This document shows positions 1 to 64,000 of a stretch of 64,000 nt of DNA, piece by piece. Within the stretch, counting starts at the first letter, position 1. The number at the start of each line of letters is the position of its first letter. Source of the stretch: Bacteroidota bacterium (GTDB taxonomy: Bacteria > Bacteroidota > JABWAT01); contig JAKLJL010000001.1 of NCBI GenBank assembly GCA_023151185.1, forward strand, positions 868,001-932,000, in the 5' to 3' direction. The translations under genes were made by a program, and so were the position numbers. The notes beneath the pieces are model-generated. The model saw only the letters and a list, made by a program, of their open reading frames with translations, ran no database searches and had not been told where the DNA came from.

Positions 1-99
1 ATTGAACGCCTGGAAGATTACGGAAAGGTGGATCAGGAGCCGAAACTGGAAGGCAGGGCCATGACGGTGATGCTCTCGCCGGAAAAGAAAAAGAAATAA
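1..99 (+). CDS. infC: Translation initiation factor IF-3, C-terminal end (partial)
   Basis: The window opens inside a reading frame that ends at a TAA at 97-99. Its last 32 residues include PKLEGRAMTVMLSPEKKKK, the usual end of the IF-3 C-terminal domain (family form PKxEGRxMxMxLxP). IF-3 binds the 30S subunit and controls initiator tRNA selection and subunit dissociation. The order infC-rpmI-rplT is widely conserved, and rpmI follows 19 bases downstream, which supports the call. The N-terminal part lies outside the window. Confidence 0.9.
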   Translation: MERLEDYGKVDQEPKLEGRAMTVMLSPEKKKK

Positions 100-118
100 T
101 AAACCACCAGAGGATACT

Positions 119-313
119 ATGCCGAAAGTTAAAACAAACAAAAGTGCCAAAAAACGGTTTAAAGTTACCGGTACCGGAAAGGTACTTCGTGCCAAAGCCT
201 TTGCACGCCACATTCTGACATCCAAAAGCCGGAAACGGAAACGGGGCCTGCGGAAGGTTCTCGTCATGGCTGAAGTGGATCAGCCACGGGTAAAGCGGAT
301 GCTGGGAATGTAA
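119..313 (+). CDS. rpmI: 50S ribosomal protein L35
   Basis: This is a 64-residue, very basic protein beginning MPKVKTNKSAKKRFKVTGTG, the signature of bL35. The length is normal for the family. An AGAGGA ribosome-binding site lies just before the ATG. L35 is a component of the large ribosomal subunit. The gene sits between infC and rplT in the classic operon order, so it is probably co-transcribed with both. In several bacteria this operon is autoregulated by L20 binding to its mRNA; I did not find a clear L20-binding structure here. Confidence 0.97.
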   Translation: MPKVKTNKSAKKRFKVTGTGKVLRAKAFARHILTSKSRKRKRGLRKVLVMAEVDQPRVKRMLGM

Positions 314-341
314 GAGATATTTGAAATAAGGAGTTTAAAAA

Positions 342-689
342 ATGCCACGTTCACAAAATAAAGTTGCTTCCCACCGCCGCCGTAAAAAAATTATTGCCGC
401 TGCCAGCGGATATTTCGGTCGCAGGAACAGTGTTTACACAGTTGCTAAAAATGCGGTTGAAAAAGGTCTGGCGTATTCATTCAGTGACAGACGGGTCAGA
501 AAACGGAATTTCAGAAATCTCTGGATTGCCCGGATCAATGCTGCTGCACACCTGAACGGAACGACTTACAGCCGCCTGATCCATGCCATGGATGTGAAGA
601 ACATTACCATTAACCGGAAGTCTCTTGCCGAACTGGCAGTGAACAATCCGGATGCTTTTGCTGCAGTTGTAAAACAAGCACTGGCCTGA
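342..689 (+). CDS. rplT: 50S ribosomal protein L20
   Basis: The 115-residue product begins [21 protein letters not shown] and contains the [18 protein letters not shown] segment typical of bL20. L20 binds 23S rRNA early in large-subunit assembly and represses its own operon in some bacteria. An AAGGAG ribosome-binding site precedes the ATG with normal spacing. A hairpin followed by a T-rich run comes 19 bases after the stop codon, so the ribosomal-protein transcript probably ends or is attenuated there, before pheS. Confidence 0.97.
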
Positions 690-708
690 TTTTTCTTTAA
701 CCGGTAAG

Positions 709-755
709 GGAACAGTCAGCAGGCCACCACCTGCCGGCTGTTCCTTTTCTTTTTT
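709..755 (+). terminator. Intrinsic terminator or attenuator between rplT and pheS
   Basis: GGAACAG (709-715) pairs with CTGTTCC (738-744), and GCAGG pairs with CCTGC inside, leaving a small internal loop and the apex CCACCA. An 11-base T-rich run (TTTTCTTTTTT) follows directly. The run ends only 15 bases before the pheS ATG, so this structure would decide how much infC-rpmI-rplT transcription reaches pheST. No leader peptide or T-box was recognised. Confidence 0.75.
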
Positions 756-770
756 ATGCGGATTTGATCT

Positions 771-1775
771 ATGGATGAGAATATCAGAAAAGTATCGGAG
801 GAACTTGATTCAGCTGCTCCGGGTCTGACACATCAGGAGGCAATTGAAGCCTTCCGGATCCGTTTTCTTGGCAGAAAGGGAACTGTCAGTGCCCTGTTTG
901 AACAACTGGGTACGGTTCCGAAAGAGCAAAGAGGACAGATCGGGAAACAACTCAATGACCTTAAAAACAAGGCACAGGGACTCATTGATGCTGCCACTGC
1001 CGGTCAGCAGAATTCAGTTATAAATACCAGAACTGATCTGACCCTGCCGGGTTATCCCGTTCAGTTTGGCAAGCTTCATCCGCTTACCGTTGTCATGAAT
1101 GAAATGATCGAAATCTTCCGGTTTCTTGGATTTTCAGTTGCTTCAGGGCCGGAACTGGAGCATGACTGGTATAATTTCGAAGCTCTGAATTTTGAACACG
1201 ACCACCCTGCAAGGGATATGCAGGATACCTATTTTATTGACAGGGATCTTCTTTTAAGAACCCATACGTCACCGGTACAAATCCGGGTAATGGAATCCCA
1301 GAAACCGCCGATCCGGTCCATCATGCCTGGCCGTGTGTACCGGAATGAGGCTGTTTCTGCCCGCAGTTACTGTCTGTTTCATCAGCTTGAAGGATTGCTG
1401 GTAGATAAAAACGTTTCCTTTGTTGACCTTAAAACCATCCTTCTTGCGTTTGCACGTGAATTTTTCGGGCCACAGACGAAAATCAAACTGAGACCATCCT
1501 TCTTTCCATTCACAGAACCCTCTGCCGAAGTGGATGTCTCCTGTCACCTTTGCCACGGGAAAGGATGCCGGGTTTGCAAACACACAGGATGGCTCGAAAT
1601 TCTTGGGTGCGGAATGGTGGACCCGAATGTACTGAAAGCCTGTAATGTCGATCCGGAGGAATATTCCGGGTATGCATTCGGGATGGGAATTGACCGGATA
1701 GCCATGATGCGGTATGGCATTGATGACATCCGGTTGCTCTGGGATAATAATCAACGGTTTTTACAACAGTTTTAA
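771..1775 (+). CDS. pheS: Phenylalanine--tRNA ligase alpha subunit
   Basis: PheS is the catalytic subunit of the (alpha-beta)2 enzyme that charges tRNA-Phe. The 334 residues match the usual length. The N-terminal region of about 95 residues is the helical coiled-coil arm. The class II core follows, with HTSPVQIRVM, a motif-2 region around GRVYRNEA and a motif-3 region around GFGMGIDR-type sequence (YAFGMGIDRIAMMRYGI). A cysteine-rich stretch (CHLCHGKGCRVCKHTGW) near residue 255 is common in this subunit. The stop is followed one base later by the pheT ATG, so the two subunits are translationally linked. Confidence 0.97.
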   Translation: MDENIRKVSEELDSAAPGLTHQEAIEAFRIRFLGRKGTVSALFEQLGTVPKEQRGQIGKQLNDLKNKAQGLIDAATAGQQNSVINTRTDLTLPGYPVQFGKLHPLTVVMNEMIEIFRFLGFSVASGPELEHDWYNFEALNFEHDHPARDMQDTYFIDRDLLLRTHTSPVQIRVMESQKPPIRSIMPGRVYRNEAVSARSYCLFHQLEGLLVDKNVSFVDLKTILLAFAREFFGPQTKIKLRPSFFPFTEPSAEVDVSCHLCHGKGCRVCKHTGWLEILGCGMVDPNVLKACNVDPEEYSGYAFGMGIDRIAMMRYGIDDIRLLWDNNQRFLQQF

Positions 1776-1776
1776 T

Positions 1777-4191
1777 ATGAAAATCATCTACAGCTGGCTT
1801 AAAGAATTTGTGGATTTCGACTGGTCTCCCGAAGAACTGGCTTCCCGCCTGACCATGACTGGTCTTGAAATTGAAGGAATTGAACGCGTTGGCGCTTCCT
1901 TTAAAGGGGTCATTATCGGTAAAGTGGTTTCCCGTGAAAAGCACCCCAATGCCGATAAACTCAGTGTATGCCGGGTTGATCTTGGTGACGGGCATCCGGT
2001 GCAGATTGTTTGCGGTGCACCCAATGTGGCAGCAGGGCAAACGGTCCCGGTTGCAACTGCCGGAGCTGTTCTGGGAGCTGATTTTACCATTAAAAAGGCC
2101 ACCATCCGGGGGCAGGAATCCAACGGGATGATCTGCTCTAAAAGTGAACTTGGTCTTGAAGAAGGGAAATCTGACGGCATCTGGGTTCTGGATGAGTCTC
2201 TGACCGCAGGCCTTGATCTGGCCTCAGTCCTGAATATCCGTGAAGATTATGTTCTGGAGGTTGCTATTACTGCCAACCGGGGTGATGCCCTCAGTCATCT
2301 TGGAGTTGCACGTGATGTTGCAGCACTGGCAGGAAAAACAGTTCGTTTTCCTGACCTGACTGTCGATCCGAAATATATATCCAAAATTCAATCATCCGAG
2401 AAAATTAAAATTGAACTGGACAGTCCGGATCAGGGCCCTGTTTATGCCGGTTGGTATCTGGAAGGTGTCACCGCCCGGCCAAGCCCCGAGTGGATGCAGA
2501 CACGGATAACCCAAATGGGACTTAGACCACGGAATATTCTGGTTGACGTTACCAATTATGTGATGATGGAACTTGGTCAGCCTTTGCATGCTTTTGATTA
2601 TGACCGGCTGAAATCAGGAACCATCCGGGTTAAAACCACCGGACCAGGCCCCTTTACCACGCTGGATTCAAAAGAAAGACAACTTCCCGATCAGGCCCTC
2701 ATGATCTGTGACGGTAACGATCCGGTTGCAGTTGCCGGAATAATGGGCGGAGAGAATTCTGAAGTTGAAGACTCCACAAGCCGTGTTCTGCTTGAATCTG
2801 CCTGGTTTAATCCGTCATCTGTCAGGAAAACAGCAAAAAAACTCGGAATCAGCACCGACTCCTCCTACCGGTTTGAACGGGGAATTGACTCAGGACTTCA
2901 GAAAACGGCTGCTTTGCGTGCTGCAAAACTGATTGTTGAAAATACGGGTGGTAAAATGGCTGAAACACCTGTTTTGGCTGTTGCAAAACATCTGATTCAA
3001 CCCGAACTGACCCTGCGTTTTTCTCAGATCAAGCGGATTTTGGGGATTGAAATTCCGAAGGAAAAGGTTCATCAGATTCTGGATTCACTTGGCTTTGTCA
3101 TGATTGGCGAAAATCAAACCGAAATGATGGTCAGGGTGCCTGCCCACCGCCCGGATGTAACCCGGGAAATTGACCTGATTGAGGAATTAATCCGGATTTA
3201 CGGATTTCATCATGTGCCGGAGGCAGAAACAGTTTCAGTTTCTTACACGGCAGAGCAAAAAAGCTCCTATTCCTTTGATAACAAACTCAGGTTCATGCTG
3301 ACCGGGGCCGGATTTCAGGAAATCCTCTGCAATTCTATGATTCCGGAAAAAGATGCCCTCCTGGTTACAGGAAAGATAGTGCCGATTCTGAATCCACAGT
3401 CAGAAGAAATGGGGGTGTTACGGCCCGCACTTGCCCCGGGAATGCTGGCGATTGTTCAGAAAAACCAAAACCACGGGATTACTGACCTGAGATTTTTTGA
3501 ATTGGGGCATTGTTTTACATCGGTTAAGTCTGACCGGTATTCAAAAATCGGGAACCATCAGGAAGAAATCCGGATCGGGCTGATGATGACCGGCCAAACC
3601 GTAAAATCAACCTGGAATTCGCAACCGGAATCTTCTACACTCTTTCACCTGAAAGGGACAGTTCTGGCTGTTTTGGATGTTTTCAGACTCTCAGAGCCAG
3701 TGACAGTTACTGCAGTTGATTCTGAATTTTATGAAGATTGCCTGGTTCTTTCAACAGGGAACGTGCAGGTGGGGCATATCGGTAAAATTTCAAAGAAAGT
3801 TCAGTCTTTTTTCGGATTGAAACAACCCGTTTTTATTGCTGAATTGATCCTCGATTCACTTTATTCACTTCCCAAACACCAGCCCAGATACCAGGAGCTT
3901 CCCAAATTTCTCCCGGTTGAGAAGGACATGGCGTTTTGGGTCTCCCGTTCAGTTCCTGCCGGTGAAATGGTTCAGTCCATTCAGGAAACCAACCCGGGGC
4001 AGATCAGCCAGGTTACGGTATTTGATGTTTTTGAGGATCCGAAGAATCAGCAGAACCAGAAATCAGTCGGGTTCCGGATGACGCTTCAAAACCCAGAAAA
4101 AACCTTTACTGACCAGGAAATTGATGGAATCATGACTGCCGTCCGGCAGATGATGGAAAAGAAATTCAATGCCAGTTTAAGAGGCGGATGA
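1777..4191 (+). CDS. pheT: Phenylalanine--tRNA ligase beta subunit
   Basis: The 804-residue beta subunit recognises tRNA-Phe and edits mischarged tyrosine. In order it shows the B1 segment (MKIIYSWLKEFV), an EMAP/OB-type tRNA-binding domain (GVIIGKVVSREKHPNADKL, about 39-150), the B3/B4 editing region, the B5 domain, the catalytic-like core and a C-terminal anticodon-binding FDX-ACB domain (LPKFLPVEKDMAFWV onward). The frame is open upstream of 1777, but the ATG at 1777 gives the canonical MKI start one base after the pheS stop. Its stop overlaps the next gene's start (ATGA), indicating coupling. Confidence 0.97.
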   Translation: MKIIYSWLKEFVDFDWSPEELASRLTMTGLEIEGIERVGASFKGVIIGKVVSREKHPNADKLSVCRVDLGDGHPVQIVCGAPNVAAGQTVPVATAGAVLGADFTIKKATIRGQESNGMICSKSELGLEEGKSDGIWVLDESLTAGLDLASVLNIREDYVLEVAITANRGDALSHLGVARDVAALAGKTVRFPDLTVDPKYISKIQSSEKIKIELDSPDQGPVYAGWYLEGVTARPSPEWMQTRITQMGLRPRNILVDVTNYVMMELGQPLHAFDYDRLKSGTIRVKTTGPGPFTTLDSKERQLPDQALMICDGNDPVAVAGIMGGENSEVEDSTSRVLLESAWFNPSSVRKTAKKLGISTDSSYRFERGIDSGLQKTAALRAAKLIVENTGGKMAETPVLAVAKHLIQPELTLRFSQIKRILGIEIPKEKVHQILDSLGFVMIGENQTEMMVRVPAHRPDVTREIDLIEELIRIYGFHHVPEAETVSVSYTAEQKSSYSFDNKLRFMLTGAGFQEILCNSMIPEKDALLVTGKIVPILNPQSEEMGVLRPALAPGMLAIVQKNQNHGITDLRFFELGHCFTSVKSDRYSKIGNHQEEIRIGLMMTGQTVKSTWNSQPESSTLFHLKGTVLAVLDVFRLSEPVTVTAVDSEFYEDCLVLSTGNVQVGHIGKISKKVQSFFGLKQPVFIAELILDSLYSLPKHQPRYQELPKFLPVEKDMAFWVSRSVPAGEMVQSIQETNPGQISQVTVFDVFEDPKNQQNQKSVGFRMTLQNPEKTFTDQEIDGIMTAVRQMMEKKFNASLRGG

Positions 4192-4457
4192 TGGAACGGG
4201 AACTGATCACTCAGTTATGGTCTAACCTTCACGATCTGGGTGAAAAACTGAAATTAAAAGAGAATGAGATCGACCGGCTGTTGCTCAATACCCAGCAGCT
4301 CGAAGAAAAGCTCAGAGCAAAAGAATCGGACCTCAACCAGATGCGGATGCTTTTTTCAAGTAATCAAACTGCCTTTACTGAAGAAAAAAAGCAGTTTGAA
4401 ACCAAAGTTCAAAGTTTAATGGACCGGATTGACTCAATAACCGGTGAGGAGTCCTGA
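4188..4457 (+). CDS. Small coiled-coil protein between pheT and zapA
   Basis: This 89-residue protein is almost entirely heptad-like and charged (LKLKENEIDRLLLNTQQLEEKL), so it is predicted to be one long coiled coil with no membrane segment. It starts in the 4-base overlap with pheT (a second in-frame ATG at 4191 is equally possible) and ends two bases before zapA. Small coiled-coil genes occur at this spot in related genomes. Position and structure suggest a ZapB-like partner of ZapA in division-ring assembly, but there is no diagnostic motif, so this is inference. Confidence 0.75.
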   Translation: MMERELITQLWSNLHDLGEKLKLKENEIDRLLLNTQQLEEKLRAKESDLNQMRMLFSSNQTAFTEEKKQFETKVQSLMDRIDSITGEES

Positions 4458-4459
4458 CC

Positions 4460-4738
4460 ATGGAAACGGTAAAAGTGAAAATCATGGATCTAGAGTTTTC
4501 GCTGAAAGGCGAGGATCCTGACCTGATCAGAAAATGTGCTGCCCTCGTAGACAGAACAATGAGAGAACTGAATACCGGCCGTGCAGACCGGTCACCTGTT
4601 GCCCTGGCTGTTCTGACTGCAATTAATCTTGCAGAAGAACTTGAACTTCTAAAACGCATGCAGGCTGAACCGGAATCCTTCTATCAAACAGAACTGACCC
4701 GGATGGTTGGCTTTACTCAGGACTTGTTAAAAGGGTGA
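4460..4738 (+). CDS. zapA: Cell division protein ZapA
   Basis: The 92-residue product begins METVKVKIMDLEFSLKGEDP and continues with a helical dimerisation region (LAVLTAINLAEELELLKR), matching the ZapA family, which bundles FtsZ filaments at the division site. The length is normal for the short bacterial forms. It is the last gene of a pheS-pheT-coiled-coil-zapA run with gaps of a few bases or less. A structured RNA resembling 6S RNA follows immediately, the same arrangement as zapA-ssrS in Escherichia coli. Confidence 0.88.
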   Translation: METVKVKIMDLEFSLKGEDPDLIRKCAALVDRTMRELNTGRADRSPVALAVLTAINLAEELELLKRMQAEPESFYQTELTRMVGFTQDLLKG

Positions 4739-4758
4739 CCGGTCCCGATATTTGTATA

Positions 4759-4988
4759 CCGCACCTGCTGTTGTCACGATAAAAAGAATCTGACAAATAA
4801 TTCTTCCAGGGGAATCAGCTCTTTTCATGTAACGCAGGCCTCAATCTTAACCGATTCCATCTCGCCTGACACCTTAAGTGGTTATCAGCAGGCGGCCAAA
4901 GACGGACAGTGGAAGCAAGAATTGAAAAGGCCCTCCCCACCGTGCAGGAAAATGAGATTCTTCATTTTCACCAACAGCAGTGTTGCGG
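4759..4988 (+). ncRNA. ssrS: Probable 6S RNA (RNA polymerase regulator)
   Basis: The 5' segment CCGCA-C-CTGCTGTTG (4759-4773) pairs with CAACAGCAG-TGT-TGCGG (4972-4988), giving a long-range closing stem of 9+5 pairs around about 200 bases. Inside, AATTCTT pairs at long range with AAGAATT, extending a rod-like upper stem. On the 3' side GAAAATGA and TCATTTTC form an 8-bp hairpin with a 6-base loop, like the small hairpin seen in the central bubble of some 6S RNAs. The size fits, and so does the site directly after zapA. 6S RNA mimics an open promoter and sequesters housekeeping holoenzyme. There is no protein-coding frame here. The family assignment rests on structure and position, and the ends are approximate. 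Confidence 0.7.
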
Positions 4989-4991
4989 GAC

Positions 4992-5882
4992 TTATTTCCC
5001 GAATAAAACCCGTTGCTTTCCTGCCAGAATTCCGATATCAATCTGTGTTGCCCGGGTATCAATAACTTCGCCGTCAACATGAATCGTCAGTTCAGCCGGA
5101 CTGATAATTGAACCTCCCTCAGACGTAAAACTGGAAATTTCGGGCTCATTCAGGTGGGTTCCCTTAATAACCTTCGGGAAAATATCAAAAACCCGCATTT
5201 TTCTGACACCCGATATTAAAGTGGTATGGAAAACACCGTCATCAACTAAAGCATGGGGAGTCAATTTAAATACTCCGCCGGCATGGGTCCCGTTTCCGAA
5301 AGTCATCAGAAAAAGGGAAATCTCCATTTCCCGGTCATTGGTTTTTAACCGGATCATCGGCTCTTTATAGGTAACCAGGGTCGTTACAACCGAGTACAGG
5401 TAGGATAAAAGTCCCAGATATTTCAGCCGGTTGGCTTTGGCGGCAACCACTGCATCAAACCCAATCCCGATATTATTGATAAAAAACCGGTCTGTATGAT
5501 TTGTTTTTACGACGCCAAGGTCAACATTCCGCACTGAAAACCTGAGAAGCTGATCGACCGCATCATGAACGGAAGGTGACATTCCTACCATCTTCATGAA
5601 ATCATTTCCGGTCCCGCAGGGGATTAATCCAAAAACAACTTCCTTTCCGGCAATTCCATTTACGACTTCATTAATCGTTCCGTCACCACCGACAGCAATC
5701 ACATGTGTGGTATCCGGGGTAACTGATGAGGCGAGCCGGATTCCGTCGCCGACACCACGGGTATAACTGACCGAGGCCTTTATTCCTCTTGCAGTGAGTT
5801 CAGCAATCAGATGTTCACCGTATTGCTTTCCTTTTCCGGAACCGGCGTTGGGATTGACAATAAAACTTAAATGCGGTTCCAT
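4992..5882 (-). CDS. Diacylglycerol/lipid kinase family protein (YegS/DgkB type)
   Basis: This 296-residue protein has the nucleotide-binding signature of the diacylglycerol kinase catalytic domain: FIVNPNAGSGKGK near the N-terminus, the glycine-rich VGGDGTINEVVNG near residue 75 and FGLIPCGTGNDFMKM near residue 100. Members phosphorylate diacylglycerol or related lipids at the inner membrane face and recycle lipid head-group by-products. A GTG at 5888 is also in frame, but AGGG lies five bases before the ATG at 5882, so I chose the latter. It is convergent with the RNA gene, with the stop only a few bases from its 3' end. Confidence 0.88.
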   Translation of the reverse strand: MEPHLSFIVNPNAGSGKGKQYGEHLIAELTARGIKASVSYTRGVGDGIRLASSVTPDTTHVIAVGGDGTINEVVNGIAGKEVVFGLIPCGTGNDFMKMVGMSPSVHDAVDQLLRFSVRNVDLGVVKTNHTDRFFINNIGIGFDAVVAAKANRLKYLGLLSYLYSVVTTLVTYKEPMIRLKTNDREMEISLFLMTFGNGTHAGGVFKLTPHALVDDGVFHTTLISGVRKMRVFDIFPKVIKGTHLNEPEISSFTSEGGSIISPAELTIHVDGEVIDTRATQIDIGILAGKQRVLFGK

Positions 5883-5909
5883 TTTCACCCTTTCAAAGAA
5901 TTTGGGTTT

Positions 5910-7127
5910 TCAGTAACGGGAAGCTTCAGATTCGGAGCTGATAAACCTGAATACCTGGTCCTTAATGTGTACACCTTCAGGGATTCTGATTTGAACGGTC
6001 AGGCCTTTACCGATTTCAGTGCCGGGCTGGACTAATTCTGCCGCCAATTCGAATACACCGGTAGATTCGGATATAAACAGGAATGTCTCTCCGGGTTCAA
6101 ACAAACTGGATTCAATTTTCAATCCGGCAGTACTGTTTTCCGTATCTACAGTTACTAATTTGCCGACATATTCTTTCCTGTATGGGGAGAGGTTTCCTGA
6201 AACTTCTGCATAATCACCTGTACCGGGAACTTCCAGAAAGAATCCGTCAGAAAATCCCCGGTTATAAACCGTTGAGAGGCGTTTCATCAGCCCGGCACTA
6301 ACCGAATCAGTCAGTTTTCCTTCCATCCACAGGTCGATGGCCAACCGGTAAACCGAAACAACAGTTGCCACATATTCCGGACTTCTTTTCCGGCCTTCAA
6401 TTTTCAGTGAATCTGCCCCTGTTTCAAGAACCTGCCCTAAAAATGGAAGCGCACACAGGTCCTTTGGCGATAAAACGTGATCTTCGCCCAGAATCAACTG
6501 CTTGTGGGTTTCGGTATCGGTGAGTGTTACCTGGTAATTTCTCCGGCAGGGCTGCAGGCAATCACCCCGGTTGGCACTTGTATTGAAAATTTCCTGACTC
6601 ATGAAGCATCTGCCCGAAACCGCAACACACATCGCACCGTGAATGAAAACTTCCACTTCCATTTTTGTGGATGCTTTAATTTGCTTAACCTCATCCAAGG
6701 AGCATTCCCGTGCCAGAACAATCCGGCTGGCTCCCAATTCCTCGTAGAGCCTTGCGGAAAGGGAATTTGAAACTGAGCCCTGGGTAGAAACACAAAACGG
6801 GATACCCACCTCGCGGCAGGCCTGAATGACCGAAAGATCCCAGCAGATAATACTGGTGACTTTTGCCTGGGCAGCCGCCTGAACAAGCTGTTTCATTCCT
6901 GCCAGTTCATGTTCATAAATAATAGTGTTCATAACCAGATAGGATTTTGCGCCGGCTTCTTCACAGGCCCTGACCACATTGACGAGATCAGAATCCTGGA
7001 AATTTTTAGCCCGTGCCCGCATATTGAACATGGAGGCCCCAAAATAAATACCGTCGGCACCTGCGTTTAAAGCGGCTTTCAGCATAGTTGGGTTGCCGGC
7101 TGGCGCCATCAGTTCGGGTCGTTTCAT
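5910..7127 (-). CDS. Peptidase U32-family protein, probable tRNA/rRNA hydroxylation factor (TrhP/RlhA-like)
   Basis: From the ATG at 7127 (GGAAAG ribosome-binding site) the product is 405 residues, beginning MKRPELMAPAGN, the U32 signature. It has GADGIYFGASMFNMRARA, the HGAMCVAVSGRCFMS segment and the cysteine pair in NRGDCLQPCRRNYQ. Characterised members (TrhP, RlhA) act with an iron-sulfur cluster in hydroxylating RNA pyrimidines using prephenate-derived chemistry and are not true peptidases. The length fits TrhP better than the longer RlhA. The frame stays open for 39 codons upstream, but that stretch is not family-like. RNA specificity cannot be read from sequence alone. Confidence 0.85.
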   Translation of the reverse strand: MKRPELMAPAGNPTMLKAALNAGADGIYFGASMFNMRARAKNFQDSDLVNVVRACEEAGAKSYLVMNTIIYEHELAGMKQLVQAAAQAKVTSIICWDLSVIQACREVGIPFCVSTQGSVSNSLSARLYEELGASRIVLARECSLDEVKQIKASTKMEVEVFIHGAMCVAVSGRCFMSQEIFNTSANRGDCLQPCRRNYQVTLTDTETHKQLILGEDHVLSPKDLCALPFLGQVLETGADSLKIEGRKRSPEYVATVVSVYRLAIDLWMEGKLTDSVSAGLMKRLSTVYNRGFSDGFFLEVPGTGDYAEVSGNLSPYRKEYVGKLVTVDTENSTAGLKIESSLFEPGETFLFISESTGVFELAAELVQPGTEIGKGLTVQIRIPEGVHIKDQVFRFISSESEASRY

Positions 7128-7284
7128 CACATTCTTTCCAATTCGAAATCCACAAAAATACGGATTTATTTTTACCGTGCCACAAGAGAGGGAAATCAGG
7201 AAGTCCGGGGGTTTTATTTTGGTTTCAGGAGTTTTGGAATTCATCTTATTTCCGCAGTAATTTGAAGTTTTATCCGGAGGGGGT

Positions 7285-10200
7285 TTGCTTCGTTTGATCG
7301 GGTTGCTTTTGACCTGGCTTCTTCTGCCATTTCATCATTCAGGAAGTGCACAGGATTTACAAAAATTCTCTCATGAAGAGTGGACTACCGATGACGGACT
7401 TCCGCAAAATACTGTTCTTTGCCTTCACCAAAGCCGGGATGGCTACCTGTGGCTGGGCACCTATGAAGGGCTTGTCAGGTATAACGGGCAGGAGTTTACC
7501 GTCTTTGATAAAAAAAATCTGCCGGGTCTTGAGAATAATACCATCCTGTCACTGAGTGAATCTGCAGACTCGGCCTTACTGATTGGTACCCGGACCGGTT
7601 TATACCGGTACAGAGCCGGGCAAATACTTAAAACTCCTCTTTTTGATACGCTTTCCGGTGAATTTATAAGAACCATTTTAACCGATTCTGCCGGTGATTT
7701 GTGGGTTGGGACAGACCGTGGTTTATTCAGATTTTCAGCAGGGCAGGTTCAGTTGATTGGGTCCAGTGACGGAATGACCAGTCTGACCATCACCTCTCTG
7801 ACTGAGGATCGGGCCGGGAGGCTCTGGATTGGTACGGCATCAGGATTGTTCATATATGAAAAAAACCGCCTCAAAAAAGCAGAATCCAACATCAGTGAAA
7901 AATCCCTTTACATCCGGACTCTTTTTACGGACAATGAAAATACGGTTTGGGTGGGAGCTTCGAACGGGTTACTGGCATTTTCGGATGGCCACCGGATACC
8001 TGTTCATCAGGGATTAAACCCTGAAAAACTAAATGTAAATTCAATCGTTCAGGACCAGCGTGGCAATCTCTGGTTTGGTACTGAATCTGGTGTTATTCTT
8101 TGGTCCAATTTAAAAGCCGGCAATTTTTCATCTGCAGACGGATTGTCAAATAACAAGATCAGATCTCTTCTTCAGGACAGGGAAGGAACCCTCTGGATCG
8201 GAACTAATTTCGGGTTAAATGCACTCAAAACCGGAAGGTTTACCGTTCTGACCAGCCAGAAAGGCCTTTCAGATGATTTTGTAAGGACCATTTTTCAGGA
8301 TAGCAGAAAAACAATCTGGGTCGGTACCAGTTTTGGGTTAAACCAAATTTCTTCAGGGAAAATCAGGCAGTTTCACCTGAATGATGGGTTACCGGGGTCT
8401 GAAATTACTGCATTGGCTGAGGATGAATCCGGCGGAATTTTAATCGGAACAAGCGGAAATGGTATCTCACTTTATAAGAACGGTGTTTTTAAAAACCAGA
8501 ACATCAACCACGGATTATTATCAAACACCATCCGGGCCTTTTTACCTGTTAAAGACGGCTCAGTTCTGATCGGGACAGCCCGCGGGCTCAACCTTCTTGT
8601 AAACGGCAGAATTGTTCCGTTTTCCCGTGAAACCCCTTCAAAACCCTGGTTTGTTCTCTCATTGACCCATCACACAGAAAACAGATTCTGGGCCGGAACC
8701 ACAACCGGGCTATTTCTTTGTGACTTTAACGGATCTTCAACTGAAATTTTATCCCCTGACGGAAACAGTCTCGGCACCGTGTTTTCAGTCTATCAGGATA
8801 AAGACGGCAATCTTTGGGCAGGAACTGATAATGGCCTGATTTTATACCGGTCAGGAAAAACGAAGATTTTTACCGTTCAGGACGGGTTGTACAACGATAT
8901 TGCCTTTCAGATACTGGAAAGTCAGGATGGTCACTTCTGGATGACCTGCAATAAGGGGATCTATGAAATCAGCAGGCAGGCCCTGATTGATTATACAGAT
9001 GGTAAAACCGAAAAACTTTCCTGCCGGGTTTATACCAAATCGGACGGACTCAGAACCAGCCAGTGCAACGGTTCTTCACAACCTGCAGGTGCTCTGCTTT
9101 CTGATGGCAGGATGATGTTCCCGACTGCAAGGGGCGTTGCCATTGCGGATAATTCTGAAACAACCAAAGCAAATCCGGTCCCGCCTCCGGTCGTAATCGA
9201 AAAGGTACTGGCACTGAATGAGTCAGTGAAAATGCAGGAAATTCTGAAAATGGCCCCCGGTAAACGCCGGTTTCAGTTCCACTATGCAGCTCTTACCTAT
9301 ATTGAACCGGAAAAAGTCAGGTACCGGTACAAACTTGAAGGATTTGATGAGGACTGGATTGAGGCTGGATCCCGCCGGACTGCCTTTTATACTAATTTGC
9401 CCCCCGGTGATTACACCTTCAGAGTTTTGGCAGCCAACAGTGACGGAGTATGGAATCAAACCGGTGCTTCAGTCGGTCTTTATCTTGAACCATATTACTA
9501 CCAGACTGTGTGGTTCTGGGTAATCATCGGTTCGGTTCTGGTTCTAATTTTTGTTTATTTCCACTTTTCCCGAATCAGGCAGCATCAGTTTCTTGGAAAA
9601 CAACTTCAGATTCAGGTCAAAGAAAGAACCCGTGAGCTTCAGACAGAGAAAGACCGGGCCGAAGAAGCACTTATAACAGCAGAAAAGGCCACTGCAGAGC
9701 TAAATAACCGGACTCAGGAACTCGAAAATGCCCTTATCCGGCTTAAACAAACCCAGTTTCAGTTGATTCAATCAGAGAAAATGATTTCAATTGGTCATTT
9801 AACAGCAGGTATTGCCCATGAGATCAATAATCCGATCAATTATATTTTCTCAGCACTTTCACCGTTACGGCGTGACGTTCAGCATCTACTGGATTCAATC
9901 AGCGATCTTTCCCGTCAGTTTCCTGAAAGCAGTGAAGTCATCAGACAGCTTTTATACAAACACGATTATTACGAAATTCTTTCAGAAATTCCGGTTCTGC
10001 TGAATGGAATTGAGGATGGGGCCCGCCGTACGGAAGAAATTGTCAGAAGTCTGAGGACTTATTCCCGGGTTGATGAAGAGGGACCGAAGAAAACAGATCT
10101 TTTATTTTCCCTTGAGAATACCTTGTTTTTAATGAAAAGCAGGATAGGAGAAGGGGTCAGAATTCTAAGAGAATTTGATGAAATTGATCCGGTGGACTGT

Positions 10201-10578
10201 TTTCCCGGGCAAATGAATCAGGTCTTTATGAATCTGCTGGCCAATGCTCTCGATGCTGTAAAAGGGAAGGGAGAGATCAAACTTAAAGCGTGGCAGAAAA
10301 AGGACCGTGTTTTTATTTCACTAACAGATTCAGGACCCGGTATTCCTGAAGACATTCAGAATAAGATATTTGACCCGTTTTTCTCATCCAAAGAAATTGG
10401 GACCGGTACGGGTCTTGGCCTTTTTGTTGCCTACGGTGTCATTCAAGCCCATCAGGGTACCATTACATTTTCATCCGAAAAAGGACAGGGAACAACCTTT
10501 ACTTTGTCACTACCGCTTGTTTATGCACCAGTTCTCAATCCGGACCGGAAACTGGATGCTTCGGTAAAATTACCGTAA
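7285..10578 (+). CDS. Beta-propeller/Y_Y_Y sensor histidine kinase (orphan)
   Basis: A 1097-residue membrane sensor. A signal peptide (LLLTWLLLPFHHSGSAQ) leads into about 14 propeller blades of the Reg_prop type (DGYLWLGTYEGLVRY and similar), a Y_Y_Y domain (near 678-740, YRYKLEGFDEDW), one transmembrane helix (about 742-764), a coiled coil, and a kinase core. The H-box is IAHEINNPINY with His845; the N-box (NLLANALDAV) and G-boxes (DSGPGIP, GTGTGLGL) are intact, so it should autophosphorylate. It starts at TTG, four bases after GGAGG. There is no receiver domain and no adjacent regulator. The ligand is unknown; related sensors detect carbohydrates or other extracellular compounds. The 3' end overlaps the convergent kinase gene by 44 bases. 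Confidence 0.92.
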   Translation: MLRLIGLLLTWLLLPFHHSGSAQDLQKFSHEEWTTDDGLPQNTVLCLHQSRDGYLWLGTYEGLVRYNGQEFTVFDKKNLPGLENNTILSLSESADSALLIGTRTGLYRYRAGQILKTPLFDTLSGEFIRTILTDSAGDLWVGTDRGLFRFSAGQVQLIGSSDGMTSLTITSLTEDRAGRLWIGTASGLFIYEKNRLKKAESNISEKSLYIRTLFTDNENTVWVGASNGLLAFSDGHRIPVHQGLNPEKLNVNSIVQDQRGNLWFGTESGVILWSNLKAGNFSSADGLSNNKIRSLLQDREGTLWIGTNFGLNALKTGRFTVLTSQKGLSDDFVRTIFQDSRKTIWVGTSFGLNQISSGKIRQFHLNDGLPGSEITALAEDESGGILIGTSGNGISLYKNGVFKNQNINHGLLSNTIRAFLPVKDGSVLIGTARGLNLLVNGRIVPFSRETPSKPWFVLSLTHHTENRFWAGTTTGLFLCDFNGSSTEILSPDGNSLGTVFSVYQDKDGNLWAGTDNGLILYRSGKTKIFTVQDGLYNDIAFQILESQDGHFWMTCNKGIYEISRQALIDYTDGKTEKLSCRVYTKSDGLRTSQCNGSSQPAGALLSDGRMMFPTARGVAIADNSETTKANPVPPPVVIEKVLALNESVKMQEILKMAPGKRRFQFHYAALTYIEPEKVRYRYKLEGFDEDWIEAGSRRTAFYTNLPPGDYTFRVLAANSDGVWNQTGASVGLYLEPYYYQTVWFWVIIGSVLVLIFVYFHFSRIRQHQFLGKQLQIQVKERTRELQTEKDRAEEALITAEKATAELNNRTQELENALIRLKQTQFQLIQSEKMISIGHLTAGIAHEINNPINYIFSALSPLRRDVQHLLDSISDLSRQFPESSEVIRQLLYKHDYYEILSEIPVLLNGIEDGARRTEEIVRSLRTYSRVDEEGPKKTDLLFSLENTLFLMKSRIGEGVRILREFDEIDPVDCFPGQMNQVFMNLLANALDAVKGKGEIKLKAWQKKDRVFISLTDSGPGIPEDIQNKIFDPFFSSKEIGTGTGLGLFVAYGVIQAHQGTITFSSEKGQGTTFTLSLPLVYAPVLNPDRKLDASVKLP

Positions 10579-13500
10579 AGGTGCTGCCTTCCCCCGGAAC
10601 ACTGGAAACAAGAATTTTCCCATGATGCTTCTGAATAATCTGGTAGGAGATTGAAAGTCCGAGTCCGGTTCCTTTTCCGACCGGCTTCGTGGTAAAGAAG
10701 GGATCGAAAAGGCGGGGCAAATTTTGAGGGTTAATTCCAATACCCGAATCTTTTATGGATAGTTTAATTTCCTCTTCTGTTTCGGATGTTTCAATTTCAA
10801 TGGAGCCTTTTCCCGGAATGGCCTGCATGGCATTAAGAAGAAGATTCATCATGACCTGGTTGATCTGTCCTGGAAATCCGGTCAGCAGGGAAGTATGATG
10901 AAACCGGATTGTGACTTCAATTCTCCCGGAATATTCCTTTTCGAGCAGTTTCAGTGTTATCCGCAGTCCTTCTGCCAGATCAAAAACTTTCATGTCGTTT
11001 TCATCCAGCCTTGAGAAATTCCGGAGACTTTTTACAATATCCGATGTCCGTTCAGAGCCGTTTTCAATGCCGGCAATCAGATCTGAAATCTCTTTTTTCA
11101 GTTCACCTGCCGAAACACGGTTTTCCAGTGATCTGAGCTGCGAAACCAAAGAAGCCGTTTTTTCAGGGAGTTCAATCTCCGTCAGACTCGCAGTAATCCG
11201 TTCATATTGGTTCAGGTATTCAGTCAGATCTGAGAGATCTTCTTTTAACGGGTAAATACTGGCCTGAATAAAATTCACCGGGTTATTAATCTCGTGAGCT
11301 ATTCCTGCAACGAGCGTTCCGATGGAGGCCATTTTTTCGGATTGAATCAGTTGTGCCTGCGATTGTTTTAACTGCTCATAACTTTGGGCCAGTTCAGATG
11401 TTTTTTCCTGAACCAGGAGTTCAAGCCGGATTTTCTCTTCCTGTGTTTTCCTGACCCGCCACCTGACATACCCGTAGATCAGGAGAAGGGATAACAAAAT
11501 GTAGGAAAGATAGGCGTATTTTGAATTGAACCAGGCAGGGTTAACTCTGAAAGGCAGAACTGCCGGGTCCGAAATCCGGCCGTAGATCGTTTTTGCCCTG
11601 ACTTCAAAAACATAATCGCCCGGAGGAAGGTTGGTAAATTCCTTTTTTATTTCCGGTGTCCAGGCACTCCATTCGGGGTGAAATCCGTTTAGCCGGAATT
11701 GATACTCCAGTTTTCCGTCTCCGTCAAAAGAAGGGGCTGAAAACATAAACCCTACATTTCGCTGAGCCCAGTCTAAAACCAGAGGCTCCGGTTTTAGGGG
11801 AAGCATTTGACCGTCTGATTCAGCTTTTCTTATCATGGAAGTAAAAACCGGCGGAGAATTTAAACTGATCGCCGGATTGTATCTGAAAACACCATGGTCG
11901 CCTCCAAGCCAAAAGCTGCCATCCGAAGAGGGAATTATCGCCCAGATTCCTCCCGGCGGAAGCCGGTTAAAAGGAACATCCCGGATTCTGCAGGTCTTCC
12001 CGTTAAGGGTAACCTGAAAAACGTGATAGGAATTGGTCAGCCAGAAAACAGAATCTGAAATCTGTTTCAAAATAGAAGAGGCATCAGCCAACTGGTGCGG
12101 AAAGTCAGGAAGCTGGAAAAAGCGGTTGGACTCTTTAGCGAAACGGAAAAGGCCTCTTACTGTCAGAATAACCGGCTCAGAATTGAACTCGGCTGTAAAA
12201 TTTTCAGCGGGTGGAAGTCCGTTTGACTCATTAAAAGCCAGAACTTCAGGGTTCAGAAAGTCACTACCGCTGAATTTAAAACAGTGAACCCCTTCAGTAA
12301 AGCTTCCCGTCCAGATATTCCCGGCTTTGTCTTCATGAATGGAATAGGCCCCCGAGGAAAATCCGGCAATCTTTCCTGCAAAGGTTAGGGATGCCGGGGA
12401 GCCCCTGTAGACAAAAACGCCAGTTGGAGAGCCGGTAAAAATGTAGCCCGGATGGTGTTTCGAAATCAGGATGCAGGACTGGCTTTCCCTGTTAATGATT
12501 TTGGGAATTCCGTCAGTAATCACCGCAAGCCCTTCTGAAGTTGCAGCCAGGACAGAAGACCCCAATTTGGATAGGTGCCAGACTTCTCCTCTGATCAGTG
12601 AATTTTGAGTAAAAACCAGATTCTCAGTTGTCCGGCTGGTTCCATTTTCAGAAAACCGGGCAGAGAAAAGTCCGTGCATCGTCCCGGCATACAATCTCTC
12701 CCGGTCTTCATGAAGAGACAGAACAATTCCTTTGAGCCCATTTGGTTTGGAATAAAAACTCCAGGCTGAAGGGAATTCGGCCCTGGAAATTCCCATCTCG
12801 CCGGATATCCATAATCCAGATTCAGAATCCCTGTAAACCGCATAAATAATATTGGACTGGAGACCGTTGTTTTCGGTTAAGGAAGTCAGGAAATTACCGT
12901 TCCTGTCAATCACCAGAACACCACCCCGGATGGTGGGTAAGGCATAGCCGGTTTCCCCCAATGAAGCAGACTGAAGGTAACAGGCATAATTCTTCAGATA
13001 CTCGCTTGCTTTCCCCGGGATGGAAGAAAGTAGTCCGTTTTTAAGGGTGAACAGCCCCTTCCGTTCCGAAACCAGAATCATCTCTCCGGATGCAGAACGG
13101 AAGGCAAACGGAAAATCTTCAGATTTTGCTTCCGGTGATGTGCACACGGGTCTCGGATTCATTCCTTCAAGTAAAAAAATGCCCCCGGTTTTCTCAACCA
13201 GCCAGATGGATCCATCCAGTTTGAACAGGTTCGAAAAATTACCGTTAAACGAAGTCAGGACTGATAATTTTGAATTTTTCAGGTGGAAAAGGTACCGTGA
13301 TGAGAGAAAGTAAAGAGAGGAATCCTGCCGTTCAATTTTCCAGATTTCATTGAAATCACTGAATTCCTCAGGAACCAGAAATTTCAGACTTTTAAAGACC
13401 TTTGTTCCGTTTGGAAGCTCATCAAGAAAACCAAAATCACCGGTGCTTCCGGCATAAATTTTCCCATCCGGGCCAACAGCCAAAGACCGGACCACCCCAT

Positions 13501-13735
13501 TTTCGGGAGAATCAATAAAAGACCAGACGGCTCCGTCAAATTCAAGAATACCACCCCGGTTATTCCCAAAATACATCATTCCATCCGGACCCTGAATTGA
13601 ACAGTAAGTCTGCGGATCGGCATGATAGTCGGATGGATTGAAAACACGGATAAACGGCGAGCAGTCAGCACGGAAGCTGCCGGCCATTAATCCGGCGATT
13701 ACCAAAGTGAATTTAAATAAAAATCTGGACGTCAG
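10535..13735 (-). CDS. Beta-propeller/Y_Y_Y sensor histidine kinase (orphan; probable CTG start)
   Basis: This is a second large sensor: propeller blades starting near YCSIQGPDGMMYFGNNRG, a Y_Y_Y domain (YQFRLNGFHPEWSAW), one membrane helix (YAYLSYILLSLLLIYGYV), a coiled coil and a kinase core with IAHEINNPVNF (His near 814), NLLLNAMQAI and GTGLGLSI, all intact. The first standard start is a TTG at 13705, but it cuts a signal peptide in half and has no ribosome-binding site. The CTG at 13735 lies five bases after GGAGG and restores the leader TSRFLFKFTLVIAGLMAGSF. I therefore extend to CTG; a base error hiding an ATG is the alternative. No receiver domain or neighbouring response regulator is present. 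Confidence 0.9.
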   Translation of the reverse strand: MTSRFLFKFTLVIAGLMAGSFRADCSPFIRVFNPSDYHADPQTYCSIQGPDGMMYFGNNRGGILEFDGAVWSFIDSPENGVVRSLAVGPDGKIYAGSTGDFGFLDELPNGTKVFKSLKFLVPEEFSDFNEIWKIERQDSSLYFLSSRYLFHLKNSKLSVLTSFNGNFSNLFKLDGSIWLVEKTGGIFLLEGMNPRPVCTSPEAKSEDFPFAFRSASGEMILVSERKGLFTLKNGLLSSIPGKASEYLKNYACYLQSASLGETGYALPTIRGGVLVIDRNGNFLTSLTENNGLQSNIIYAVYRDSESGLWISGEMGISRAEFPSAWSFYSKPNGLKGIVLSLHEDRERLYAGTMHGLFSARFSENGTSRTTENLVFTQNSLIRGEVWHLSKLGSSVLAATSEGLAVITDGIPKIINRESQSCILISKHHPGYIFTGSPTGVFVYRGSPASLTFAGKIAGFSSGAYSIHEDKAGNIWTGSFTEGVHCFKFSGSDFLNPEVLAFNESNGLPPAENFTAEFNSEPVILTVRGLFRFAKESNRFFQLPDFPHQLADASSILKQISDSVFWLTNSYHVFQVTLNGKTCRIRDVPFNRLPPGGIWAIIPSSDGSFWLGGDHGVFRYNPAISLNSPPVFTSMIRKAESDGQMLPLKPEPLVLDWAQRNVGFMFSAPSFDGDGKLEYQFRLNGFHPEWSAWTPEIKKEFTNLPPGDYVFEVRAKTIYGRISDPAVLPFRVNPAWFNSKYAYLSYILLSLLLIYGYVRWRVRKTQEEKIRLELLVQEKTSELAQSYEQLKQSQAQLIQSEKMASIGTLVAGIAHEINNPVNFIQASIYPLKEDLSDLTEYLNQYERITASLTEIELPEKTASLVSQLRSLENRVSAGELKKEISDLIAGIENGSERTSDIVKSLRNFSRLDENDMKVFDLAEGLRITLKLLEKEYSGRIEVTIRFHHTSLLTGFPGQINQVMMNLLLNAMQAIPGKGSIEIETSETEEEIKLSIKDSGIGINPQNLPRLFDPFFTTKPVGKGTGLGLSISYQIIQKHHGKILVSSVPGEGSTFTVILPKHPVSGPD

Positions 13736-13851
13736 AAACCCCTCCGGTACAGGAATTCAGGAATGACAATTGGCGCAAAACCTAAAGATAACATAAAAAA
13801 ACTTACCAGAGGTCAATCCGGCTTGACGGGAATCATAGAATCGGCAGGTAA

Positions 13852-13885
13852 AGGTAAAAAAAAAGCCAGTCACTGACTGGCTTTT
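13852..13885 (-). terminator. Intrinsic terminator downstream of the TPR gene
   Basis: Read on the minus strand, AAAAGCCAGT pairs perfectly with ACTGGCTTTT (13861-13870 with 13876-13885) around a five-base loop, and the T run continues past the stem. It lies 18 bases after the stop of the gene at 13904-14611 and separates that operon from the sensor kinase promoter. Confidence 0.85.
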
Positions 13886-13903
13886 GAAAATTCTGACCGG
13901 TAA

Positions 13904-14611
13904 TTATTCCGGAATTTTAGCCTTAAACAAAGTGATATACTTATCAGCTTCCTTGCCGTATGGGCTGTCTTTATATTTGTCTTTCAATTCAGTAAGGATT
14001 TCAACAGCCTCTTCATAGTCACCGGCTTCAGACAGACATAATCCAGCCAGGTGCAGGTACCGGGGTGAAAGTGCAGGGGTATCGCTCAGGGAAGCCGCTT
14101 TTTTATAAAGTCCGGCAGCTTCTTTCCATTCCTGCTTAGTTTCTTTTACCGCTGCTAAACCGGCAAAGGCGGCACTTTGCAGACCGGCATCGTCACTGCT
14201 GACTGCATCGAAGTAGGTTTCTGCATCGTCATATTTTTTAAGGTCGTAACTGAACCGGGCGGTGTAAAATTCGGCAATTGTACCGCTTGGGGTGGAACCG
14301 AATTCATCTGCAATCTGCTTTAGTCCGATAACACTGGTTTTTTCATCACCGTTGAGGGCAAGTTCAGTTTGATTGGCTTCAATCAGCGGATAAACTTTGG
14401 AAAGCAGTCCGGCAGCTTCTTTTTCATTCTGATGCTGCAGGAATAAGTACCCGGCAACACCCAGGACAACAACCAGAACGGCTGCACCGGCGATCAGGAT
14501 TTGCTTTTGAAATTTGTAGTAAACAGCCATTACCTCGCTGTAAGCAGTTACAAGCTGATCTTCTTTGATTTCTTTATGAGTTACTTTAACAGGTTTTTTC
14601 GATTTCAGCAT
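13904..14611 (-). CDS. Membrane-anchored tetratricopeptide protein (YfgM-like)
   Basis: The 235-residue protein has a basic cytoplasmic N-terminus (MLKSKKPVKVTHKEIKEDQL), a single membrane helix (about residues 39-58, ILIAGAAVLVVVLGVAGYLF) and then TPR-type helix pairs to the end (FAGLAAVKETKQEWKEAAGLY; YLHLAGLCLSEAGDYEEAVEIL). This layout, one N-terminal anchor and a periplasmic TPR domain, matches YfgM/ancillary SecYEG-translocon proteins and other envelope TPR proteins. It lies 53 bases downstream of folD on the same strand and is closed by a strong terminator, so it may be the last gene of the ymdB-folD operon. The exact role is inferred. Confidence 0.78.
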   Translation of the reverse strand: MLKSKKPVKVTHKEIKEDQLVTAYSEVMAVYYKFQKQILIAGAAVLVVVLGVAGYLFLQHQNEKEAAGLLSKVYPLIEANQTELALNGDEKTSVIGLKQIADEFGSTPSGTIAEFYTARFSYDLKKYDDAETYFDAVSSDDAGLQSAAFAGLAAVKETKQEWKEAAGLYKKAASLSDTPALSPRYLHLAGLCLSEAGDYEEAVEILTELKDKYKDSPYGKEADKYITLFKAKIPE

Positions 14612-14664
14612 ACGGTTTTTTCAGACCCTCTATCAGAGTTGGCAAAAAATGATAAGACACTAAG

Positions 14665-15549
14665 TTAATAAAAAATTTTCCCAGTTGCACTCAAAAATGT
14701 ATTTTTCATCAGCATTGCAATGGTCATGGGGCCAACACCGCCAGGAACCGGGGTAATTGCTGCGCATTTTGGTTCACATCCGGCAAAGTCGATATCGCCG
14801 GTCAGGCGGTAACCGGTTTTGGAATTTGGATCCGGAACCCGGTTAATTCCCACATCAATCAGGACAGCACCGTCCTGAATCATGTCAGCAGTAATGGACT
14901 CCGGCTTTCCGGCTGCCGCGATGAGAATGTCTGCCTGACGGGTGAACCGGGAAAGATTCTGGGTTCCGGTATGGCAAATCGTCACAGTGGCATTAGCAGA
15001 CCGTGTTTTCTGGATCAGCAGATTGGCAACCGGTTTTCCGACAATGTTGCTTCGGCCGACAACCACCACATGTTTCCCGGAAGGCAGATTCCCCGATTTT
15101 TCGAGAAGAACAAGGATTCCGGCAGGTGTACAGGGTGCAAAGCAGGGTTCGCCAATGACCAGCTTTCCGGCATTGACCGGGTGAAAACCATCTACATCTT
15201 TTCGGTAATCGATCGTCTCAATAACCTTTTTCTCACTGATATGCCCTGGTAACGGCATCTGGACAAGAATTCCGTCAATTAAGGGATCTGAGTTCAGATC
15301 CTTGATCCGGTTCAGAAGTACCTCTTCAGGAACATCGGCAGACAGCCGGTCACTGCTGCTGTAAAATCCGATTTCTTCACAAGCTTTCACCTTTGAGCCA
15401 ACATAAGCCTGTGAAGCCGGATTTTCGCCAACCAGAATCACAGCCAGACCGGGCCGGCGATGCCCGGATTGTAAAAGGCGGGTCACATCCTCTTTAAGGC
15501 CAGCACGGATTTCGGATGCAATTGATTTTCCGTCAATAATCTGTGCCAT
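14665..15549 (-). CDS. folD: Bifunctional methylenetetrahydrofolate dehydrogenase/cyclohydrolase FolD
   Basis: FolD interconverts 5,10-methylene-, methenyl- and 10-formyl-tetrahydrofolate in one-carbon metabolism. The 294-residue product has the catalytic YVGSKVKACEEIG segment (Tyr/Lys near 50-54), ILVQMPLPGHI, KDVDGFHPVNAGKL, PCTPAGI and the NADP-binding VVVVGRSNIVGKPVANLL, ending in TPVPGGVGPMTIAMLM. The length is standard. Its ATG directly abuts the ymdB stop codon with no intervening base, so the two are translationally coupled. Confidence 0.97.
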   Translation of the reverse strand: MAQIIDGKSIASEIRAGLKEDVTRLLQSGHRRPGLAVILVGENPASQAYVGSKVKACEEIGFYSSSDRLSADVPEEVLLNRIKDLNSDPLIDGILVQMPLPGHISEKKVIETIDYRKDVDGFHPVNAGKLVIGEPCFAPCTPAGILVLLEKSGNLPSGKHVVVVGRSNIVGKPVANLLIQKTRSANATVTICHTGTQNLSRFTRQADILIAAAGKPESITADMIQDGAVLIDVGINRVPDPNSKTGYRLTGDIDFAGCEPKCAAITPVPGGVGPMTIAMLMKNTFLSATGKIFY

Positions 15550-16347
15550 TCAGAACTCCGGGAAGAAAACGCGTTTAATTGAGGTGGCTTTTCCGGTTAC
15601 AGAATCGCAGGACACAACAACCGATGAAAAATGGTTGTCTTCGGTAGCCGATTCGTATTTCGATGGTGTACCGAGAACAAACCGTTTCAGTGCTGCTTCC
15701 TTTTTCATTCCGATAACTGAATCATAAGGTCCGGTCATCCCCACATCCGAAATGTAGGCGGTTCCCTCCGGAAGAATCCGTTCATCAGCAGTGGGTACGT
15801 GGGTATGAGTCCCCAGAACAGCCGTTACCTTTCCGTTAAGATACCATCCCATTGCTACTTTTTCTGCCGAGGCATCAGCATGAAAATCCACAAACACCAG
15901 CCGGGATTCCTGTTTCAGTTTTTCAACAGCCCAGTCGGCAGTTTTAAAGGGGCAGTCAATCGGGTACATGAAGGTGCGCCCCTGAAGATTCAGCACACTG
16001 ATTTTGCCTTTTCCGCCGGGAATATCAAATACGCCATACCCATATCCCGGGTTTCCTTTCGGATAGTTCAACGGCCTGAGCAACCGCTTATCAGTGGCCA
16101 TGTACGGGAAAATCTTATGTTTATCGAAAGAATGGTTACCGCCGGTAATGACATGAACGCCAGCCGTATAAAGCCGTTTGATCATGTCTTCGTTCAGCCC
16201 GCGGCCTTCATGCAGATTCTCTCCGTTTGCGATTACAAAATCAACACTATGTTTGGTGATCAGAGACGGAAGCAGTTTCTCGGCGATGTTCAATCCGGTA
16301 TCCGAAATAATGTCCCCAATCATCATCACATTCAGGGTTTGACTCAC
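15550..16347 (-). CDS. ymdB: YmdB-family metallophosphoesterase (2',3'-cyclic nucleotide phosphodiesterase type)
   Basis: The 265-residue protein shows the calcineurin-like metal ligands of the TIGR00282 family: MMIGDIISDTGL, FVIANGENLHEGRGL, VITGGNHSFD, VDFHADASAEKVAMGWYL and VLGTHTHVPTAD. Characterised YmdB hydrolyses cyclic nucleotide monophosphates and influences RNA turnover and development in Bacillus. In many genomes it is next to the rny (RNase Y) gene; no rny is present here. It overlaps the upstream membrane-protein gene by four bases and abuts folD, making one transcription unit. Confidence 0.9.
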   Translation of the reverse strand: MSQTLNVMMIGDIISDTGLNIAEKLLPSLITKHSVDFVIANGENLHEGRGLNEDMIKRLYTAGVHVITGGNHSFDKHKIFPYMATDKRLLRPLNYPKGNPGYGYGVFDIPGGKGKISVLNLQGRTFMYPIDCPFKTADWAVEKLKQESRLVFVDFHADASAEKVAMGWYLNGKVTAVLGTHTHVPTADERILPEGTAYISDVGMTGPYDSVIGMKKEAALKRFVLGTPSKYESATEDNHFSSVVVSCDSVTGKATSIKRVFFPEF

Positions 16348-17144
16348 CTGTTACTCTCTTTCTTCTTCCTGGTATTTCCTGCCGGAACCGGGTCTGACTC
16401 CAGAATTTCAGCCTGTTCCCACATCCGGTTAAATTCTGCATTCAACTGGTTGACAATTTTTTCATCATGCAATTCAAAGGCAGCCTGCGGCGTATCGCCG
16501 TGAATCAGTGGCCAGATGTACAGGACTGCCACAGAAAATCCATCCCGGATCCCCAGAAAAAAAACATTGGCCGGGACGTACTGACCTGAGGAAATCCGAA
16601 CCTGAAGCTTTTCACGGATCAGCGATTCCGGCAAAACTTCCTTCAGCCGGGCGACAAATACAGTGAGACGTTCCATGCGCCGGTTGAATTGTTTGGTTTG
16701 TTCCTCAGTTACACCCGAGAACATCAGAATCCTGACTTTCCGGATGCCGGTATCCCTGAATATTCCGGCAAAATCTGGCAGTAACTCTTCGTAAGCCAGG
16801 GTAAAGGGTGCATTGAAGAAGGAAAACTCATTTTTAAATCCTGACCAAAGCTGCTTGTTTTTAGGATTATCCTCGATCCGGATTCTGGGTCTGAGCTGTT
16901 TAGGCTCAGGGAAAAAGGAATCCAGCCGTTCCCGGTTCTGCTTTAAAATGGATTCGAGTGTATCCAGACGGGATCCCATCTGCCAGTTTTGCGCAACCAT
17001 ATAAAAAATAAATAGACAAACGATGAGGAAAAGAACAGGGAGCAGGGCAGATTCGGGCAGGATTCCCAGGGCATTGAGAACCAGTGCGGTAATGGCGCCA
17101 ATTCCCCAGATCAGGGTGGAAAGGTGTGAGATCAGCTTTTTCAT
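16344..17144 (-). CDS. Hypothetical protein with two N-terminal membrane helices
   Basis: The 266-residue product has two hydrophobic segments near the N-terminus (LIWGIGAITALVLNALGIL and LLPVLFLIVCLFIFYMVA), a short coiled coil (LDTLESILKQNRERLDSFF), and a soluble C-terminal region with no motif I recognise. That region ends in a very basic tail (NTRKKKESNR). Its stop overlaps the ymdB start by four bases, so the two are probably co-translated. It lies 12 bases downstream of the DUF192 gene. No function can be assigned. Confidence 0.75.
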   Translation of the reverse strand: MKKLISHLSTLIWGIGAITALVLNALGILPESALLPVLFLIVCLFIFYMVAQNWQMGSRLDTLESILKQNRERLDSFFPEPKQLRPRIRIEDNPKNKQLWSGFKNEFSFFNAPFTLAYEELLPDFAGIFRDTGIRKVRILMFSGVTEEQTKQFNRRMERLTVFVARLKEVLPESLIREKLQVRISSGQYVPANVFFLGIRDGFSVAVLYIWPLIHGDTPQAAFELHDEKIVNQLNAEFNRMWEQAEILESDPVPAGNTRKKKESNR

Positions 17145-17156
17145 TTCAGGGCCTGA

Positions 17157-17669
17157 TCAGTTTTTACGGATGAACCCAACCTGATCCCCCGGCTGAAGGC
17201 CATGGCGGTCAGAAAATCCACCGGAAACTTCAAGCACATATTTTGCGGGTCCTTCAGAGGGGTAAGTTGATTCGGAGAGTGGCTGGGTATATTTCTGGAT
17301 GGAAACGATCCGGAAATCTGAGTTTATAAAAATCATATCCAGAGTCAGGTAAGTGTTCTTCATCCAGAAAGTCTGGACCTGGTCTTCATCGAAAATGAAC
17401 AGCATTCCCTGAAATTCCCCCATTGTCCGCCGGTACATGAGCCCCTGCATCCGTTGAGCATTATCATCAGCGATTTCAATATCCACCAGAAGGGAATCCC
17501 CGTTTTTCAAAATCCAAAGTTTACCTTCACGGGTAAAGGGAATATCAGGCGTTCCGGAAACGGCTTCAGGATGGTGCGGCCGGGTTCCGATATACAAAAA
17601 TACCGAAGCGGCACCGGCAAGAATCAGAATGAGAAGGACGGCGGTTAATTTTACGCTGAATTTTTTCAT
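17157..17669 (-). CDS. DUF192 family envelope protein
   Basis: The 170-residue protein starts with a membrane anchor or signal sequence (VKLTAVLLILILAGAASVFLYI). The rest is a DUF192 domain: IADDNAQRMQGLMYRRTM, GMLFIFDEDQVQTFWMKNT, LDMIFINSDFRIVSI and AKYVLEVSGGFSDRHGLQPGD. DUF192 proteins are small beta-barrel-like proteins exported or tethered outside the membrane; their biochemical role is not firmly known. It is the first gene of a reverse-strand run with the two-helix membrane protein, ymdB, folD and probably the TPR gene. Confidence 0.9.
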   Translation of the reverse strand: MKKFSVKLTAVLLILILAGAASVFLYIGTRPHHPEAVSGTPDIPFTREGKLWILKNGDSLLVDIEIADDNAQRMQGLMYRRTMGEFQGMLFIFDEDQVQTFWMKNTYLTLDMIFINSDFRIVSIQKYTQPLSESTYPSEGPAKYVLEVSGGFSDRHGLQPGDQVGFIRKN

Positions 17670-17745
17670 ATTTTCGCAGTTTCAAGAAACTTTAAAAATA
17701 GGAATCCTGCCCCGGGATTCATAATCAGAAAGCAGGAAAGTCATT

Positions 17746-18603
17746 ATTCCCGTCTACTTCAACGCCTTTTTCAGACTGATCCGACCGGGAAATGTCCTGC
17801 TGACTGTCCTGACTGTTCTTGCTGTCTGGCTGGTTTTCTCGGAAGGAAAATTCTGGCCCGGAGTGACGGTTGTCTCCGGTGCTCTGGTGGCCGGCATGAC
17901 TGCTGCAGCCGGAAATATCATCAATGACATTTTTGATCTGGAAACAGACCGGGTGAACCGGCCGGCAAGAGTGCTTCCGGCGGGGATTTTACCGGTCAGG
18001 ACGGCATGGGTTTTTTACACGGTTCTGGTCCTGACATCCCAAACCATCGCCTTTGTTTTTATTCCGTTTGATGCGGCTCTGATTATTCTTCTGGTTCATA
18101 TTTTGCTGTTCTTTTATTCCCTCAAACTTAAATCTACCGTTCTCTGGGGAAACCTGACGGTCTCCTTTCTGGTCGGGCTGACGTTTCTCTGCGGAGGAGT
18201 TTTTTCGGGAGGCGGTTCTGAAGTCATTTATCCAGCCGTGACTGCCTTTTTCCTGACATTTACCAGAGAACTGATCAAGGACCTTGAAGATATGACCGGC
18301 GACCAGGCATCGGGTGTTGTGACCTATCCGTTGAAATATGGAATCAGCAAAGCCAGAGTTCTGGCTTCGGCGGGTATTTTTTTATCCGTTTTTTCCATAC
18401 CGGTGCCGGTAATTACTGGTGCTTTCGGTACCTTTTATCTGATTGTCAGCCTAGCTTTTGTTGGAATTCCGGGTGTATTGCTGGCTGTATTTCTTCTGAC
18501 GTTTTCCAGAAAACGGCAGTTTTCACTTGCTTCATTTTTGCTGAAACTGATGATTCTTCCGGCTCTGTTTGCGGTCGGATTTGACAGGCTATCCGGTTGG
18601 TAA
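17746..18603 (+). CDS. UbiA-family prenyltransferase, geranylgeranylglycerol-phosphate geranylgeranyltransferase-like (non-standard start)
   Basis: This is a polytopic membrane enzyme with both UbiA aspartate motifs: NDIFDLETDRVNRPARVLPA and KDLEDMTGDQASGVVTYPLKYG. Such proteins attach a prenyl chain to an aromatic or glycerol-phosphate acceptor. The sequence resembles the group often annotated as digeranylgeranylglyceryl phosphate synthase, but the acceptor cannot be deduced. The first standard start is a GTG at 17863, which would delete the first helix. The frame is open from 17725 and codes for FFRLIRPGNVLLTVLTVLAV, the normal family N-terminus. No ATG, GTG or TTG precedes it. I place the start at ATT 17746 (AGGAAAG five bases upstream), giving 285 residues. 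Confidence 0.82.
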   Translation: MPVYFNAFFRLIRPGNVLLTVLTVLAVWLVFSEGKFWPGVTVVSGALVAGMTAAAGNIINDIFDLETDRVNRPARVLPAGILPVRTAWVFYTVLVLTSQTIAFVFIPFDAALIILLVHILLFFYSLKLKSTVLWGNLTVSFLVGLTFLCGGVFSGGGSEVIYPAVTAFFLTFTRELIKDLEDMTGDQASGVVTYPLKYGISKARVLASAGIFLSVFSIPVPVITGAFGTFYLIVSLAFVGIPGVLLAVFLLTFSRKRQFSLASFLLKLMILPALFAVGFDRLSGW

Positions 18604-19493
18604 CCCGCAATAAAGCCCTTCTGTTCCTCTCTGCCCAGACCTTTTTGGTCAGTTTGGGGTATATAATCACCAAAACTGCCTCTACCCATAGCGATCCGGT
18701 CACCATCATGTTTTTCAGGGCTGTCCTGACCAGTTTGATAGCGGCAGTCATGCTCAGGTTTATTTACCGGGTAGAAGCCGCCACACTACCCGACCGGAAG
18801 GTCTTTCTCAGGTTATCTTTTCTTGCCGTTTTTCTGAATCAGGGATGTTTTATAACCGGCATTTTTCTGACTTCAACCGGTGAGGCCGCGATTATCTACG
18901 CCATGGTTCCGGTAATTACCTATGTTCTGTCCTTACTCAGGCGTGAAGAATATTTTGACTGGAAGCGCCTTTCGGGCGTTCTGGTTGCATTAGGAGGCGT
19001 GATCCTTATTATTTCTGCCGAATCTGAAGGGCTTACAGGGTCCCATTTTGCCGGAAACCTGATCATTCTGGCCGGTGCGGTTACCTGGGCGGTTTACACT
19101 GTTGAAAGCAGGAGATATTCTGTTCAGTACAATCCATACGTATTTTCACTCAAAGTGCTCCAATATGGTATTCTGTGGGTTGCTCCACTGGGAGTTTGGG
19201 TTCTTTTTCAGGATGATCCTGCCGGAATTCCCCTGCAGGTTGTCTGGGTCATTAGTTATCTGGCCATCTTTGGTACGATTATCAGCTACGGACTCTGGGT
19301 GGCCGGGCTGAAAGTACTCGAGCCTTCCAAAGTTGCTGTTTTTACAAACGGACAGCCCATTATGACAACCCTTCTCAGTTTTCTGATTCTGGACCTTTCC
19401 ATAACACAGACTTTTTTAACCGGCTCTGTTCTGGTCATTTCGGGTGTTCTTGTCACCCAATATTCCGGGAGATTTGGCAAAAACGGATCCTGA
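18597..19493 (+). CDS. EamA/DMT-superfamily transporter
   Basis: The 298-residue integral membrane protein has about ten hydrophobic helices in two EamA repeats. The first runs from LLFLSAQTFLVSLGYIITK to ITYVLSLLRREEYFDWKRL and the second from NLIILAGAVTWAVYTVESRR to the C-terminus. Typical landmarks are FFRAVLTSLIAAV and LSGVLVALGGVILII. Family members export metabolites or drugs; the substrate cannot be predicted. The TTG start overlaps the stop of the prenyltransferase by seven bases, so the two are probably translated together. Confidence 0.88.
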   Translation: MVTRNKALLFLSAQTFLVSLGYIITKTASTHSDPVTIMFFRAVLTSLIAAVMLRFIYRVEAATLPDRKVFLRLSFLAVFLNQGCFITGIFLTSTGEAAIIYAMVPVITYVLSLLRREEYFDWKRLSGVLVALGGVILIISAESEGLTGSHFAGNLIILAGAVTWAVYTVESRRYSVQYNPYVFSLKVLQYGILWVAPLGVWVLFQDDPAGIPLQVVWVISYLAIFGTIISYGLWVAGLKVLEPSKVAVFTNGQPIMTTLLSFLILDLSITQTFLTGSVLVISGVLVTQYSGRFGKNGS

Positions 19494-19647
19494 TGAGGGC
19501 AAAAAACAGGGACGGACTGGTTGGCAGGATGAAATCAGAAAACCGATTCGCCGGAATTGATATTATTTTTGTGTTACTATGACTCACTACCCGGATGGAC
19601 CTGGGTCCTCCAAAAAACGGAAAACTGAAATTCCCGGCAAAAGGGAA

Positions 19648-20985
19648 ATGGATGAACTGAAAAACCGGCTGTTTCTGACCGGTGTCCTTCAGTTCGATTC
19701 GGATACTCTTGATGAACTTCTTGAGTTTTACATCGAAAATGAGCTCAACGATGAGGCGCTTGAAATCCTGAATTTTATCCTCGAAGCTATGCCGCATAAT
19801 TCTGACTACTGGTTCAGAAAAGGGGCTCTGCTGGTTGATATGTTTTATTTTGAAGAAGCCATGATCTGTTTCAGGGAAGTCATGGTTTACAATCCGTCTG
19901 ATCCGGAAGTCCAGTTGCTTTATGGTGTCTGCCTGGATAACCTCGGGTGCTTTGAGGAAGCAATCGGGTATTTTGAAAAGGCCCTTGCCATGGATCAGAA
20001 CAATGCCGATATCCAGTTTAATCTGGGTGTTTGTTATGAAAAACTTGAAAAATATGAGTTAGCCATCGGATTCTTTAAACAGGCACTTGAACTGAATCCG
20101 GTTCACCGCGAGGCGGCCTTTGAACTTGGTTTTTGTTACGATATGACAGGGGAAAGTGCCCGGTCAATTGAATATTACAATAAGCAGCTCGACGGTGATC
20201 CGTACAATTTCAATGCCTGGTACAACCTGGGTGTAGCTCTTGCGCGGCAGGAGGAACTTGAAGAAGCCCTTCATGCTTTTGACATGGCGGTTACGATTCA
20301 GGAAGATTTTTCACCTGCCCGGTTCAACAAAGCCAATACCCTCGTCCGCCTTGGAAAACTGACACAGGCGATAGAGGAATACGAAGATTACCTCAGAACC
20401 AACCCGACAGATCATTCAGCACGGCAAAATCTTGCCAATGCGCTGCTTGAAACCTCGAAGTATTCACGGGCTTCTGTACTATTCAAGGAACTCGTTGCCG
20501 ACGAGCCTGAGAATGCCGATGCCTGGTACGGGTTGGGTTGTGCTTACGATGGAAATGAACGGTTCCTTGAAGCACTGTCTGCATTTCAAACTGCCGTTCG
20601 GTTTGAACCGGATAATCCGGAATATCTGTACGCCGTTGCGGATACACTCTACAACCTGGGAAGAATAGACGAGTCGCTTCCGGTTTACCGCAAAGTTGTA
20701 AAGGCAGACTCCGCCAACCACATGGCCTGGTTTGATCTTGCTGAAACGGCTTTTGAGCTTGAAAAGACCGAAGAAGCTGAAAAGGCCATCCGTCTGGCTG
20801 TTCTTCAATCGGGCAACTCTTACGATTACCGGATTCTTGCCGCACAGATTTATTTTGCCCTGGGAAACGACCAGGAGGCCTGGAACCACCTGAAGGCGGC
20901 ACTGAAAATAGATCCTGAGAAAATCCAGAAAGTTTTGGACAAATTGGGAAATTTTCCCGATGATCTTCTGAATTCCAGGGAATAA
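19648..20985 (+). CDS. Tetratricopeptide repeat protein
   Basis: From the ATG at 19648 the product is 445 residues and consists almost wholly of TPR units (for example YGVCLDNLGCFEEAIGYFEK, FNLGVCYEKLEKYELAIGFF, WYNLGVALARQEELEEALHAF). About eleven to twelve repeats would form one solenoid for protein binding. There is no signal peptide, so it is probably cytoplasmic. An ATG at 19579 is also in frame, but a TAnnTTTG match at 19564-19571 would place the transcription start at about that codon and there is no ribosome-binding site there, so I prefer 19648 (AAAGGG just upstream). aroE follows after three bases. Confidence 0.88.
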   Translation: MDELKNRLFLTGVLQFDSDTLDELLEFYIENELNDEALEILNFILEAMPHNSDYWFRKGALLVDMFYFEEAMICFREVMVYNPSDPEVQLLYGVCLDNLGCFEEAIGYFEKALAMDQNNADIQFNLGVCYEKLEKYELAIGFFKQALELNPVHREAAFELGFCYDMTGESARSIEYYNKQLDGDPYNFNAWYNLGVALARQEELEEALHAFDMAVTIQEDFSPARFNKANTLVRLGKLTQAIEEYEDYLRTNPTDHSARQNLANALLETSKYSRASVLFKELVADEPENADAWYGLGCAYDGNERFLEALSAFQTAVRFEPDNPEYLYAVADTLYNLGRIDESLPVYRKVVKADSANHMAWFDLAETAFELEKTEEAEKAIRLAVLQSGNSYDYRILAAQIYFALGNDQEAWNHLKAALKIDPEKIQKVLDKLGNFPDDLLNSRE

Positions 20986-20988
20986 GGG

Positions 20989-21849
20989 ATGGTACTGACC
21001 GGTCCTGAGTTCCTTCGCCGTTGCCGGGAGTTGGATCCCCTTCCTGTTCTGGGTGTTCTGGGGTCACCGGTTTCACATTCCCGTTCTCCTGAACTGCATG
21101 CGCTGATTTATTCATATCTTAACCTTGAAGCCCGGTATTTTGCTGTTCATATTCCGGAAAAGGAAGAACTGATCAGTTTTCTGTCCCAGACCGCCACACT
21201 TAAAAACTGCCGGGGTTTCAATGTGACCATTCCGTGGAAAGAGACTGCACTGCTCCTTTCTGATCCGGATCCCTTTTCAGAAAAGGCAGGAGCCGTCAAT
21301 ACCCTGATCAACCGGAATGGCCGGTTTATGGGAACCAATACAGACTGGCAAGGCTTTCTTTATCCGATCAGGGAAAAATCAATCACCACCATTCTGATTC
21401 TTGGATGGGGAGGCGCCGCAAAAGGAATTGCCGCAGGCCTGGCACATCATTGGCCTGACTGCCGGATAACCGTGGTCAGCCGGAGGGCGGATTTTACCCT
21501 TCCTGGTGTAAATTGGATCCGGTCTGACTATTCGGCATTTCCGGAAACAGCCCCGGTTGACCTGATCATCAATACGACACCTCTGGGAATGACCGGCAAA
21601 TCCGAAAATTTTCCGGGTGAATTTCTGGACCAGCTTCCGGATTCCCGGTTTGCTTATGATGTTATTTACACTCCTCAGGAAACGGCCTTTCTTGCCCGCA
21701 TGAAGCAGAAAGGATCTGAACTAATAAACGGTCTGCAGATGTTTGTTGTCCAGGCGGTTCAGGCCCATGAAACCTGGTTTGGACCGGTAGCTCCGGATCA
21801 GAAGGAGCCTTTGATCCGGTTTTTAACTCAAACTTTATCTTCCAGATGA
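20989..21849 (+). CDS. aroE: Shikimate dehydrogenase
   Basis: AroE reduces 3-dehydroshikimate to shikimate with NADPH in aromatic amino acid synthesis. The 286-residue product has the substrate loop GSPVSHSRSPELHAL, the catalytic-lysine motif FNVTIPWKE, AGAVNTLI, GTNTDWQGF, the nucleotide-binding ILGWGGAAKGIA, INTTPLGM and YDVIYTPQET, plus the C-terminal NGLQMFVVQAVQAHETWF. It has a short N-terminal extension before the first strand. It overlaps the next gene by four bases. Confidence 0.96.
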   Translation: MVLTGPEFLRRCRELDPLPVLGVLGSPVSHSRSPELHALIYSYLNLEARYFAVHIPEKEELISFLSQTATLKNCRGFNVTIPWKETALLLSDPDPFSEKAGAVNTLINRNGRFMGTNTDWQGFLYPIREKSITTILILGWGGAAKGIAAGLAHHWPDCRITVVSRRADFTLPGVNWIRSDYSAFPETAPVDLIINTTPLGMTGKSENFPGEFLDQLPDSRFAYDVIYTPQETAFLARMKQKGSELINGLQMFVVQAVQAHETWFGPVAPDQKEPLIRFLTQTLSSR

Positions 21850-22958
21850 GTTTACTGATTCTGTTGATCCAGACAGCCGGATTTCACTTTTTCGGGCAGC
21901 AAGTCAGTCTTCCGGCGGTTTTGGACAACTGGACCTCGGGTTCTTCCAAAGTGATTCAGGCAGAATCCGACTGGGCTGCCGGTGAAATTCTGTCTTCTGA
22001 TACGCTTTTTCCCGGTTTTCCGGATTGGCAAAAAGTTCTTTTCGCCGTTCAGGCCGGGAAAGCACTTTTCCCTGAGACGGGAAATGAACAGGCCCGGCTC
22101 ATCGGATCACTCTGGAAAAAATCGGGCTTTCGGGTGCAGATTGCCCAACTGGAAACCGGGCGGATTCTTCCGCTGATTCAAATCCGGCAAACACTTTTCG
22201 GGATCCCGTATTTTCGGTTGAACGGCGAAAAGTACTATGATTATCTGGGGATTTCAGTTCAGGATTCTGCCGGCAAAAAAAGCCGGATTACCTGGGATGA
22301 ACGGGATGAACCGGATACCGAAGCCACCAAACCGGTCAACCTCACCCTTGATGTTTTACCGGCTGCAGGATCTGAGTACACCGAAAAAAAACTGACTTGG
22401 ACGTTTCAGGACACACTTTACCAATTTACCATCCGGGTAAACCGGCATCTGGCGGCCTGGTATCAGACCCTTCCGGTTTTGGCTTTTCAGGAGGCACTTT
22501 CTTACCGGTTCAGTGCAGAATTGCAGCGGGATCTGGTCTTACCGCTTTCAGCCCGGATGACTTATCTTGGGCTTACAGATCAGGAAAAAGCTGAGTGCCT
22601 CAGGCAAATGCTGCTTCAATGCTTTCCTTACGTCGATGATCAGGAGTTATTCGGAAAAGAGAAAATCCAGTATCCCGAAGAGATTCTGATGTCTGCCGGC
22701 TGCGATTGTGAGGACAGGTCGCTGTTTCTGTTTAAGTTGATTGAGAAATGCACCCGGCTGAAGCCAGTTCTGGCCGATTTCCCCGGGCACGTCAGCTTAT
22801 TGATTTCAGCACCGGATACCTGGTCCGGTGAGTTTTATCTGTATTCGGGACGCCGGTTTGTTTATTGTGACCCGACTTATTTCAATGCTCCCTTTGGTGA
22901 CATCCCCGAAGAAATCAGGAACCAAACCCCGGATGTAATCGATTATCCCAATGAGTAA
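21846..22958 (+). CDS. Exported protein with transglutaminase-like cysteine protease fold
   Basis: I do not recognise a named family for this 370-residue protein. The first 20 residues (LLILLIQTAGFHFFGQQ) look like a signal peptide. Residues about 170-360 carry a transglutaminase-like triad: Cys288 in AGCDCEDRSLFLFKLIE, His315 in FPGHVSLLIS and Asp342 in VYCDPTYFNAPFGD. These spacings fit the papain/transglutaminase-like superfamily, whose members hydrolyse or crosslink peptides. It overlaps aroE by four bases and pgeF by eight, so it sits in a tightly packed operon although its role there is not obvious. Confidence 0.75.
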   Translation: MSLLILLIQTAGFHFFGQQVSLPAVLDNWTSGSSKVIQAESDWAAGEILSSDTLFPGFPDWQKVLFAVQAGKALFPETGNEQARLIGSLWKKSGFRVQIAQLETGRILPLIQIRQTLFGIPYFRLNGEKYYDYLGISVQDSAGKKSRITWDERDEPDTEATKPVNLTLDVLPAAGSEYTEKKLTWTFQDTLYQFTIRVNRHLAAWYQTLPVLAFQEALSYRFSAELQRDLVLPLSARMTYLGLTDQEKAECLRQMLLQCFPYVDDQELFGKEKIQYPEEILMSAGCDCEDRSLFLFKLIEKCTRLKPVLADFPGHVSLLISAPDTWSGEFYLYSGRRFVYCDPTYFNAPFGDIPEEIRNQTPDVIDYPNE

Positions 22959-23691
22959 ACCAGTTTTCAGCTTCAGTTTTTCAGACCAGCCGGGAGTCAC
23001 AGCCGGGATTTCAACCCGAATTGGCGGCCACAGTACCGGTCCATATTCGGCCTTTAACCTTGGGCTGAGTTCGGGAGAGGACAAGGAGACCGTTCACCGG
23101 AACCGCAGAATTTTTGCGGAAGAAATGGGAATTGACCCTGACCGTATGGTTTTCGGATTTCAATGCCACGGGTCAGAAATTGCGACCGTTTCTGCACCCG
23201 GTGAATTTATGAATGTCGACGGATTTTTAACGGAGGAACGGGGACTATTACTGAATGTGTCGGTTGCGGATTGCTTCCCGGTATTGTTTTCCGATTCCCC
23301 TGGCGGATTAACCGGTGCCGTTCACTGCGGCTGGCGCGGAACCGTTGCCGGAATCCATAAAAAAATGGCAGGTGAATTTTCAAAACGGCTCAAAAATCTG
23401 TCCAGAACTGAAGTCATTATCGGACCTGGGATCCGGCACTGTCATTTTGAAGTCGGGCGGGATGTTGCTGAAAAAATTCCTGAAAAATTTCTGTCCCGGG
23501 CAGGAACGGACGGGAAATTTTGGGCGGATCTTCCCGGATTAATCCGTTCTGATCTGATCGCAGAAGGGGTTTCTGAGAAGAACATTCATGACAGCGGGAT
23601 TTGCACTTACTGCAGGGAAGACCTGTTTTATTCCTACAGACGGGATCAGGGTGTGACCGGCAGGATGATGGCCGGTATCCTGCGGGTGTGA
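22951..23691 (+). CDS. pgeF: PgeF/YfiH-family purine nucleoside or cell-wall editing protein (laccase domain)
   Basis: The 246-residue protein matches the 'multicopper polyphenol oxidase' (DUF152) family: GISTRIGGHSTGPYSAFNLG, FGFQCHGSEIA, ADCFPVLFSD, AVHCGWRGTVAGI, and GPGIRHCHFEVG with CTYCREDLFYSYRRD near the end. The histidine and cysteine metal ligands are all present. Escherichia coli PgeF (YfiH) removes L-serine errors from peptidoglycan precursors, while other members act on adenosine and related purines. Which activity applies here is not decidable from sequence. It is the last gene of the TPR-aroE-protease-like run. Confidence 0.9.
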   Translation: MSKPVFSFSFSDQPGVTAGISTRIGGHSTGPYSAFNLGLSSGEDKETVHRNRRIFAEEMGIDPDRMVFGFQCHGSEIATVSAPGEFMNVDGFLTEERGLLLNVSVADCFPVLFSDSPGGLTGAVHCGWRGTVAGIHKKMAGEFSKRLKNLSRTEVIIGPGIRHCHFEVGRDVAEKIPEKFLSRAGTDGKFWADLPGLIRSDLIAEGVSEKNIHDSGICTYCREDLFYSYRRDQGVTGRMMAGILRV

Positions 23692-23692
23692 C

Positions 23693-23724
23693 GAAAAAAC
23701 CCGGCACCGGATATCCGGTACCGG
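23693..23724 (-). terminator. Intrinsic terminator for the reverse-strand small gene
   Basis: A near-perfect 24-base palindrome (CCGGCACCGGAT/ATCCGGTACCGG, one mismatch) at 23701-23724 is followed on the minus strand by six T residues (A run at 23694-23699). It lies 10 bases past the stop of the 23735-24055 gene and converges on the pgeF stop, so it may serve as a one-sided terminator. Confidence 0.65.
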
Positions 23725-23734
23725 AACCGGTCTG

Positions 23735-24055
23735 TTAACCGATAATTTCCTTGAACAGTTCTTTGTAAGATCCCAGCATAAACCGGTATAAGAGCTTTTT
23801 CCAGAAACCCGCAGAGGCCATCATAGCTTCGAGGTGCTTCCGGGTCTGAATCATAACTTCCCGCATATATTTCGATTCCATAGGGTTCAGTGTCAGTTCA
23901 CCAGACTTGGGTGCCTCATTTACCTTGGCCAGAATTTTTTGAAGGAAATCTTTCTGCTGACGGGCTTGCGGACCTTTCGGCATCTGTTTCATGCCGTCTT
24001 CGAGCATTTTAACCAATAATTTTCGGGAGGATTTTGATAATTTGATTTTTTTCAT
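23735..24055 (-). CDS. Hypothetical small basic protein
   Basis: From the ATG at 24055 the product is 106 residues beginning MKKIKLSKSSRKLLVKMLEDG. It is lysine-rich and helical, with no signal peptide and no motif I recognise; the last third (FWKKLLYRFMLGSYKELFKEII) is amphipathic. The frame is open for another 34 codons upstream, but the promoter at 24087-24118 lies inside that stretch, so the short form is preferred. It is a single-gene unit with its own promoter and terminator. Confidence 0.7.
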   Translation of the reverse strand: MKKIKLSKSSRKLLVKMLEDGMKQMPKGPQARQQKDFLQKILAKVNEAPKSGELTLNPMESKYMREVMIQTRKHLEAMMASAGFWKKLLYRFMLGSYKELFKEIIG

Positions 24056-24086
24056 ACCGGCTGAATTCACTTTTAGTACAGAAAAG

Positions 24087-24118
24087 CAAAGATACCAGAT
24101 CAACCCCTGACATTCAAA
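24087..24118 (-). promoter_or_regulatory. Bacteroidota-type promoter for the 24055 gene
   Basis: On the minus strand TTTG (24118-24115) is separated by 20 bases from TATCTTTG (24094-24087), an exact match to the Bacteroidota housekeeping consensus TTTG-N19/21-TAnnTTTG. Transcription would begin near 24080, giving a leader of about 25 bases before the ATG at 24055. This also fixes the start of that gene. Confidence 0.7.
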
Positions 24119-24218
24119 CCGGACTGCTTGGAAAAATATCACCGGCTTTGTTCGCAAATCATTTTCACCTGACTGCTTTTTTACCTAAATTTCCTCATCA
24201 ATACCACCGGAACCAACC

Positions 24219-24902
24219 ATGAAATCAGTTGTCTTTGATATTGAAACGGCCGGAGTGAGCTGGGATTCCCTTTCGGAACATGAACAGGACTACCTGCTTA
24301 AATCTGCGAGATCCGAAGAGGAAGCTGAGGCAGAAAAAGGGAAACTCGGGTTAAGTGCCCTGACCGGCAAGGTTATCAGCATCGCCATGTATAACCCCGA
24401 AACCTCTCAGGGCCGGATCCTTCTTGAAAACACCGGGAATGCCGAACCAACTTCTGAACCGGATGGGGACGGATTCCGGATTATGACCGGAACCGAACAG
24501 GAAATTTTAACTCAATTCTGGGAAATGATCCGGGCTTATGATTCGGTGATTTCCTTTAACGGCCGGGGATTTGATGTCCCCTTTCTTCTAATCCGGTCAC
24601 TGGTTTACGGTATCGCACCAACCCGGAACCTGCTTCCAAACCGGTATAACACCCGGGAACATGCAGATTTGATGGACATCCTGACCTTTTTTGGGATTAC
24701 CCGGCGGTACAGTCTGGATTTTTATTGCCGGCGGCTGGGGATTCCAACGCCGAAATCTGAAACTGCTTCAGGGGATAAAGTGGGCAGTCTTTATGCAGAA
24801 GGAAAGTTGCAGGAAATCGGAACGTATAATAAATTGGATGTTTTAGCTACCAATCAGTTATTTCAGATGGTCAGAAAAACCCTGTTAACAGGATCAACCT
24901 GA
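24219..24902 (+). CDS. 3'-5' exonuclease, DEDDy RNase H-like (PolB-exo type)
   Basis: The 227-residue protein has the metal-binding motifs of the DEDDy exonuclease fold: VVFDIETAG (Exo I, Asp/Glu at about 6-8), VISFNGRGFDVPFLLIRS (Exo II) and YNKLDVLATNQL (Exo III, Tyr-x3-Asp). This pattern fits stand-alone homologues of the DNA polymerase B proofreading domain. Its biological substrate is not known. It has no signal peptide. acyP starts one base after its stop, and the YtxH gene follows, indicating a small operon. Confidence 0.85.
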   Translation: MKSVVFDIETAGVSWDSLSEHEQDYLLKSARSEEEAEAEKGKLGLSALTGKVISIAMYNPETSQGRILLENTGNAEPTSEPDGDGFRIMTGTEQEILTQFWEMIRAYDSVISFNGRGFDVPFLLIRSLVYGIAPTRNLLPNRYNTREHADLMDILTFFGITRRYSLDFYCRRLGIPTPKSETASGDKVGSLYAEGKLQEIGTYNKLDVLATNQLFQMVRKTLLTGST

Positions 24903-24903
24903 G

Positions 24904-25176
24904 ATGGAAACCTTCGAATACAAAATTACCGGCCACGTTCAGGGAGTTGGATACCGGTATTTTGTCTGGTCACTGGCCGATGAACTTGGAATTTCAGGAT
25001 CAGTCAGGAACTGTGCAGATGGCTCGGTTGAAATTGCAGCAAAAGCCTCCCGGTCTGTTCTGACCCAATTCAAACAAAAGCTGATTGCAGGAAACGGGTA
25101 CTCTCAGGTTGAAAATGTCAGTGAACGTCCTGCTTTAAAAGAAATTCCGGATGGCAGTTTTTCCATCATCCGGTAA
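24904..25176 (+). CDS. acyP: Acylphosphatase
   Basis: This 90-residue protein has the family signature GHVQGVGYRYFVWSLADELG with catalytic Arg18 and the substrate-binding Asn36 in GSVRNCADGSVEI. Acylphosphatase hydrolyses carboxyl-phosphate bonds such as those in 1,3-bisphosphoglycerate or acetyl phosphate. The length is normal. The gene lies one base after the exonuclease stop, so translation is probably coupled. Confidence 0.95.
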   Translation: METFEYKITGHVQGVGYRYFVWSLADELGISGSVRNCADGSVEIAAKASRSVLTQFKQKLIAGNGYSQVENVSERPALKEIPDGSFSIIR

Positions 25177-25203
25177 AAAATTAACTCTAACGGAGAAAGA
25201 TCT

Positions 25204-25473
25204 ATGTCAAATCAAAACGGAAACGGCGATATTTTTGAAAAGGTCGTGATTGCTTCCCTGGCTTTTCTGGGCGGTGTGGCAGTCGGAATGCTGTTTGCAC
25301 CCAAAAGCGGAAAAGAAAACAGGAAATGGGTGAAGGACAAAGCCAGCAATCTGGGTAAAAAGGCAGAGCAGGGAATTCATAAGGTTATGGATAAAATGAC
25401 CAATAAGGAAGTGAATCCCTCGACTGATTATGCAGATGAAAGTGAGATTTACAACGAAAGCCGTAAATCCTGA
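25204..25473 (+). CDS. YtxH-domain protein
   Basis: The 89-residue protein has one hydrophobic helix (VVIASLAFLGGVAVGMLFAP) followed by the YtxH landmark APKSGKENRKWVKDKASNLG and a charged, helical tail. YtxH proteins are small membrane-anchored proteins, often stress-induced; their molecular function is unclear. GGAGAAAG precedes the ATG. A 10-bp hairpin follows the stop codon, so this is probably the last gene of the exonuclease-acyP unit. Confidence 0.85.
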   Translation: MSNQNGNGDIFEKVVIASLAFLGGVAVGMLFAPKSGKENRKWVKDKASNLGKKAEQGIHKVMDKMTNKEVNPSTDYADESEIYNESRKS

Positions 25474-25481
25474 TTTCGATT

Positions 25482-25511
25482 CCTGCACCGGGATAAGTAA
25501 ACCGGTGCAGG
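25482..25511 (+). terminator. Perfect 10-bp hairpin after the YtxH gene
   Basis: CCTGCACCGG (25482-25491) and CCGGTGCAGG (25502-25511) pair perfectly around a 10-base A-rich loop. It sits between the YtxH stop and the start of the DnaQ/UvrC-like gene. There is no T run, so it is either a weak terminator or an mRNA-stabilising hairpin. Confidence 0.4.
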
Positions 25512-25536
25512 TTCCCACCACTGAACCCGCCGCCTG

Positions 25537-27240
25537 ATGCCATCACCTGTATTCACCGTTCTTGATCTGGAAACAACCGGGATGGGTCCCTCGGCCCGGA
25601 TCATTGAACTTGCGATGGTCCGGATAGAAAACGGGCAGGTAACCAACCGCCTGTCAAGCCTTATCAACCCGGAATTGCACATTCCCGATTTTATCACCCG
25701 CCTGACCGGAATTTCGAATACGATGATCCGGGAAGCCCCGGTTTTAAGTGAGGTTGCCCGCAGATTTCTTGAGTTTATGGCCGGAACGATTCCGGTAGCC
25801 CACAATGCTCATTTTGATCACTCCATATTGAATCAGGAGTTGATCCGGTTAGGATTGAACCCGGTTACTGATTCCTTCCTTTGTACCGTCCGGTTAAGCC
25901 GGCGTCTGAACAAAGGACTTAAATCACATTCTCTCAGTTCATTGAAGGCACATTTTGGGATCCGCCATAGTTCAGCCCACCGGGCTCACGGCGATGCGGA
26001 AGCCACAGCACTGCTGTTGCTTCATTTTCTGGAAAAACTCGAAATGGGAAATGCCCCGGTTACAGGCGCAGATCTGCTTTCTTTTCAGTATTCACCGGTC
26101 GGAGTCAAACCGGTCAGTGAAAAAAAACTGACTGACCTGAAATCCAGAGTGACCCGGTTTCCCGAACGGCCCGGAATTTACCAGTTTATCGGGAAAAATG
26201 AACAGGTCCTGTATGTTGGGAAGGCGATCCGGCTCAAGGAACGGGTACTGACCTATTTCAACGGTTTTCATGTCAAGGAAACCAAATGGGTCAGGCTCAT
26301 CCGGCAGACCACCGACATCCGGTATCTTGAGACCGGAGATGAACTTCATGCGCTGGTAATAGAATCCCGTCTGATCAAACGGTTTTTGCCGCCTTACAAT
26401 ACCCTTCAGCGCAGACTCAGACACTATCCATTCATCCGGCTTTCCGCCCGGCATCCTTTTCCTTCATTTTCTCTGACCCGTGAAATCAGGGAAGACGGGT
26501 GTGACTATTTCGGGCCATTTTCCGGGGGAGCCGTAACCGGAATTCTGAATGATCTCATCGAACAGTCGGGTTTAGTCAGGCTGTGTGATGATGTGACCTT
26601 CAGCCGGGGAAAACTTTGCACCTGGTATTCAATGGGAAAATGTCCCGGGCCATGCACCGGAGAAATGTCGGGTGAGACTTACCGGGAGGGAATACGGCTG
26701 ATCAGTGATCTGCTTTCCGGAAGGGGCAGGGGCCTGATCGGGCATCTTGAAGGAAAAATGAATTTACTGGCCGAACGGGAAGAATTTGAGCAGGCTGCCA
26801 GGTTAAGAAACAAACTCAGGGAAATTGAAAAGCAAACGTTTAAACATGTTTCGGCCGGCGGAACCCTAAACCTCAATACCTATGTCATGTTTCATGTGAG
26901 AGACGGGGAGACCGGGTATTATCTGATCCGGTTTGGCCTGCTGGTGACTCATGGGGTTTTAAAATCGGAACAGGACCTTGCTGATCTGACCGCTGCGTGC
27001 AGGGAATTTTACTCGGGTCTGGCAAAGGACATGGAATTACCGCCTTTGGGTGCCGAGGCGGTTGATGAGATACGTCTGATCCTGAACTGGACGTATAAAA
27101 ACAGAAAGAATCTTAAATTTTTATTTCCTTCCGAGTCAGAAACAGAGCATTCCTGGCATGATGTCATTCTCAGTACCTGCGGAACTCTTTTAACTCATCG
27201 GGTAAATTCACAAAAAAACAGGAAAAAGCCGGAAAAATAA
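25537..27240 (+). CDS. DEDD exonuclease / GIY-YIG / UVR fusion protein (DnaQ-UvrC-like)
   Basis: A 567-residue fusion. Residues about 4-170 are a DnaQ-type DEDDh exonuclease (FTVLDLETTGMGPSARIIEL; VAHNAHFDHSILNQEL; HRAHGDAEATALLL). Residues about 207-285 are a GIY-YIG nuclease (RPGIYQFIGKNEQVLYVGKA). A UvrC-like cysteine segment (CTWYSMGKCPGPC, about 365) and a UVR helix (LAEREEFEQAARLRNKLREI, about 410) follow. The C-terminal RNase H and helix-hairpin-helix domains of UvrC are missing. Such DnaQ-UvrC hybrids occur in several phyla and are thought to act in DNA repair; the exact reaction is unknown. The ATG at 25537 gives a compact N-terminus. Confidence 0.9.
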   Translation: MPSPVFTVLDLETTGMGPSARIIELAMVRIENGQVTNRLSSLINPELHIPDFITRLTGISNTMIREAPVLSEVARRFLEFMAGTIPVAHNAHFDHSILNQELIRLGLNPVTDSFLCTVRLSRRLNKGLKSHSLSSLKAHFGIRHSSAHRAHGDAEATALLLLHFLEKLEMGNAPVTGADLLSFQYSPVGVKPVSEKKLTDLKSRVTRFPERPGIYQFIGKNEQVLYVGKAIRLKERVLTYFNGFHVKETKWVRLIRQTTDIRYLETGDELHALVIESRLIKRFLPPYNTLQRRLRHYPFIRLSARHPFPSFSLTREIREDGCDYFGPFSGGAVTGILNDLIEQSGLVRLCDDVTFSRGKLCTWYSMGKCPGPCTGEMSGETYREGIRLISDLLSGRGRGLIGHLEGKMNLLAEREEFEQAARLRNKLREIEKQTFKHVSAGGTLNLNTYVMFHVRDGETGYYLIRFGLLVTHGVLKSEQDLADLTAACREFYSGLAKDMELPPLGAEAVDEIRLILNWTYKNRKNLKFLFPSESETEHSWHDVILSTCGTLLTHRVNSQKNRKKPEK

Positions 27241-27250
27241 AATTAGGCCC

Positions 27251-27281
27251 TTGCGTCGTAAAAAAAACAGCCGTATCTTCG
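27251..27281 (+). promoter_or_regulatory. Promoter of the tRNA-Phe gene
   Basis: TTG (27251-27253) is followed after 20 bases by TATCTTCG (27274-27281), one mismatch from the Bacteroidota -7 consensus TAnnTTTG with ideal spacing. Initiation near 27288 would leave a leader of about 19 bases before the mature tRNA end. Confidence 0.6.
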
Positions 27282-27306
27282 TGTCTCGATTTTTTGATTG
27301 AGTATC

Positions 27307-27379
<73 letters not shown>

Positions 27380-27380
27380 C

Positions 27381-27416
27381 AAAAAAGGCTTTTCCGGGTT
27401 CGGAAAGGCCTTTTTT
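27381..27416 (+). terminator. Intrinsic terminator after tRNA-Phe
   Basis: AAAAAAGGCTTTTCC pairs with GGAAAGGCCTTTTTT around a GGGTTC loop, and the descending arm ends in six T residues (27411-27416). It begins two bases after the tRNA. The A run on the ascending arm would also allow termination on the minus strand. Confidence 0.88.
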
Positions 27417-27511
27417 CATTTTAAGCCCTTCTGCCATTCTTCACTTCTGTTTCTTTCACCCGGTTCCCGCTGTATATTCCGGAAATTCACCTTATCCAAT
27501 CAGTACCGGCC

Positions 27512-30500
27512 TTGAAAAAATTTCTATTTTTCCTCTTCCTTTCTGTTTCCTCTGTACTCTCGGCCCGGGAACCGGCACAGACCCAGGCAATTACCCAGAA
27601 GGACGGACTTTCAAACAATTCGGTGACCGGAATGGCCAGAGACAAATATGGTTTTCTCTGGATTGCCACCCGTGATGGATTAAACCGGTATGACGGATAT
27701 TCTGTTATTCCGTTTTATACGCCTGAAAGGGCTCTGGGACTTCAGGAAGATAATTATTTTAATGCCCTGTACTACAATGGCGGTGACAGTCTGTTTGTTG
27801 CGGTTTTTAATACGTTGTATGTGTTCAGCCTTGTCAGGTATGAATTTTCAGTTTTACCAGTAGAAACAGGCGTTTCTGCCCGTGAGAACGGTGATATTTT
27901 TGATATCTACCCGGATGGCCGTACTGGTTTGTACCTGTGTTCATTTGAATCCGGTTTCCTGCATTATGAATTTTCATCCCAAAAGACAACCCGGATTTCC
28001 GGAACCGGAAACTGGAATGCCAACGTTTCAACCAGCCACATCAGTACGGTTATCAGCGGGAAAAACGGGATTTTCTGGATCGGGACATTTGGTGGCGGCC
28101 TGGTTAGATCAGAACCGGGAACCGGATCAGTAAACTCATTTAAATGGAATCCGGCCCTGACGGGATTTGATTATAACAACACGGTCAGAAGTCTGGCATG
28201 GAAAAACCAGACCACTTTGTATGTTGGAACCTGGGGCCATGGCCTTTATGAATTTGATACCCGTTCAGAAACTTTCCGCAGAATCTGGCTGGACGAACAT
28301 CCACCCGAAAAATATCCTTACAATGACATCAGATGTCTGATGCGGGATGACGATGGGTCGGTCTGGTTCGGAACCAATGGCGGAGGGCTTTACTGCCTTG
28401 GTGAAAACGGAAGCGTTCAGGATCATTTTACAAAAGGCAGTTCCGGATTTTCCTTTATTGCCGACAATGATATCTATGCAATCTACAAAGAGAGAACCGG
28501 AATTTACTGGATTGGAACAGATGGTGCCGGCGTTCAGCGGGTTAACCTGAATTTAAGAACGATCCGGCAGGATAATTTAACCGGTGACCGGGGTCTGAAA
28601 CTCACCAACGAAGATATTCATGAAGTGACGGTGGACCGCCGGGGAAAATTATGGGTTGGGTCAAACGGCCGGGGAATCATGATTTTCTCGCCGGGAAATC
28701 CGGTTCCAGAAAGGCTTGAGGCCGGATCCGACAAAAACAAAACGCTTGGGGATAATACCGTTTATACCCTTGCAGAAGACCAGCGGGGCCGGATGTGGAT
28801 CGGAACAAACAGCGGCGGACTTCAGCTATACAATCCGGATAAAAAGGAATTTCAGACCCTGAGAGGAACTGCAAAGGGAACATTTTCTCTGGTTTATACG
28901 ATTTTCCCTGATTCAAGGGGAAATGTCTGGTTCAGCAGTTATTCAGGGAACTTCAGGTATAACCACCCGGGTGAAACGCCTTCTCCTGAAGATCTGGATA
29001 CTCTTTTAAATGACCTTCCGCAGGGAACCAGCATCCAGGATTTTTTTGAAGACCCTGCAGGTAATATCTGGATGGGGACCAATTCTTCCGGCGTATTCAG
29101 ATATTCCTCTGCGACAGGGAAAACAGTTCCTCTGAAGGATCTGGTTACCGGATCACCTCAATTCATTCCGCAGAATGTAACCGGACTTTCCGGCGACCGG
29201 AAGGGCCGGATCTGGATTGCAGGAGGGGGATCCGGTTTGTTCTGTTTTTCTCCGGAAACCGGAAATCTGGATCATTTTACGGAATCTGACGGGCTTATGA
29301 GCAATAATGTAGTCGGAATTGAAACTGATCTTTCTGGTACCTTATGGCTGGCTTCACCGACCGGGATAACCCAGGTTGTGCCTGAAGAGACTCAGAAGGG
29401 TGAACTCAGAATCCGGATTTTTAAGTTTGGCGAACAGGATGGAATCAGCAATGAAATGCTCAACAAATTTGCCTCATGCATGGGTCCGGATGGCAGGCTG
29501 TATTTTGGCGGAACCAGTGGGATCACCAGCTTTATGCCGCAGGACATTCCGGGACAAACTGAACTTCTGCCTGTTATTCCAACCCGGATTCTGGTGAATG
29601 CCCGGGAATTTGGAACGGTATTCCCCGAACTGGATCCGAACCCGGTTTATCTTGAGCTTCTGGAATTGGGGCCCGAGCATCAGATCCTGACCATTGAAGT
29701 GGCTTCTCCGGATCTTTCAAACGGAAGTAAACTGAGTTACCAGTATTTTCTGGAAGGATTCAGCACCGCCTGGACCACTGCCGGAACGCAACGGTCACTC
29801 ACCTTTACCTCACTGCCATCTGGTGATTATGTGCTTAAAGTCAAAGCCGGATTTTCTCCCGGAGAAATGACTGCCGGTCACTATCAGCTTCGCATCCGGG
29901 TCAATCCGCCACTCTATGCAACCTGGTGGGCAATTGCTGTCTATGCGATGGTTCTTGCTGGTGCAATAGTTTTTTATGTGCAGTCCAAGTCGAAACGGCT
30001 CCAGCGTGAAAAGTCACTTCTGGAATCTCAGGTTTATGCCCGGACGCAGGAACTGATCCACACGACAGATGAACTGAAGCTTACCAATGAAGCCCTGAAT
30101 CTGCAAACTGAACGGCTGAAAAGACTGGATCAGAAAAAAACTGAATTATTCACCAATATTTCGCATGAATTCCGGACGCCTTTAACCCTGATTCTGTCAC
30201 CGCTCGAAGAACTGGCATCCAAATCACCCCAACCCGAAGTTCAGTTAATGCTGAAAAATGCTCTCCGGATGAACCGGCTGATCAACCAGCTTCTGGCGAT
30301 TGCAAAAGCAGATTCAGGTGAAATCGGATTTCATCCGAAAATGTATCCGTTTTCTGAGTTTATTTCAGGCCTGGTCAGTGAATTTGCGGTACATGCAGCA
30401 GGCCAGCACCGGAGTGTTACAGAACTTTATCCTGAATCACCGGTTTTTCTACAGTTTGACCCGGATCTGATGGAGAAAATTGTGTCGAACCTGCTTTCGA

Positions 30501-31675
30501 ACAGTTTTAAATTTACCCGGCCAGGGGATGAAATCCGGATTGTGGTTTCAGTGAAGCCAGCAGAAAACGGGGAAGTGAACCAGGTTGGTCTCCTTGTTGA
30601 AGACTCGGGAATCGGGATTCCCAAAGAAATCCAGCCCTTTTTATTTGACCGGTTTTTCCAGGCAGAAAGTGACCTGAGGCGGTCATATGAAGGCTCCGGA
30701 ATCGGACTGGCGCTGGTGAAAGAACTTGTCACCCTTCATTCAGGCCGGATCGTTCTGGAAAGCGAACCGGAGAAGGGAACCCAGATCCAGGTGTGGTTCC
30801 GCCAGGGTGAACCGGCAACTCCTGAACCGCTTCCGTCTGCGTGGAGCCGGTCTATCAGGCGGGAAATCCCCGACCTGATCGATATTTCAGCCGGTACGGA
30901 AAATCCTGAATCAGAACCGGGACTCCCAGAGCCCAGAAAAGTGCTTTTGGTGGAAGACCATCCAGATCTGCAGAATTATCTGGCACAGATTTTCAGCAGG
31001 TACCAGGTGCTGGTTGCCGGAAATGGGGAAGATGGACTTAAAAAAGCTGAGACCTTTATTCCGGATCTGGTCATTTCGGATGTTATGATGCCGGTTATGG
31101 ATGGATATGAACTGGTGAAAAGATTAAAATCCGGAAGAAGTACTTCTCACATTCCTGTTTTATTGCTGACTGCAAAATCCAGTATGGAAAGCCGCCTGAC
31201 CGGAATTGATCTTGGAGCTGATGCTTATCTGGGCAAACCTTTTCAGAATGCCGAACTGCTGGCTGTTGCCGAAAACCTGATCCGGTCAAGGGTAATGCTT
31301 AGGAGTTACTATCAGGAAATTTTAAATCCTGCCGAAGTGAAACCTGAGCAACCGCCGGAAGCGACCGAGGAACCCTTTGTCAGAAAGGTTATTGACATCA
31401 TCCAGGCTCAGATGACCGATCCCAGGTTTGATGTAGAAAGCCTTGCTTCACTGGTTTTTTTAAGCCGGTCGCAATTAACCCGGAAACTGACTGCAACTCT
31501 GGGAATTGGTCCCAATCAGCTTATCAGAACTCTTAGGCTGAAAAAAGCAAAATCCATTCTGGAGGCAGGCGAACAGAACGTAACGGAAACTGCCTACTCC
31601 GTCGGAATTACCAATCTTGCCTACTTTTCAAAGATTTATAAGGAGGAGTTCGGACATTCCCCCAATGAGGCCTGA
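27512..31675 (+). CDS. Hybrid two-component system protein (propeller, Y_Y_Y, kinase, receiver, AraC)
   Basis: A 1387-residue one-protein signalling pathway. In order: signal peptide (1-18), about 14 propeller blades (25 to about 690), Y_Y_Y domain (YQYFLEGFSTAWTTA, about 750-812), a membrane helix (WWAIAVYAMVLAGAIVFYV), HisKA (NISHEFRTPLTLIL, His885), HATPase with DSGIGIPKE and GSGIGLALVKEL, a receiver domain (about 1141-1255, Asp1190 in ISDVMMPVMDG) and an AraC-type HTH (about 1306-1387). All key residues are present. Such proteins bind an extracellular ligand in the periplasm and drive transcription of nearby genes, typically glycan use in Bacteroides. Here the next genes encode T9SS surface proteins. 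Start is TTG without a clear ribosome-binding site. Confidence 0.94.
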   Translation: MKKFLFFLFLSVSSVLSAREPAQTQAITQKDGLSNNSVTGMARDKYGFLWIATRDGLNRYDGYSVIPFYTPERALGLQEDNYFNALYYNGGDSLFVAVFNTLYVFSLVRYEFSVLPVETGVSARENGDIFDIYPDGRTGLYLCSFESGFLHYEFSSQKTTRISGTGNWNANVSTSHISTVISGKNGIFWIGTFGGGLVRSEPGTGSVNSFKWNPALTGFDYNNTVRSLAWKNQTTLYVGTWGHGLYEFDTRSETFRRIWLDEHPPEKYPYNDIRCLMRDDDGSVWFGTNGGGLYCLGENGSVQDHFTKGSSGFSFIADNDIYAIYKERTGIYWIGTDGAGVQRVNLNLRTIRQDNLTGDRGLKLTNEDIHEVTVDRRGKLWVGSNGRGIMIFSPGNPVPERLEAGSDKNKTLGDNTVYTLAEDQRGRMWIGTNSGGLQLYNPDKKEFQTLRGTAKGTFSLVYTIFPDSRGNVWFSSYSGNFRYNHPGETPSPEDLDTLLNDLPQGTSIQDFFEDPAGNIWMGTNSSGVFRYSSATGKTVPLKDLVTGSPQFIPQNVTGLSGDRKGRIWIAGGGSGLFCFSPETGNLDHFTESDGLMSNNVVGIETDLSGTLWLASPTGITQVVPEETQKGELRIRIFKFGEQDGISNEMLNKFASCMGPDGRLYFGGTSGITSFMPQDIPGQTELLPVIPTRILVNAREFGTVFPELDPNPVYLELLELGPEHQILTIEVASPDLSNGSKLSYQYFLEGFSTAWTTAGTQRSLTFTSLPSGDYVLKVKAGFSPGEMTAGHYQLRIRVNPPLYATWWAIAVYAMVLAGAIVFYVQSKSKRLQREKSLLESQVYARTQELIHTTDELKLTNEALNLQTERLKRLDQKKTELFTNISHEFRTPLTLILSPLEELASKSPQPEVQLMLKNALRMNRLINQLLAIAKADSGEIGFHPKMYPFSEFISGLVSEFAVHAAGQHRSVTELYPESPVFLQFDPDLMEKIVSNLLSNSFKFTRPGDEIRIVVSVKPAENGEVNQVGLLVEDSGIGIPKEIQPFLFDRFFQAESDLRRSYEGSGIGLALVKELVTLHSGRIVLESEPEKGTQIQVWFRQGEPATPEPLPSAWSRSIRREIPDLIDISAGTENPESEPGLPEPRKVLLVEDHPDLQNYLAQIFSRYQVLVAGNGEDGLKKAETFIPDLVISDVMMPVMDGYELVKRLKSGRSTSHIPVLLLTAKSSMESRLTGIDLGADAYLGKPFQNAELLAVAENLIRSRVMLRSYYQEILNPAEVKPEQPPEATEEPFVRKVIDIIQAQMTDPRFDVESLASLVFLSRSQLTRKLTATLGIGPNQLIRTLRLKKAKSILEAGEQNVTETAYSVGITNLAYFSKIYKEEFGHSPNEA

Positions 31676-31723
31676 GTTCCCGGTCATTTTCGGGTTAAGT
31701 TCCGTGATCAAGGTAACAAATAT

Positions 31724-31734
31724 TGCACGAAAAT
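31724..31734 (+). promoter_or_regulatory. 11-bp box shared by two T9SS gene upstream regions
   Basis: TGCACGAAAAT occurs here, 118 bases before the ATG at 31842, and identically at 36595-36605, 124 bases before the ATG at 36719. A sigma-70-like pair TTGCAC-N18-TAAAAT overlaps the first copy. The shared sequence and matching distance suggest one regulator; the AraC domain of the upstream hybrid protein is the obvious candidate, by inference. Confidence 0.35.
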
Positions 31735-31841
31735 GGCAGTCTGTTTTAAAATAACAAGTCCGGATATTAGATTTAATGGATTCCTAATGGGCAAGTGAGT
31801 TTCTCATTTCGCCAGTCCGTTAAATTTCAACCGGAGGTTAC

Positions 31842-34133
31842 ATGACAAAACTGTTCCTGCTGCTGGTTTTTGGATATTCTTCCACCCTTGCATCTCCTTC
31901 CCAAACCAATTCACCCCCGGCGTTTACCAGCCCTGTTCCTGCACCCTTCGTTCATCCGGATCAGCCCTTCTTACATGAAGTTACCGCAACTGATCCAGAA
32001 ACTGATCCTGTTTCACTTTACCTGGTTCAGCCTGAACAGAAAGATGCAGCTTCAGAAACCGGATATTACTGGGCTACCGGTTATCTTTCGGTAATCTGGC
32101 AATCGTTTACGGCAGAAAGTACCGGATTTCTGACCCGTGCCGGACTTCAGTCTGCAGGGAACTACCCGACCGGAAGTCAGGTGATCAGTATTTATGCAGG
32201 AACCGGAACCGGCGGGGCATTACTGTACCAGAAAACCCAAAATTTTGGAGCTATTCTGGATTACCACACCGTAACCATTCCGGATTCTGTAAAAATTCTG
32301 GTTGAGGCTGGTCAGGTGTACACACTCGCCATAACCAATGCAACGGGGTACCTGATCTACGATTATAATACGAACCCTTATCCGGGCGGGCAAAGCAGTT
32401 TTTCTGCTTCAGCCGATTTTCAGTTTGTCACCTACATTAAACCGCTGGGGACGGCGACCGGTTATACCTGGCTCAGTTTCACAGATTCTGGAAACGGGAC
32501 CGGAGTTCTTGGCGGTACACCACAAACAAGTGATATTGGCAAGGTTGACCTAACGCTGGTTGCATTGGCTGCAGGCAGTTATGACCTTCAAACAGTCGGT
32601 TTCACTGTCGCCCCGGAAGCAACACCCCCCACCCTGTTTGGGGCATCAGGCGGGAACGGGTCTGCTTTTTTGATTTGGAACCAGGTGGATTCCGATTATT
32701 TTTCAAGGTATTACCTTTACAGCGGTACACCAGAGGACCCGGGAACTCTTACCGACAGCACAACCACCTGGTCTGATACATCGCTGACCGTTTCAGGTTT
32801 GACCAACGGGACGCACTATTACTTCAGGTTAAAGGTAAAAGATACCTGGGGTCAGGAATCCGGTTTTTCACCGGTAGAGATAGTCACCCCGGCTGATGGG
32901 TTTGGCAGTGCTGTTTCACTCCCGGGTGAGGTTTTTGGAGAAGCCAGTTCTGCCGGACTCCCGGTTGGGTCAGCCCCAAGAACGCTTGAAGCCTGGTTTA
33001 AAACCTCTGAAGGAATTTCAAGTTCACAGGTTATTGCCAATTACGGCAATCTGGGAACCGGTCAGCGGTTTGGTCTTCTTCTGCTTGGCGGGAATGTCTA
33101 TTTTGTAGGGGAGTATGTTGATATCAATACGTTCGTTTCTGCCAATGACGGAAACTGGCACCACGCTGCAGCAACTTATGATGGCGAAACTGTAAAAGTA
33201 TATCTGGATGGCAATCTGATTGGGTCCGGTAACCTAAGTCTGTCAACCGGGTCGGGTGCATTTCGGATCGGAAGAAGAGTTGCCGGCGATTCCTATTCAG
33301 AAGACTTTTCAGGTGAAATTGATGAAGTCAGGGTTTGGTCAGAAGTCCGGTCCCAGTCTCAGATTCAGGACTACCGGAATTTTCCAGTCAATTGGTACGA
33401 ACCGTCATTGGTTGCCAATTACCGGTTTGATGATGAGTTAACCGATGTATTTCTGGATTCATCTCCTTCAAACCGGGATGGATATTTCTTAGGGACACCT
33501 GGTTTTGTTTCAAGTTCAGGCATCAGTTTAAGCCTTCCGGTTGAGTTGATTTCATTTTCGGGCACTGTTTCCATGGGAAAAGTTCATCTGGTCTGGTCAA
33601 CGGCCTCCGAAAAAAATAACTTTGGATGGGAAATTGAAAAAACAACAGAAAGAAATCAGCAGGCAGGAGACAGCCCTTCGGCTCCGCTCAGTGACCGCAA
33701 TTCACACTGGGAAAAAATCGGTTTTGTTGCCGGAAGCGGAACGACCAGCGAAACAAAGTCCTATTCCTTCGAATTGCCTGTTTCCGGACCGGTTTCCATT
33801 CGCCTGAAGCAGTCCGACCTGGATGGTACGGTTAGTTACAGTCAAATTCTCACCTTCGATGATAACCTGACGGATTTCAGACTTTTAGGAAATTATCCCA
33901 ACCCATTTAACCCGGAAACTGCGGTCCGGTTCATCTTGCCTGCACCAGCCCGGGTATCGCTGCAGATTTATGACCTGACCGGCAGACTGGCCGGCAGCCA
34001 GGAAAGTCAGGTACAGAATCCCGGAATATCCGAACTTAAGGTAGATGCTTCTGCCCTTTCAAGCGGGACCTACTTCTACCGGCTTTCCGCTGGCTCAAAA
34101 ATTCTGACCGGAAAATTTACCGTACTTAAATAA
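31842..34133 (+). CDS. T9SS-exported surface protein with FN3 and LamG domains
   Basis: The 763-residue protein has a signal peptide (TKLFLLLVFGYSSTLA) and a beta-rich N-terminal region resembling choice-of-anchor/Ig-like folds. An FN3 module (about 262-348), a LamG/concanavalin-like domain (LEAWFKTSEGI ... GEIDEVRVWSEVRSQSQI, about 365-520), the VELISFSG beta segment and a type A T9SS sorting domain (LLGNYPNPFNPETAVRF to the end) follow. It would be secreted and attached to the surface. The loop after FGWEIEK (about 602-625) carries GDSPSAPLSDR, encoded by a CCCTTCGGCTCCGCTCAG-like repeat sequence. GGAGG precedes the ATG. It is the first gene after the hybrid sensor. Confidence 0.88.
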   Translation: MTKLFLLLVFGYSSTLASPSQTNSPPAFTSPVPAPFVHPDQPFLHEVTATDPETDPVSLYLVQPEQKDAASETGYYWATGYLSVIWQSFTAESTGFLTRAGLQSAGNYPTGSQVISIYAGTGTGGALLYQKTQNFGAILDYHTVTIPDSVKILVEAGQVYTLAITNATGYLIYDYNTNPYPGGQSSFSASADFQFVTYIKPLGTATGYTWLSFTDSGNGTGVLGGTPQTSDIGKVDLTLVALAAGSYDLQTVGFTVAPEATPPTLFGASGGNGSAFLIWNQVDSDYFSRYYLYSGTPEDPGTLTDSTTTWSDTSLTVSGLTNGTHYYFRLKVKDTWGQESGFSPVEIVTPADGFGSAVSLPGEVFGEASSAGLPVGSAPRTLEAWFKTSEGISSSQVIANYGNLGTGQRFGLLLLGGNVYFVGEYVDINTFVSANDGNWHHAAATYDGETVKVYLDGNLIGSGNLSLSTGSGAFRIGRRVAGDSYSEDFSGEIDEVRVWSEVRSQSQIQDYRNFPVNWYEPSLVANYRFDDELTDVFLDSSPSNRDGYFLGTPGFVSSSGISLSLPVELISFSGTVSMGKVHLVWSTASEKNNFGWEIEKTTERNQQAGDSPSAPLSDRNSHWEKIGFVAGSGTTSETKSYSFELPVSGPVSIRLKQSDLDGTVSYSQILTFDDNLTDFRLLGNYPNPFNPETAVRFILPAPARVSLQIYDLTGRLAGSQESQVQNPGISELKVDASALSSGTYFYRLSAGSKILTGKFTVLK

Positions 34134-34150
34134 GCAAAGGAGAAAAATCC

Positions 34151-36355
34151 GTGAAAAAATTCTTTTTATTCGTTCTTTTCCTGGTCAGCATCCTGACCGG
34201 TGCTCTGAGCGCCCAGCCGAAGGGAGGGTATGCCCTTTCATTTTCAGGCGGAGATGATGTCTTCAACAGTAATATCGCCAATCTGGCAACCAGCACCCTG
34301 ACTATTGAGGTATGGGTTTATATCAGTGGCTATGGAGGGACCATTTTATCCGGTATGACAACTACACCATCAGATAACACAATTGCACTTGAAGTTGTCA
34401 GTTCAACAACGCTGCGGTTGTCTGCCGGAAGAGACGGCAGCCGGAATATGCAAAATCTGACTGTTTCCATCCCGGCAGGGAATTGGTATCACATGGCGGT
34501 TACCTTCAATTCCGGCACCGCAAGCCTTTATGTAAATGGTGTTTTAAAAGGATCGGCTATTCAGGGTTCCACCAATATAAACAGTCAGCCCTTCCGGTTT
34601 GGGTCATTTCACACTTTTGGCAGCTATAATATGAATGGCAAACTGGATGATATCCGGATTTTTACTTCAATCCGGACGCCGGCCCAGATTCAGGCTGATA
34701 TGGTTTCGGATGCAGCAGAAGGGGCTTATGCCTTTTATAATTTCAATGAAGGAACCGGTGATGTGATTGCTGATGCTTCCGGGAATGGGAATACCGGTTT
34801 TCTGGGAACCAGCAACGGAGCCTCAGATTCCAATGACCCGGCCTGGTATACCTATGCAACAGCTCCTGTTGCGCCCGAAGGCGTCTATTCATTTGCGGAA
34901 ACTGGAAATATTCAGGTTAAATGGAACAAGTCAGGCGACCCGGATGTCGTGAAATATGTGATATATGGCGGATCTGCTCCCGAGGCCCTTCAGCGTCTTG
35001 ACAGTACGTTATCCCGGTCAGATACAACAGTCACCCTTTCAGGGCTTCCGAACGGAGAAATCCGGTATTTTGCAGTTTCAGCAGTTTCTAAATATGGTCT
35101 GGAATCCGTGCAATCTGAAATTGATTTTTCCGTTGTGGCACAAAATGCCTCACGTGCTGTTTTTTTTGACGGAGCAGATGATTACATCAACCTCGGCAAC
35201 GGTGCCGAACTGAATATCACAGGAGATTTAACTCTTGAAGCCTGGATTTTCTCAACTGATTTTAATCAGATGGGCAGAATAATTTCAAAATGGGGATCTT
35301 TCTCAGGATATGAGCTGGATGTTGTTTCTGGGACTCTCCGGTTTGCCATCAACCAGACGGTTGCAGCCCAAACCTCCATTCTGGGTTATAACGGAACCTG
35401 GGTTCATGTTGCCGGGGTTAAATCAGGGACAACAGCGAGCCTGTATATAAACGGTGTTCTAGCTGCTACCGGCAGTTGCAGTTCTTCAATCTCAAATTCA
35501 TCCAATGATTTGCTGATCGGGAGAATCGCCAATATGGCCTCGGTGGTGTTTTCTGGCTCCATTGATGAAGTCAGAATCTGGAATACCGCCCGGTCAGAGT
35601 CAGAAATCTTTGACTCCTACTACCAGCCGGTACGGGGGGATGAGCCTGGTCTCGCCGGATTGTGGCACCTGGATGAAGGTTCAGGTACCGTAACGGCCGA
35701 TGCCTCGTCAAACGGAAATAACGGAACACTTGTCAATGGACCGGTTCAGATTATTTCGGGTGCCATGGGAGGCGGGACGGTTCCGGTTGAACTTTCTTCC
35801 TTTACCGGATCGGTTTCCGGCGGAAAAGTGGTTCTGAACTGGTCAACCCGTTCCGAAACTAATAATTACGGATGGGAAATTCAGAAGTCAGAAGACAAAA
35901 GTCAGAAGTCAGAAGACAGGCTAAATACAGATTGGGAATCAATCGGCTTTATAGCCGGGAAGGGAACGACAACTGAAGCTCAGACTTATTCCTTCAGCTC
36001 AACATTCAGTTCAGGAAAATTCCGTCTGAAACAATTTGATACTGATGGCTTTGTTTCATACAGCCAGGTTCTTTCATTTGAGCAGATTCCGTCAGTTCTG
36101 ACTCTGAACCAGAACTACCCGAATCCGTTCAATCCGTCTACTGTGATCGGATTTGCTCTGCCCGTTTCCGGGAAAGTCAGCCTGAAGATTTATGATATTA
36201 CCGGACGGGAAATTGCAACCCTTCTGAACCGGGATCTGGAGTCAGGTTCTCATTCCGTCACCTTTGACGCATCAGGATTTGCAGCGGGTGTTTACTTCTG
36301 CAATCTGGCCTTCAACGGTCAGGTTGTAACCAAAAAATTAACCCTTTTGAAGTAA
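34151..36355 (+). CDS. T9SS-exported surface protein with two LamG domains and FN3
   Basis: The 734-residue protein starts at GTG, eight bases after AAAGGAG. A signal peptide (KKFFLFVLFLVSILTGALSA) is followed by a first LamG domain (LTIEVWVYISGYG ... DDIRIFTSIRTPAQI, about 25-205), an FN3 module (about 237-330), a second LamG domain (LTLEAWIFSTDF ... DEVRIWNTARSESEI, about 335-495) and the VELSSFTG/sorting-domain tail ending NYPNPFNPSTVIGFALP. LamG domains commonly bind glycans or proteins, so an adhesin or matrix role is likely. It lies 17 bases after the previous gene. Its last 180 codons are nearly identical to the end of the 36719 gene. Confidence 0.88.
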   Translation: MKKFFLFVLFLVSILTGALSAQPKGGYALSFSGGDDVFNSNIANLATSTLTIEVWVYISGYGGTILSGMTTTPSDNTIALEVVSSTTLRLSAGRDGSRNMQNLTVSIPAGNWYHMAVTFNSGTASLYVNGVLKGSAIQGSTNINSQPFRFGSFHTFGSYNMNGKLDDIRIFTSIRTPAQIQADMVSDAAEGAYAFYNFNEGTGDVIADASGNGNTGFLGTSNGASDSNDPAWYTYATAPVAPEGVYSFAETGNIQVKWNKSGDPDVVKYVIYGGSAPEALQRLDSTLSRSDTTVTLSGLPNGEIRYFAVSAVSKYGLESVQSEIDFSVVAQNASRAVFFDGADDYINLGNGAELNITGDLTLEAWIFSTDFNQMGRIISKWGSFSGYELDVVSGTLRFAINQTVAAQTSILGYNGTWVHVAGVKSGTTASLYINGVLAATGSCSSSISNSSNDLLIGRIANMASVVFSGSIDEVRIWNTARSESEIFDSYYQPVRGDEPGLAGLWHLDEGSGTVTADASSNGNNGTLVNGPVQIISGAMGGGTVPVELSSFTGSVSGGKVVLNWSTRSETNNYGWEIQKSEDKSQKSEDRLNTDWESIGFIAGKGTTTEAQTYSFSSTFSSGKFRLKQFDTDGFVSYSQVLSFEQIPSVLTLNQNYPNPFNPSTVIGFALPVSGKVSLKIYDITGREIATLLNRDLESGSHSVTFDASGFAAGVYFCNLAFNGQVVTKKLTLLK
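35881..35920 (+). repeat. Heptamer-based tandem repeat inside a T9SS gene, copy 1
   Basis: Degenerate units of AGAAGTC/AGAAGAC are arrayed here and stay in frame, encoding a QKSED-type charged loop. The same array is at 40549-40588. The loop lies between GWEIQ and WESIGF, exactly where the other paralogues carry unrelated insertions. Confidence 0.7.
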
Positions 36356-36370
36356 CACCATCTCCATCCG

Positions 36371-36400
36371 CCCGTCCGGAGCCATACGGACGGGTTTTTT
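36371..36400 (+). terminator. Intrinsic terminator after the 34151 gene
   Basis: CCCGTCCG (36371-36378) pairs with CGGACGGG (36387-36394) and is followed by six T residues. It closes the two-gene unit 31842-36355. A near-identical terminator follows the 36719 gene. Confidence 0.9.
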
Positions 36401-36718
36401 CTCTGAACGATCCCGCAGTTTAACGCTTTCTTCTGCACTACCGGTTCGAATTCGTGATTTGTTTAAATCCTGAAATCTGGACCACTCCAATTTTAGGCTG
36501 AAAGGATGTAAAACGATCCTGCAGACCAGAAATTCAGCCTGATTGAGCCGCCTGATGCCAGATTCAACGAAAGAAAACACAAAACCTGCCAAAATGCACG
36601 AAAATTGATAGGTATTGCGCCAAAATTGATAACGGCTGCCTCTCCGATTTTCTGAATTTTGCAGGACCGGAAGGATGTCCCCGACGGTAACAGGGTTGAA
36701 TTAAAGATGGAGATGAAT
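36401..36718 (+). promoter_or_regulatory. Intergenic region upstream of the 36719 gene, with direct repeat
   Basis: No gene is visible in this 318-base stretch. It holds the 11-bp box TGCACGAAAAT (36595-36605) shared with the upstream region of the 31842 gene, and two identical copies of AAAATTGATA (36601-36610 and 36622-36631) spaced 21 bases, or two helical turns, apart. GGAG at 36709-36712 is the ribosome-binding site. A two-site operator for a dimeric activator is plausible. Confidence 0.4.
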
Positions 36719-39700
36719 ATGAAATTTGTTAACGGCGCAGGATTTGCAGGAAAGCTAATTTCCGGATTATTGTTCACTGCGCTGACCGGACTATCCGGTT
36801 ACGCCCAGTCAATTTACCAGGTCGTCAACACCAACGACAGTGGCACCGGATCACTCCGGCAGGCCATACTGAATGCTGAAGCCAATCCGGGGTATGATAT
36901 TATCGATGCGACCGGAATCTCAGATACAATCAAATTGGTGACCGGGTTGCCAACGATAACCCAGGATGTTTTAATCCAGGGTTCCGGTACAGCAACTCTT
37001 GCGGTCAGTGGTCAAAATCTGGTTCGTCCGTTCTTTATAACCGGTGGAACAGTAGAAATCACTGACCTTTCAATTGTTAACGGATATGCCAGAGGGAATG
37101 ACGGCGGAAACCACGGTGCAGGTGCAGGAATGGGTGGCGGCATTTATCTGGATGCAGGAACTCTAACCCTGTCTGAAATCAGGTTTTCCGGCAACCGGAC
37201 CAAAGGTGGAGATACCGGATCGGGCATTTCTCCCGGATCTGGTGACGGGCCTTTCCCTGGTACCCGGGGTTATCAGGGAGCCAATGGAACCAACTCAACA
37301 TTTGGAACTGCCGGTGGGCCAGGAGGCTGGGGTGCCGGTGGTGGTGTTGGTGGATATGAACCCTATGCACGTGGCTACAATGGCGGTCCGGGCGGGTATG
37401 GCGGTGGAGGCGGTTCCGGAAATTTCGGTAACTGGTACTACGGTACAACCCTGTACGGATATGGTGGCGCCGGCGGGCAGTTCGGCGGAAAAGGATCAGA
37501 TCCCAGTTATGTAACCGGTGGTGCCGGGGCTGGTTTAGGAGGTGCCCTTTTCGTAAGATCCACAGCGACTGCTTTTATAACCAGTTGTGAGTTTACAGAA
37601 AATACTGCAAACAGAGGGACCACAAATGCTACCGGTGCTGGAAACGGCCAGGGAAAGGGCGGAGCAATTTTCGTTCATCCTGGTGCAGAAGTTTTTGTTT
37701 CAAATCTTACTTTCAGTTTTAATGTTGCAGACGATGAGGAAGAACTAACCGGAGATGACGATAACTGGTACGGGACCCTGATCCCTTACACACCCGGACA
37801 ACCTTTGGTTTCAGCATCGGGTGCTACCTCCATTAAATTCAACCGGGCTGTATTAAATGGTACCGTTGATGCCAATACAAACGCAACTACTTTTCAGTTT
37901 GAATACAGTTCGTCTGCTGACTTTTCTTCATCAATGATCACTTCGGCCAAATCAGCAGGTTCCGGGGATGCTGCAGGTGCGGTGTTGGATACAGCTACCG
38001 GATTAACAGCGTCTACTACCTATTATTTCAGGTTGATTGCCACCAACGCAATCGGAACAGATACCAGTGCAGTGAAATCGTTTATCACTTCACCCCTTCC
38101 TGCACCTATTGTTTCAACGACTCCTGCTGATCCGGTTGAAACAACCTCGGCAACTTTAAACGGTCTGGTAAATCCAAATGAATTTACCACTTATTTTCGG
38201 TTTAGGTTTGGGACCGATTCTGATCTGGCAACCTATACAGAGACCGATTCTGTTTCGGCAGGTTCAGGTGATGAAGATGTTGAGGTGGGAACCGCTGTTA
38301 CGGGGCTTACTACAGAAACCACCTACTATTTCAGAATTATTAGCCGGAACAGTTTTGGTGAATCAGTTGGTGCAATAAAATCCTTCAGAACAAAAAAACT
38401 GGCTGTTCCCGATGCAATGATCAGCGGATCCACAACTGTTCAGCCCTTCAGTGCAACCCTGAATGGACTGGTGGATAGCAAGGGACTGGAAACTACCTAT
38501 AGGTTTCAATACAGCACCTCCTCTGATTTTTCATCCCCGATGGAAACCGCAGTTCAAACCATTTCTGCCGGGTCGGTCAACGGAGCAGGTAATTCAGTAT
38601 TGATGGATGGCGGCAGCGGACATCTGGTGATCCCGGATAATGGTACTCTGGATGTTACAACCACTTTCACCATAGAAGCCTGGGTGTATCATAACGGGAA
38701 AACCTACAGTTCAATCATTGATAAGGGTACCTACCAGTATTTATTCCAGATTCAGGGTGGTTCTCTGGCGTTCTACAGCGGCACTGGAACCGGTGCCTGG
38801 AAATACTCAACGGGGACCATTCCGGCAAATACCTGGACACATGTTGCCGTGACCTATAATGTTGGTGCGAATGAAGTCAAATTTTATAAGAATGGCGAAT
38901 TGATGAATACTGAATCCGGAGTAAATGCAATCACTCCGGATAATGGGGACATCAATATCGGACGGCAGAGCCCTGCCTCCTGCCTGTGCAATACTTTTGG
39001 CGGAAAATTGGATGAAGTCAGATTCTGGAACAGAACGCTGACTGACAGTGAAATCCTGGATAATTTCCAGCGAACACTAAGCGGGTCTGAATCCGGATTG
39101 GTCGGCTATTGGTCAATGGATGAAACCAATGCGGTTTATACGTTCGACAAAAGCGGAAATAACAACCATGCCTATCTCGCCGGCGGTACAGTTTTCTCAC
39201 CCTCCGGTGCCGGTATTTCCAAAGAAATCACCCGTGTTTCTGCATCTCTGACCGGATTGAATCCGCTTCAGACCTATTCCTACCGCCTGACAGCAACCAA
39301 TAGTGCAGGTTCTGTTGTCAGTGATACGGCGTCGTTCAAATTCAAAGCAACTGTTCCTGACCTGGAACTCTGGCTGGTTGCCGACTCCAATCTGGTTCTT
39401 GATACTGAAAACCGGGTTGTTGAATGGAAAAGTCTGACCGCAAATGGAACAATTGCCTTCCAGAAAAATCCGGCCGCCAGACCTTCCCGGATTGTTAATT
39501 CACTGAATGGTTATGATGTGGTCCGTTTTGATGGGTCATCCGACGTTCTGTGGACTTCACCCGTTTCGTCTGACTCAGGTCTGACTGTCATTGCAGTGAG
39601 CAAACTTTCGGCTAGTAACGGAAACTGGCAACGGATTGTCGGTAATGACAGACATTATTTGGTTGGTTATTACGGAGGCAACTTCCGAAACTATTACGGA

Positions 39701-41023
39701 AATGGCAGCAGTTGGGCGGCCGGGGGTGATTATTCCTCGACAACCGTTGGTGCTTTTGTTATCCGGTCAACCACTCATGATGGGAGTACAGACAAGTCCT
39801 GGCAGAATGGTATTCCAGCAACACCGGCAACCTCATCAAGAACCGGAAATACAGCTCCATTAACCATTGGTGCCGGATTCGAAGATGGGTTCTTTCACCA
39901 GTTTTTAAATGGTGATCTTGCCGAACTCCTGGTTTTCAACCGCACTTTATCCGATGCAGAACGGACTGCAATTGAATCCCGGCTGGCATTGAAATATCAG
40001 GTTGGTCTGAAGGCAACTGTTTCAAATCCGACCGTCAATTCGGGTGAAAAGGGATCATTTTCACTCGGCTCAACCGGTGCTACAGTAACCTTTACCACTC
40101 CAAGCGGAACATCAGGATCGCTGACTGCCTCAACCAGCACCAGTCCGACCATCGTAGGCTCCCTCCCGATCGGGATTACCGGACTGGCAACGGAAAAATA
40201 CTGGAGTATTGTCAACACCGGCCTGACGGGGATTGAATACTCCATTACCCTCGACCTGACCGGAATTTCCGGAATTACCGACTTCACTTCGGTAAAAGTG
40301 GTGAAACGGGAAGATGAAAATGCCACCTGGGTGGATGTAACGGGGTCGCCGTTTTTTGCCACTGTGACCTATGACGAACCGTTTATTACCATTTCGGGAC
40401 TGAATAGTTTCTCTGAATTTGCCATCGGCTCCGGATCCGACAACCCATTGCCGGTTGAACTAGTTTCCTTCACCGGTAAACTGACAGGCGGAAAGGTCAG
40501 TCTGAACTGGTCAACCCGTTCCGAAACGAATAATTACGGATGGGAAATTGAGAGATCAGAAGACAGAAGTCAGAAGTCAGAAGACAGGCTAAATACAGAT
40601 TGGGAATCAATCGGTTTTGTTGCCGGGAAGGGAACGACAACTGAAGCTCAGACTTATTCCTTCAGCTCAACATTCAGTTCAGGAAAATTCCGTCTGAAGC
40701 AAATTGATACAGACGGAACGGTTTCCTTCAGTCAGGTTCTTTCGTTTGAGCAGATTCCGTCAGTTCTGACTCTGAACCAGAACTACCCGAATCCGTTCAA
40801 TCCGTCTACTGTGATCGGATTTTCTCTGCCCGTTTCCGGGAAAGTCAGCCTGAAGATTTATGATATAACCGGACGGGAAATTGCAACTCTTCTGAACCGG
40901 GATCTGGAGTCAGGTTCTCATTCCGTCACCTTTGACGCATCTGGTTTTGCAGCGGGTGTTTACTTCTGCAATCTGGCCTTCAACGGTCAGGTTGTAACCA
41001 AAAAATTAACCCTTTTGAAGTAA
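36719..41023 (+). CDS. Giant T9SS-exported protein: beta-helix, Gly-rich region, FN3 repeats, LamG domains
   Basis: The 1434-residue product starts at the ATG preceded by GGAG at six bases and has a signal peptide (FAGKLISGLLFTALTGLSGYAQ). Next comes a right-handed beta-helix-like region opening with VNTNDSGTGSLRQAILNAE (about 25-150). A glycine-rich segment (about 120-300, with GGPGGYGGGGGSGNFGNWYYG-like runs) and about three FN3 modules (355-620) follow. A LamG domain (620-800), a second concanavalin-like domain (about 880-1080), the VELVSFTG segment and a sorting domain (NYPNPFNPSTVIGFSLP) complete it. The SGTGSLRQAI motif is common in polymorphic surface proteins. Likely a surface adhesin or matrix fibre. 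Confidence 0.87.
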   Translation: MKFVNGAGFAGKLISGLLFTALTGLSGYAQSIYQVVNTNDSGTGSLRQAILNAEANPGYDIIDATGISDTIKLVTGLPTITQDVLIQGSGTATLAVSGQNLVRPFFITGGTVEITDLSIVNGYARGNDGGNHGAGAGMGGGIYLDAGTLTLSEIRFSGNRTKGGDTGSGISPGSGDGPFPGTRGYQGANGTNSTFGTAGGPGGWGAGGGVGGYEPYARGYNGGPGGYGGGGGSGNFGNWYYGTTLYGYGGAGGQFGGKGSDPSYVTGGAGAGLGGALFVRSTATAFITSCEFTENTANRGTTNATGAGNGQGKGGAIFVHPGAEVFVSNLTFSFNVADDEEELTGDDDNWYGTLIPYTPGQPLVSASGATSIKFNRAVLNGTVDANTNATTFQFEYSSSADFSSSMITSAKSAGSGDAAGAVLDTATGLTASTTYYFRLIATNAIGTDTSAVKSFITSPLPAPIVSTTPADPVETTSATLNGLVNPNEFTTYFRFRFGTDSDLATYTETDSVSAGSGDEDVEVGTAVTGLTTETTYYFRIISRNSFGESVGAIKSFRTKKLAVPDAMISGSTTVQPFSATLNGLVDSKGLETTYRFQYSTSSDFSSPMETAVQTISAGSVNGAGNSVLMDGGSGHLVIPDNGTLDVTTTFTIEAWVYHNGKTYSSIIDKGTYQYLFQIQGGSLAFYSGTGTGAWKYSTGTIPANTWTHVAVTYNVGANEVKFYKNGELMNTESGVNAITPDNGDINIGRQSPASCLCNTFGGKLDEVRFWNRTLTDSEILDNFQRTLSGSESGLVGYWSMDETNAVYTFDKSGNNNHAYLAGGTVFSPSGAGISKEITRVSASLTGLNPLQTYSYRLTATNSAGSVVSDTASFKFKATVPDLELWLVADSNLVLDTENRVVEWKSLTANGTIAFQKNPAARPSRIVNSLNGYDVVRFDGSSDVLWTSPVSSDSGLTVIAVSKLSASNGNWQRIVGNDRHYLVGYYGGNFRNYYGNGSSWAAGGDYSSTTVGAFVIRSTTHDGSTDKSWQNGIPATPATSSRTGNTAPLTIGAGFEDGFFHQFLNGDLAELLVFNRTLSDAERTAIESRLALKYQVGLKATVSNPTVNSGEKGSFSLGSTGATVTFTTPSGTSGSLTASTSTSPTIVGSLPIGITGLATEKYWSIVNTGLTGIEYSITLDLTGISGITDFTSVKVVKREDENATWVDVTGSPFFATVTYDEPFITISGLNSFSEFAIGSGSDNPLPVELVSFTGKLTGGKVSLNWSTRSETNNYGWEIERSEDRSQKSEDRLNTDWESIGFVAGKGTTTEAQTYSFSSTFSSGKFRLKQIDTDGTVSFSQVLSFEQIPSVLTLNQNYPNPFNPSTVIGFSLPVSGKVSLKIYDITGREIATLLNRDLESGSHSVTFDASGFAAGVYFCNLAFNGQVVTKKLTLLK

Positions 41024-41068
41024 CACCATCTCCATCCACCCGTCCGGAGTCATCCGGACGGGTTTTTT
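40502..41068 (+). repeat. 567-bp direct repeat, copy 2 (T9SS tail plus terminator)
   Basis: This is the partner of 35834-36400, collinear over its whole length including the heptamer loop (40549-40588) and the downstream terminator. Differences are scattered point changes. A shorter stretch of strong similarity continues in the 41391 gene around 42550-42680. Confidence 0.85.
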
Positions 41069-41069
41069 T
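41039..41069 (+). terminator. Intrinsic terminator after the 36719 gene
   Basis: CCCGTCCGGA (41039-41048) pairs with TCCGGACGGG (41053-41062) around a GTCA loop, followed by seven T residues. It is the second copy of the terminator at 36371-36400, and its stem has two more base pairs. Confidence 0.92.
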
Positions 41070-41390
41070 GAGACACCCAATGAAAAAACCAAAGTCTGAA
41101 TTTACCCGGTTTTGGCTGAATATTTCAGTCTCAATTTTCCTGTTTACCTTCAGTTTTCTCATTTTGGTGTTCCGTTCCTGAGAAAGCACGATTCAGAACT
41201 GAAACCGGTTCCGATCGGTTTCCTATCTTAAGGAAAATGTACTGAACTCTCTCTTCCCGCCCGCCTCCATCCTGTGATGGGATCACCATCACAATTTCCG
41301 GCCCCAAAAAAAGAAAAAGAATATTTATATTTTTATTTCAGAAATCCCGACGGTATTTTTCACAGGTAAAAGATAATTTAAAGGAATCTC
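41070..41390 (+). promoter_or_regulatory. Intergenic region upstream of the 41391 gene, with inverted repeat
   Basis: No gene is visible in these 321 bases. GAAACCG (41201-41207) and CGGTTTC (41216-41222) form a perfect inverted repeat with an 8-base spacer, a common operator geometry. An AT-rich tract (41313-41340) and AAAGGA before the ATG complete the region. No clear TAnnTTTG element was found, so the start of transcription is unknown. Confidence 0.4.
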
Positions 41391-42962
41391 ATGAAAAACT
41401 GGTTATTGGTTGTACTTTTATTCAGCTCATCCCTGCAGATTACTGCTCAGACTCCTGTTTTACCGCCAGGCTCCGGAACCGCCGGAGATCCCTACCTCAT
41501 CAGCACAGTGGATCATCTTGCCTGGATTTCAGCAAACAATACTTCGTGGAATAAATATTTCCGTCAGGAAAATAATATTGATGCCACAGGAACTGTTAGC
41601 TGGAATGGCGGCCTGGGATTCACCCCGATTGCACCGGCTTTTTCCTTCTCAGGCCAGTATGACGGACAGTTTTATGTAATCGACGGGTTGGCGATGAGCC
41701 GTGCTTCCTCAGATTATTCCGCCTTTATCGGATATACGTCCTCTGCAGCCGTGGTTAAAAACCTCGGACTGACCAATCTTTCGGTAACGGGAAAACAGTA
41801 TACAGGTGGGGTAGTTGGCTATAACTCCGGTCAAATTCTTAATTGTTTTTCAATGGGAACCGTTCACGGGTATTATGCAACCGGTGGAATTGTTGGGTTT
41901 AACAGTGCACCCGGTTCTGTTACAGCTTGTTTTTCAACCGCAACGGTCACCTGTTCTACTGACCGGGCTGGCGGAATTTGCGGATACAATAATGGCGCCG
42001 GTGCCCAGATCACCAACAGTTATGCAACTGGAAATGTGACCGCAACCGGAATCCGGGCAGGTGGGCTTCTCGGTTATAATAACGGGGGATCTGTTGTCAA
42101 TTGTTATTCAACCGGAATTCCTACCGCAAGTTCAAGTACCGGCGGATTAACGGGTGGTCCGAATGCAACCGGCACAACCGGTTCATTTTGGGATACAGAA
42201 ACCTCCACGAGAACATCCAGTCCTGGGGGGGGAACCGGACTTACTTCCTTACAAATGAAATCAGATGCACTGTTTCTTTCCGCCGGTTGGGATTTTGAAA
42301 CTGAAACTGATAACGGGACCACTGATTACTGGGCTTTGGATGGTGTCACCAATGGTGGTTATCCCTATCTGAAATGGCAGGAAAATAATTCTGCTTCACT
42401 TCCCGTTGAACTGATCTCCTTCACCGGTATTGTAAAAGACGGCACTGTTTTACTGAACTGGTCTACAGCCACCGAAGATAACAATTACGGGTGGGAAATT
42501 GAGAAACAGAAGTTAGAAGGAAGTAGTGAGAAGATAGAATGGGAAACAATCGGTTTTGTTGCCGGGAAGGGAACGACAACTTTAGCTCAGACTTATTCTT
42601 TCAGTTCAACATTCAGTTCAGGAAAATTCCGCCTGAAACAGATTGATACAGACGGTACTGTGTCCTTCAGTCAGGTTTTGACTTTTTCTGAAAATCCAAC
42701 TTCTGCAGTCCTGTTGCAAAACTACCCGAATCCGTTTAACCCGTCAACAGCACTTTCATTCTCACTCCCGCAGGCCGGATCTGTAAGCCTTGTAATTTTT
42801 GATATTTTGGGCCGGGAAGTTGCAACCGTACTGAATGAGAACCGCCCGGCAGGCCTTCACTCAGTCCTGTTTGATGCCTCCGGTATTTCTTCTGGTACCT
42901 ACCTGTGCCGGTTTTCCTTCAACGGGCAGATTCAGACCAGAAAACTGAACCTGCTGAAATAA
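41391..42962 (+). CDS. T9SS-exported GLUG-repeat surface protein
   Basis: The 523-residue protein has a signal peptide (KNWLLVVLLFSSSLQITAQ) and the segment GSGTAGDPYLISTVDHLAWI. It continues with GLUG-type repeats (GGVVGYNSGQILNCFSMGTV, GGIVGFNSAPGSVTACFSTA, GGICGYNNGAGAQITNSYAT, GGLLGYNNGGSVVNCYSTG), which build a beta-helix found in bacterial adhesins. The VELISFTG segment, the short loop KQKLEGSSEKIE and a type A sorting domain (LLQNYPNPFNPSTALSF) end the protein. The kinase gene at 42970 begins seven bases after its stop, so this surface protein and the kinase/regulator pair are probably one operon. Confidence 0.88.
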   Translation: MKNWLLVVLLFSSSLQITAQTPVLPPGSGTAGDPYLISTVDHLAWISANNTSWNKYFRQENNIDATGTVSWNGGLGFTPIAPAFSFSGQYDGQFYVIDGLAMSRASSDYSAFIGYTSSAAVVKNLGLTNLSVTGKQYTGGVVGYNSGQILNCFSMGTVHGYYATGGIVGFNSAPGSVTACFSTATVTCSTDRAGGICGYNNGAGAQITNSYATGNVTATGIRAGGLLGYNNGGSVVNCYSTGIPTASSSTGGLTGGPNATGTTGSFWDTETSTRTSSPGGGTGLTSLQMKSDALFLSAGWDFETETDNGTTDYWALDGVTNGGYPYLKWQENNSASLPVELISFTGIVKDGTVLLNWSTATEDNNYGWEIEKQKLEGSSEKIEWETIGFVAGKGTTTLAQTYSFSSTFSSGKFRLKQIDTDGTVSFSQVLTFSENPTSAVLLQNYPNPFNPSTALSFSLPQAGSVSLVIFDILGREVATVLNENRPAGLHSVLFDASGISSGTYLCRFSFNGQIQTRKLNLLK

Positions 42963-42969
42963 CCGCCTG

Positions 42970-45900
42970 ATGGGGAAAAACTCCCCGTTCAATAACGGGT
43001 GCCTGATGGTAAGTTTAAAATCCGGTTTGGTTGCCGGGATGCTGGTTCTGAATCTGGTCGTCCCGGAATTTCCGGCGCAGAATTGTCTTGCCCAGCCGGT
43101 CCGTGGAAATCCATTCGTCTACAATTATTCCTCCTCGGGTGATTACCGGGCAGACCGGGATGTCTGGGATGCTGTTATGGATTCCACGGGGACTCTGTTC
43201 TTCGGAAATGCAGAAGGTGTTCTGACCTATAATGGCTCAGACTGGACTCTGGTTCCATTCCCTGAGAAAACATCCGGAAATGCCCTGATCATCGACCGGA
43301 AGGGAACTGTTTATGCCGGAAGTGATGACGAGTTTGGCTATTTTAACCGGGGTTCATCGGGCTTGACTTACCGGTCCCTAATGGGGCTGCTCCCTGATTC
43401 TCTCCAATCGTTTGGAAAAATCTGGTCTGCCGATACTCTGGGAAAATCGGTGTTCTTTCAAAGTTTCGGTGCAGTTTTTTGTTTAACCGGAAACCAGATT
43501 ACGGTTTTTCCTGCAAAAAAACAGCTTTCCTTTATCTACCGGGACCGGAACAGATTACTTCTGCAGGACCCTGGAGCCGGACTTTTACACCTGACTGAAA
43601 CCGGTTTGAAGGTGATTGACAGTTCTGCCTTTTTCAAAGAGATGAATATTTCGCAGATCGCCTCGGCAGCCAGCAACAGCCTCTTCCTGTTTACACGCCA
43701 GTCCGGAACTTATCTCTATAAAGATGGAAAAATCAGCCCGTTAAATTCTGATCTTGGGAGACTTTCCAGAACAAACCGGTTTTACTGCACCAAAGCACTG
43801 CCCGGTGGTGAAATCCTGATCGGAACGGTTGGCGCCGGAGCTGTCATTGCAGACTCAACCGGTAAAATATTGAACTGTGTATCTGTTGAAACGGGACTGA
43901 AAACAAACACCATCATGGGGGCCTTTTACGACGGAAAAGGCTCTGTTTGGCTGTGCACCTATGAGGGAATCAGCCGGATTTCATATCCATCCGCTGCTAC
44001 TTTTTTCAGAAATACCGAACTTTTCGGCGGGCTTCCGAAAACGACAGTTAATCATAACGGGGTGATCTACCAGGGAACACTTGAAGCATTTTTCAGGCTG
44101 ACGGAAAACCAAAAGCTGCAGGATATCCTGAAATACGGCTCTGGTTTCCAGTTCACCCGGGTTGATCAGGTTCGTGAAGATTGCGGAATGGCCATTTCAA
44201 TCGGAAAGGAGATGCTGGTTGCAACAAACCAGGGTGTTTTCCTGATCAATGACGCCGGAAAGAAGCTTATAACCCGTTCCTATGCCCTCCCGTTAACTCA
44301 GTCCAGGTATCACCCCGAGCGGGTTTTCATTGGAACGTACGGACTCCAGTCCATAATCCGGAAGGACGGTCACTGGAGTGATGAAGGGTTTTATCACGGA
44401 ATTACCGAAGACATTTATCATGTTTTTGAAGAGTCAGATACGGTTCTGTGGCTCAGGTCCTACAATCAGGGAATTCTGCGGCTGGTTATTGAGCCGGGGA
44501 ATCCGGGCAACACGTCTGTCAGAAAATTTACCACCCTGAAGGGACTGCCGTCCCTTCAGTTTTATCCTGCAGAAATCGTGGAAGGGAAAATCAGGTGGCT
44601 GACCGAAAATGGCGTTTATACATTCAATTCAGGCACCTCATTGTTTGAGCCTGACCGGGAGTTTTATGCTCTTTTCCCGGGAGCACCAAAGGTCATTGAT
44701 TTTTTGGCACCGGCCGGACCTGATCAATTCTGGGTCACAAAAAACTCACCTGATGGAAGTTCTGTCTACCTTTTTAAAAAGAATACTGCCGGAATTTATC
44801 AGGCAGGAGTTTCACCCTTTATTCCGGGAAGGGAAGCCCGGATTCAGTCTGTTATAACCGACCCGGCCGGAGTATCCTGGTTTTCAGTTGTCGGAGGCGT
44901 CATCCGGTATGATCCGTCAGATCAGGATTACCGGACCGGGAGTTTCAGGACACAAATCCGGTCTGTTAAAATCCTCCCGTCAGATTCTGTTATTGCCGCC
45001 TTTATTTTTGACGGGAATGCCCGGATTCTGAATCTGGACTATCCGGATAATTCCTTCCGGTTTCAGTTTTCTGCCCTTTCCTACAGCGACGAATCCAGAA
45101 ATCAGTACCGGTATTTCCTCGAAGGATATGATGACGGCTGGTCCGGCTGGACGGGCCGGAATGTAAAGGATTACACCAATCTCGATCCGGGAATTTATAC
45201 GTTTCATGTTCAGTCAGTAAACGGACACGGAATTGCCGGAAAGGAGGCCCGGTTTATTTTCAGGCTTCATCCGCCCTGGTGGAAAAGTCCATGGTTTTTA
45301 TCCGTCGGGATCCTGATTACAGCCTGGCTTGGCTATCTGATTTTTCAGCGGAGAGTGAATAAACTGACCCGTGAAAAGAAAGCCCAGGAAGAAATTTCAA
45401 GGCAGCTCATCAATCTTCAGGAAAATGAAAGAAAACGGATTGCCCGTGAACTTCACGACAGTATCAGCCAGAGTTTGCTGGCAATTAATAACCGTGCCCG
45501 GATGGCAGGTGAAAAAATGGATCAGCCCGGTTGGGTTTCTGGGCAGCTTGAGGTGATTTTATCCTCCTCCTCCGGGGCAATTCAGGAAATCAGGCAGATT
45601 ACTCACGATCTAAGGCCCTATCTGCTTGACCGAATTGGTCTTACCCGGTCGCTTCAGTCGCTTTTGAGGCAATTCAGGGAAACCAATCCGGTTTCACTGC
45701 GTGCAGAAATTGACGAAATTGACGGACTTCTGAAACCCGGTGATGATATCCACCTGTACCGGATTATCCAGGAATTGCTGAACAATATCCAGAAACATTC
45801 CAAAGCAACTGTGGTAACTGTTCTGGTTCAGACGGATAAAAACGAACTTAACCTGGTTGTTGCGGATAACGGAATCGGAATGGACCCTGCTGTTTCTGCC

Positions 45901-46044
45901 GGAACTGAAAAAAGCCGGGGGCTCGGACTGGATGGAATTGCGGAACGGATCCGGATTCTTGGCGGAAGGTATAAACGGGAAACTAAACCTGGCAAAGGTA
46001 TGAAAATTGCAATCACACTTCCCATCGGGAGAAGCAATGGCTGA
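42970..46044 (+). CDS. Beta-propeller/Y_Y_Y sensor kinase of the NarL/HisKA_3 class
   Basis: A 1024-residue sensor: leader with a signal-anchor (SLKSGLVAGMLVLNLVV), propeller blades (WDAVMDSTGTLFFGNAEGVL and others), a Y_Y_Y domain (YRYFLEGYDDGWSGWTG, about 715-770), a membrane helix (WFLSVGILITAWLGYLIF) and a HisKA_3 core with ENERKRIARELHDSISQSL (His829). The HATPase has DNGIGMDP and GLGLDGIAERI. It differs from the other three propeller sensors in having the NarX/DesK-type kinase, and its partner regulator follows at once. A second ATG at 43006 would give a shorter leader; neither start has a good ribosome-binding site. Confidence 0.92.
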   Translation: MGKNSPFNNGCLMVSLKSGLVAGMLVLNLVVPEFPAQNCLAQPVRGNPFVYNYSSSGDYRADRDVWDAVMDSTGTLFFGNAEGVLTYNGSDWTLVPFPEKTSGNALIIDRKGTVYAGSDDEFGYFNRGSSGLTYRSLMGLLPDSLQSFGKIWSADTLGKSVFFQSFGAVFCLTGNQITVFPAKKQLSFIYRDRNRLLLQDPGAGLLHLTETGLKVIDSSAFFKEMNISQIASAASNSLFLFTRQSGTYLYKDGKISPLNSDLGRLSRTNRFYCTKALPGGEILIGTVGAGAVIADSTGKILNCVSVETGLKTNTIMGAFYDGKGSVWLCTYEGISRISYPSAATFFRNTELFGGLPKTTVNHNGVIYQGTLEAFFRLTENQKLQDILKYGSGFQFTRVDQVREDCGMAISIGKEMLVATNQGVFLINDAGKKLITRSYALPLTQSRYHPERVFIGTYGLQSIIRKDGHWSDEGFYHGITEDIYHVFEESDTVLWLRSYNQGILRLVIEPGNPGNTSVRKFTTLKGLPSLQFYPAEIVEGKIRWLTENGVYTFNSGTSLFEPDREFYALFPGAPKVIDFLAPAGPDQFWVTKNSPDGSSVYLFKKNTAGIYQAGVSPFIPGREARIQSVITDPAGVSWFSVVGGVIRYDPSDQDYRTGSFRTQIRSVKILPSDSVIAAFIFDGNARILNLDYPDNSFRFQFSALSYSDESRNQYRYFLEGYDDGWSGWTGRNVKDYTNLDPGIYTFHVQSVNGHGIAGKEARFIFRLHPPWWKSPWFLSVGILITAWLGYLIFQRRVNKLTREKKAQEEISRQLINLQENERKRIARELHDSISQSLLAINNRARMAGEKMDQPGWVSGQLEVILSSSSGAIQEIRQITHDLRPYLLDRIGLTRSLQSLLRQFRETNPVSLRAEIDEIDGLLKPGDDIHLYRIIQELLNNIQKHSKATVVTVLVQTDKNELNLVVADNGIGMDPAVSAGTEKSRGLGLDGIAERIRILGGRYKRETKPGKGMKIAITLPIGRSNG

Positions 46045-46693
46045 ATCAAAAATCAGAGTTGTGGTGGCAGATGACCATCCGGTTTTCAGAGCCGGCCTGG
46101 TTCAGATTTTATCTGCCTCAGAAGGGATTACGCTTGCAGGAGAGGCAGGAAACGGAGAGGAACTGCTCAGGCTGATCAGCGAAGAAAGGCCGGATGTAGT
46201 GCTTACCGATATCGACATGCCCCGGAAGTCGGGACTGGAAGTTGCAGAATCGGTAAAGGGTGAACCGGGTGCTCCTAAAATAATTCTGCTGACGTTGTTT
46301 GAGGATGAATCCTTTTTCAACCGGGCCCTCGATCTGGGGGTTGCCGGATTTCTGCTGAAGGAAAATGCGCCTTCTGACATTCTGACCGCAATCCGGTCCG
46401 TCCATTCCGGAAAATATTATATTTCCTCCTTTGTTTCCGATTTTATGATTCGGAGAAGTGAAGGAACCCGCCAGCTTGAATCCAGATTTCCGGGATTGAA
46501 ACATCTCACGGCTTCCGAAAAAACTGTCCTGATGCTCATCAGTCAGGGAAAAACATCCCGTGAAATCTCGGATGAACTCTTTGTGAGTATTAAAACAACA
46601 GAAACCCACCGGTCATCGATAGCCAGAAAACTGAATCTGACCGGTCCGAATGCGCTTGTTAAATTTGCTGCTGAAATAAAAAATCACTTGTAA
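46037..46693 (+). CDS. NarL/LuxR-family response regulator
   Basis: The ATG at 46037, eight bases inside the kinase gene and preceded by GGGAGAAGCA, gives 218 residues. The receiver domain has VVVADDHPVFRAG, phosphoacceptor Asp58 in VVLTDIDMPRKSG, the switch Thr in ILLTLFEDE and Lys in FLLKENAP. A LuxR-type HTH (LTASEKTVLMLISQGKTSRE to HRSSIARKL) follows. It is the cognate regulator of the propeller kinase at 42970, with which translation is coupled. Likely targets include the adjacent T9SS genes, by inference. Confidence 0.95.
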   Translation: MAESKIRVVVADDHPVFRAGLVQILSASEGITLAGEAGNGEELLRLISEERPDVVLTDIDMPRKSGLEVAESVKGEPGAPKIILLTLFEDESFFNRALDLGVAGFLLKENAPSDILTAIRSVHSGKYYISSFVSDFMIRRSEGTRQLESRFPGLKHLTASEKTVLMLISQGKTSREISDELFVSIKTTETHRSSIARKLNLTGPNALVKFAAEIKNHL

Positions 46694-46796
46694 CCTCACA
46701 CCTCACCCTTAGAAAAATCAGGGTTCCTCCCGACTAAAACCGGGGTTTCCCCCGATATCCCGTAATGCATCCTTTCCGGATCTTTGACTTGTATTC

Positions 46797-46814
46797 TTCT
46801 GGAATCCACCAGAA
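46797..46814 (+). promoter_or_regulatory. Inverted repeat upstream of the delta-60 protein gene
   Basis: TTCTGG (46797-46802) and CCAGAA (46809-46814) form a perfect inverted repeat with a six-base spacer, 26 bases before the ATG at 46841. A TTGACT sequence lies just upstream (46784-46789). It could be an operator for the NarL-type regulator next door or a leader hairpin. Confidence 0.3.
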
Positions 46815-46840
46815 AATAAAATCAGCTAAACGGAGGAAAA

Positions 46841-48388
46841 ATGCGGATAGGTATTACGGGCCTGATTCTGTTTCTCATCACCGGACCGGTCGTGTCCCAG
46901 ACACCCGCACCCGATTTTAAATTTGGTCATGAGGGTTGGGCAACTGCCGATTTTTCGGGCAGAGAAGATCATGCCTGGGCGCTGGCTGTTCAGACAGATG
47001 GAAAACTGATTTTAGCCGGGGATTCCGGACCGGACGGATTTGCCGTCACCCGGTTTACAGCCGATGGAAAACCAGATTCCGGATTTGCGGTCAACGGCAA
47101 ACTGTTGTTTACTTTTTCCCGTCAACTCGATATCAGGGCCATCGCAGTTCAGAATGATGGTAAAATCGTTCTTGCCGGTTCCTGGGTTGACAATTCCTAT
47201 TACCGCAGTCTCTTTGTCGGACGGTTAAACCCGGATGGATCCTGGGACACCGGATTTAGAAATACCGGCTACCAGAATTACTTTGTTTCGAATAATTCAG
47301 ATCAGGTTCTGGCAATGAAGATTCTGCCTTCCGGAAAAATTCTTCTTGCAGGGCAGGCGTACAATGGCGGAATCACCCGGTTTCTGATTGTCCGGCTGAC
47401 TGCAGACGGGTTTTTTGATACTACTTTCAGCGGAGACGGAATCCAGACCCTGAACGGACTCGGCCCGAACGGGTCTGATTACCTGACCGGAATGACCACT
47501 GACGCAGCCGGGAAAATTCTGCTGACCGGACTTGCAACCCAAACCAATTTCCAATCCTGGCTGACAGTCGTCCGCCTGACCGCTGGCGGATCGCTGGACA
47601 ATACATTCGGCACCTCCGGGAAAGTCAGTTTGCCGGGGGATTTTAACCAGCCGGAAGTGGTGGTTCAGCCGGATGGGAAAATTGTGGTCGGATGTACCGT
47701 GTACCGGAATCAAAATTCTGATTTGCAGGTAATCCGCCTGAAATCGAATGGCTCACCGGATTCTTCCTTCGCCCAAAACGGCGTGTTTACCGGCAGCCTG
47801 TCAGAAGGATATGATTCGTTTACCGGGATTACTGTCGATCCGGATAACCGTATTCTGACCTGCGGGTATTTCACCTCAGAATCGCAGGACGTGGCGGTTG
47901 CCCTTTGCCTGGATCCCGCCGGCCAGCCGGTCACTTCTTTTGGTGAAAGTGGGGCTTATACGGTCAAAATCCCTGGAAGTCTGATTCCTGAAACAATTTA
48001 TGCACCCCAAAGTTCAACCTTCTTCATGGCCGGTGCATTGACTGAATCGGGTAAAACGGACTTCGGGCTTGTTCGGTTGACTGAAACTGAGGCAACTTCT
48101 GTAACTCAGAGTCAATTTCAGCAGGCTAACTTTACCCTGCTTCCGAATTTCCCCAATCCATTCAATCCGTCAACAGAAATCCCCTTTTTCTTATCAGGCT
48201 CTGCGCAGGTCACGGTTCAGGTGTTTGATCTTCTGGGAAGAGAAACGATCGTTCTGTTCAGTGGAAGTCTGCCTTCAGGAACCCATTCCGTTACCTTTTC
48301 AGCCAAGGGCCTTCCATCAGGAGTGTATTTCAGCCGGCTGACCGTCAATGGAAGATCAGAATCCCGGAAAATGGTTTTGTGCAAATGA
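46841..48388 (+). CDS. T9SS-exported delta-60 repeat beta-propeller protein
   Basis: The 515-residue protein has a signal peptide (RIGITGLILFLITGPVVSQ) and about seven delta-60 repeats of the form DGKLILAGDSGPDGFAVTRF, QNDGKIVLAGSW, PSGKILLAGQAYNG and PDGKIVVGC, followed by a type A sorting domain (LLPNFPNPFNPSTEIPFFL). Delta-60 repeats build a propeller found in secreted bacterial proteins of unknown function. GGAGG precedes the ATG. The final lysine is preceded by Cys rather than the usual Leu. It is the first gene after the kinase/regulator pair and has its own upstream region. Confidence 0.9.
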   Translation: MRIGITGLILFLITGPVVSQTPAPDFKFGHEGWATADFSGREDHAWALAVQTDGKLILAGDSGPDGFAVTRFTADGKPDSGFAVNGKLLFTFSRQLDIRAIAVQNDGKIVLAGSWVDNSYYRSLFVGRLNPDGSWDTGFRNTGYQNYFVSNNSDQVLAMKILPSGKILLAGQAYNGGITRFLIVRLTADGFFDTTFSGDGIQTLNGLGPNGSDYLTGMTTDAAGKILLTGLATQTNFQSWLTVVRLTAGGSLDNTFGTSGKVSLPGDFNQPEVVVQPDGKIVVGCTVYRNQNSDLQVIRLKSNGSPDSSFAQNGVFTGSLSEGYDSFTGITVDPDNRILTCGYFTSESQDVAVALCLDPAGQPVTSFGESGAYTVKIPGSLIPETIYAPQSSTFFMAGALTESGKTDFGLVRLTETEATSVTQSQFQQANFTLLPNFPNPFNPSTEIPFFLSGSAQVTVQVFDLLGRETIVLFSGSLPSGTHSVTFSAKGLPSGVYFSRLTVNGRSESRKMVLCK

Positions 48389-48455
48389 GGAGGCTCCGCC
48401 AGAAACCAACTGGTATCCGGAAACTGGATGTATTGTCTGTGAAAGGAGCCGGAAT

Positions 48456-48824
48456 GTGGAGAAAGTTCTGATTGTGGATGATAACCGGGAAATGCGTGAA
48501 ACTCTGAAGACCATCCTTTCGGGATTTGCGGAAGTGGTGGGGGAATGTGAAGACGGAACCGAAGTTCTCGCCAGTTTTGGATCCGGAAATCCGGACTGGG
48601 TTTTAATGGATGTCGCCATGAAGGAAATGGACGGAATCACTGCTACCAAACTGCTTCTGCACCGGTTCCCGGATGCAAGGGTGCTGATTGTTTCGAATTA
48701 CACCGACTCTGAACTGATCAGGGAAGCTGAGCTTGCAGGCAGTTTTGCCTTTGTTTCGAAAGAAAACCTGATGGGGATCAGGACCTATTTTAAACAGGAT
48801 AACTTAACAGGAGAAAAAATATGA
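48456..48824 (+). CDS. Stand-alone receiver-domain response regulator
   Basis: From the GTG at 48456 (AAAGGAG seven bases upstream) the product is 122 residues and is only a receiver domain: VEKVLIVDDNREMRETL, phosphoacceptor Asp52 in WVLMDVAMKEMDG, and SNYTDSELIREA with Lys in FVSKENL. No output domain follows, since the stop overlaps the next ATG. Single-domain receivers act as phosphate relays or protein-binding switches. The frame is open upstream to 48348, overlapping the delta-60 gene, but that part is not receiver-like. The partner kinase is not known; the orphan sensors in this window are candidates. Confidence 0.88.
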   Translation: MEKVLIVDDNREMRETLKTILSGFAEVVGECEDGTEVLASFGSGNPDWVLMDVAMKEMDGITATKLLLHRFPDARVLIVSNYTDSELIREAELAGSFAFVSKENLMGIRTYFKQDNLTGEKI

Positions 48825-51784
48825 AGAAAGTTACAGCGTTCACTATTTGGCTGATTCTAACCCTTTTAGCCGTTTGTCAGGTTACTTCGGTTCCGGTATA
48901 TGCTCAAAAACCCACAACCGATCAGTTATCGCTTCATTTCCGGGCGGATACGTTAACCACCTTATATCCAGGCTATCAATATGTCACCGCATGGAAGGAT
49001 GTTTCTGCAAAGGGTTATTCCATGGTCCAAACTAGTGGTTTCCCGGTTTTGAATGCAACAGCTATGAATAAAAAACCCGGTCTTGTCTATGACGGTACCA
49101 TTTACTACATATTGCCCACCGGAGTCCATGAATTGACCAATTCTGATTTTGAATTGTTTGTTGTGATGAAAACCAGTTCGTCGACTACCCAATTTCTTTT
49201 CAGCGGCAACGGAGTTGAAGGATTTTCACTCAATAATGCATCCGGGATCCGGTATTCTAATGGTACTTCAACCCTGACCTCTGGAAGTTTAAATGCTTAT
49301 TCGGATGGTAAAATGAAAATTGTGAATTTGCAGGCGTCTTCCACAGGCGGAACCCTCAGGATCAACGGGGTTGCAGTTGCCAGTACCAGCGGTGACTGCC
49401 GCTTCTCTTCATCAAACCTGTACCTGAGTATGCAGAATAACACGACCAACCGGTTCCGAGGAACCATTTCTGAAATTCTGATTTACAAAAAAAATCTGGA
49501 GGCGCAGGAACGGGAAGATATAGTAGCCTGGATTTCGAAGAAATACAACCTGCAGACTCCCGAAACTCAGGTTTCCAATTTGTCTGTTACCGCTGACAAT
49601 CCGTCTTTAATTTATGGATCTGTTACTGAAGGAAGCGGAACCCGCCGGATCATTTTAGGAAAAAAAGGATCCCCCATTACCGCTGAACCTTCTGATAATA
49701 TCACCTACCCTGACAATTATACCTTCCCGGATGGGTCTATCGTGCTTTTCAATAATACCGGAACCAATTTTTTTCACCATAATCTCGATTTTAATTCGAC
49801 TTACTATTACAAAGCTTTTGAATATAACGGAGAAAACGGGTCCGAAAAATATTTACTGACCGGTGCGCCCGAGGTTTCCGCAACTACCCCATTTTATGAT
49901 CCTTATGTTCATATTACCGGAATTACCCTGACCTCACTGACCAGTGTAAGAATTAATTTTGACCTGAATGCCAACGGGGATTCAACTCTCTGGAAAGTGG
50001 CCTACGGAACAGACTACAGTAACCTGGCGGATACGGTTTACGGCGGGAAGGAGTTTACAGAATTTGACACAGATGATCTTCATCTGGAGAAAGAAATCAC
50101 CGGATTATCTCCCGGCCAGACTTACAACTTTGCTGTTGTGGCCACAAATCAGGGGGGGACGGTTAAGGCAACTTCCTCAAAAGATCTGGACGTCAGTCCC
50201 ATTGCCGGGATAATAGACATAAACTCTCCGTCCGGAGATTCAGTTAAGGTTATCAGTTCAATTAATCCAAATGGTTTTGAAACGACTTATTTTATCTCCT
50301 ATGGACTTGATCCCTATTCCATGACAACCCAGACTGAAGGGTTTTCCGCCGGATCCGGGGCTGGTTATTCTGAGTTTGAAAACTATATTCACGGAATTCA
50401 ACAGGGACATCTTTATTATATTGAGGTTCGGGCTGCGAATGCAGGCGGAGAACGGTCTTCCGCGGTTTTTGAATATTTTGCTGACACCACAATTATCCGC
50501 TCAGGGTTAACTTTCTGGCTGGATGCCGGAAGGGGAATTCAGGAAGTGCAGAACGAAGACCCGGTCAGCTATTGGTCTGCCAGTTACGGATCCTCTTTTT
50601 CCAACGAGGGTTCAGAAAGTTCTCCGGTTTTTTTATCTCAGGGGATGAACAACCAGCCAGGCGTTCAGTTCAGTGCCGGTGATTTTCTTGAATCTTCAGC
50701 TTTGGCCAATTACGGCCTGGGAGAAAATAATCTCGATATCTGGCTGGTATTTCAATCTGGGTCTTCCGGCGAAGAGGTTCTGCTGACCTCAGATGCAGGC
50801 CTGATTAAATTAAATTCAGGCATGCAAGGAATTGAATATAAGAGCAAAACGCTTTTAACCTCAGCCGGTGGCGGAATTCCGGGGCAATTTTCGGATGGTT
50901 TGCCTCACCTGGTCAATGTGGTTTTAATGTCAACAGGAGTATCGCTTCGGGTTGATGGCGCCGAACTGGCAACCGCTGAGGGGGATTTCCGGTTCTTTTA
51001 TCCGGAATATCCAATAAATACCCGTTTTGGATATAATGATACCACCGGGTTTACGGGGACACTGTCTGAATTTTTGATTTATAACCGGGAGTTAACTTCT
51101 GCTGAAAGAATTGCAATTCAACTTCAGCTTGGTGAAAAATATACTATTCAGGCAGAAACCCTACCCGTTGAACTGACCACCTTTACCGGTGTTGTAAATG
51201 GTGGCTCCGTTTTACTGAACTGGTCTACTTCATCCGAAGAAAATAATTACGGCTGGGAAATTGAGAGGAGAAGCGCGGAGCCTGAGGCTCTCGAAGGCTC
51301 CGCTTCAAATATCTCAAACCAGGACCCTTCAAGAACCTCAGGGTCCGGATTAGAATGGGAAACGATCGGTTTTGTGGCCGGGAAGGGGACAACAACCAGG
51401 CAGAATTCCTATTCCTTTACATCCCCTCTAACAAATCAGAAAACCAGTTACCGACTCAGGCAGATTGATCTTGACGGGTCTTTTACCTACAGCCAGATTG
51501 TATCCATTGACGGGGTTCCCGGAAAGTTTGACCTGTCCCAAAACTACCCGAATCCGTTTAATCCCGAAACCCGGATTTCCTTTTCACTGGCTGAATCCGG
51601 ACCAGCAAAACTGGTTTTGATGGACGTTTTGGGCAGGGAAGTTGCCGTTCTGAAAAATGAAAGGTTGGAGGCGGGAACTCATGTTCTGATGTTTAATGGA
51701 TCTTCCCTTGCATCCGGAACGTATTTTCTTCGGCTCACCTCTTCAGGAAACAGCCAGGTCAGAAAAATGGTCCTGATGAAGTAA
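48821..51784 (+). CDS. T9SS-exported surface protein with LamG-like and FN3 domains
   Basis: The 987-residue protein begins in the four-base overlap with the receiver gene. It has a signal peptide (FTIWLILTLLAVCQVTSVPVYA), a first LamG-like domain (about 35-245), FN3-like modules (about 245-560), a second LamG-like domain (about 565-785, ending SEFLIYNRELTSAERIAIQ), the VELTTFTG segment and a sorting domain (LSQNYPNPFNPETRISFSL). The loop after YGWEIER is about 30 residues, the longest among the paralogues, and is coded partly by a palindromic element at 51270-51306. Coupling to a receiver domain is unusual for a surface protein. Confidence 0.88.
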   Translation: MKKVTAFTIWLILTLLAVCQVTSVPVYAQKPTTDQLSLHFRADTLTTLYPGYQYVTAWKDVSAKGYSMVQTSGFPVLNATAMNKKPGLVYDGTIYYILPTGVHELTNSDFELFVVMKTSSSTTQFLFSGNGVEGFSLNNASGIRYSNGTSTLTSGSLNAYSDGKMKIVNLQASSTGGTLRINGVAVASTSGDCRFSSSNLYLSMQNNTTNRFRGTISEILIYKKNLEAQEREDIVAWISKKYNLQTPETQVSNLSVTADNPSLIYGSVTEGSGTRRIILGKKGSPITAEPSDNITYPDNYTFPDGSIVLFNNTGTNFFHHNLDFNSTYYYKAFEYNGENGSEKYLLTGAPEVSATTPFYDPYVHITGITLTSLTSVRINFDLNANGDSTLWKVAYGTDYSNLADTVYGGKEFTEFDTDDLHLEKEITGLSPGQTYNFAVVATNQGGTVKATSSKDLDVSPIAGIIDINSPSGDSVKVISSINPNGFETTYFISYGLDPYSMTTQTEGFSAGSGAGYSEFENYIHGIQQGHLYYIEVRAANAGGERSSAVFEYFADTTIIRSGLTFWLDAGRGIQEVQNEDPVSYWSASYGSSFSNEGSESSPVFLSQGMNNQPGVQFSAGDFLESSALANYGLGENNLDIWLVFQSGSSGEEVLLTSDAGLIKLNSGMQGIEYKSKTLLTSAGGGIPGQFSDGLPHLVNVVLMSTGVSLRVDGAELATAEGDFRFFYPEYPINTRFGYNDTTGFTGTLSEFLIYNRELTSAERIAIQLQLGEKYTIQAETLPVELTTFTGVVNGGSVLLNWSTSSEENNYGWEIERRSAEPEALEGSASNISNQDPSRTSGSGLEWETIGFVAGKGTTTRQNSYSFTSPLTNQKTSYRLRQIDLDGSFTYSQIVSIDGVPGKFDLSQNYPNPFNPETRISFSLAESGPAKLVLMDVLGREVAVLKNERLEAGTHVLMFNGSSLASGTYFLRLTSSGNSQVRKMVLMK
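51270..51306 (+). repeat. Palindromic element inserted in frame in a T9SS gene
   Basis: GAAGCGCGGAGCC (51270-51282) and GGCTCCGCTTC (51296-51306) pair apart from a two-base bulge, and GAGCC-TGA-GGCTC makes a second, nested hairpin. It encodes part of the extra loop SAEPEALEGSAS. A related CTTCGGCTCCGCTCAG sequence sits at the same protein position in the 31842 gene, suggesting a small interspersed repeat that tolerates translation. Confidence 0.5.
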
Positions 51785-51829
51785 AATCAATTCAGGTCCC
51801 GGGAGGCAGCATTGGGTTGTCTTTCGGGT

Positions 51830-52981
51830 TCATTTCAGCAAAACAACTTTTCCGGTTTTTACCCTTCCGCCCTGCTGAACGGTTATCAGATAAACCCCCG
51901 ATGCTGCCGGTTGCCCTGAATGGGTTCGACCGTCCCAGGTTACCGTCCATTCCTCACCCGAGGGAAGCCCTTCCCGGAGTGTTTTCACTTTCTGCCCGGT
52001 CAGGGTAAAAACTGAAACAGAGACAGGTTCCGGTCCGCCAAACCGAACAGTAAACCTGGTCTCAGGGTTAAACGGATTTGGCCAGGCGGAAGAAAGAGAT
52101 ACTTCTTCAGGCCGGGAATTTCGTCCGGCAACGCCGGTTGAACTGGTTCCGGTAAAACGGGTCATAACTCCCCGGTGATCCGAACAGTAATAAGTCAGAT
52201 AATACGGTTTGTTCATGATGACTTCAGACCCGGTTATCGATAAATCCGAGGTACTTTTCATAAAGATAAAATCAATCCGGGAAGTTGGTCCCTGTGCCGG
52301 AAGGGTATAACCGGTTGCGCCCGGATTGGCGGCTGCGAATGTATCGGTAAAGGGTACAGTGGCCTGCGTCAGTAAGCGGATTGGGGCTGATCCCGGAACG
52401 TCATTGAAATCTCCTGTCAGAATCGTGCCGGATGAGGGATACTGACTTTCCTTCAGGGTGATAAAATCGAGAATCTGATTCACTTCTGCTGACCGGACGG
52501 ACGGGTTCAGATAATCGAGATGAGTATTAAAAAAGTGAATAGTTCCCAGCGGTGTTTCAATCAGATTCCAGACTGCTTTTCTAGGGTAGGCGCCGGTGGC
52601 AAGTGTGATATTGCTTTTCTGTTTAACCGGAAACCGGGTTAAAATACCGATCATTTCCCGAAACTGATCATTCCAGGAAAGATGCGATTGGGTGTAATAG
52701 ACCGACCAGGTTTCGCCGAACCAGGCACTGAGAGAATCTGCTATAAGTTTGGCCTGATTGTCGGATCCTGAAAGGGACACTGCTTCGTTGATTTCCTGCA
52801 GGCCAATGATATCCGGATTCAGGGTTTTGAGGTTTTGAATGGTGTGATACAGCCGTGTATCCGGGTCAGTCCCGGGTTTTCTGCCGGCCAGATTAAAGGA
52901 AACCACCTTGAGAGTATCCTGAGCAGAAACCGGAAGCAGGAAACTTAGGGAAAGGACAAAACAAATCACAAAAATTTTCAA
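51830..52981 (-). CDS. T9SS-exported endonuclease/exonuclease/phosphatase-family protein
   Basis: The 383-residue protein starts at TTG 52981, five bases after GGAGG, with a signal peptide (KIFVICFVLSLSFLLPVSAQ). An EEP hydrolase domain follows with its metal and catalytic motifs: VVSFNLAGRK, IGLQEINE, FNTHLDYLN, LTGDFNDVPGS and SDHRGVMTRF. The tail is a type A sorting domain (SSAWPNPFNPETRFTVRF). Secreted EEP enzymes cleave DNA, RNA or phospholipid headgroups; this one is probably an extracellular nuclease or phosphodiesterase. A longer GTG start at 52996 is possible but loses the ribosome-binding site. A perfect palindrome lies upstream. Confidence 0.9.
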   Translation of the reverse strand: MKIFVICFVLSLSFLLPVSAQDTLKVVSFNLAGRKPGTDPDTRLYHTIQNLKTLNPDIIGLQEINEAVSLSGSDNQAKLIADSLSAWFGETWSVYYTQSHLSWNDQFREMIGILTRFPVKQKSNITLATGAYPRKAVWNLIETPLGTIHFFNTHLDYLNPSVRSAEVNQILDFITLKESQYPSSGTILTGDFNDVPGSAPIRLLTQATVPFTDTFAAANPGATGYTLPAQGPTSRIDFIFMKSTSDLSITGSEVIMNKPYYLTYYCSDHRGVMTRFTGTSSTGVAGRNSRPEEVSLSSAWPNPFNPETRFTVRFGGPEPVSVSVFTLTGQKVKTLREGLPSGEEWTVTWDGRTHSGQPAASGVYLITVQQGGRVKTGKVVLLK

Positions 52982-53008
52982 CGCAGCCTCCGCCACTAAA
53001 AACCGGGA

Positions 53009-53026
53009 TTATTTTCCGGAAAATAA
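53009..53026. promoter_or_regulatory. Perfect 18-bp palindrome upstream of the EEP gene
   Basis: TTATTTTCCGGAAAATAA is a perfect 18-base palindrome, 28 bases upstream of the TTG start of the 52981 gene. No T run follows that would mark a terminator. It sits where an operator would overlap a promoter and may bind a dimeric repressor. Confidence 0.4.
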
Positions 53027-53110
53027 ATAAATCCGGGAAGAGAAAAAACAAAATGGCGCCGGGAGCACTCCGGAATTAACTCTGTTTTTGATAATGTGAC
53101 AGGTCTAAAC

Positions 53111-53140
53111 GAAAGAAAGGGGCCGTAAAGCCCCTTTCTT
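53111..53140 (-). terminator. Intrinsic terminator of the helicase gene
   Basis: Read on the minus strand, AAGAAAGGGGC pairs perfectly with GCCCCTTTCTT (53130-53140 with 53113-53123) around a six-base loop; the descending arm and following bases are T-rich. It starts three bases after the helicase stop. Confidence 0.8.
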
Positions 53141-53143
53141 AAT

Positions 53144-54964
53144 TTATCTGTCCCGTCTTGGTTTTCCTTTATAGCCGCCTCGGTCATGATTCCGTGATCC
53201 GCCGCGTTCCCTGAATTCAGGTTTGAACCGGCTGGCAGGCCCGGTGTCCTTTTTGGCAAATTCAACCTGCAGCGGACGGCCGTTGTATTCGGTTCCCTGA
53301 AAATCTTCAACAACTTTCCGGGCGAATTTCTCGTCAAGTTCGAAAAAGGTAAAGGTCTTTCCGAGATCAATCCTGCCAATTTCAATATTCCGCTTCCGGC
53401 TTACCTCATTGATGATCCCAATGAGATCTTTGGGCGTAAGTCCGTCCATTTTCCCGAGATTAATGAAAACTCTCGAAAATCCCGGTTCAGCACCGGTTGC
53501 ATTTCCGCGGTCGCCATGATCCCGTGAACCCGAAAATTCCCGGTCACCCCGGCCGGAATCCCGGTTAAACCGTCCGCCATCCTGATCACGGGGTGCCTCA
53601 CGGTCAAACCGTTTCCGGTCCGGACGGTCACCCGACTCGATCACATTCAGGTCCTTCATTTTGGAATACCGTTCAAAATACTGGCTGAACTCCATCGAAA
53701 TCATTTTCTTGATCAGGGTTTCCCGGTCGATGTGAAGTAATTTTTCCTGAATGTCAGAAAGGTATGGCGCAATATTTTCTTCCTTGATTTCAACCGTATG
53801 AATTTTGTCAATCAGGGAATGAAGCTGACGGCCCAGAATTTCAGCGCCGGTCGGAACGGGTTTAACCTGAAGACTGGTTTGTACGGTCCGTTCAATTGAC
53901 CGGATTTTGAATTTTTCCTTCAGGTTGATGATCGAGATACAGATTCCGGTTCGTCCTGCACGGCCGGTTCTTCCGGACCGGTGGGTATAAACCTCGACAT
54001 CATCCGGCAGATTGTAATTAATGACGTGAGACAGGTTGTTGACATCAAGACCGCGGGCAGCAACATCGGTTGCAACCAGGATCCGGATGTGACCATCCCG
54101 GAATTTACCCATCACATAATCCCGCTGTGATTGCGAAAGATCTCCGTGAAGGGCTTCGGCATTATATCCGTCTTTTCTGAGTTTATCCGAAATATCCTGG
54201 GTTTCAATCCGGGTTCTGCAAAAAACGATACCATAAATATCCGGGTTGGAATCGGCGATCCGTTTCACAACTTCATACCGGTCTTTTTCGTGGATCAGAT
54301 GCACGATATGCTGGATGGTTGAGGAGCCCGAGTTTTTCTTCCCGACCGTAATTTCAGTCGGTTTTTTCATATAGTTCGAGGCAATCCGGGCAACATCAGG
54401 CTGCATGGTTGCCGAAAAAAGAAGAGTATTTCTTTCTGACGGGACGTTTTCCAGAATCGCATCAAGTTCTTCCCGGAATCCCATATTCAGCATTTCATCT
54501 GCTTCATCAAGGACCAGATACTCTACCTTCGAAAAATCAACGACTTTCCGGTTGATCAGATCCAGCATACGGCCGGGTGTGGCAACCACAATCTGAACGC
54601 CGGATTTAATGGCCCTGATCTGCCGGTCAATCGGGGCGCCGCCATAAACGGCAATCAGGGAAACTCCCGGAAGGTATTTGGAGAAAGATTCCAGGTCACG
54701 GGTAATCTGAAGGGCCAGTTCACGGGTCGGACTGAGAATCAGGGCCTGTGGCAGCCGGCTTTTTGGATTGATAAAATTAAGAATCGGAAGACCGAAGGCA
54801 GCAGTTTTTCCGGTTCCGGTCTGGGCAAGGCCCACAACATCTCCCGGCGTATTCAGCAGGTGAGGAATCATTTTTTCCTGAATCGGGGTCGGTGTTTCGA
54901 ATCCCAGTTCAGAAATAGCACGCAAAATAGCCTCGTTGAGGCCGAACGATTGAAAGTCAGACAT
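53144..54964 (-). CDS. DEAD-box RNA helicase with DbpA-type RNA-binding domain
   Basis: The 606-residue protein has the full DEAD-box set: Q motif (FETPTPIQEKM), AQTGTGKT (about 46-53), PTRELALQ, ATPGRMLD, LDEADEML, LFSATM, IVFCRTR, LVATDVAARGLDV and HRSGRTGRAGR. A helical CsdA-like middle region and an arginine/glycine/aspartate-rich linker (about 455-500) lead to a DbpA-type RNA-binding domain (VFINLGKMDGLTPKDLIGII) and a basic RGG-like tail. It unwinds RNA in ribosome assembly or mRNA decay, and homologues are cold-induced. The downstream terminator makes it a single-gene unit. Confidence 0.95.
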   Translation of the reverse strand: MSDFQSFGLNEAILRAISELGFETPTPIQEKMIPHLLNTPGDVVGLAQTGTGKTAAFGLPILNFINPKSRLPQALILSPTRELALQITRDLESFSKYLPGVSLIAVYGGAPIDRQIRAIKSGVQIVVATPGRMLDLINRKVVDFSKVEYLVLDEADEMLNMGFREELDAILENVPSERNTLLFSATMQPDVARIASNYMKKPTEITVGKKNSGSSTIQHIVHLIHEKDRYEVVKRIADSNPDIYGIVFCRTRIETQDISDKLRKDGYNAEALHGDLSQSQRDYVMGKFRDGHIRILVATDVAARGLDVNNLSHVINYNLPDDVEVYTHRSGRTGRAGRTGICISIINLKEKFKIRSIERTVQTSLQVKPVPTGAEILGRQLHSLIDKIHTVEIKEENIAPYLSDIQEKLLHIDRETLIKKMISMEFSQYFERYSKMKDLNVIESGDRPDRKRFDREAPRDQDGGRFNRDSGRGDREFSGSRDHGDRGNATGAEPGFSRVFINLGKMDGLTPKDLIGIINEVSRKRNIEIGRIDLGKTFTFFELDEKFARKVVEDFQGTEYNGRPLQVEFAKKDTGPASRFKPEFRERGGSRNHDRGGYKGKPRRDR

Positions 54965-55134
54965 TATTTTCCCTATGAGTTATGACGGTGCCGGAATTTG
55001 CTCTCCGCAATCAATTCATCTAACCAGACACCGGATAACAGCAACAACAGACGGTTGCAAGGGCAGGGCGGGCGAATTCGTAGCACAATGTGAAGTACAA
55101 AGGTACTGAATTCTTTCCTGAATTCCTAACTTCT

Positions 55135-55665
55135 TTAATTCAGCTCTGTATCAATCAGTTTTCTGATACTATTGTTTACGGGATTATACTCAATCCGTAA
55201 CGGGCCGATTTGAACCAGTTTTGCCGAAATGGGCGCATAGAGAAGGTCAATATCCCCAATTTTTGAAATCTTTCCGGACCTGAAATCATATTCAATTCCA
55301 GTTTGACCAATGGAAATCACCCGTCCGGTGCGGTAATCGTAAGACAGCTCAACCTGACCAACCACCTCCGGCTTATGTACACTACGGTTTATCCGTTCCA
55401 CCATCCGGATGGCACCTTTAAACGAAAATACCCAGGAGGGCAGGGGTTGATTCATAAACAGAAAGTAGTCCTCATACAGGTCGAGAATTTCCAAAATCTC
55501 TGATCGTTCGGGATAGGAAGGGTATCTTTCCACAGGCGGGGAATTCTGATATCCCGGATTCACTATTTTTCCCCGGGTTCCAGTCTTTTCGGATCCGGTT
55601 ATCTGTGAGTCTGCCGGCTTGACGGTGAACATCAGGATGAATAAAAGAAGAGTCAGGAGCTTCAT
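55135..55665 (-). CDS. Small secreted protein with beta-strand repeats
   Basis: From the ATG at 55665 the product is 176 residues, with a signal peptide (KLLTLLLFILMFTVKPADS) and no known domain. The C-terminal half holds tandem strand-turn-strand units of similar form (LSYDYRTGRVISIGQT, GIEYDFRSGKISKIGD, DLLYAPISAKLVQIGP, RIEYNPVNNSIRKLID), resembling a small beta-meander or solenoid. A TATCTTTG element on the minus strand (55693-55700) is a plausible -7 box, but I see no good -33 partner. A start 16 codons upstream is possible. Function unknown. Confidence 0.72.
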   Translation of the reverse strand: MKLLTLLLFILMFTVKPADSQITGSEKTGTRGKIVNPGYQNSPPVERYPSYPERSEILEILDLYEDYFLFMNQPLPSWVFSFKGAIRMVERINRSVHKPEVVGQVELSYDYRTGRVISIGQTGIEYDFRSGKISKIGDIDLLYAPISAKLVQIGPLRIEYNPVNNSIRKLIDTELN

Positions 55666-55787
55666 TGGGTTAGCCTTCACGGGTTTGTTCTGCAAAGATA
55701 AAATCAAATTCACCTTTGTTCCGGCGTTGCTATCAGCAAAAAATTTCCGGACATTTGCAAACTCAAATTTTAAATCAAGAGATTGTT

Positions 55788-56495
55788 ATGGGCCGGATAT
55801 TTGAAAAACGGAAACACACCATGTTTGCCCGGTTTGACCGGATGGCAAAGGCGTTTACCAAAATCGGAAAAGAAATTGCAATTGCGGTAAAAGCCGGCGG
55901 ACCTGATCCGGATAATAATCCGCGACTCCGGATTGCCATTCAGAATGCCAAAGGCGTGAATATGCCGAAAGACCGGGTTGAAGCAGCCATTAAACGGGCA
56001 GTTTCCCGGGATAAGGAAAATTTTGAAGAAGCAACCTATGAGGCATACGGCCCCCATGGAGTGGCTATTTTTGTCGAAACCGCAACAGACAATACAACCC
56101 GGACCGTTGCCAATGTGCGGATGCATCTGAACCGTCATGGCAGGACACTTGCCACAACCGGTGCTCTGGAATCCATTTTCAGCCGTAAAGGTGTATTCAA
56201 AATCAATCCGGAAGGTCTTGACCTCGATTCCCTCGAACTGGAACTGATCGATGCAGGTCTGGAAGAAATGCAGCGTGAAGAAGAAACAGTTTTTCTCTAT
56301 ACGGCTTTTTCTGATTTCGGAAATATGCAGAAAGCACTTGAAGCAAGAAAAATAAATGTGATATCATCTGAACTTCAGAGGATTCCGAACTTGTATGTAG
56401 ATTGTACCGAAGAACAGGAAAAGGAAGTTCTCGATCTGGTCGAAGACCTCGAAAGTGATGATGACGTTCAAAACGTCTACCATAATCTGAAGTAA
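55788..56495 (+). CDS. yebC: YebC/PmpR-family protein
   Basis: The ATG at 55788 gives 235 residues beginning MGRIFEKRKHTMFARFDRMA, followed by PRLRIAIQNAKGVNMPKDRV, EAYGPHGVAIFVETATDN and TRTVANVRMHLNRHG, the YebC/TACO1 signature. Members were called transcription regulators; recent work on the family ties YebC proteins to resolving ribosome stalls at proline-rich stretches. The family usually begins MAGHSKWANIK; the GRIFEKRKHTMFARF opening is the variant form seen in Bacteroidota. The frame is open 24 codons upstream but that part is not conserved. Confidence 0.93.
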   Translation: MGRIFEKRKHTMFARFDRMAKAFTKIGKEIAIAVKAGGPDPDNNPRLRIAIQNAKGVNMPKDRVEAAIKRAVSRDKENFEEATYEAYGPHGVAIFVETATDNTTRTVANVRMHLNRHGRTLATTGALESIFSRKGVFKINPEGLDLDSLELELIDAGLEEMQREEETVFLYTAFSDFGNMQKALEARKINVISSELQRIPNLYVDCTEEQEKEVLDLVEDLESDDDVQNVYHNLK

Positions 56496-56544
56496 CCCCA
56501 TGGACTGTGATTTCAACGCCGGAATCACGGTTTTCTGACTCTCA

Positions 56545-57267
56545 ATGAAAGTTTACTGGACACGGCAGCATGGTGCCTGGATAACCATGATCGTTAGCTG
56601 GGCTTATGCTGCAAGTGTGATTTCACCGCTGCCTGTTTTCTTTTGGATTTTATTGCCCTGGTCCCTTGCCGGAATCAACTTTACTGAATTAGCCTCACTC
56701 GCCTGGAAATCCGGATTCAGCCGGATTAAAAAAGAGCTTGTTTTTTTCGTTCTTTACGGTTTGATCTCGGTTTCCGGATTGCTTTTTCTGATTGGTTCTC
56801 TGCGGGAACCCTGGATTTTTGCCCTCATTGCCTTTGGGTACTTCACTCTTCTGGCGGGTCTTTTTGCCCTTCGCCTTCAAAAATCTTTAGTCGGGGAATG
56901 GCTTGTTTTTTCTGCCATAACCCTGATCCCGTTTTTGGGTTCTTCCTGGATCTCTGCCGGTAAATGGTCAGTCCTTTTGATACACTGGCTGCCCGCATTG
57001 CTTTATTTCTGCCTGACCCCGGTTCTTCTGAAGGTCAGAACAAATGAACTCAGTAAGTGGGGAATTATTCCCTATCTGGTTCTGGCAACCTGGATTCTTC
57101 TATCAGGCGACTCTCTGACCGGACATGCTGCTGCCGGTTTCATCCTGGCGAAAGGCGTCTGGGTTTTCCTTGCCGGTGACAGGTTCCGCCGGATTAAAAT
57201 CAGGACGATTGGCTGGATAGAAACTCTCTTTTCAGCCCTTTTTCTTCTGTTTTCCTTTTTTGCCTGA
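56545..57267 (+). CDS. YwiC-like integral membrane protein
   Basis: The 240-residue protein has about eight hydrophobic helices and begins KVYWTRQHGAWITMIVSWAY, the HGAW signature of the YwiC family. The function of this family is unknown. There is no signal peptide beyond the first helix. It sits 49 bases after yebC and 54 bases before the glutathione peroxidase gene on the same strand, so it may belong to either unit or be transcribed alone. Confidence 0.82.
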   Translation: MKVYWTRQHGAWITMIVSWAYAASVISPLPVFFWILLPWSLAGINFTELASLAWKSGFSRIKKELVFFVLYGLISVSGLLFLIGSLREPWIFALIAFGYFTLLAGLFALRLQKSLVGEWLVFSAITLIPFLGSSWISAGKWSVLLIHWLPALLYFCLTPVLLKVRTNELSKWGIIPYLVLATWILLSGDSLTGHAAAGFILAKGVWVFLAGDRFRRIKIRTIGWIETLFSALFLLFSFFA

Positions 57268-57321
57268 CCCCTCCGAAACCTTCCTGCCGTCTTTCTTGTT
57301 CACGCTTTTAAATCAGGAGAA

Positions 57322-57852
57322 ATGATGGTAAACTTACTTTTGACAGGATTGATGATGATACTGGCTCCAGCCTCAATTTACGACTTTACCGCCGAAACCA
57401 TCGACGGAAAACTTCAGCCGCTTTCTGAGTACAAAGGCAAGGTGATTCTGGTGGTCAATGTTGCATCCAAATGCGGGTATACCGGGCAATATGAAGATCT
57501 GGAAGCCCTTTATCAGAAGTACAAGGATAAAGGAGTGGTTATTCTGGGATTTCCTGCGAATAATTTTGGTGGTCAGGAACCCGGATCAAACAAGGAAATT
57601 AAACAATTCTGCACATCCAGATATAACGTAACCTTCCCGATGTTTGCTAAGGTTTCTGTAAAAGGGGAAGATCAGCACAGTCTGTTCAGATACCTCACCA
57701 CACAGGAAAATCCTGATTTTACCGGTGACATCCGCTGGAATTTTGAGAAATTCCTTATCGGGCAAAACGGCAAGTTACTTCACCGGTACCGTTCCGGGGC
57801 CGATCCGCTTGATGATGATATCGAGAAAGATATAAGTGAGGCCCTTAAATAA
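57322..57852 (+). CDS. Glutathione peroxidase-family thiol peroxidase (secreted or membrane-anchored)
   Basis: The 176-residue protein has the thioredoxin-fold peroxidase motifs: NVASKCGYTGQY with peroxidatic Cys51 (Cys, not selenocysteine), GFPANNFGGQEPG with the active-site Gln, and IRWNFEKFLI with the Trp/Asn pair. In bacteria such Cys enzymes usually take electrons from thioredoxin and reduce hydrogen and lipid hydroperoxides. The first 17 residues (MVNLLLTGLMMILAPAS) are hydrophobic and look like a signal peptide, so it is probably periplasmic. AGGAG precedes the start. Confidence 0.92.
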   Translation: MMVNLLLTGLMMILAPASIYDFTAETIDGKLQPLSEYKGKVILVVNVASKCGYTGQYEDLEALYQKYKDKGVVILGFPANNFGGQEPGSNKEIKQFCTSRYNVTFPMFAKVSVKGEDQHSLFRYLTTQENPDFTGDIRWNFEKFLIGQNGKLLHRYRSGADPLDDDIEKDISEALK

Positions 57853-57888
57853 GACTTGCCTGACCCAAACTGTGGCCTTCGGCCGGCC

Positions 57889-59898
57889 TTACTTCAATAT
57901 TACCAGTTTGGATACTGAAGATTCATCCGGGTGGGTTACCCGGATGAAGTAAACTCCGGATGAAAGTCCTGGAAGTGATAAGTCCTGAAATCCGGTCTGG
58001 TTGCCAGCCTGAGAAAAGACCAGTTGACCGGTTACAGAGAACAGGTCAATTTTCCTGATTTCGGCGGTTGCAAAAACCGTAAACTGTCCGGTTGAAGGAT
58101 TAGGGAACGCAAAGTTTTTAGTTTTTATTGCCGGTCTGTCCGGTTCTGGCAGTCTGCTCTTTAACAGAATCAGTCCACCCCGACGGCATCCGGCAATCAT
58201 GAGCAGGGAATCATCAGAAACCGGGATGAACCCACCGGGCGCCAAACCGGGAATGCCTGTCTCCTGTTCTGAATCAAGCTGAAATTCAGGAAAACGTCCA
58301 GACTGCCTCTTTGCTTTCCAGCTTGAAAGAGTTCCGTCATCAGATCCTGCTGCAAGGCAGACTTCCTGCCTGCCTGAATTAAAATAAACCGACGGAGAGA
58401 CCGGCACCTGTCCTGCTTCAAGGAGTTGCCTCAAGGTAAAAGTGGGTGTTCTTCCCGTAAGTTGAGTTTCATAAATCCGGATGGTCCCCGATCCGGTTCC
58501 AACCACAAGATCCTCATCTGCATCGCCATCAAGATCAAAGAAAAACGGAGTCAGCCGGTTACCGGCATCCGGGTCCAATTTCCAGCCTGGTTCAGGAACA
58601 AGTACAGGATTTTGCAGCGTTCCGGTGTTCGAGTAAAAACTGAGTCCGTCAGAAAGGCTCCCGATGGCCAGTTCAGCTTTTCCGTTATGATCCAAATCCG
58701 AAATGGCAGGCGAAATTTCGTAAACAGGCTGCGAGAATCCCCACCGGTTTGAATTCAGGGAATAATTGCCGGTGTCGTCCGGAAGAAAAAGGGATAAAAA
58801 TCCGTCCTGCGACCCAGCCAGTACCGGCGGGAAAGCCGAATTTGAAAACCGGTAAAGGACCGGTTTGGAATTCCGGCCCAAATCAGGGGTTGAAAGATAA
58901 TTCCGGGTTTCAAGGATAAATTCCGGGTTTTCTGCAGGTCCGTCATTCCGGTAATACCAAAATGAATTTGAAGAAACAGTCGGGAGGTTGACCCCGACAA
59001 ACAGTTCAGTTTGCCCCCCGCTGGTCCGGAAAACAACCTGATTATATCCTGGTGTTTCAATCGGGTCGGATTCCGGGAAGGGAGCGTTCAGGTATTCAAA
59101 TTCCGGATTCCCGGCCGGACCTCTGTTCATAAACAGGTAAATGCCGTTACTTAGAAAATCCCCGAAAAAAATATCCTCCAGTCCGTCCCGGTTCAGGTCA
59201 AAGAACTGAACTGCCGAAGCACCATGCTGCGGGTTGACGGCCTTCAGATGGTTCTGTCCCGGCGAAACAATGACGGTATCCTGCAGAACATAGATCCCGC
59301 CGAAACTGGTACTCCGGAAAGAAAATTCAGGAACTGAAACAGTTCCTGTGTTTTCATAAAATAAAATGGTTCCTTCGGGCATTCCTGCGAAAAAATCCTG
59401 ATCGCCGTCCCGGTCAAAATCAGAAAGACACGGTTGGCTCAGGCCATCTGTAACAATCGGGGCCTGATCCGCAGCCGGCAGCGATTCGGGTTCACCAAAC
59501 GGTTCATCAGGATTTCCGGTGTGCTTCCACCAGACAGTTTGTCCTTCATTTCCTTTTGAAATTAAATCCGGGCGGCTATCCTCATTCAGATCTTTCAATA
59601 AAAACCAGGATGAAATCCGGGAGCTTAAAAAACCGGCGGAATTGATATAACGCTTTATGGACCCGTTTGTCTTCAGATAAATCACTTCATTCTGATTGTC
59701 AAGCAGAATCAGGTCGTCAAATCCATCCAGATTCAGATCGGCAAACTGAAACCTCGGGGTGTTGATTCCGCCCAGGAAAGGGTAGTCAAAGGTGACCCCA
59801 TCTGCTGAAACGGAAGTCCAGGTCCAGACCTGTTCCCAGGGCTGAGCAAAAGTTGCGGCAAAGTTTAACAAAACAGCAATGGTTAATCCGGTTTTCAT
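57889..59898 (-). CDS. T9SS-exported FG-GAP/VCBS repeat protein
   Basis: The 669-residue protein has a signal peptide (KTGLTIAVLLNFAATFAQ) and repeated FG-GAP/VCBS-type calcium-binding motifs: FADLNLDGFDDLILLDNQ, LKDLNEDSRPDLIS, LSDFDRDGDQDFFAG, FFDLNRDGLEDIFFGD, ISDLDHNGKAELAIG and FFDLDGDADEDLVVG. These build an integrin-alpha-like propeller. The C-terminus is a T9SS sorting domain of a variant kind (NFAFPNPSTGQFTVFA), closer to the Bacteroidetes 'YPNPxxG' form than to PNPFNP. Third gene of the reverse-strand operon, overlapping the lipoprotein gene by four bases. Confidence 0.9.
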   Translation of the reverse strand: MKTGLTIAVLLNFAATFAQPWEQVWTWTSVSADGVTFDYPFLGGINTPRFQFADLNLDGFDDLILLDNQNEVIYLKTNGSIKRYINSAGFLSSRISSWFLLKDLNEDSRPDLISKGNEGQTVWWKHTGNPDEPFGEPESLPAADQAPIVTDGLSQPCLSDFDRDGDQDFFAGMPEGTILFYENTGTVSVPEFSFRSTSFGGIYVLQDTVIVSPGQNHLKAVNPQHGASAVQFFDLNRDGLEDIFFGDFLSNGIYLFMNRGPAGNPEFEYLNAPFPESDPIETPGYNQVVFRTSGGQTELFVGVNLPTVSSNSFWYYRNDGPAENPEFILETRNYLSTPDLGRNSKPVLYRFSNSAFPPVLAGSQDGFLSLFLPDDTGNYSLNSNRWGFSQPVYEISPAISDLDHNGKAELAIGSLSDGLSFYSNTGTLQNPVLVPEPGWKLDPDAGNRLTPFFFDLDGDADEDLVVGTGSGTIRIYETQLTGRTPTFTLRQLLEAGQVPVSPSVYFNSGRQEVCLAAGSDDGTLSSWKAKRQSGRFPEFQLDSEQETGIPGLAPGGFIPVSDDSLLMIAGCRRGGLILLKSRLPEPDRPAIKTKNFAFPNPSTGQFTVFATAEIRKIDLFSVTGQLVFSQAGNQTGFQDLSLPGLSSGVYFIRVTHPDESSVSKLVILK

Positions 59899-61343
59899 GG
59901 TATCCAGGTAATTCCTGCGGCAAAAGAGCCAACATTTCGGGTTAGCAGAACAGATTTGGTTTGGGCGTCCATCAGAACGAAAACTCCTGGTTTTCCGCCT
60001 CGGGTTGTCGGGTGATGCTGGTTGGCAGGACCGGTGGTATTTTCACAGGTGATCCCGGCAAAGGCGCCGTCCGGACTGAACTCCACACCGTGCGGCTGAT
60101 CGGGCAGATTTCCGATTTCAACTACAGAATGACTGCTGAGATGGATTACGGAAATACTTTTGCTGCCCTGATTGGCGACCCATAACTCATTTGTTTTCGG
60201 ATTGATTTCCATCAACAGGGGATACTTTCCGGTTTTTACAGAATCGGTGACCAGTTTGGTCTGAGTGTTGAAAAACCGGATTTCCCCCGAGAATTTGCAG
60301 GAAATAACCAGGTCATTTCCGTTGGTCCTGAGTTGATACGGTCCAAGTTTAGGTGCTGTCTCACCGATTGGCGGGGTTAAAGGAGAAAGGGGATAGGATT
60401 CGGTTTTTCCTGTTTCAGTTTCAATTGAATACAGCAGATCAGAACTGTTTCCTGCTGACCAGATGGTCTTTTCATCAGCCGAAAGGCAAATTCCGTGGGG
60501 ACTGGCGGTCAGCCCGGAAAAATTCCGGATCAGGGTCATGGATTCCGTGTCAATCAAATGAAGCTGATTCCGGGAGGAAAAATTACTGACAATGGCTTTT
60601 TTTCCGTCAGCCGTCAGTTCTACATGAGCCGGAGTTCCGCCAAGATAAATTTCGCCGGTTAGTTTTCGGGAAATTAAATCAACCCGGATCAGTTTACCGG
60701 CTGTGTAGAAGGTGACAAATGCCGTGTTTCCATCCGGCGATACCGCAACATAATGGGGTGCTGCCGGTGCTGACTGCGGTGCCGGCCAGGTCGGATTAAA
60801 TAAAGGAATAATCCGGGTAACGGTTCGTTTTGAAATATCAAACAAAGTCAGGAAGTCCTCACCCTGATTGGTCATTAAAAACCGGCCTGATGATCCGGGT
60901 GTTGAATATAACGGAGTTCCGGAGGGACCCTTTGCTCCTTCCGAAATCCAGGTTCGCAAAAGATCAATTTCTTTCGCTGGCAGCGGATCCCGGTTGAAGG
61001 GCATCGAAGGGGTCGCAACCGGCGAGTAAGCCGGATTCTGATTGACGTGCTGGAAAAGTGAACTGAGTGCAGGTTCAAACGGAACTACTACCGCCCCGCC
61101 TTTTAGGGTCCCTGCAGCAAGTTCGGCATAAGAACCCAGCGTTAATGTCGTATCCTCATGAGCAGGCTTTCCGAGTGTATGGTTTTCAAGATGGCAGCCG
61201 GAAACCGCACAGGACCTGGTAAATACAGGCTGTACATCCCGGTCATAGGAAAGCTGAGCAGAGTCCTGTGGCTCCTCCGGGTCCGTTTTGCAGGAAACCA
61301 GACAGAATCCGGCCAATAAAATTATCTGGATTGTTTTAATCAT
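59895..61343 (-). CDS. Lipoprotein with CX4CH cytochrome-like domain and YncE-type propeller
   Basis: The 482-residue protein has a lipobox (ILLAGFCLVSCKTD, Cys18). Residues about 35-140 form a cytochrome c-like domain with CAVSGCHLENH, a CX4CH rather than CXXCH site, with a possible distal Met in TPSMPFNRD. Similar domains precede propellers in planctomycete-type cytochrome proteins. Residues about 150-480 carry YncE/YVTN repeats (YVAVSPDGNTAFVTFYTAGK, HVELTADGKKAIVSNFSS, HGICLSADEKTIWSAGNSS, HGVEFSPDGAFAGITCENT). Coupled by four-base overlaps to both neighbours. Whether haem is bound is uncertain. Confidence 0.85.
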   Translation of the reverse strand: MIKTIQIILLAGFCLVSCKTDPEEPQDSAQLSYDRDVQPVFTRSCAVSGCHLENHTLGKPAHEDTTLTLGSYAELAAGTLKGGAVVVPFEPALSSLFQHVNQNPAYSPVATPSMPFNRDPLPAKEIDLLRTWISEGAKGPSGTPLYSTPGSSGRFLMTNQGEDFLTLFDISKRTVTRIIPLFNPTWPAPQSAPAAPHYVAVSPDGNTAFVTFYTAGKLIRVDLISRKLTGEIYLGGTPAHVELTADGKKAIVSNFSSRNQLHLIDTESMTLIRNFSGLTASPHGICLSADEKTIWSAGNSSDLLYSIETETGKTESYPLSPLTPPIGETAPKLGPYQLRTNGNDLVISCKFSGEIRFFNTQTKLVTDSVKTGKYPLLMEINPKTNELWVANQGSKSISVIHLSSHSVVEIGNLPDQPHGVEFSPDGAFAGITCENTTGPANQHHPTTRGGKPGVFVLMDAQTKSVLLTRNVGSFAAGITWIP

Positions 61344-63775
61344 TTGAGAAGAATAAGTTTCCCGGATTTGGATACAACCCGGTCTGATTTTAACATGTAA
61401 AAATAAACACCGGAAGAGAAACGATCAGGGCGAAAATTCAGAACCTGGTGTCCCTGAGCCCTGGTTCCCAGTTTTTGCACCCAAACCAACTGACCAAGAA
61501 GGTTTGAAACCTCAAGAATAACCTCTCCGGTAAAACTCTGAGTCCAGGAAAGAGTAGTTTCCGGGTTAAAAGGATTCGGGTAAGCCGGGTATACCTCAAT
61601 CCGGTTTGCAGCCATAGCAGTTTCGGATCCAACAGATGAAGAAGCGGAACTTTCGGTCAGTTCGAAGTCGTCAATGATACAATAACTGCTGGGTCTGGTA
61701 TTGCTTCCGGTCATGGCATCTACGCCTTCAATATTGACAAACCGGATTTTAACTGAGGTTGCCGGGATTGCAACGGGGGGGAGTTTTAGTTTAGTCAGAA
61801 CCCATCCGGTATCCGGTTCGGTCAGTTCAAACACTTTCAGCCAGGATTGGTTTCCATCATAGGAAATCAGGACCCTGAAGGTGTCATTGACAGCACCCAA
61901 CTGAACCGGCGGCCGGTATACCCGTTGAAACCGGATTTCAGGTGCGCTGAGGTTGCCTAAGAAAAAACCGGGTGAGGTCAAAGAGGCAGAACCGGATACA
62001 CCGGGTGTGGAAGAAGACCGCCTGGCTCTGGATAACATGGCCTTATTGCTAAAGTCCCCGGTCCGGTCATTTTCCGGAAGAAACCCGGACGGGCGGAAAT
62101 CAGGAACAAATTGGTGGACCCATTTAAATGCTGATTTATCGGATGGGTCACTCAAAATCCAGCCCATGGGTTCCGAAAAATTATCATAGAACCCCGGTAT
62201 TTCTTCAAAAATATACTCCTGGGCATCATCCGTGAAAACTGAAAGGGTTCCCCGGATGTACCCTGTACTGGTCGGCCCGGTAACCTCATAAAAGCCTTCT
62301 GACAGAGTAAGGGTCAGTTTGCCATCGGCAGTTGTATACTCTGAAAACTTTTTTTCCCGGTTGCTGACAGTCAGGAAAACCGGAGATGAAACCGGGACTC
62401 CTTTTTTGAATAACTTCAGAGTTGTTTCAGAGATATACCGCTTCCTCAGAGTTAAATCCAGTTCAGTTGTTTTGCCGGGAACAATCAGAAGGGTGTCGGT
62501 AATCAGCGGGTCGTAGCCTTCCTTTTCGAGTTTCAGGCGCAGAATACCCTGAAGTCCGCCAAAAGAGTAAGATCCGTTTGCTTCCGTCCAGCAGGTCATA
62601 TAATCTTCGACAGGCTGGTTAATCAGCCTGGTAATTTTAACTCCGGGAACGGGATTTCCATTCTGATCCCTGACCTTTCCCGAAAAATACCCGGGGGTGG
62701 CACCGGTAAACCGGATAATCACCAGGCCTCTTTCCATATCCGAAAGCAGAATATTTCCACTTGGAAGATAGGGATACACACCCCACACTGAGGTAAACTG
62801 ACCGGCCCGGGGCAATTGTCCGTCAACATCAAAATACCCGGCGAGAACCGGGGCTTTGCGGTTCGAAAGATCAAAAACCCGGTAGCCATCCTCATAATAG
62901 GCAACATGGGCAAGGTTTCCTGAAATATGAACATTATGCGCCATGGCATGCTGACCGGCCCGGTATTCAGTCAGTTTTACGGGTGCTGAAGGATTGGAAA
63001 CAGTCCAGAAGTTCAGTGGCATGTCCGGAGTTTCGTCCGTCTGCACGATGTAGTTGTTGTCATCCGTCATCCAGATGTTATGAGTGAAATTGGATGGATA
63101 GTTGGTTTGGGATATCAGCTTCAGGTTCGATTTATCCCGTGCATCGATAATCTGAATTCCGTCACCATAAATGGCTGAGGCAAAAATTGTGTCATTTTTC
63201 GCCTGGGAATCATGCCAGTAATTCTGCTCCCAGGCCCCAACTTCTACCGGATGGACGGGGTCTGTAAGGTCCAGAATTACATTGATATCTTTCAACGAGG
63301 AATTTCGGCTGCCGTTCAGATACAAATATTTCCCGTCAATTGAAACAGTATGAACTGTTCCATGATTTAACCGGCCCACATACCGGTTTACCAGAGTTGC
63401 TTTTTCAGGAAGTTCAGACAGGTCAATGATGTGAACCCCGGCCAAATTGGCGGGTGTACTGCCTTCTGTAACCACATAGGCATAGTGCTGGTAGGTTCTG
63501 AGCTCCCGCCAGGAGGAATTCGGGCCCGGAATGTGGGCAACTTCAACCGGATTTGCCGGGTCGGTAACCTCAATAATACTGGTTCCGTCATCTGCACCTA
63601 AAAGAGCATATTCACGCCCGCTTGCTGCATAACCCCAGACATTGGCGTAACTATGCCCGGATCCTCTGGGGTTCAATGCCCCCAGTTTCTCAGTGTTTAT
63701 GGGGATAGCTGTTTGCGAAAAAGCCGCGGTTTGTAAAAATAAACTGATCCAGAATCCGAAAAGAGTACGTTTCAT
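61340..63775 (-). CDS. T9SS-exported choice-of-anchor-B protein with carboxypeptidase-regulatory-like domain
   Basis: The 811-residue protein has a signal peptide (RTLFGFWISLFLQTAAFSQ). The choice-of-anchor-B propeller (about 30-360) has LVIVD-like repeats (GTSIIEVTDPANPVEVAHI, GVHIIDLSE, NVILDLTDPVHPVEVGAW, GIQIIDARDKSNLKLI). A carboxypeptidase-regulatory-like beta-sandwich follows (KVRDQNGNPVPGVKITR, about 365-440), then a jelly-roll-like region, ending in a type A sorting domain (YPAYPNPFNPETTLSW). AAAGGA lies before the ATG. It is the first gene of the three-gene operon; the AT-rich stretch at 63785-63850 upstream is the likely promoter region. Confidence 0.9.
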   Translation of the reverse strand: MKRTLFGFWISLFLQTAAFSQTAIPINTEKLGALNPRGSGHSYANVWGYAASGREYALLGADDGTSIIEVTDPANPVEVAHIPGPNSSWRELRTYQHYAYVVTEGSTPANLAGVHIIDLSELPEKATLVNRYVGRLNHGTVHTVSIDGKYLYLNGSRNSSLKDINVILDLTDPVHPVEVGAWEQNYWHDSQAKNDTIFASAIYGDGIQIIDARDKSNLKLISQTNYPSNFTHNIWMTDDNNYIVQTDETPDMPLNFWTVSNPSAPVKLTEYRAGQHAMAHNVHISGNLAHVAYYEDGYRVFDLSNRKAPVLAGYFDVDGQLPRAGQFTSVWGVYPYLPSGNILLSDMERGLVIIRFTGATPGYFSGKVRDQNGNPVPGVKITRLINQPVEDYMTCWTEANGSYSFGGLQGILRLKLEKEGYDPLITDTLLIVPGKTTELDLTLRKRYISETTLKLFKKGVPVSSPVFLTVSNREKKFSEYTTADGKLTLTLSEGFYEVTGPTSTGYIRGTLSVFTDDAQEYIFEEIPGFYDNFSEPMGWILSDPSDKSAFKWVHQFVPDFRPSGFLPENDRTGDFSNKAMLSRARRSSSTPGVSGSASLTSPGFFLGNLSAPEIRFQRVYRPPVQLGAVNDTFRVLISYDGNQSWLKVFELTEPDTGWVLTKLKLPPVAIPATSVKIRFVNIEGVDAMTGSNTRPSSYCIIDDFELTESSASSSVGSETAMAANRIEVYPAYPNPFNPETTLSWTQSFTGEVILEVSNLLGQLVWVQKLGTRAQGHQVLNFRPDRFSSGVYFYMLKSDRVVSKSGKLILLK

Positions 63776-64000
63776 CAGGTTCCTTTAAAGATAAAATAGG
63801 CTTTAATCTTATATTGAATAGAATCAATAACTTAAGCTTAAATATAAAAAGTTCGGAACCGGCTGGCAACCCGGTTGCATCAGGTTCCTGACTCAGGTTG
63901 GCATTCAGTTCACAGCCGGGTTATCTTTGCAGAAGTTAAAATGGACAGAATGAGTGAATAAAACGGATTTAAAAGGATTGCTGCTCCCGGAACTTCAGCA

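Follow-up and report, generated by a model that had tools for sequence, protein, structure and literature searches.

A probable 6S RNA gene directly behind zapA in a Bacteroidota genome, beyond the reach of the Rfam 6S model

The stretch of DNA from an uncultured Bacteroidota bacterium analyzed here (64,000 nucleotides at its full length, hereafter the window) carries, directly downstream of zapA, a plus-strand gene for a 6S-type RNA at 4759–4988 (approximate ends, placed by the closing stem, which spans ~230 nt from end to end). By imitating an open promoter, 6S RNA holds RNA polymerase. We consider it very probable that the RNA in the window is the 6S RNA of this genome and, like the known family, would bind polymerase and template product RNAs; judged by sequence and structure models, it is homologous to an RNA family that is linked to zapA across the phylum and partly recognised by the Rfam model RF00013. 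An earlier note had proposed a 6S RNA candidate at this place, a proposal now supported by the match to a covariance model from which the window's family had been held out, by gene order and by covariation. The properties of 6S RNA are found here as homology (the held-out match, together with the coincidence of 42/42 RF00013 places with those of the same model), as an architecture of closing stem, central bubble and apical arm (covariation, permutation and one compensatory pair) and as a size of ~200 nt with low copy number (about 230 nt; one match in the genome). The region was also described as free of protein coding, which holds, as the sole open reading frame of at least 60 aa is a mechanical and implausible 68-aa minus-strand frame (4874–5080) entering the neighbour gene.

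Using RF00013, whose gathering score is 46.4 bits, no match was obtained in the window, even at E-values up to 10, nor anywhere in the window's genome. The RNA therefore falls short of an RF00013 entry (at least 46.4 bits) and is classed solely as homologous to RNAs that the model does match. The Rfam search of the window returned nothing but a tRNA at gathering scores, and two snoRNA matches near the region at E-values up to 10 were rejected as chance matches. Across the phylum, RF00013 matched 42 of 198 genomes at E-values up to 0.1, a single one of them above the cut-off (best score 47.1 bits); in the three loci shown, the alignment spans the full model (1–187), and locus L042 matches at 31 bits.

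We made use of a second covariance model, R1, built from 16 core zapA-downstream sequences of other Bacteroidota families, the window's own family being left out. R1 matched the held-out window at 4781–4964 (71.2 bits, E 6.5e-13) and matched 14 of the 15 sources searched, the exception being locus L034. In the window's genome, the single R1 match lies at the 4759–4988 RNA (E 2.2e-11), and over 296 phylum genomes R1 matched 165, with one match each. Each of the 42 places found with RF00013 overlaps an R1 match of the same orientation. The covariance-model check suggested by the earlier note thus came out divided, RF00013 being silent in the window and the model derived from other families giving a clear match. 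The 6S-Flavo model RF01685 matched 22 of the 198 genomes, but neither the window's genome nor its family (G000–G003), which places the RNA outside RF01685; when the lists were compared, none of the 22 genomes had an R1 match. Applied to E. coli ssrS, R1 failed to find it even with filters off, the highest-scoring chance match (6.6 bits) lying elsewhere, and the link to E. coli therefore runs only via RF00013 and gene order.

The gene immediately upstream of the RNA (4460–4738, plus strand) encodes ZapA, as indicated by PF05164 (46.1 bits against a cut-off of 23.8; E 6.4e-12), and is preceded by a small plus-strand open reading frame between pheT and zapA (4188–4457) that is zapB-like by position only, with no Pfam family above cut-off. 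Downstream, a convergent YegS/diacylglycerol-kinase-type gene (4992–5888, minus strand; PF00781 102.7 bits, PF19279 83.6 bits) occupies the site at which most relatives carry rny. Among 60 loci, 59 have zapA upstream of the RNA, and in 56 the RNA is followed by rny on its own strand; of the four loci devoid of a downstream rny, three belong to the window's family and the fourth is L132. E. coli has the order zapA–ssrS–fau, and according to PMC7641849, ssrS lies directly behind zapA in beta- and gamma-proteobacteria. The agreement with the enterobacterial order that had been remarked on from the window is thereby borne out. The 6S-Flavo RNAs (L114–L118) were likewise located between zapA and rny in 5/5 loci examined, so that this slot is common to two groups of 6S RNA for which Rfam has either separate models or none. 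Elsewhere in the window, two very large sensor-kinase-like frames, alike in build as judged by eye, run towards each other (7285–10578, plus strand; 10535–13705, minus strand), with overlapping 3' ends.

The absence of the usual neighbour rny, also pointed out earlier, extends beyond the locus, since rny does not adjoin the RNA and no credible copy was found genome-wide. An rny query that recovers the gene of another family at E 4e-95 found no match in G001, G002, G003 and G122, and aligned in G000 with only 45 residues (E 7e-4). As judged from these searches, rny has apparently been lost in the window's family (the four genomes G000–G003) while the RNA stays.

This bears on the reading in which the RNA is a cis-acting element of the zapA–rny transcript, such as a leader, an attenuator or an RNase Y autoregulation site, rather than a free 6S RNA. 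In nearly all loci the RNA is flanked by zapA and rny and shares their strand, which would agree with such an element, as would the lack of a detected promoter of its own. No sigma-70 promoters and no intrinsic terminators were found near the RNA. The −7-type promoter motif of Bacteroidota was encountered upstream of the RNA in 0/60 loci as an exact match and in 35% of them at no fewer than five of its six positions, compared with 29% in shuffles, and was therefore rejected as evidence. A T-run of at least five follows the RNA in 33/60 loci, compared with 17% in shuffles, and the window's run is broken. However, the RNA remains conserved in the window's family even though rny no longer lies nearby and no credible copy was found in these genomes, which argues against a mere rny leader; moreover, RF00013 aligns end to end with members of the R1 family, and the accepted 6S-Flavo RNAs fill the same zapA–rny slot. 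We thus regard a cis-acting element as very unlikely and retain the reading as a 6S RNA.

The DNA at 4740–4995 is kept in three other genomes of the window's family, with 86, 86 and 78% identity over 230–247 query bases, and is situated after zapA in all three. For a broader comparison, 99 genomes were searched and ZapA was detected in 39; loci were obtained from 30 of the 39, and the post-zapA stretch was aligned for 29 of these 30. By eye, most aligned rows share the motifs CCGCAC, AAAGAAC, AGGGAG, GCAGGCC, GTGGAAGC, CCCACCGTG, GTTCTT and TGCGG, while rows L031, L032, L035 and L040 deviate from them. Locus L034 (genome G017) contains no 6S-type RNA after zapA, neither by eye nor by R1; the apparent start of an rny-type frame was seen there close behind zapA.

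For the covariation analysis, 60 loci were chosen by hand, most genera contributing a single one, and their alignment was fitted to the R1 structure. In this alignment 95.4% of the cells are paired, and changes on both sides occur in 11 of 17 pairs. The covariation score amounts to 0.307, compared with 0.123 in shuffles. None of 500 shuffles reached the observed score, and slid versions did not exceed 0.087. The structure that RNAalifold itself derives from the same 60 sequences recovers P2, the stem below the central bubble, and one further covarying pair, and assigns to the GGG strand other partners than R1 does.

The elements of the window RNA (closing stem 4759–4773/4972–4988, P2, bubble and apical arm, all on the plus strand) were mapped via the RF00013 alignments of the relatives. 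Both closing helices named in the earlier note exist: the outer strands CCGCA (4759–4763) and TGCGG (4984–4988) pair with a probability of 0.90, and the inner strands CTGCTGTTG (4765–4773) and CAACAGCAG (4972–4980) with a probability of 0.93. In the outer stem, a C–G pair is replaced by U–G in two relatives. At 4770/4975 in the inner stem, the G–C pair of the window is A–U in three relatives, that is, one compensatory change, behind which stand few independent events, as G001 and G002 are near-identical there. The closing stem, which lies outside R1, was tested by permuting the 5' and 3' flank partners of the 60 loci: the flanks pair better with their own partners than with permuted ones (mean −31.8 versus −19.4 kcal/mol; 0/5000 permutations), the window's own partner ranking only 14th of 60 by duplex energy. 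The search for compensatory substitutions in this stem, as had been proposed, accordingly yielded one, supplemented by the coupling of the flanks. The earlier note had set the joint absence of a covariance-model hit and of compensatory substitutions as grounds for abandoning the candidate; the silence of RF00013 alone amounts to half of this, and with R1 and the pair 4770/4975 both a hit and a substitution are at hand.

P2 is formed by AAGAATC (4784–4790) and GATTCTT (4956–4962), the equivalent of the RF00013 stem in the relatives' alignments, and is the interior pairing conserved across the phylum, with both-side changes in 5 of 6 modelled pairs and 99.7% of cells paired in the 60 sequences. 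The rod-like interior suggested at first, AATTCTT (4799–4805) with AAGAATT (4917–4923), did not stand, these being complementary strings only, with a probability of 4e-6 in the fold. Above P2, the RF00013 alignments of relatives, together with R1, locate the central bubble, whose 5' side (4791–4808) may act as the product RNA template; the 3' side (4939–4955, with an ACCGTG motif) has its counterpart, in the relatives' alignments, in the part of RF00013 that follows CCC. The apical arm begins with GGGG (4809–4812) paired to CCCC (4935–4938), where three G–C pairs are invariant in 60/60 sequences and adjoining pairs covary. Further up, GCAGGCC (4834–4840) has as its partner the shared motif GTGGAAGC at 4909–4916, as supported by covariation in the 60-sequence alignment; the column pairs 68/203 and 69/201 of the upper arm show both-side changes in 14/60 and 24/60 sequences, respectively. 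Of the 59 sequences with letters at the apical-arm pair 42/222, 19 leave it unpaired.

With these elements in hand, the possibility that the RNA is a structured descendant of 6S RNA whose role has changed in the window's lineage can be weighed. R1 scores of 64–71 bits in the window's family, versus up to 140 bits in other families (a few families being lower still), and the loss of rny from the operon would be in line with such a change; nevertheless, the core elements, namely P2, GGG/CCC, GCAGGCC/GGAAGC and the closing stem, are all kept, and the chances of a changed role appear slighter still than those of a cis-acting element. That an ordinary spacer folds this way by chance, its complementary strings having been picked by eye, is scarcely conceivable: taken singly, the window sequence does fold in an only moderately unusual way (−66.2 kcal/mol versus a shuffled mean of −54.8; z −2.59; 1/200 shuffles equally good) and RF00013 is silent in the window, but the DNA is 78–86% conserved in relatives, the window matches a model built from other families at E 6.5e-13 and covariation is far above shuffles and slides, so that the held-out match and the covariation already refute this explanation.

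The earlier note had further described an 8-bp hairpin on the 3' side of the bubble. The hairpin exists, its length being nine pairs (4948–4969, arms 4948–4956/4961–4969; pair probability 0.88; z −2.13), and it is a candidate release hairpin. As it consumes the 3' strand of P2, hairpin and P2 exclude each other, and in the fold of the free RNA the hairpin form (−66.2 kcal/mol) is favoured over the P2 form (−63.4 kcal/mol) by 2.8 kcal/mol. In the 60 loci, the arms fit their own partner better than permuted ones (0/5000). The hairpin was rejected as a universal feature, with z below −2 in only 20/60 loci; a local hairpin of −6 kcal/mol or lower that uses the P2 strand forms in 23/60. The putative hairpin/P2 switch is lineage-specific within Bacteroidota.

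In E. coli, according to PMC8876501, product RNA synthesis unwinds the stem, whereupon a 9-bp hairpin in the 3' bubble drives release, and B. subtilis 6S-1 differs. By analogy, we infer that a similar release switch may operate in the window RNA. In line with the known family, the RNA would mimic an open promoter, bind the housekeeping RNA polymerase holoenzyme and restrain transcription when nutrients are low. Release would follow when the polymerase, starting on the 5' side of the bubble and running on into the P2 strand, transcribes short product RNAs, and in the window's lineage the freed 3' strand of P2 could form the 9-bp hairpin, as in E. coli.

The linkage of zapA and 6S RNA is common to Proteobacteria and many Bacteroidota lineages, with rny as a third member in Bacteroidota, and its presence in both groups suggests that the order may be ancestral. 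We tentatively entertain a joint reading, possible though not probable, in which the zapA–6S order is ancestral to Proteobacteria and Bacteroidota and was kept by a coupling of cell division to transcription shutdown; the neighbour-encoded RNase Y would handle Bacteroidota 6S RNA except in the window's family, where rny was apparently lost and the RNA kept, and an E. coli-like release hairpin would have arisen or persisted in this family. In titles and abstracts, we encountered no zapA–6S–rny family reported for these lineages; an earlier report, for instance in the survey by Wehner et al. (2014) that PMC7366714 cites, is possible.

In practical terms, R1 finds 165 of 296 genomes, compared with 1 of 198 above the cut-off for RF00013, and with a corrected model, annotation pipelines could include 6S RNA, a global transcription regulator, in many genomes. 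The zapA–6S–rny order provides a strong positional test for 6S RNA; it also raises the question of RNase Y in 6S RNA turnover, for which a family apparently without RNase Y offers a natural comparison.

Within Bacteroidota, 6S RNAs are already known from two studies, and the window RNA adds one where Rfam sees none. In Bacteroides thetaiotaomicron, of the same phylum, a 6S RNA with detected product RNAs is described in PMC7366714, and the window RNA is likened to it by description, not by sequence. 6S-Flavo (RF01685), which PMC2864571 presents as a 6S RNA, shares with the window RNA the phylum and the zapA–RNA–rny slot (5/5 loci), but its model misses the window's genome and family. Compared with E. 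coli ssrS and RF00013, differences lie in the next gene, which is fau in E. coli and the convergent lipid-kinase-type gene in the window, and in the models, RF00013 missing the window RNA and R1 missing E. coli ssrS. The likeness to these references comprises the position after zapA, the rod with closing stem, central bubble and apical arm, the full-length alignment of RF00013 to relatives of the window RNA and, following PMC8876501, a 9-bp hairpin able to form in the 3' bubble once the stem below opens.
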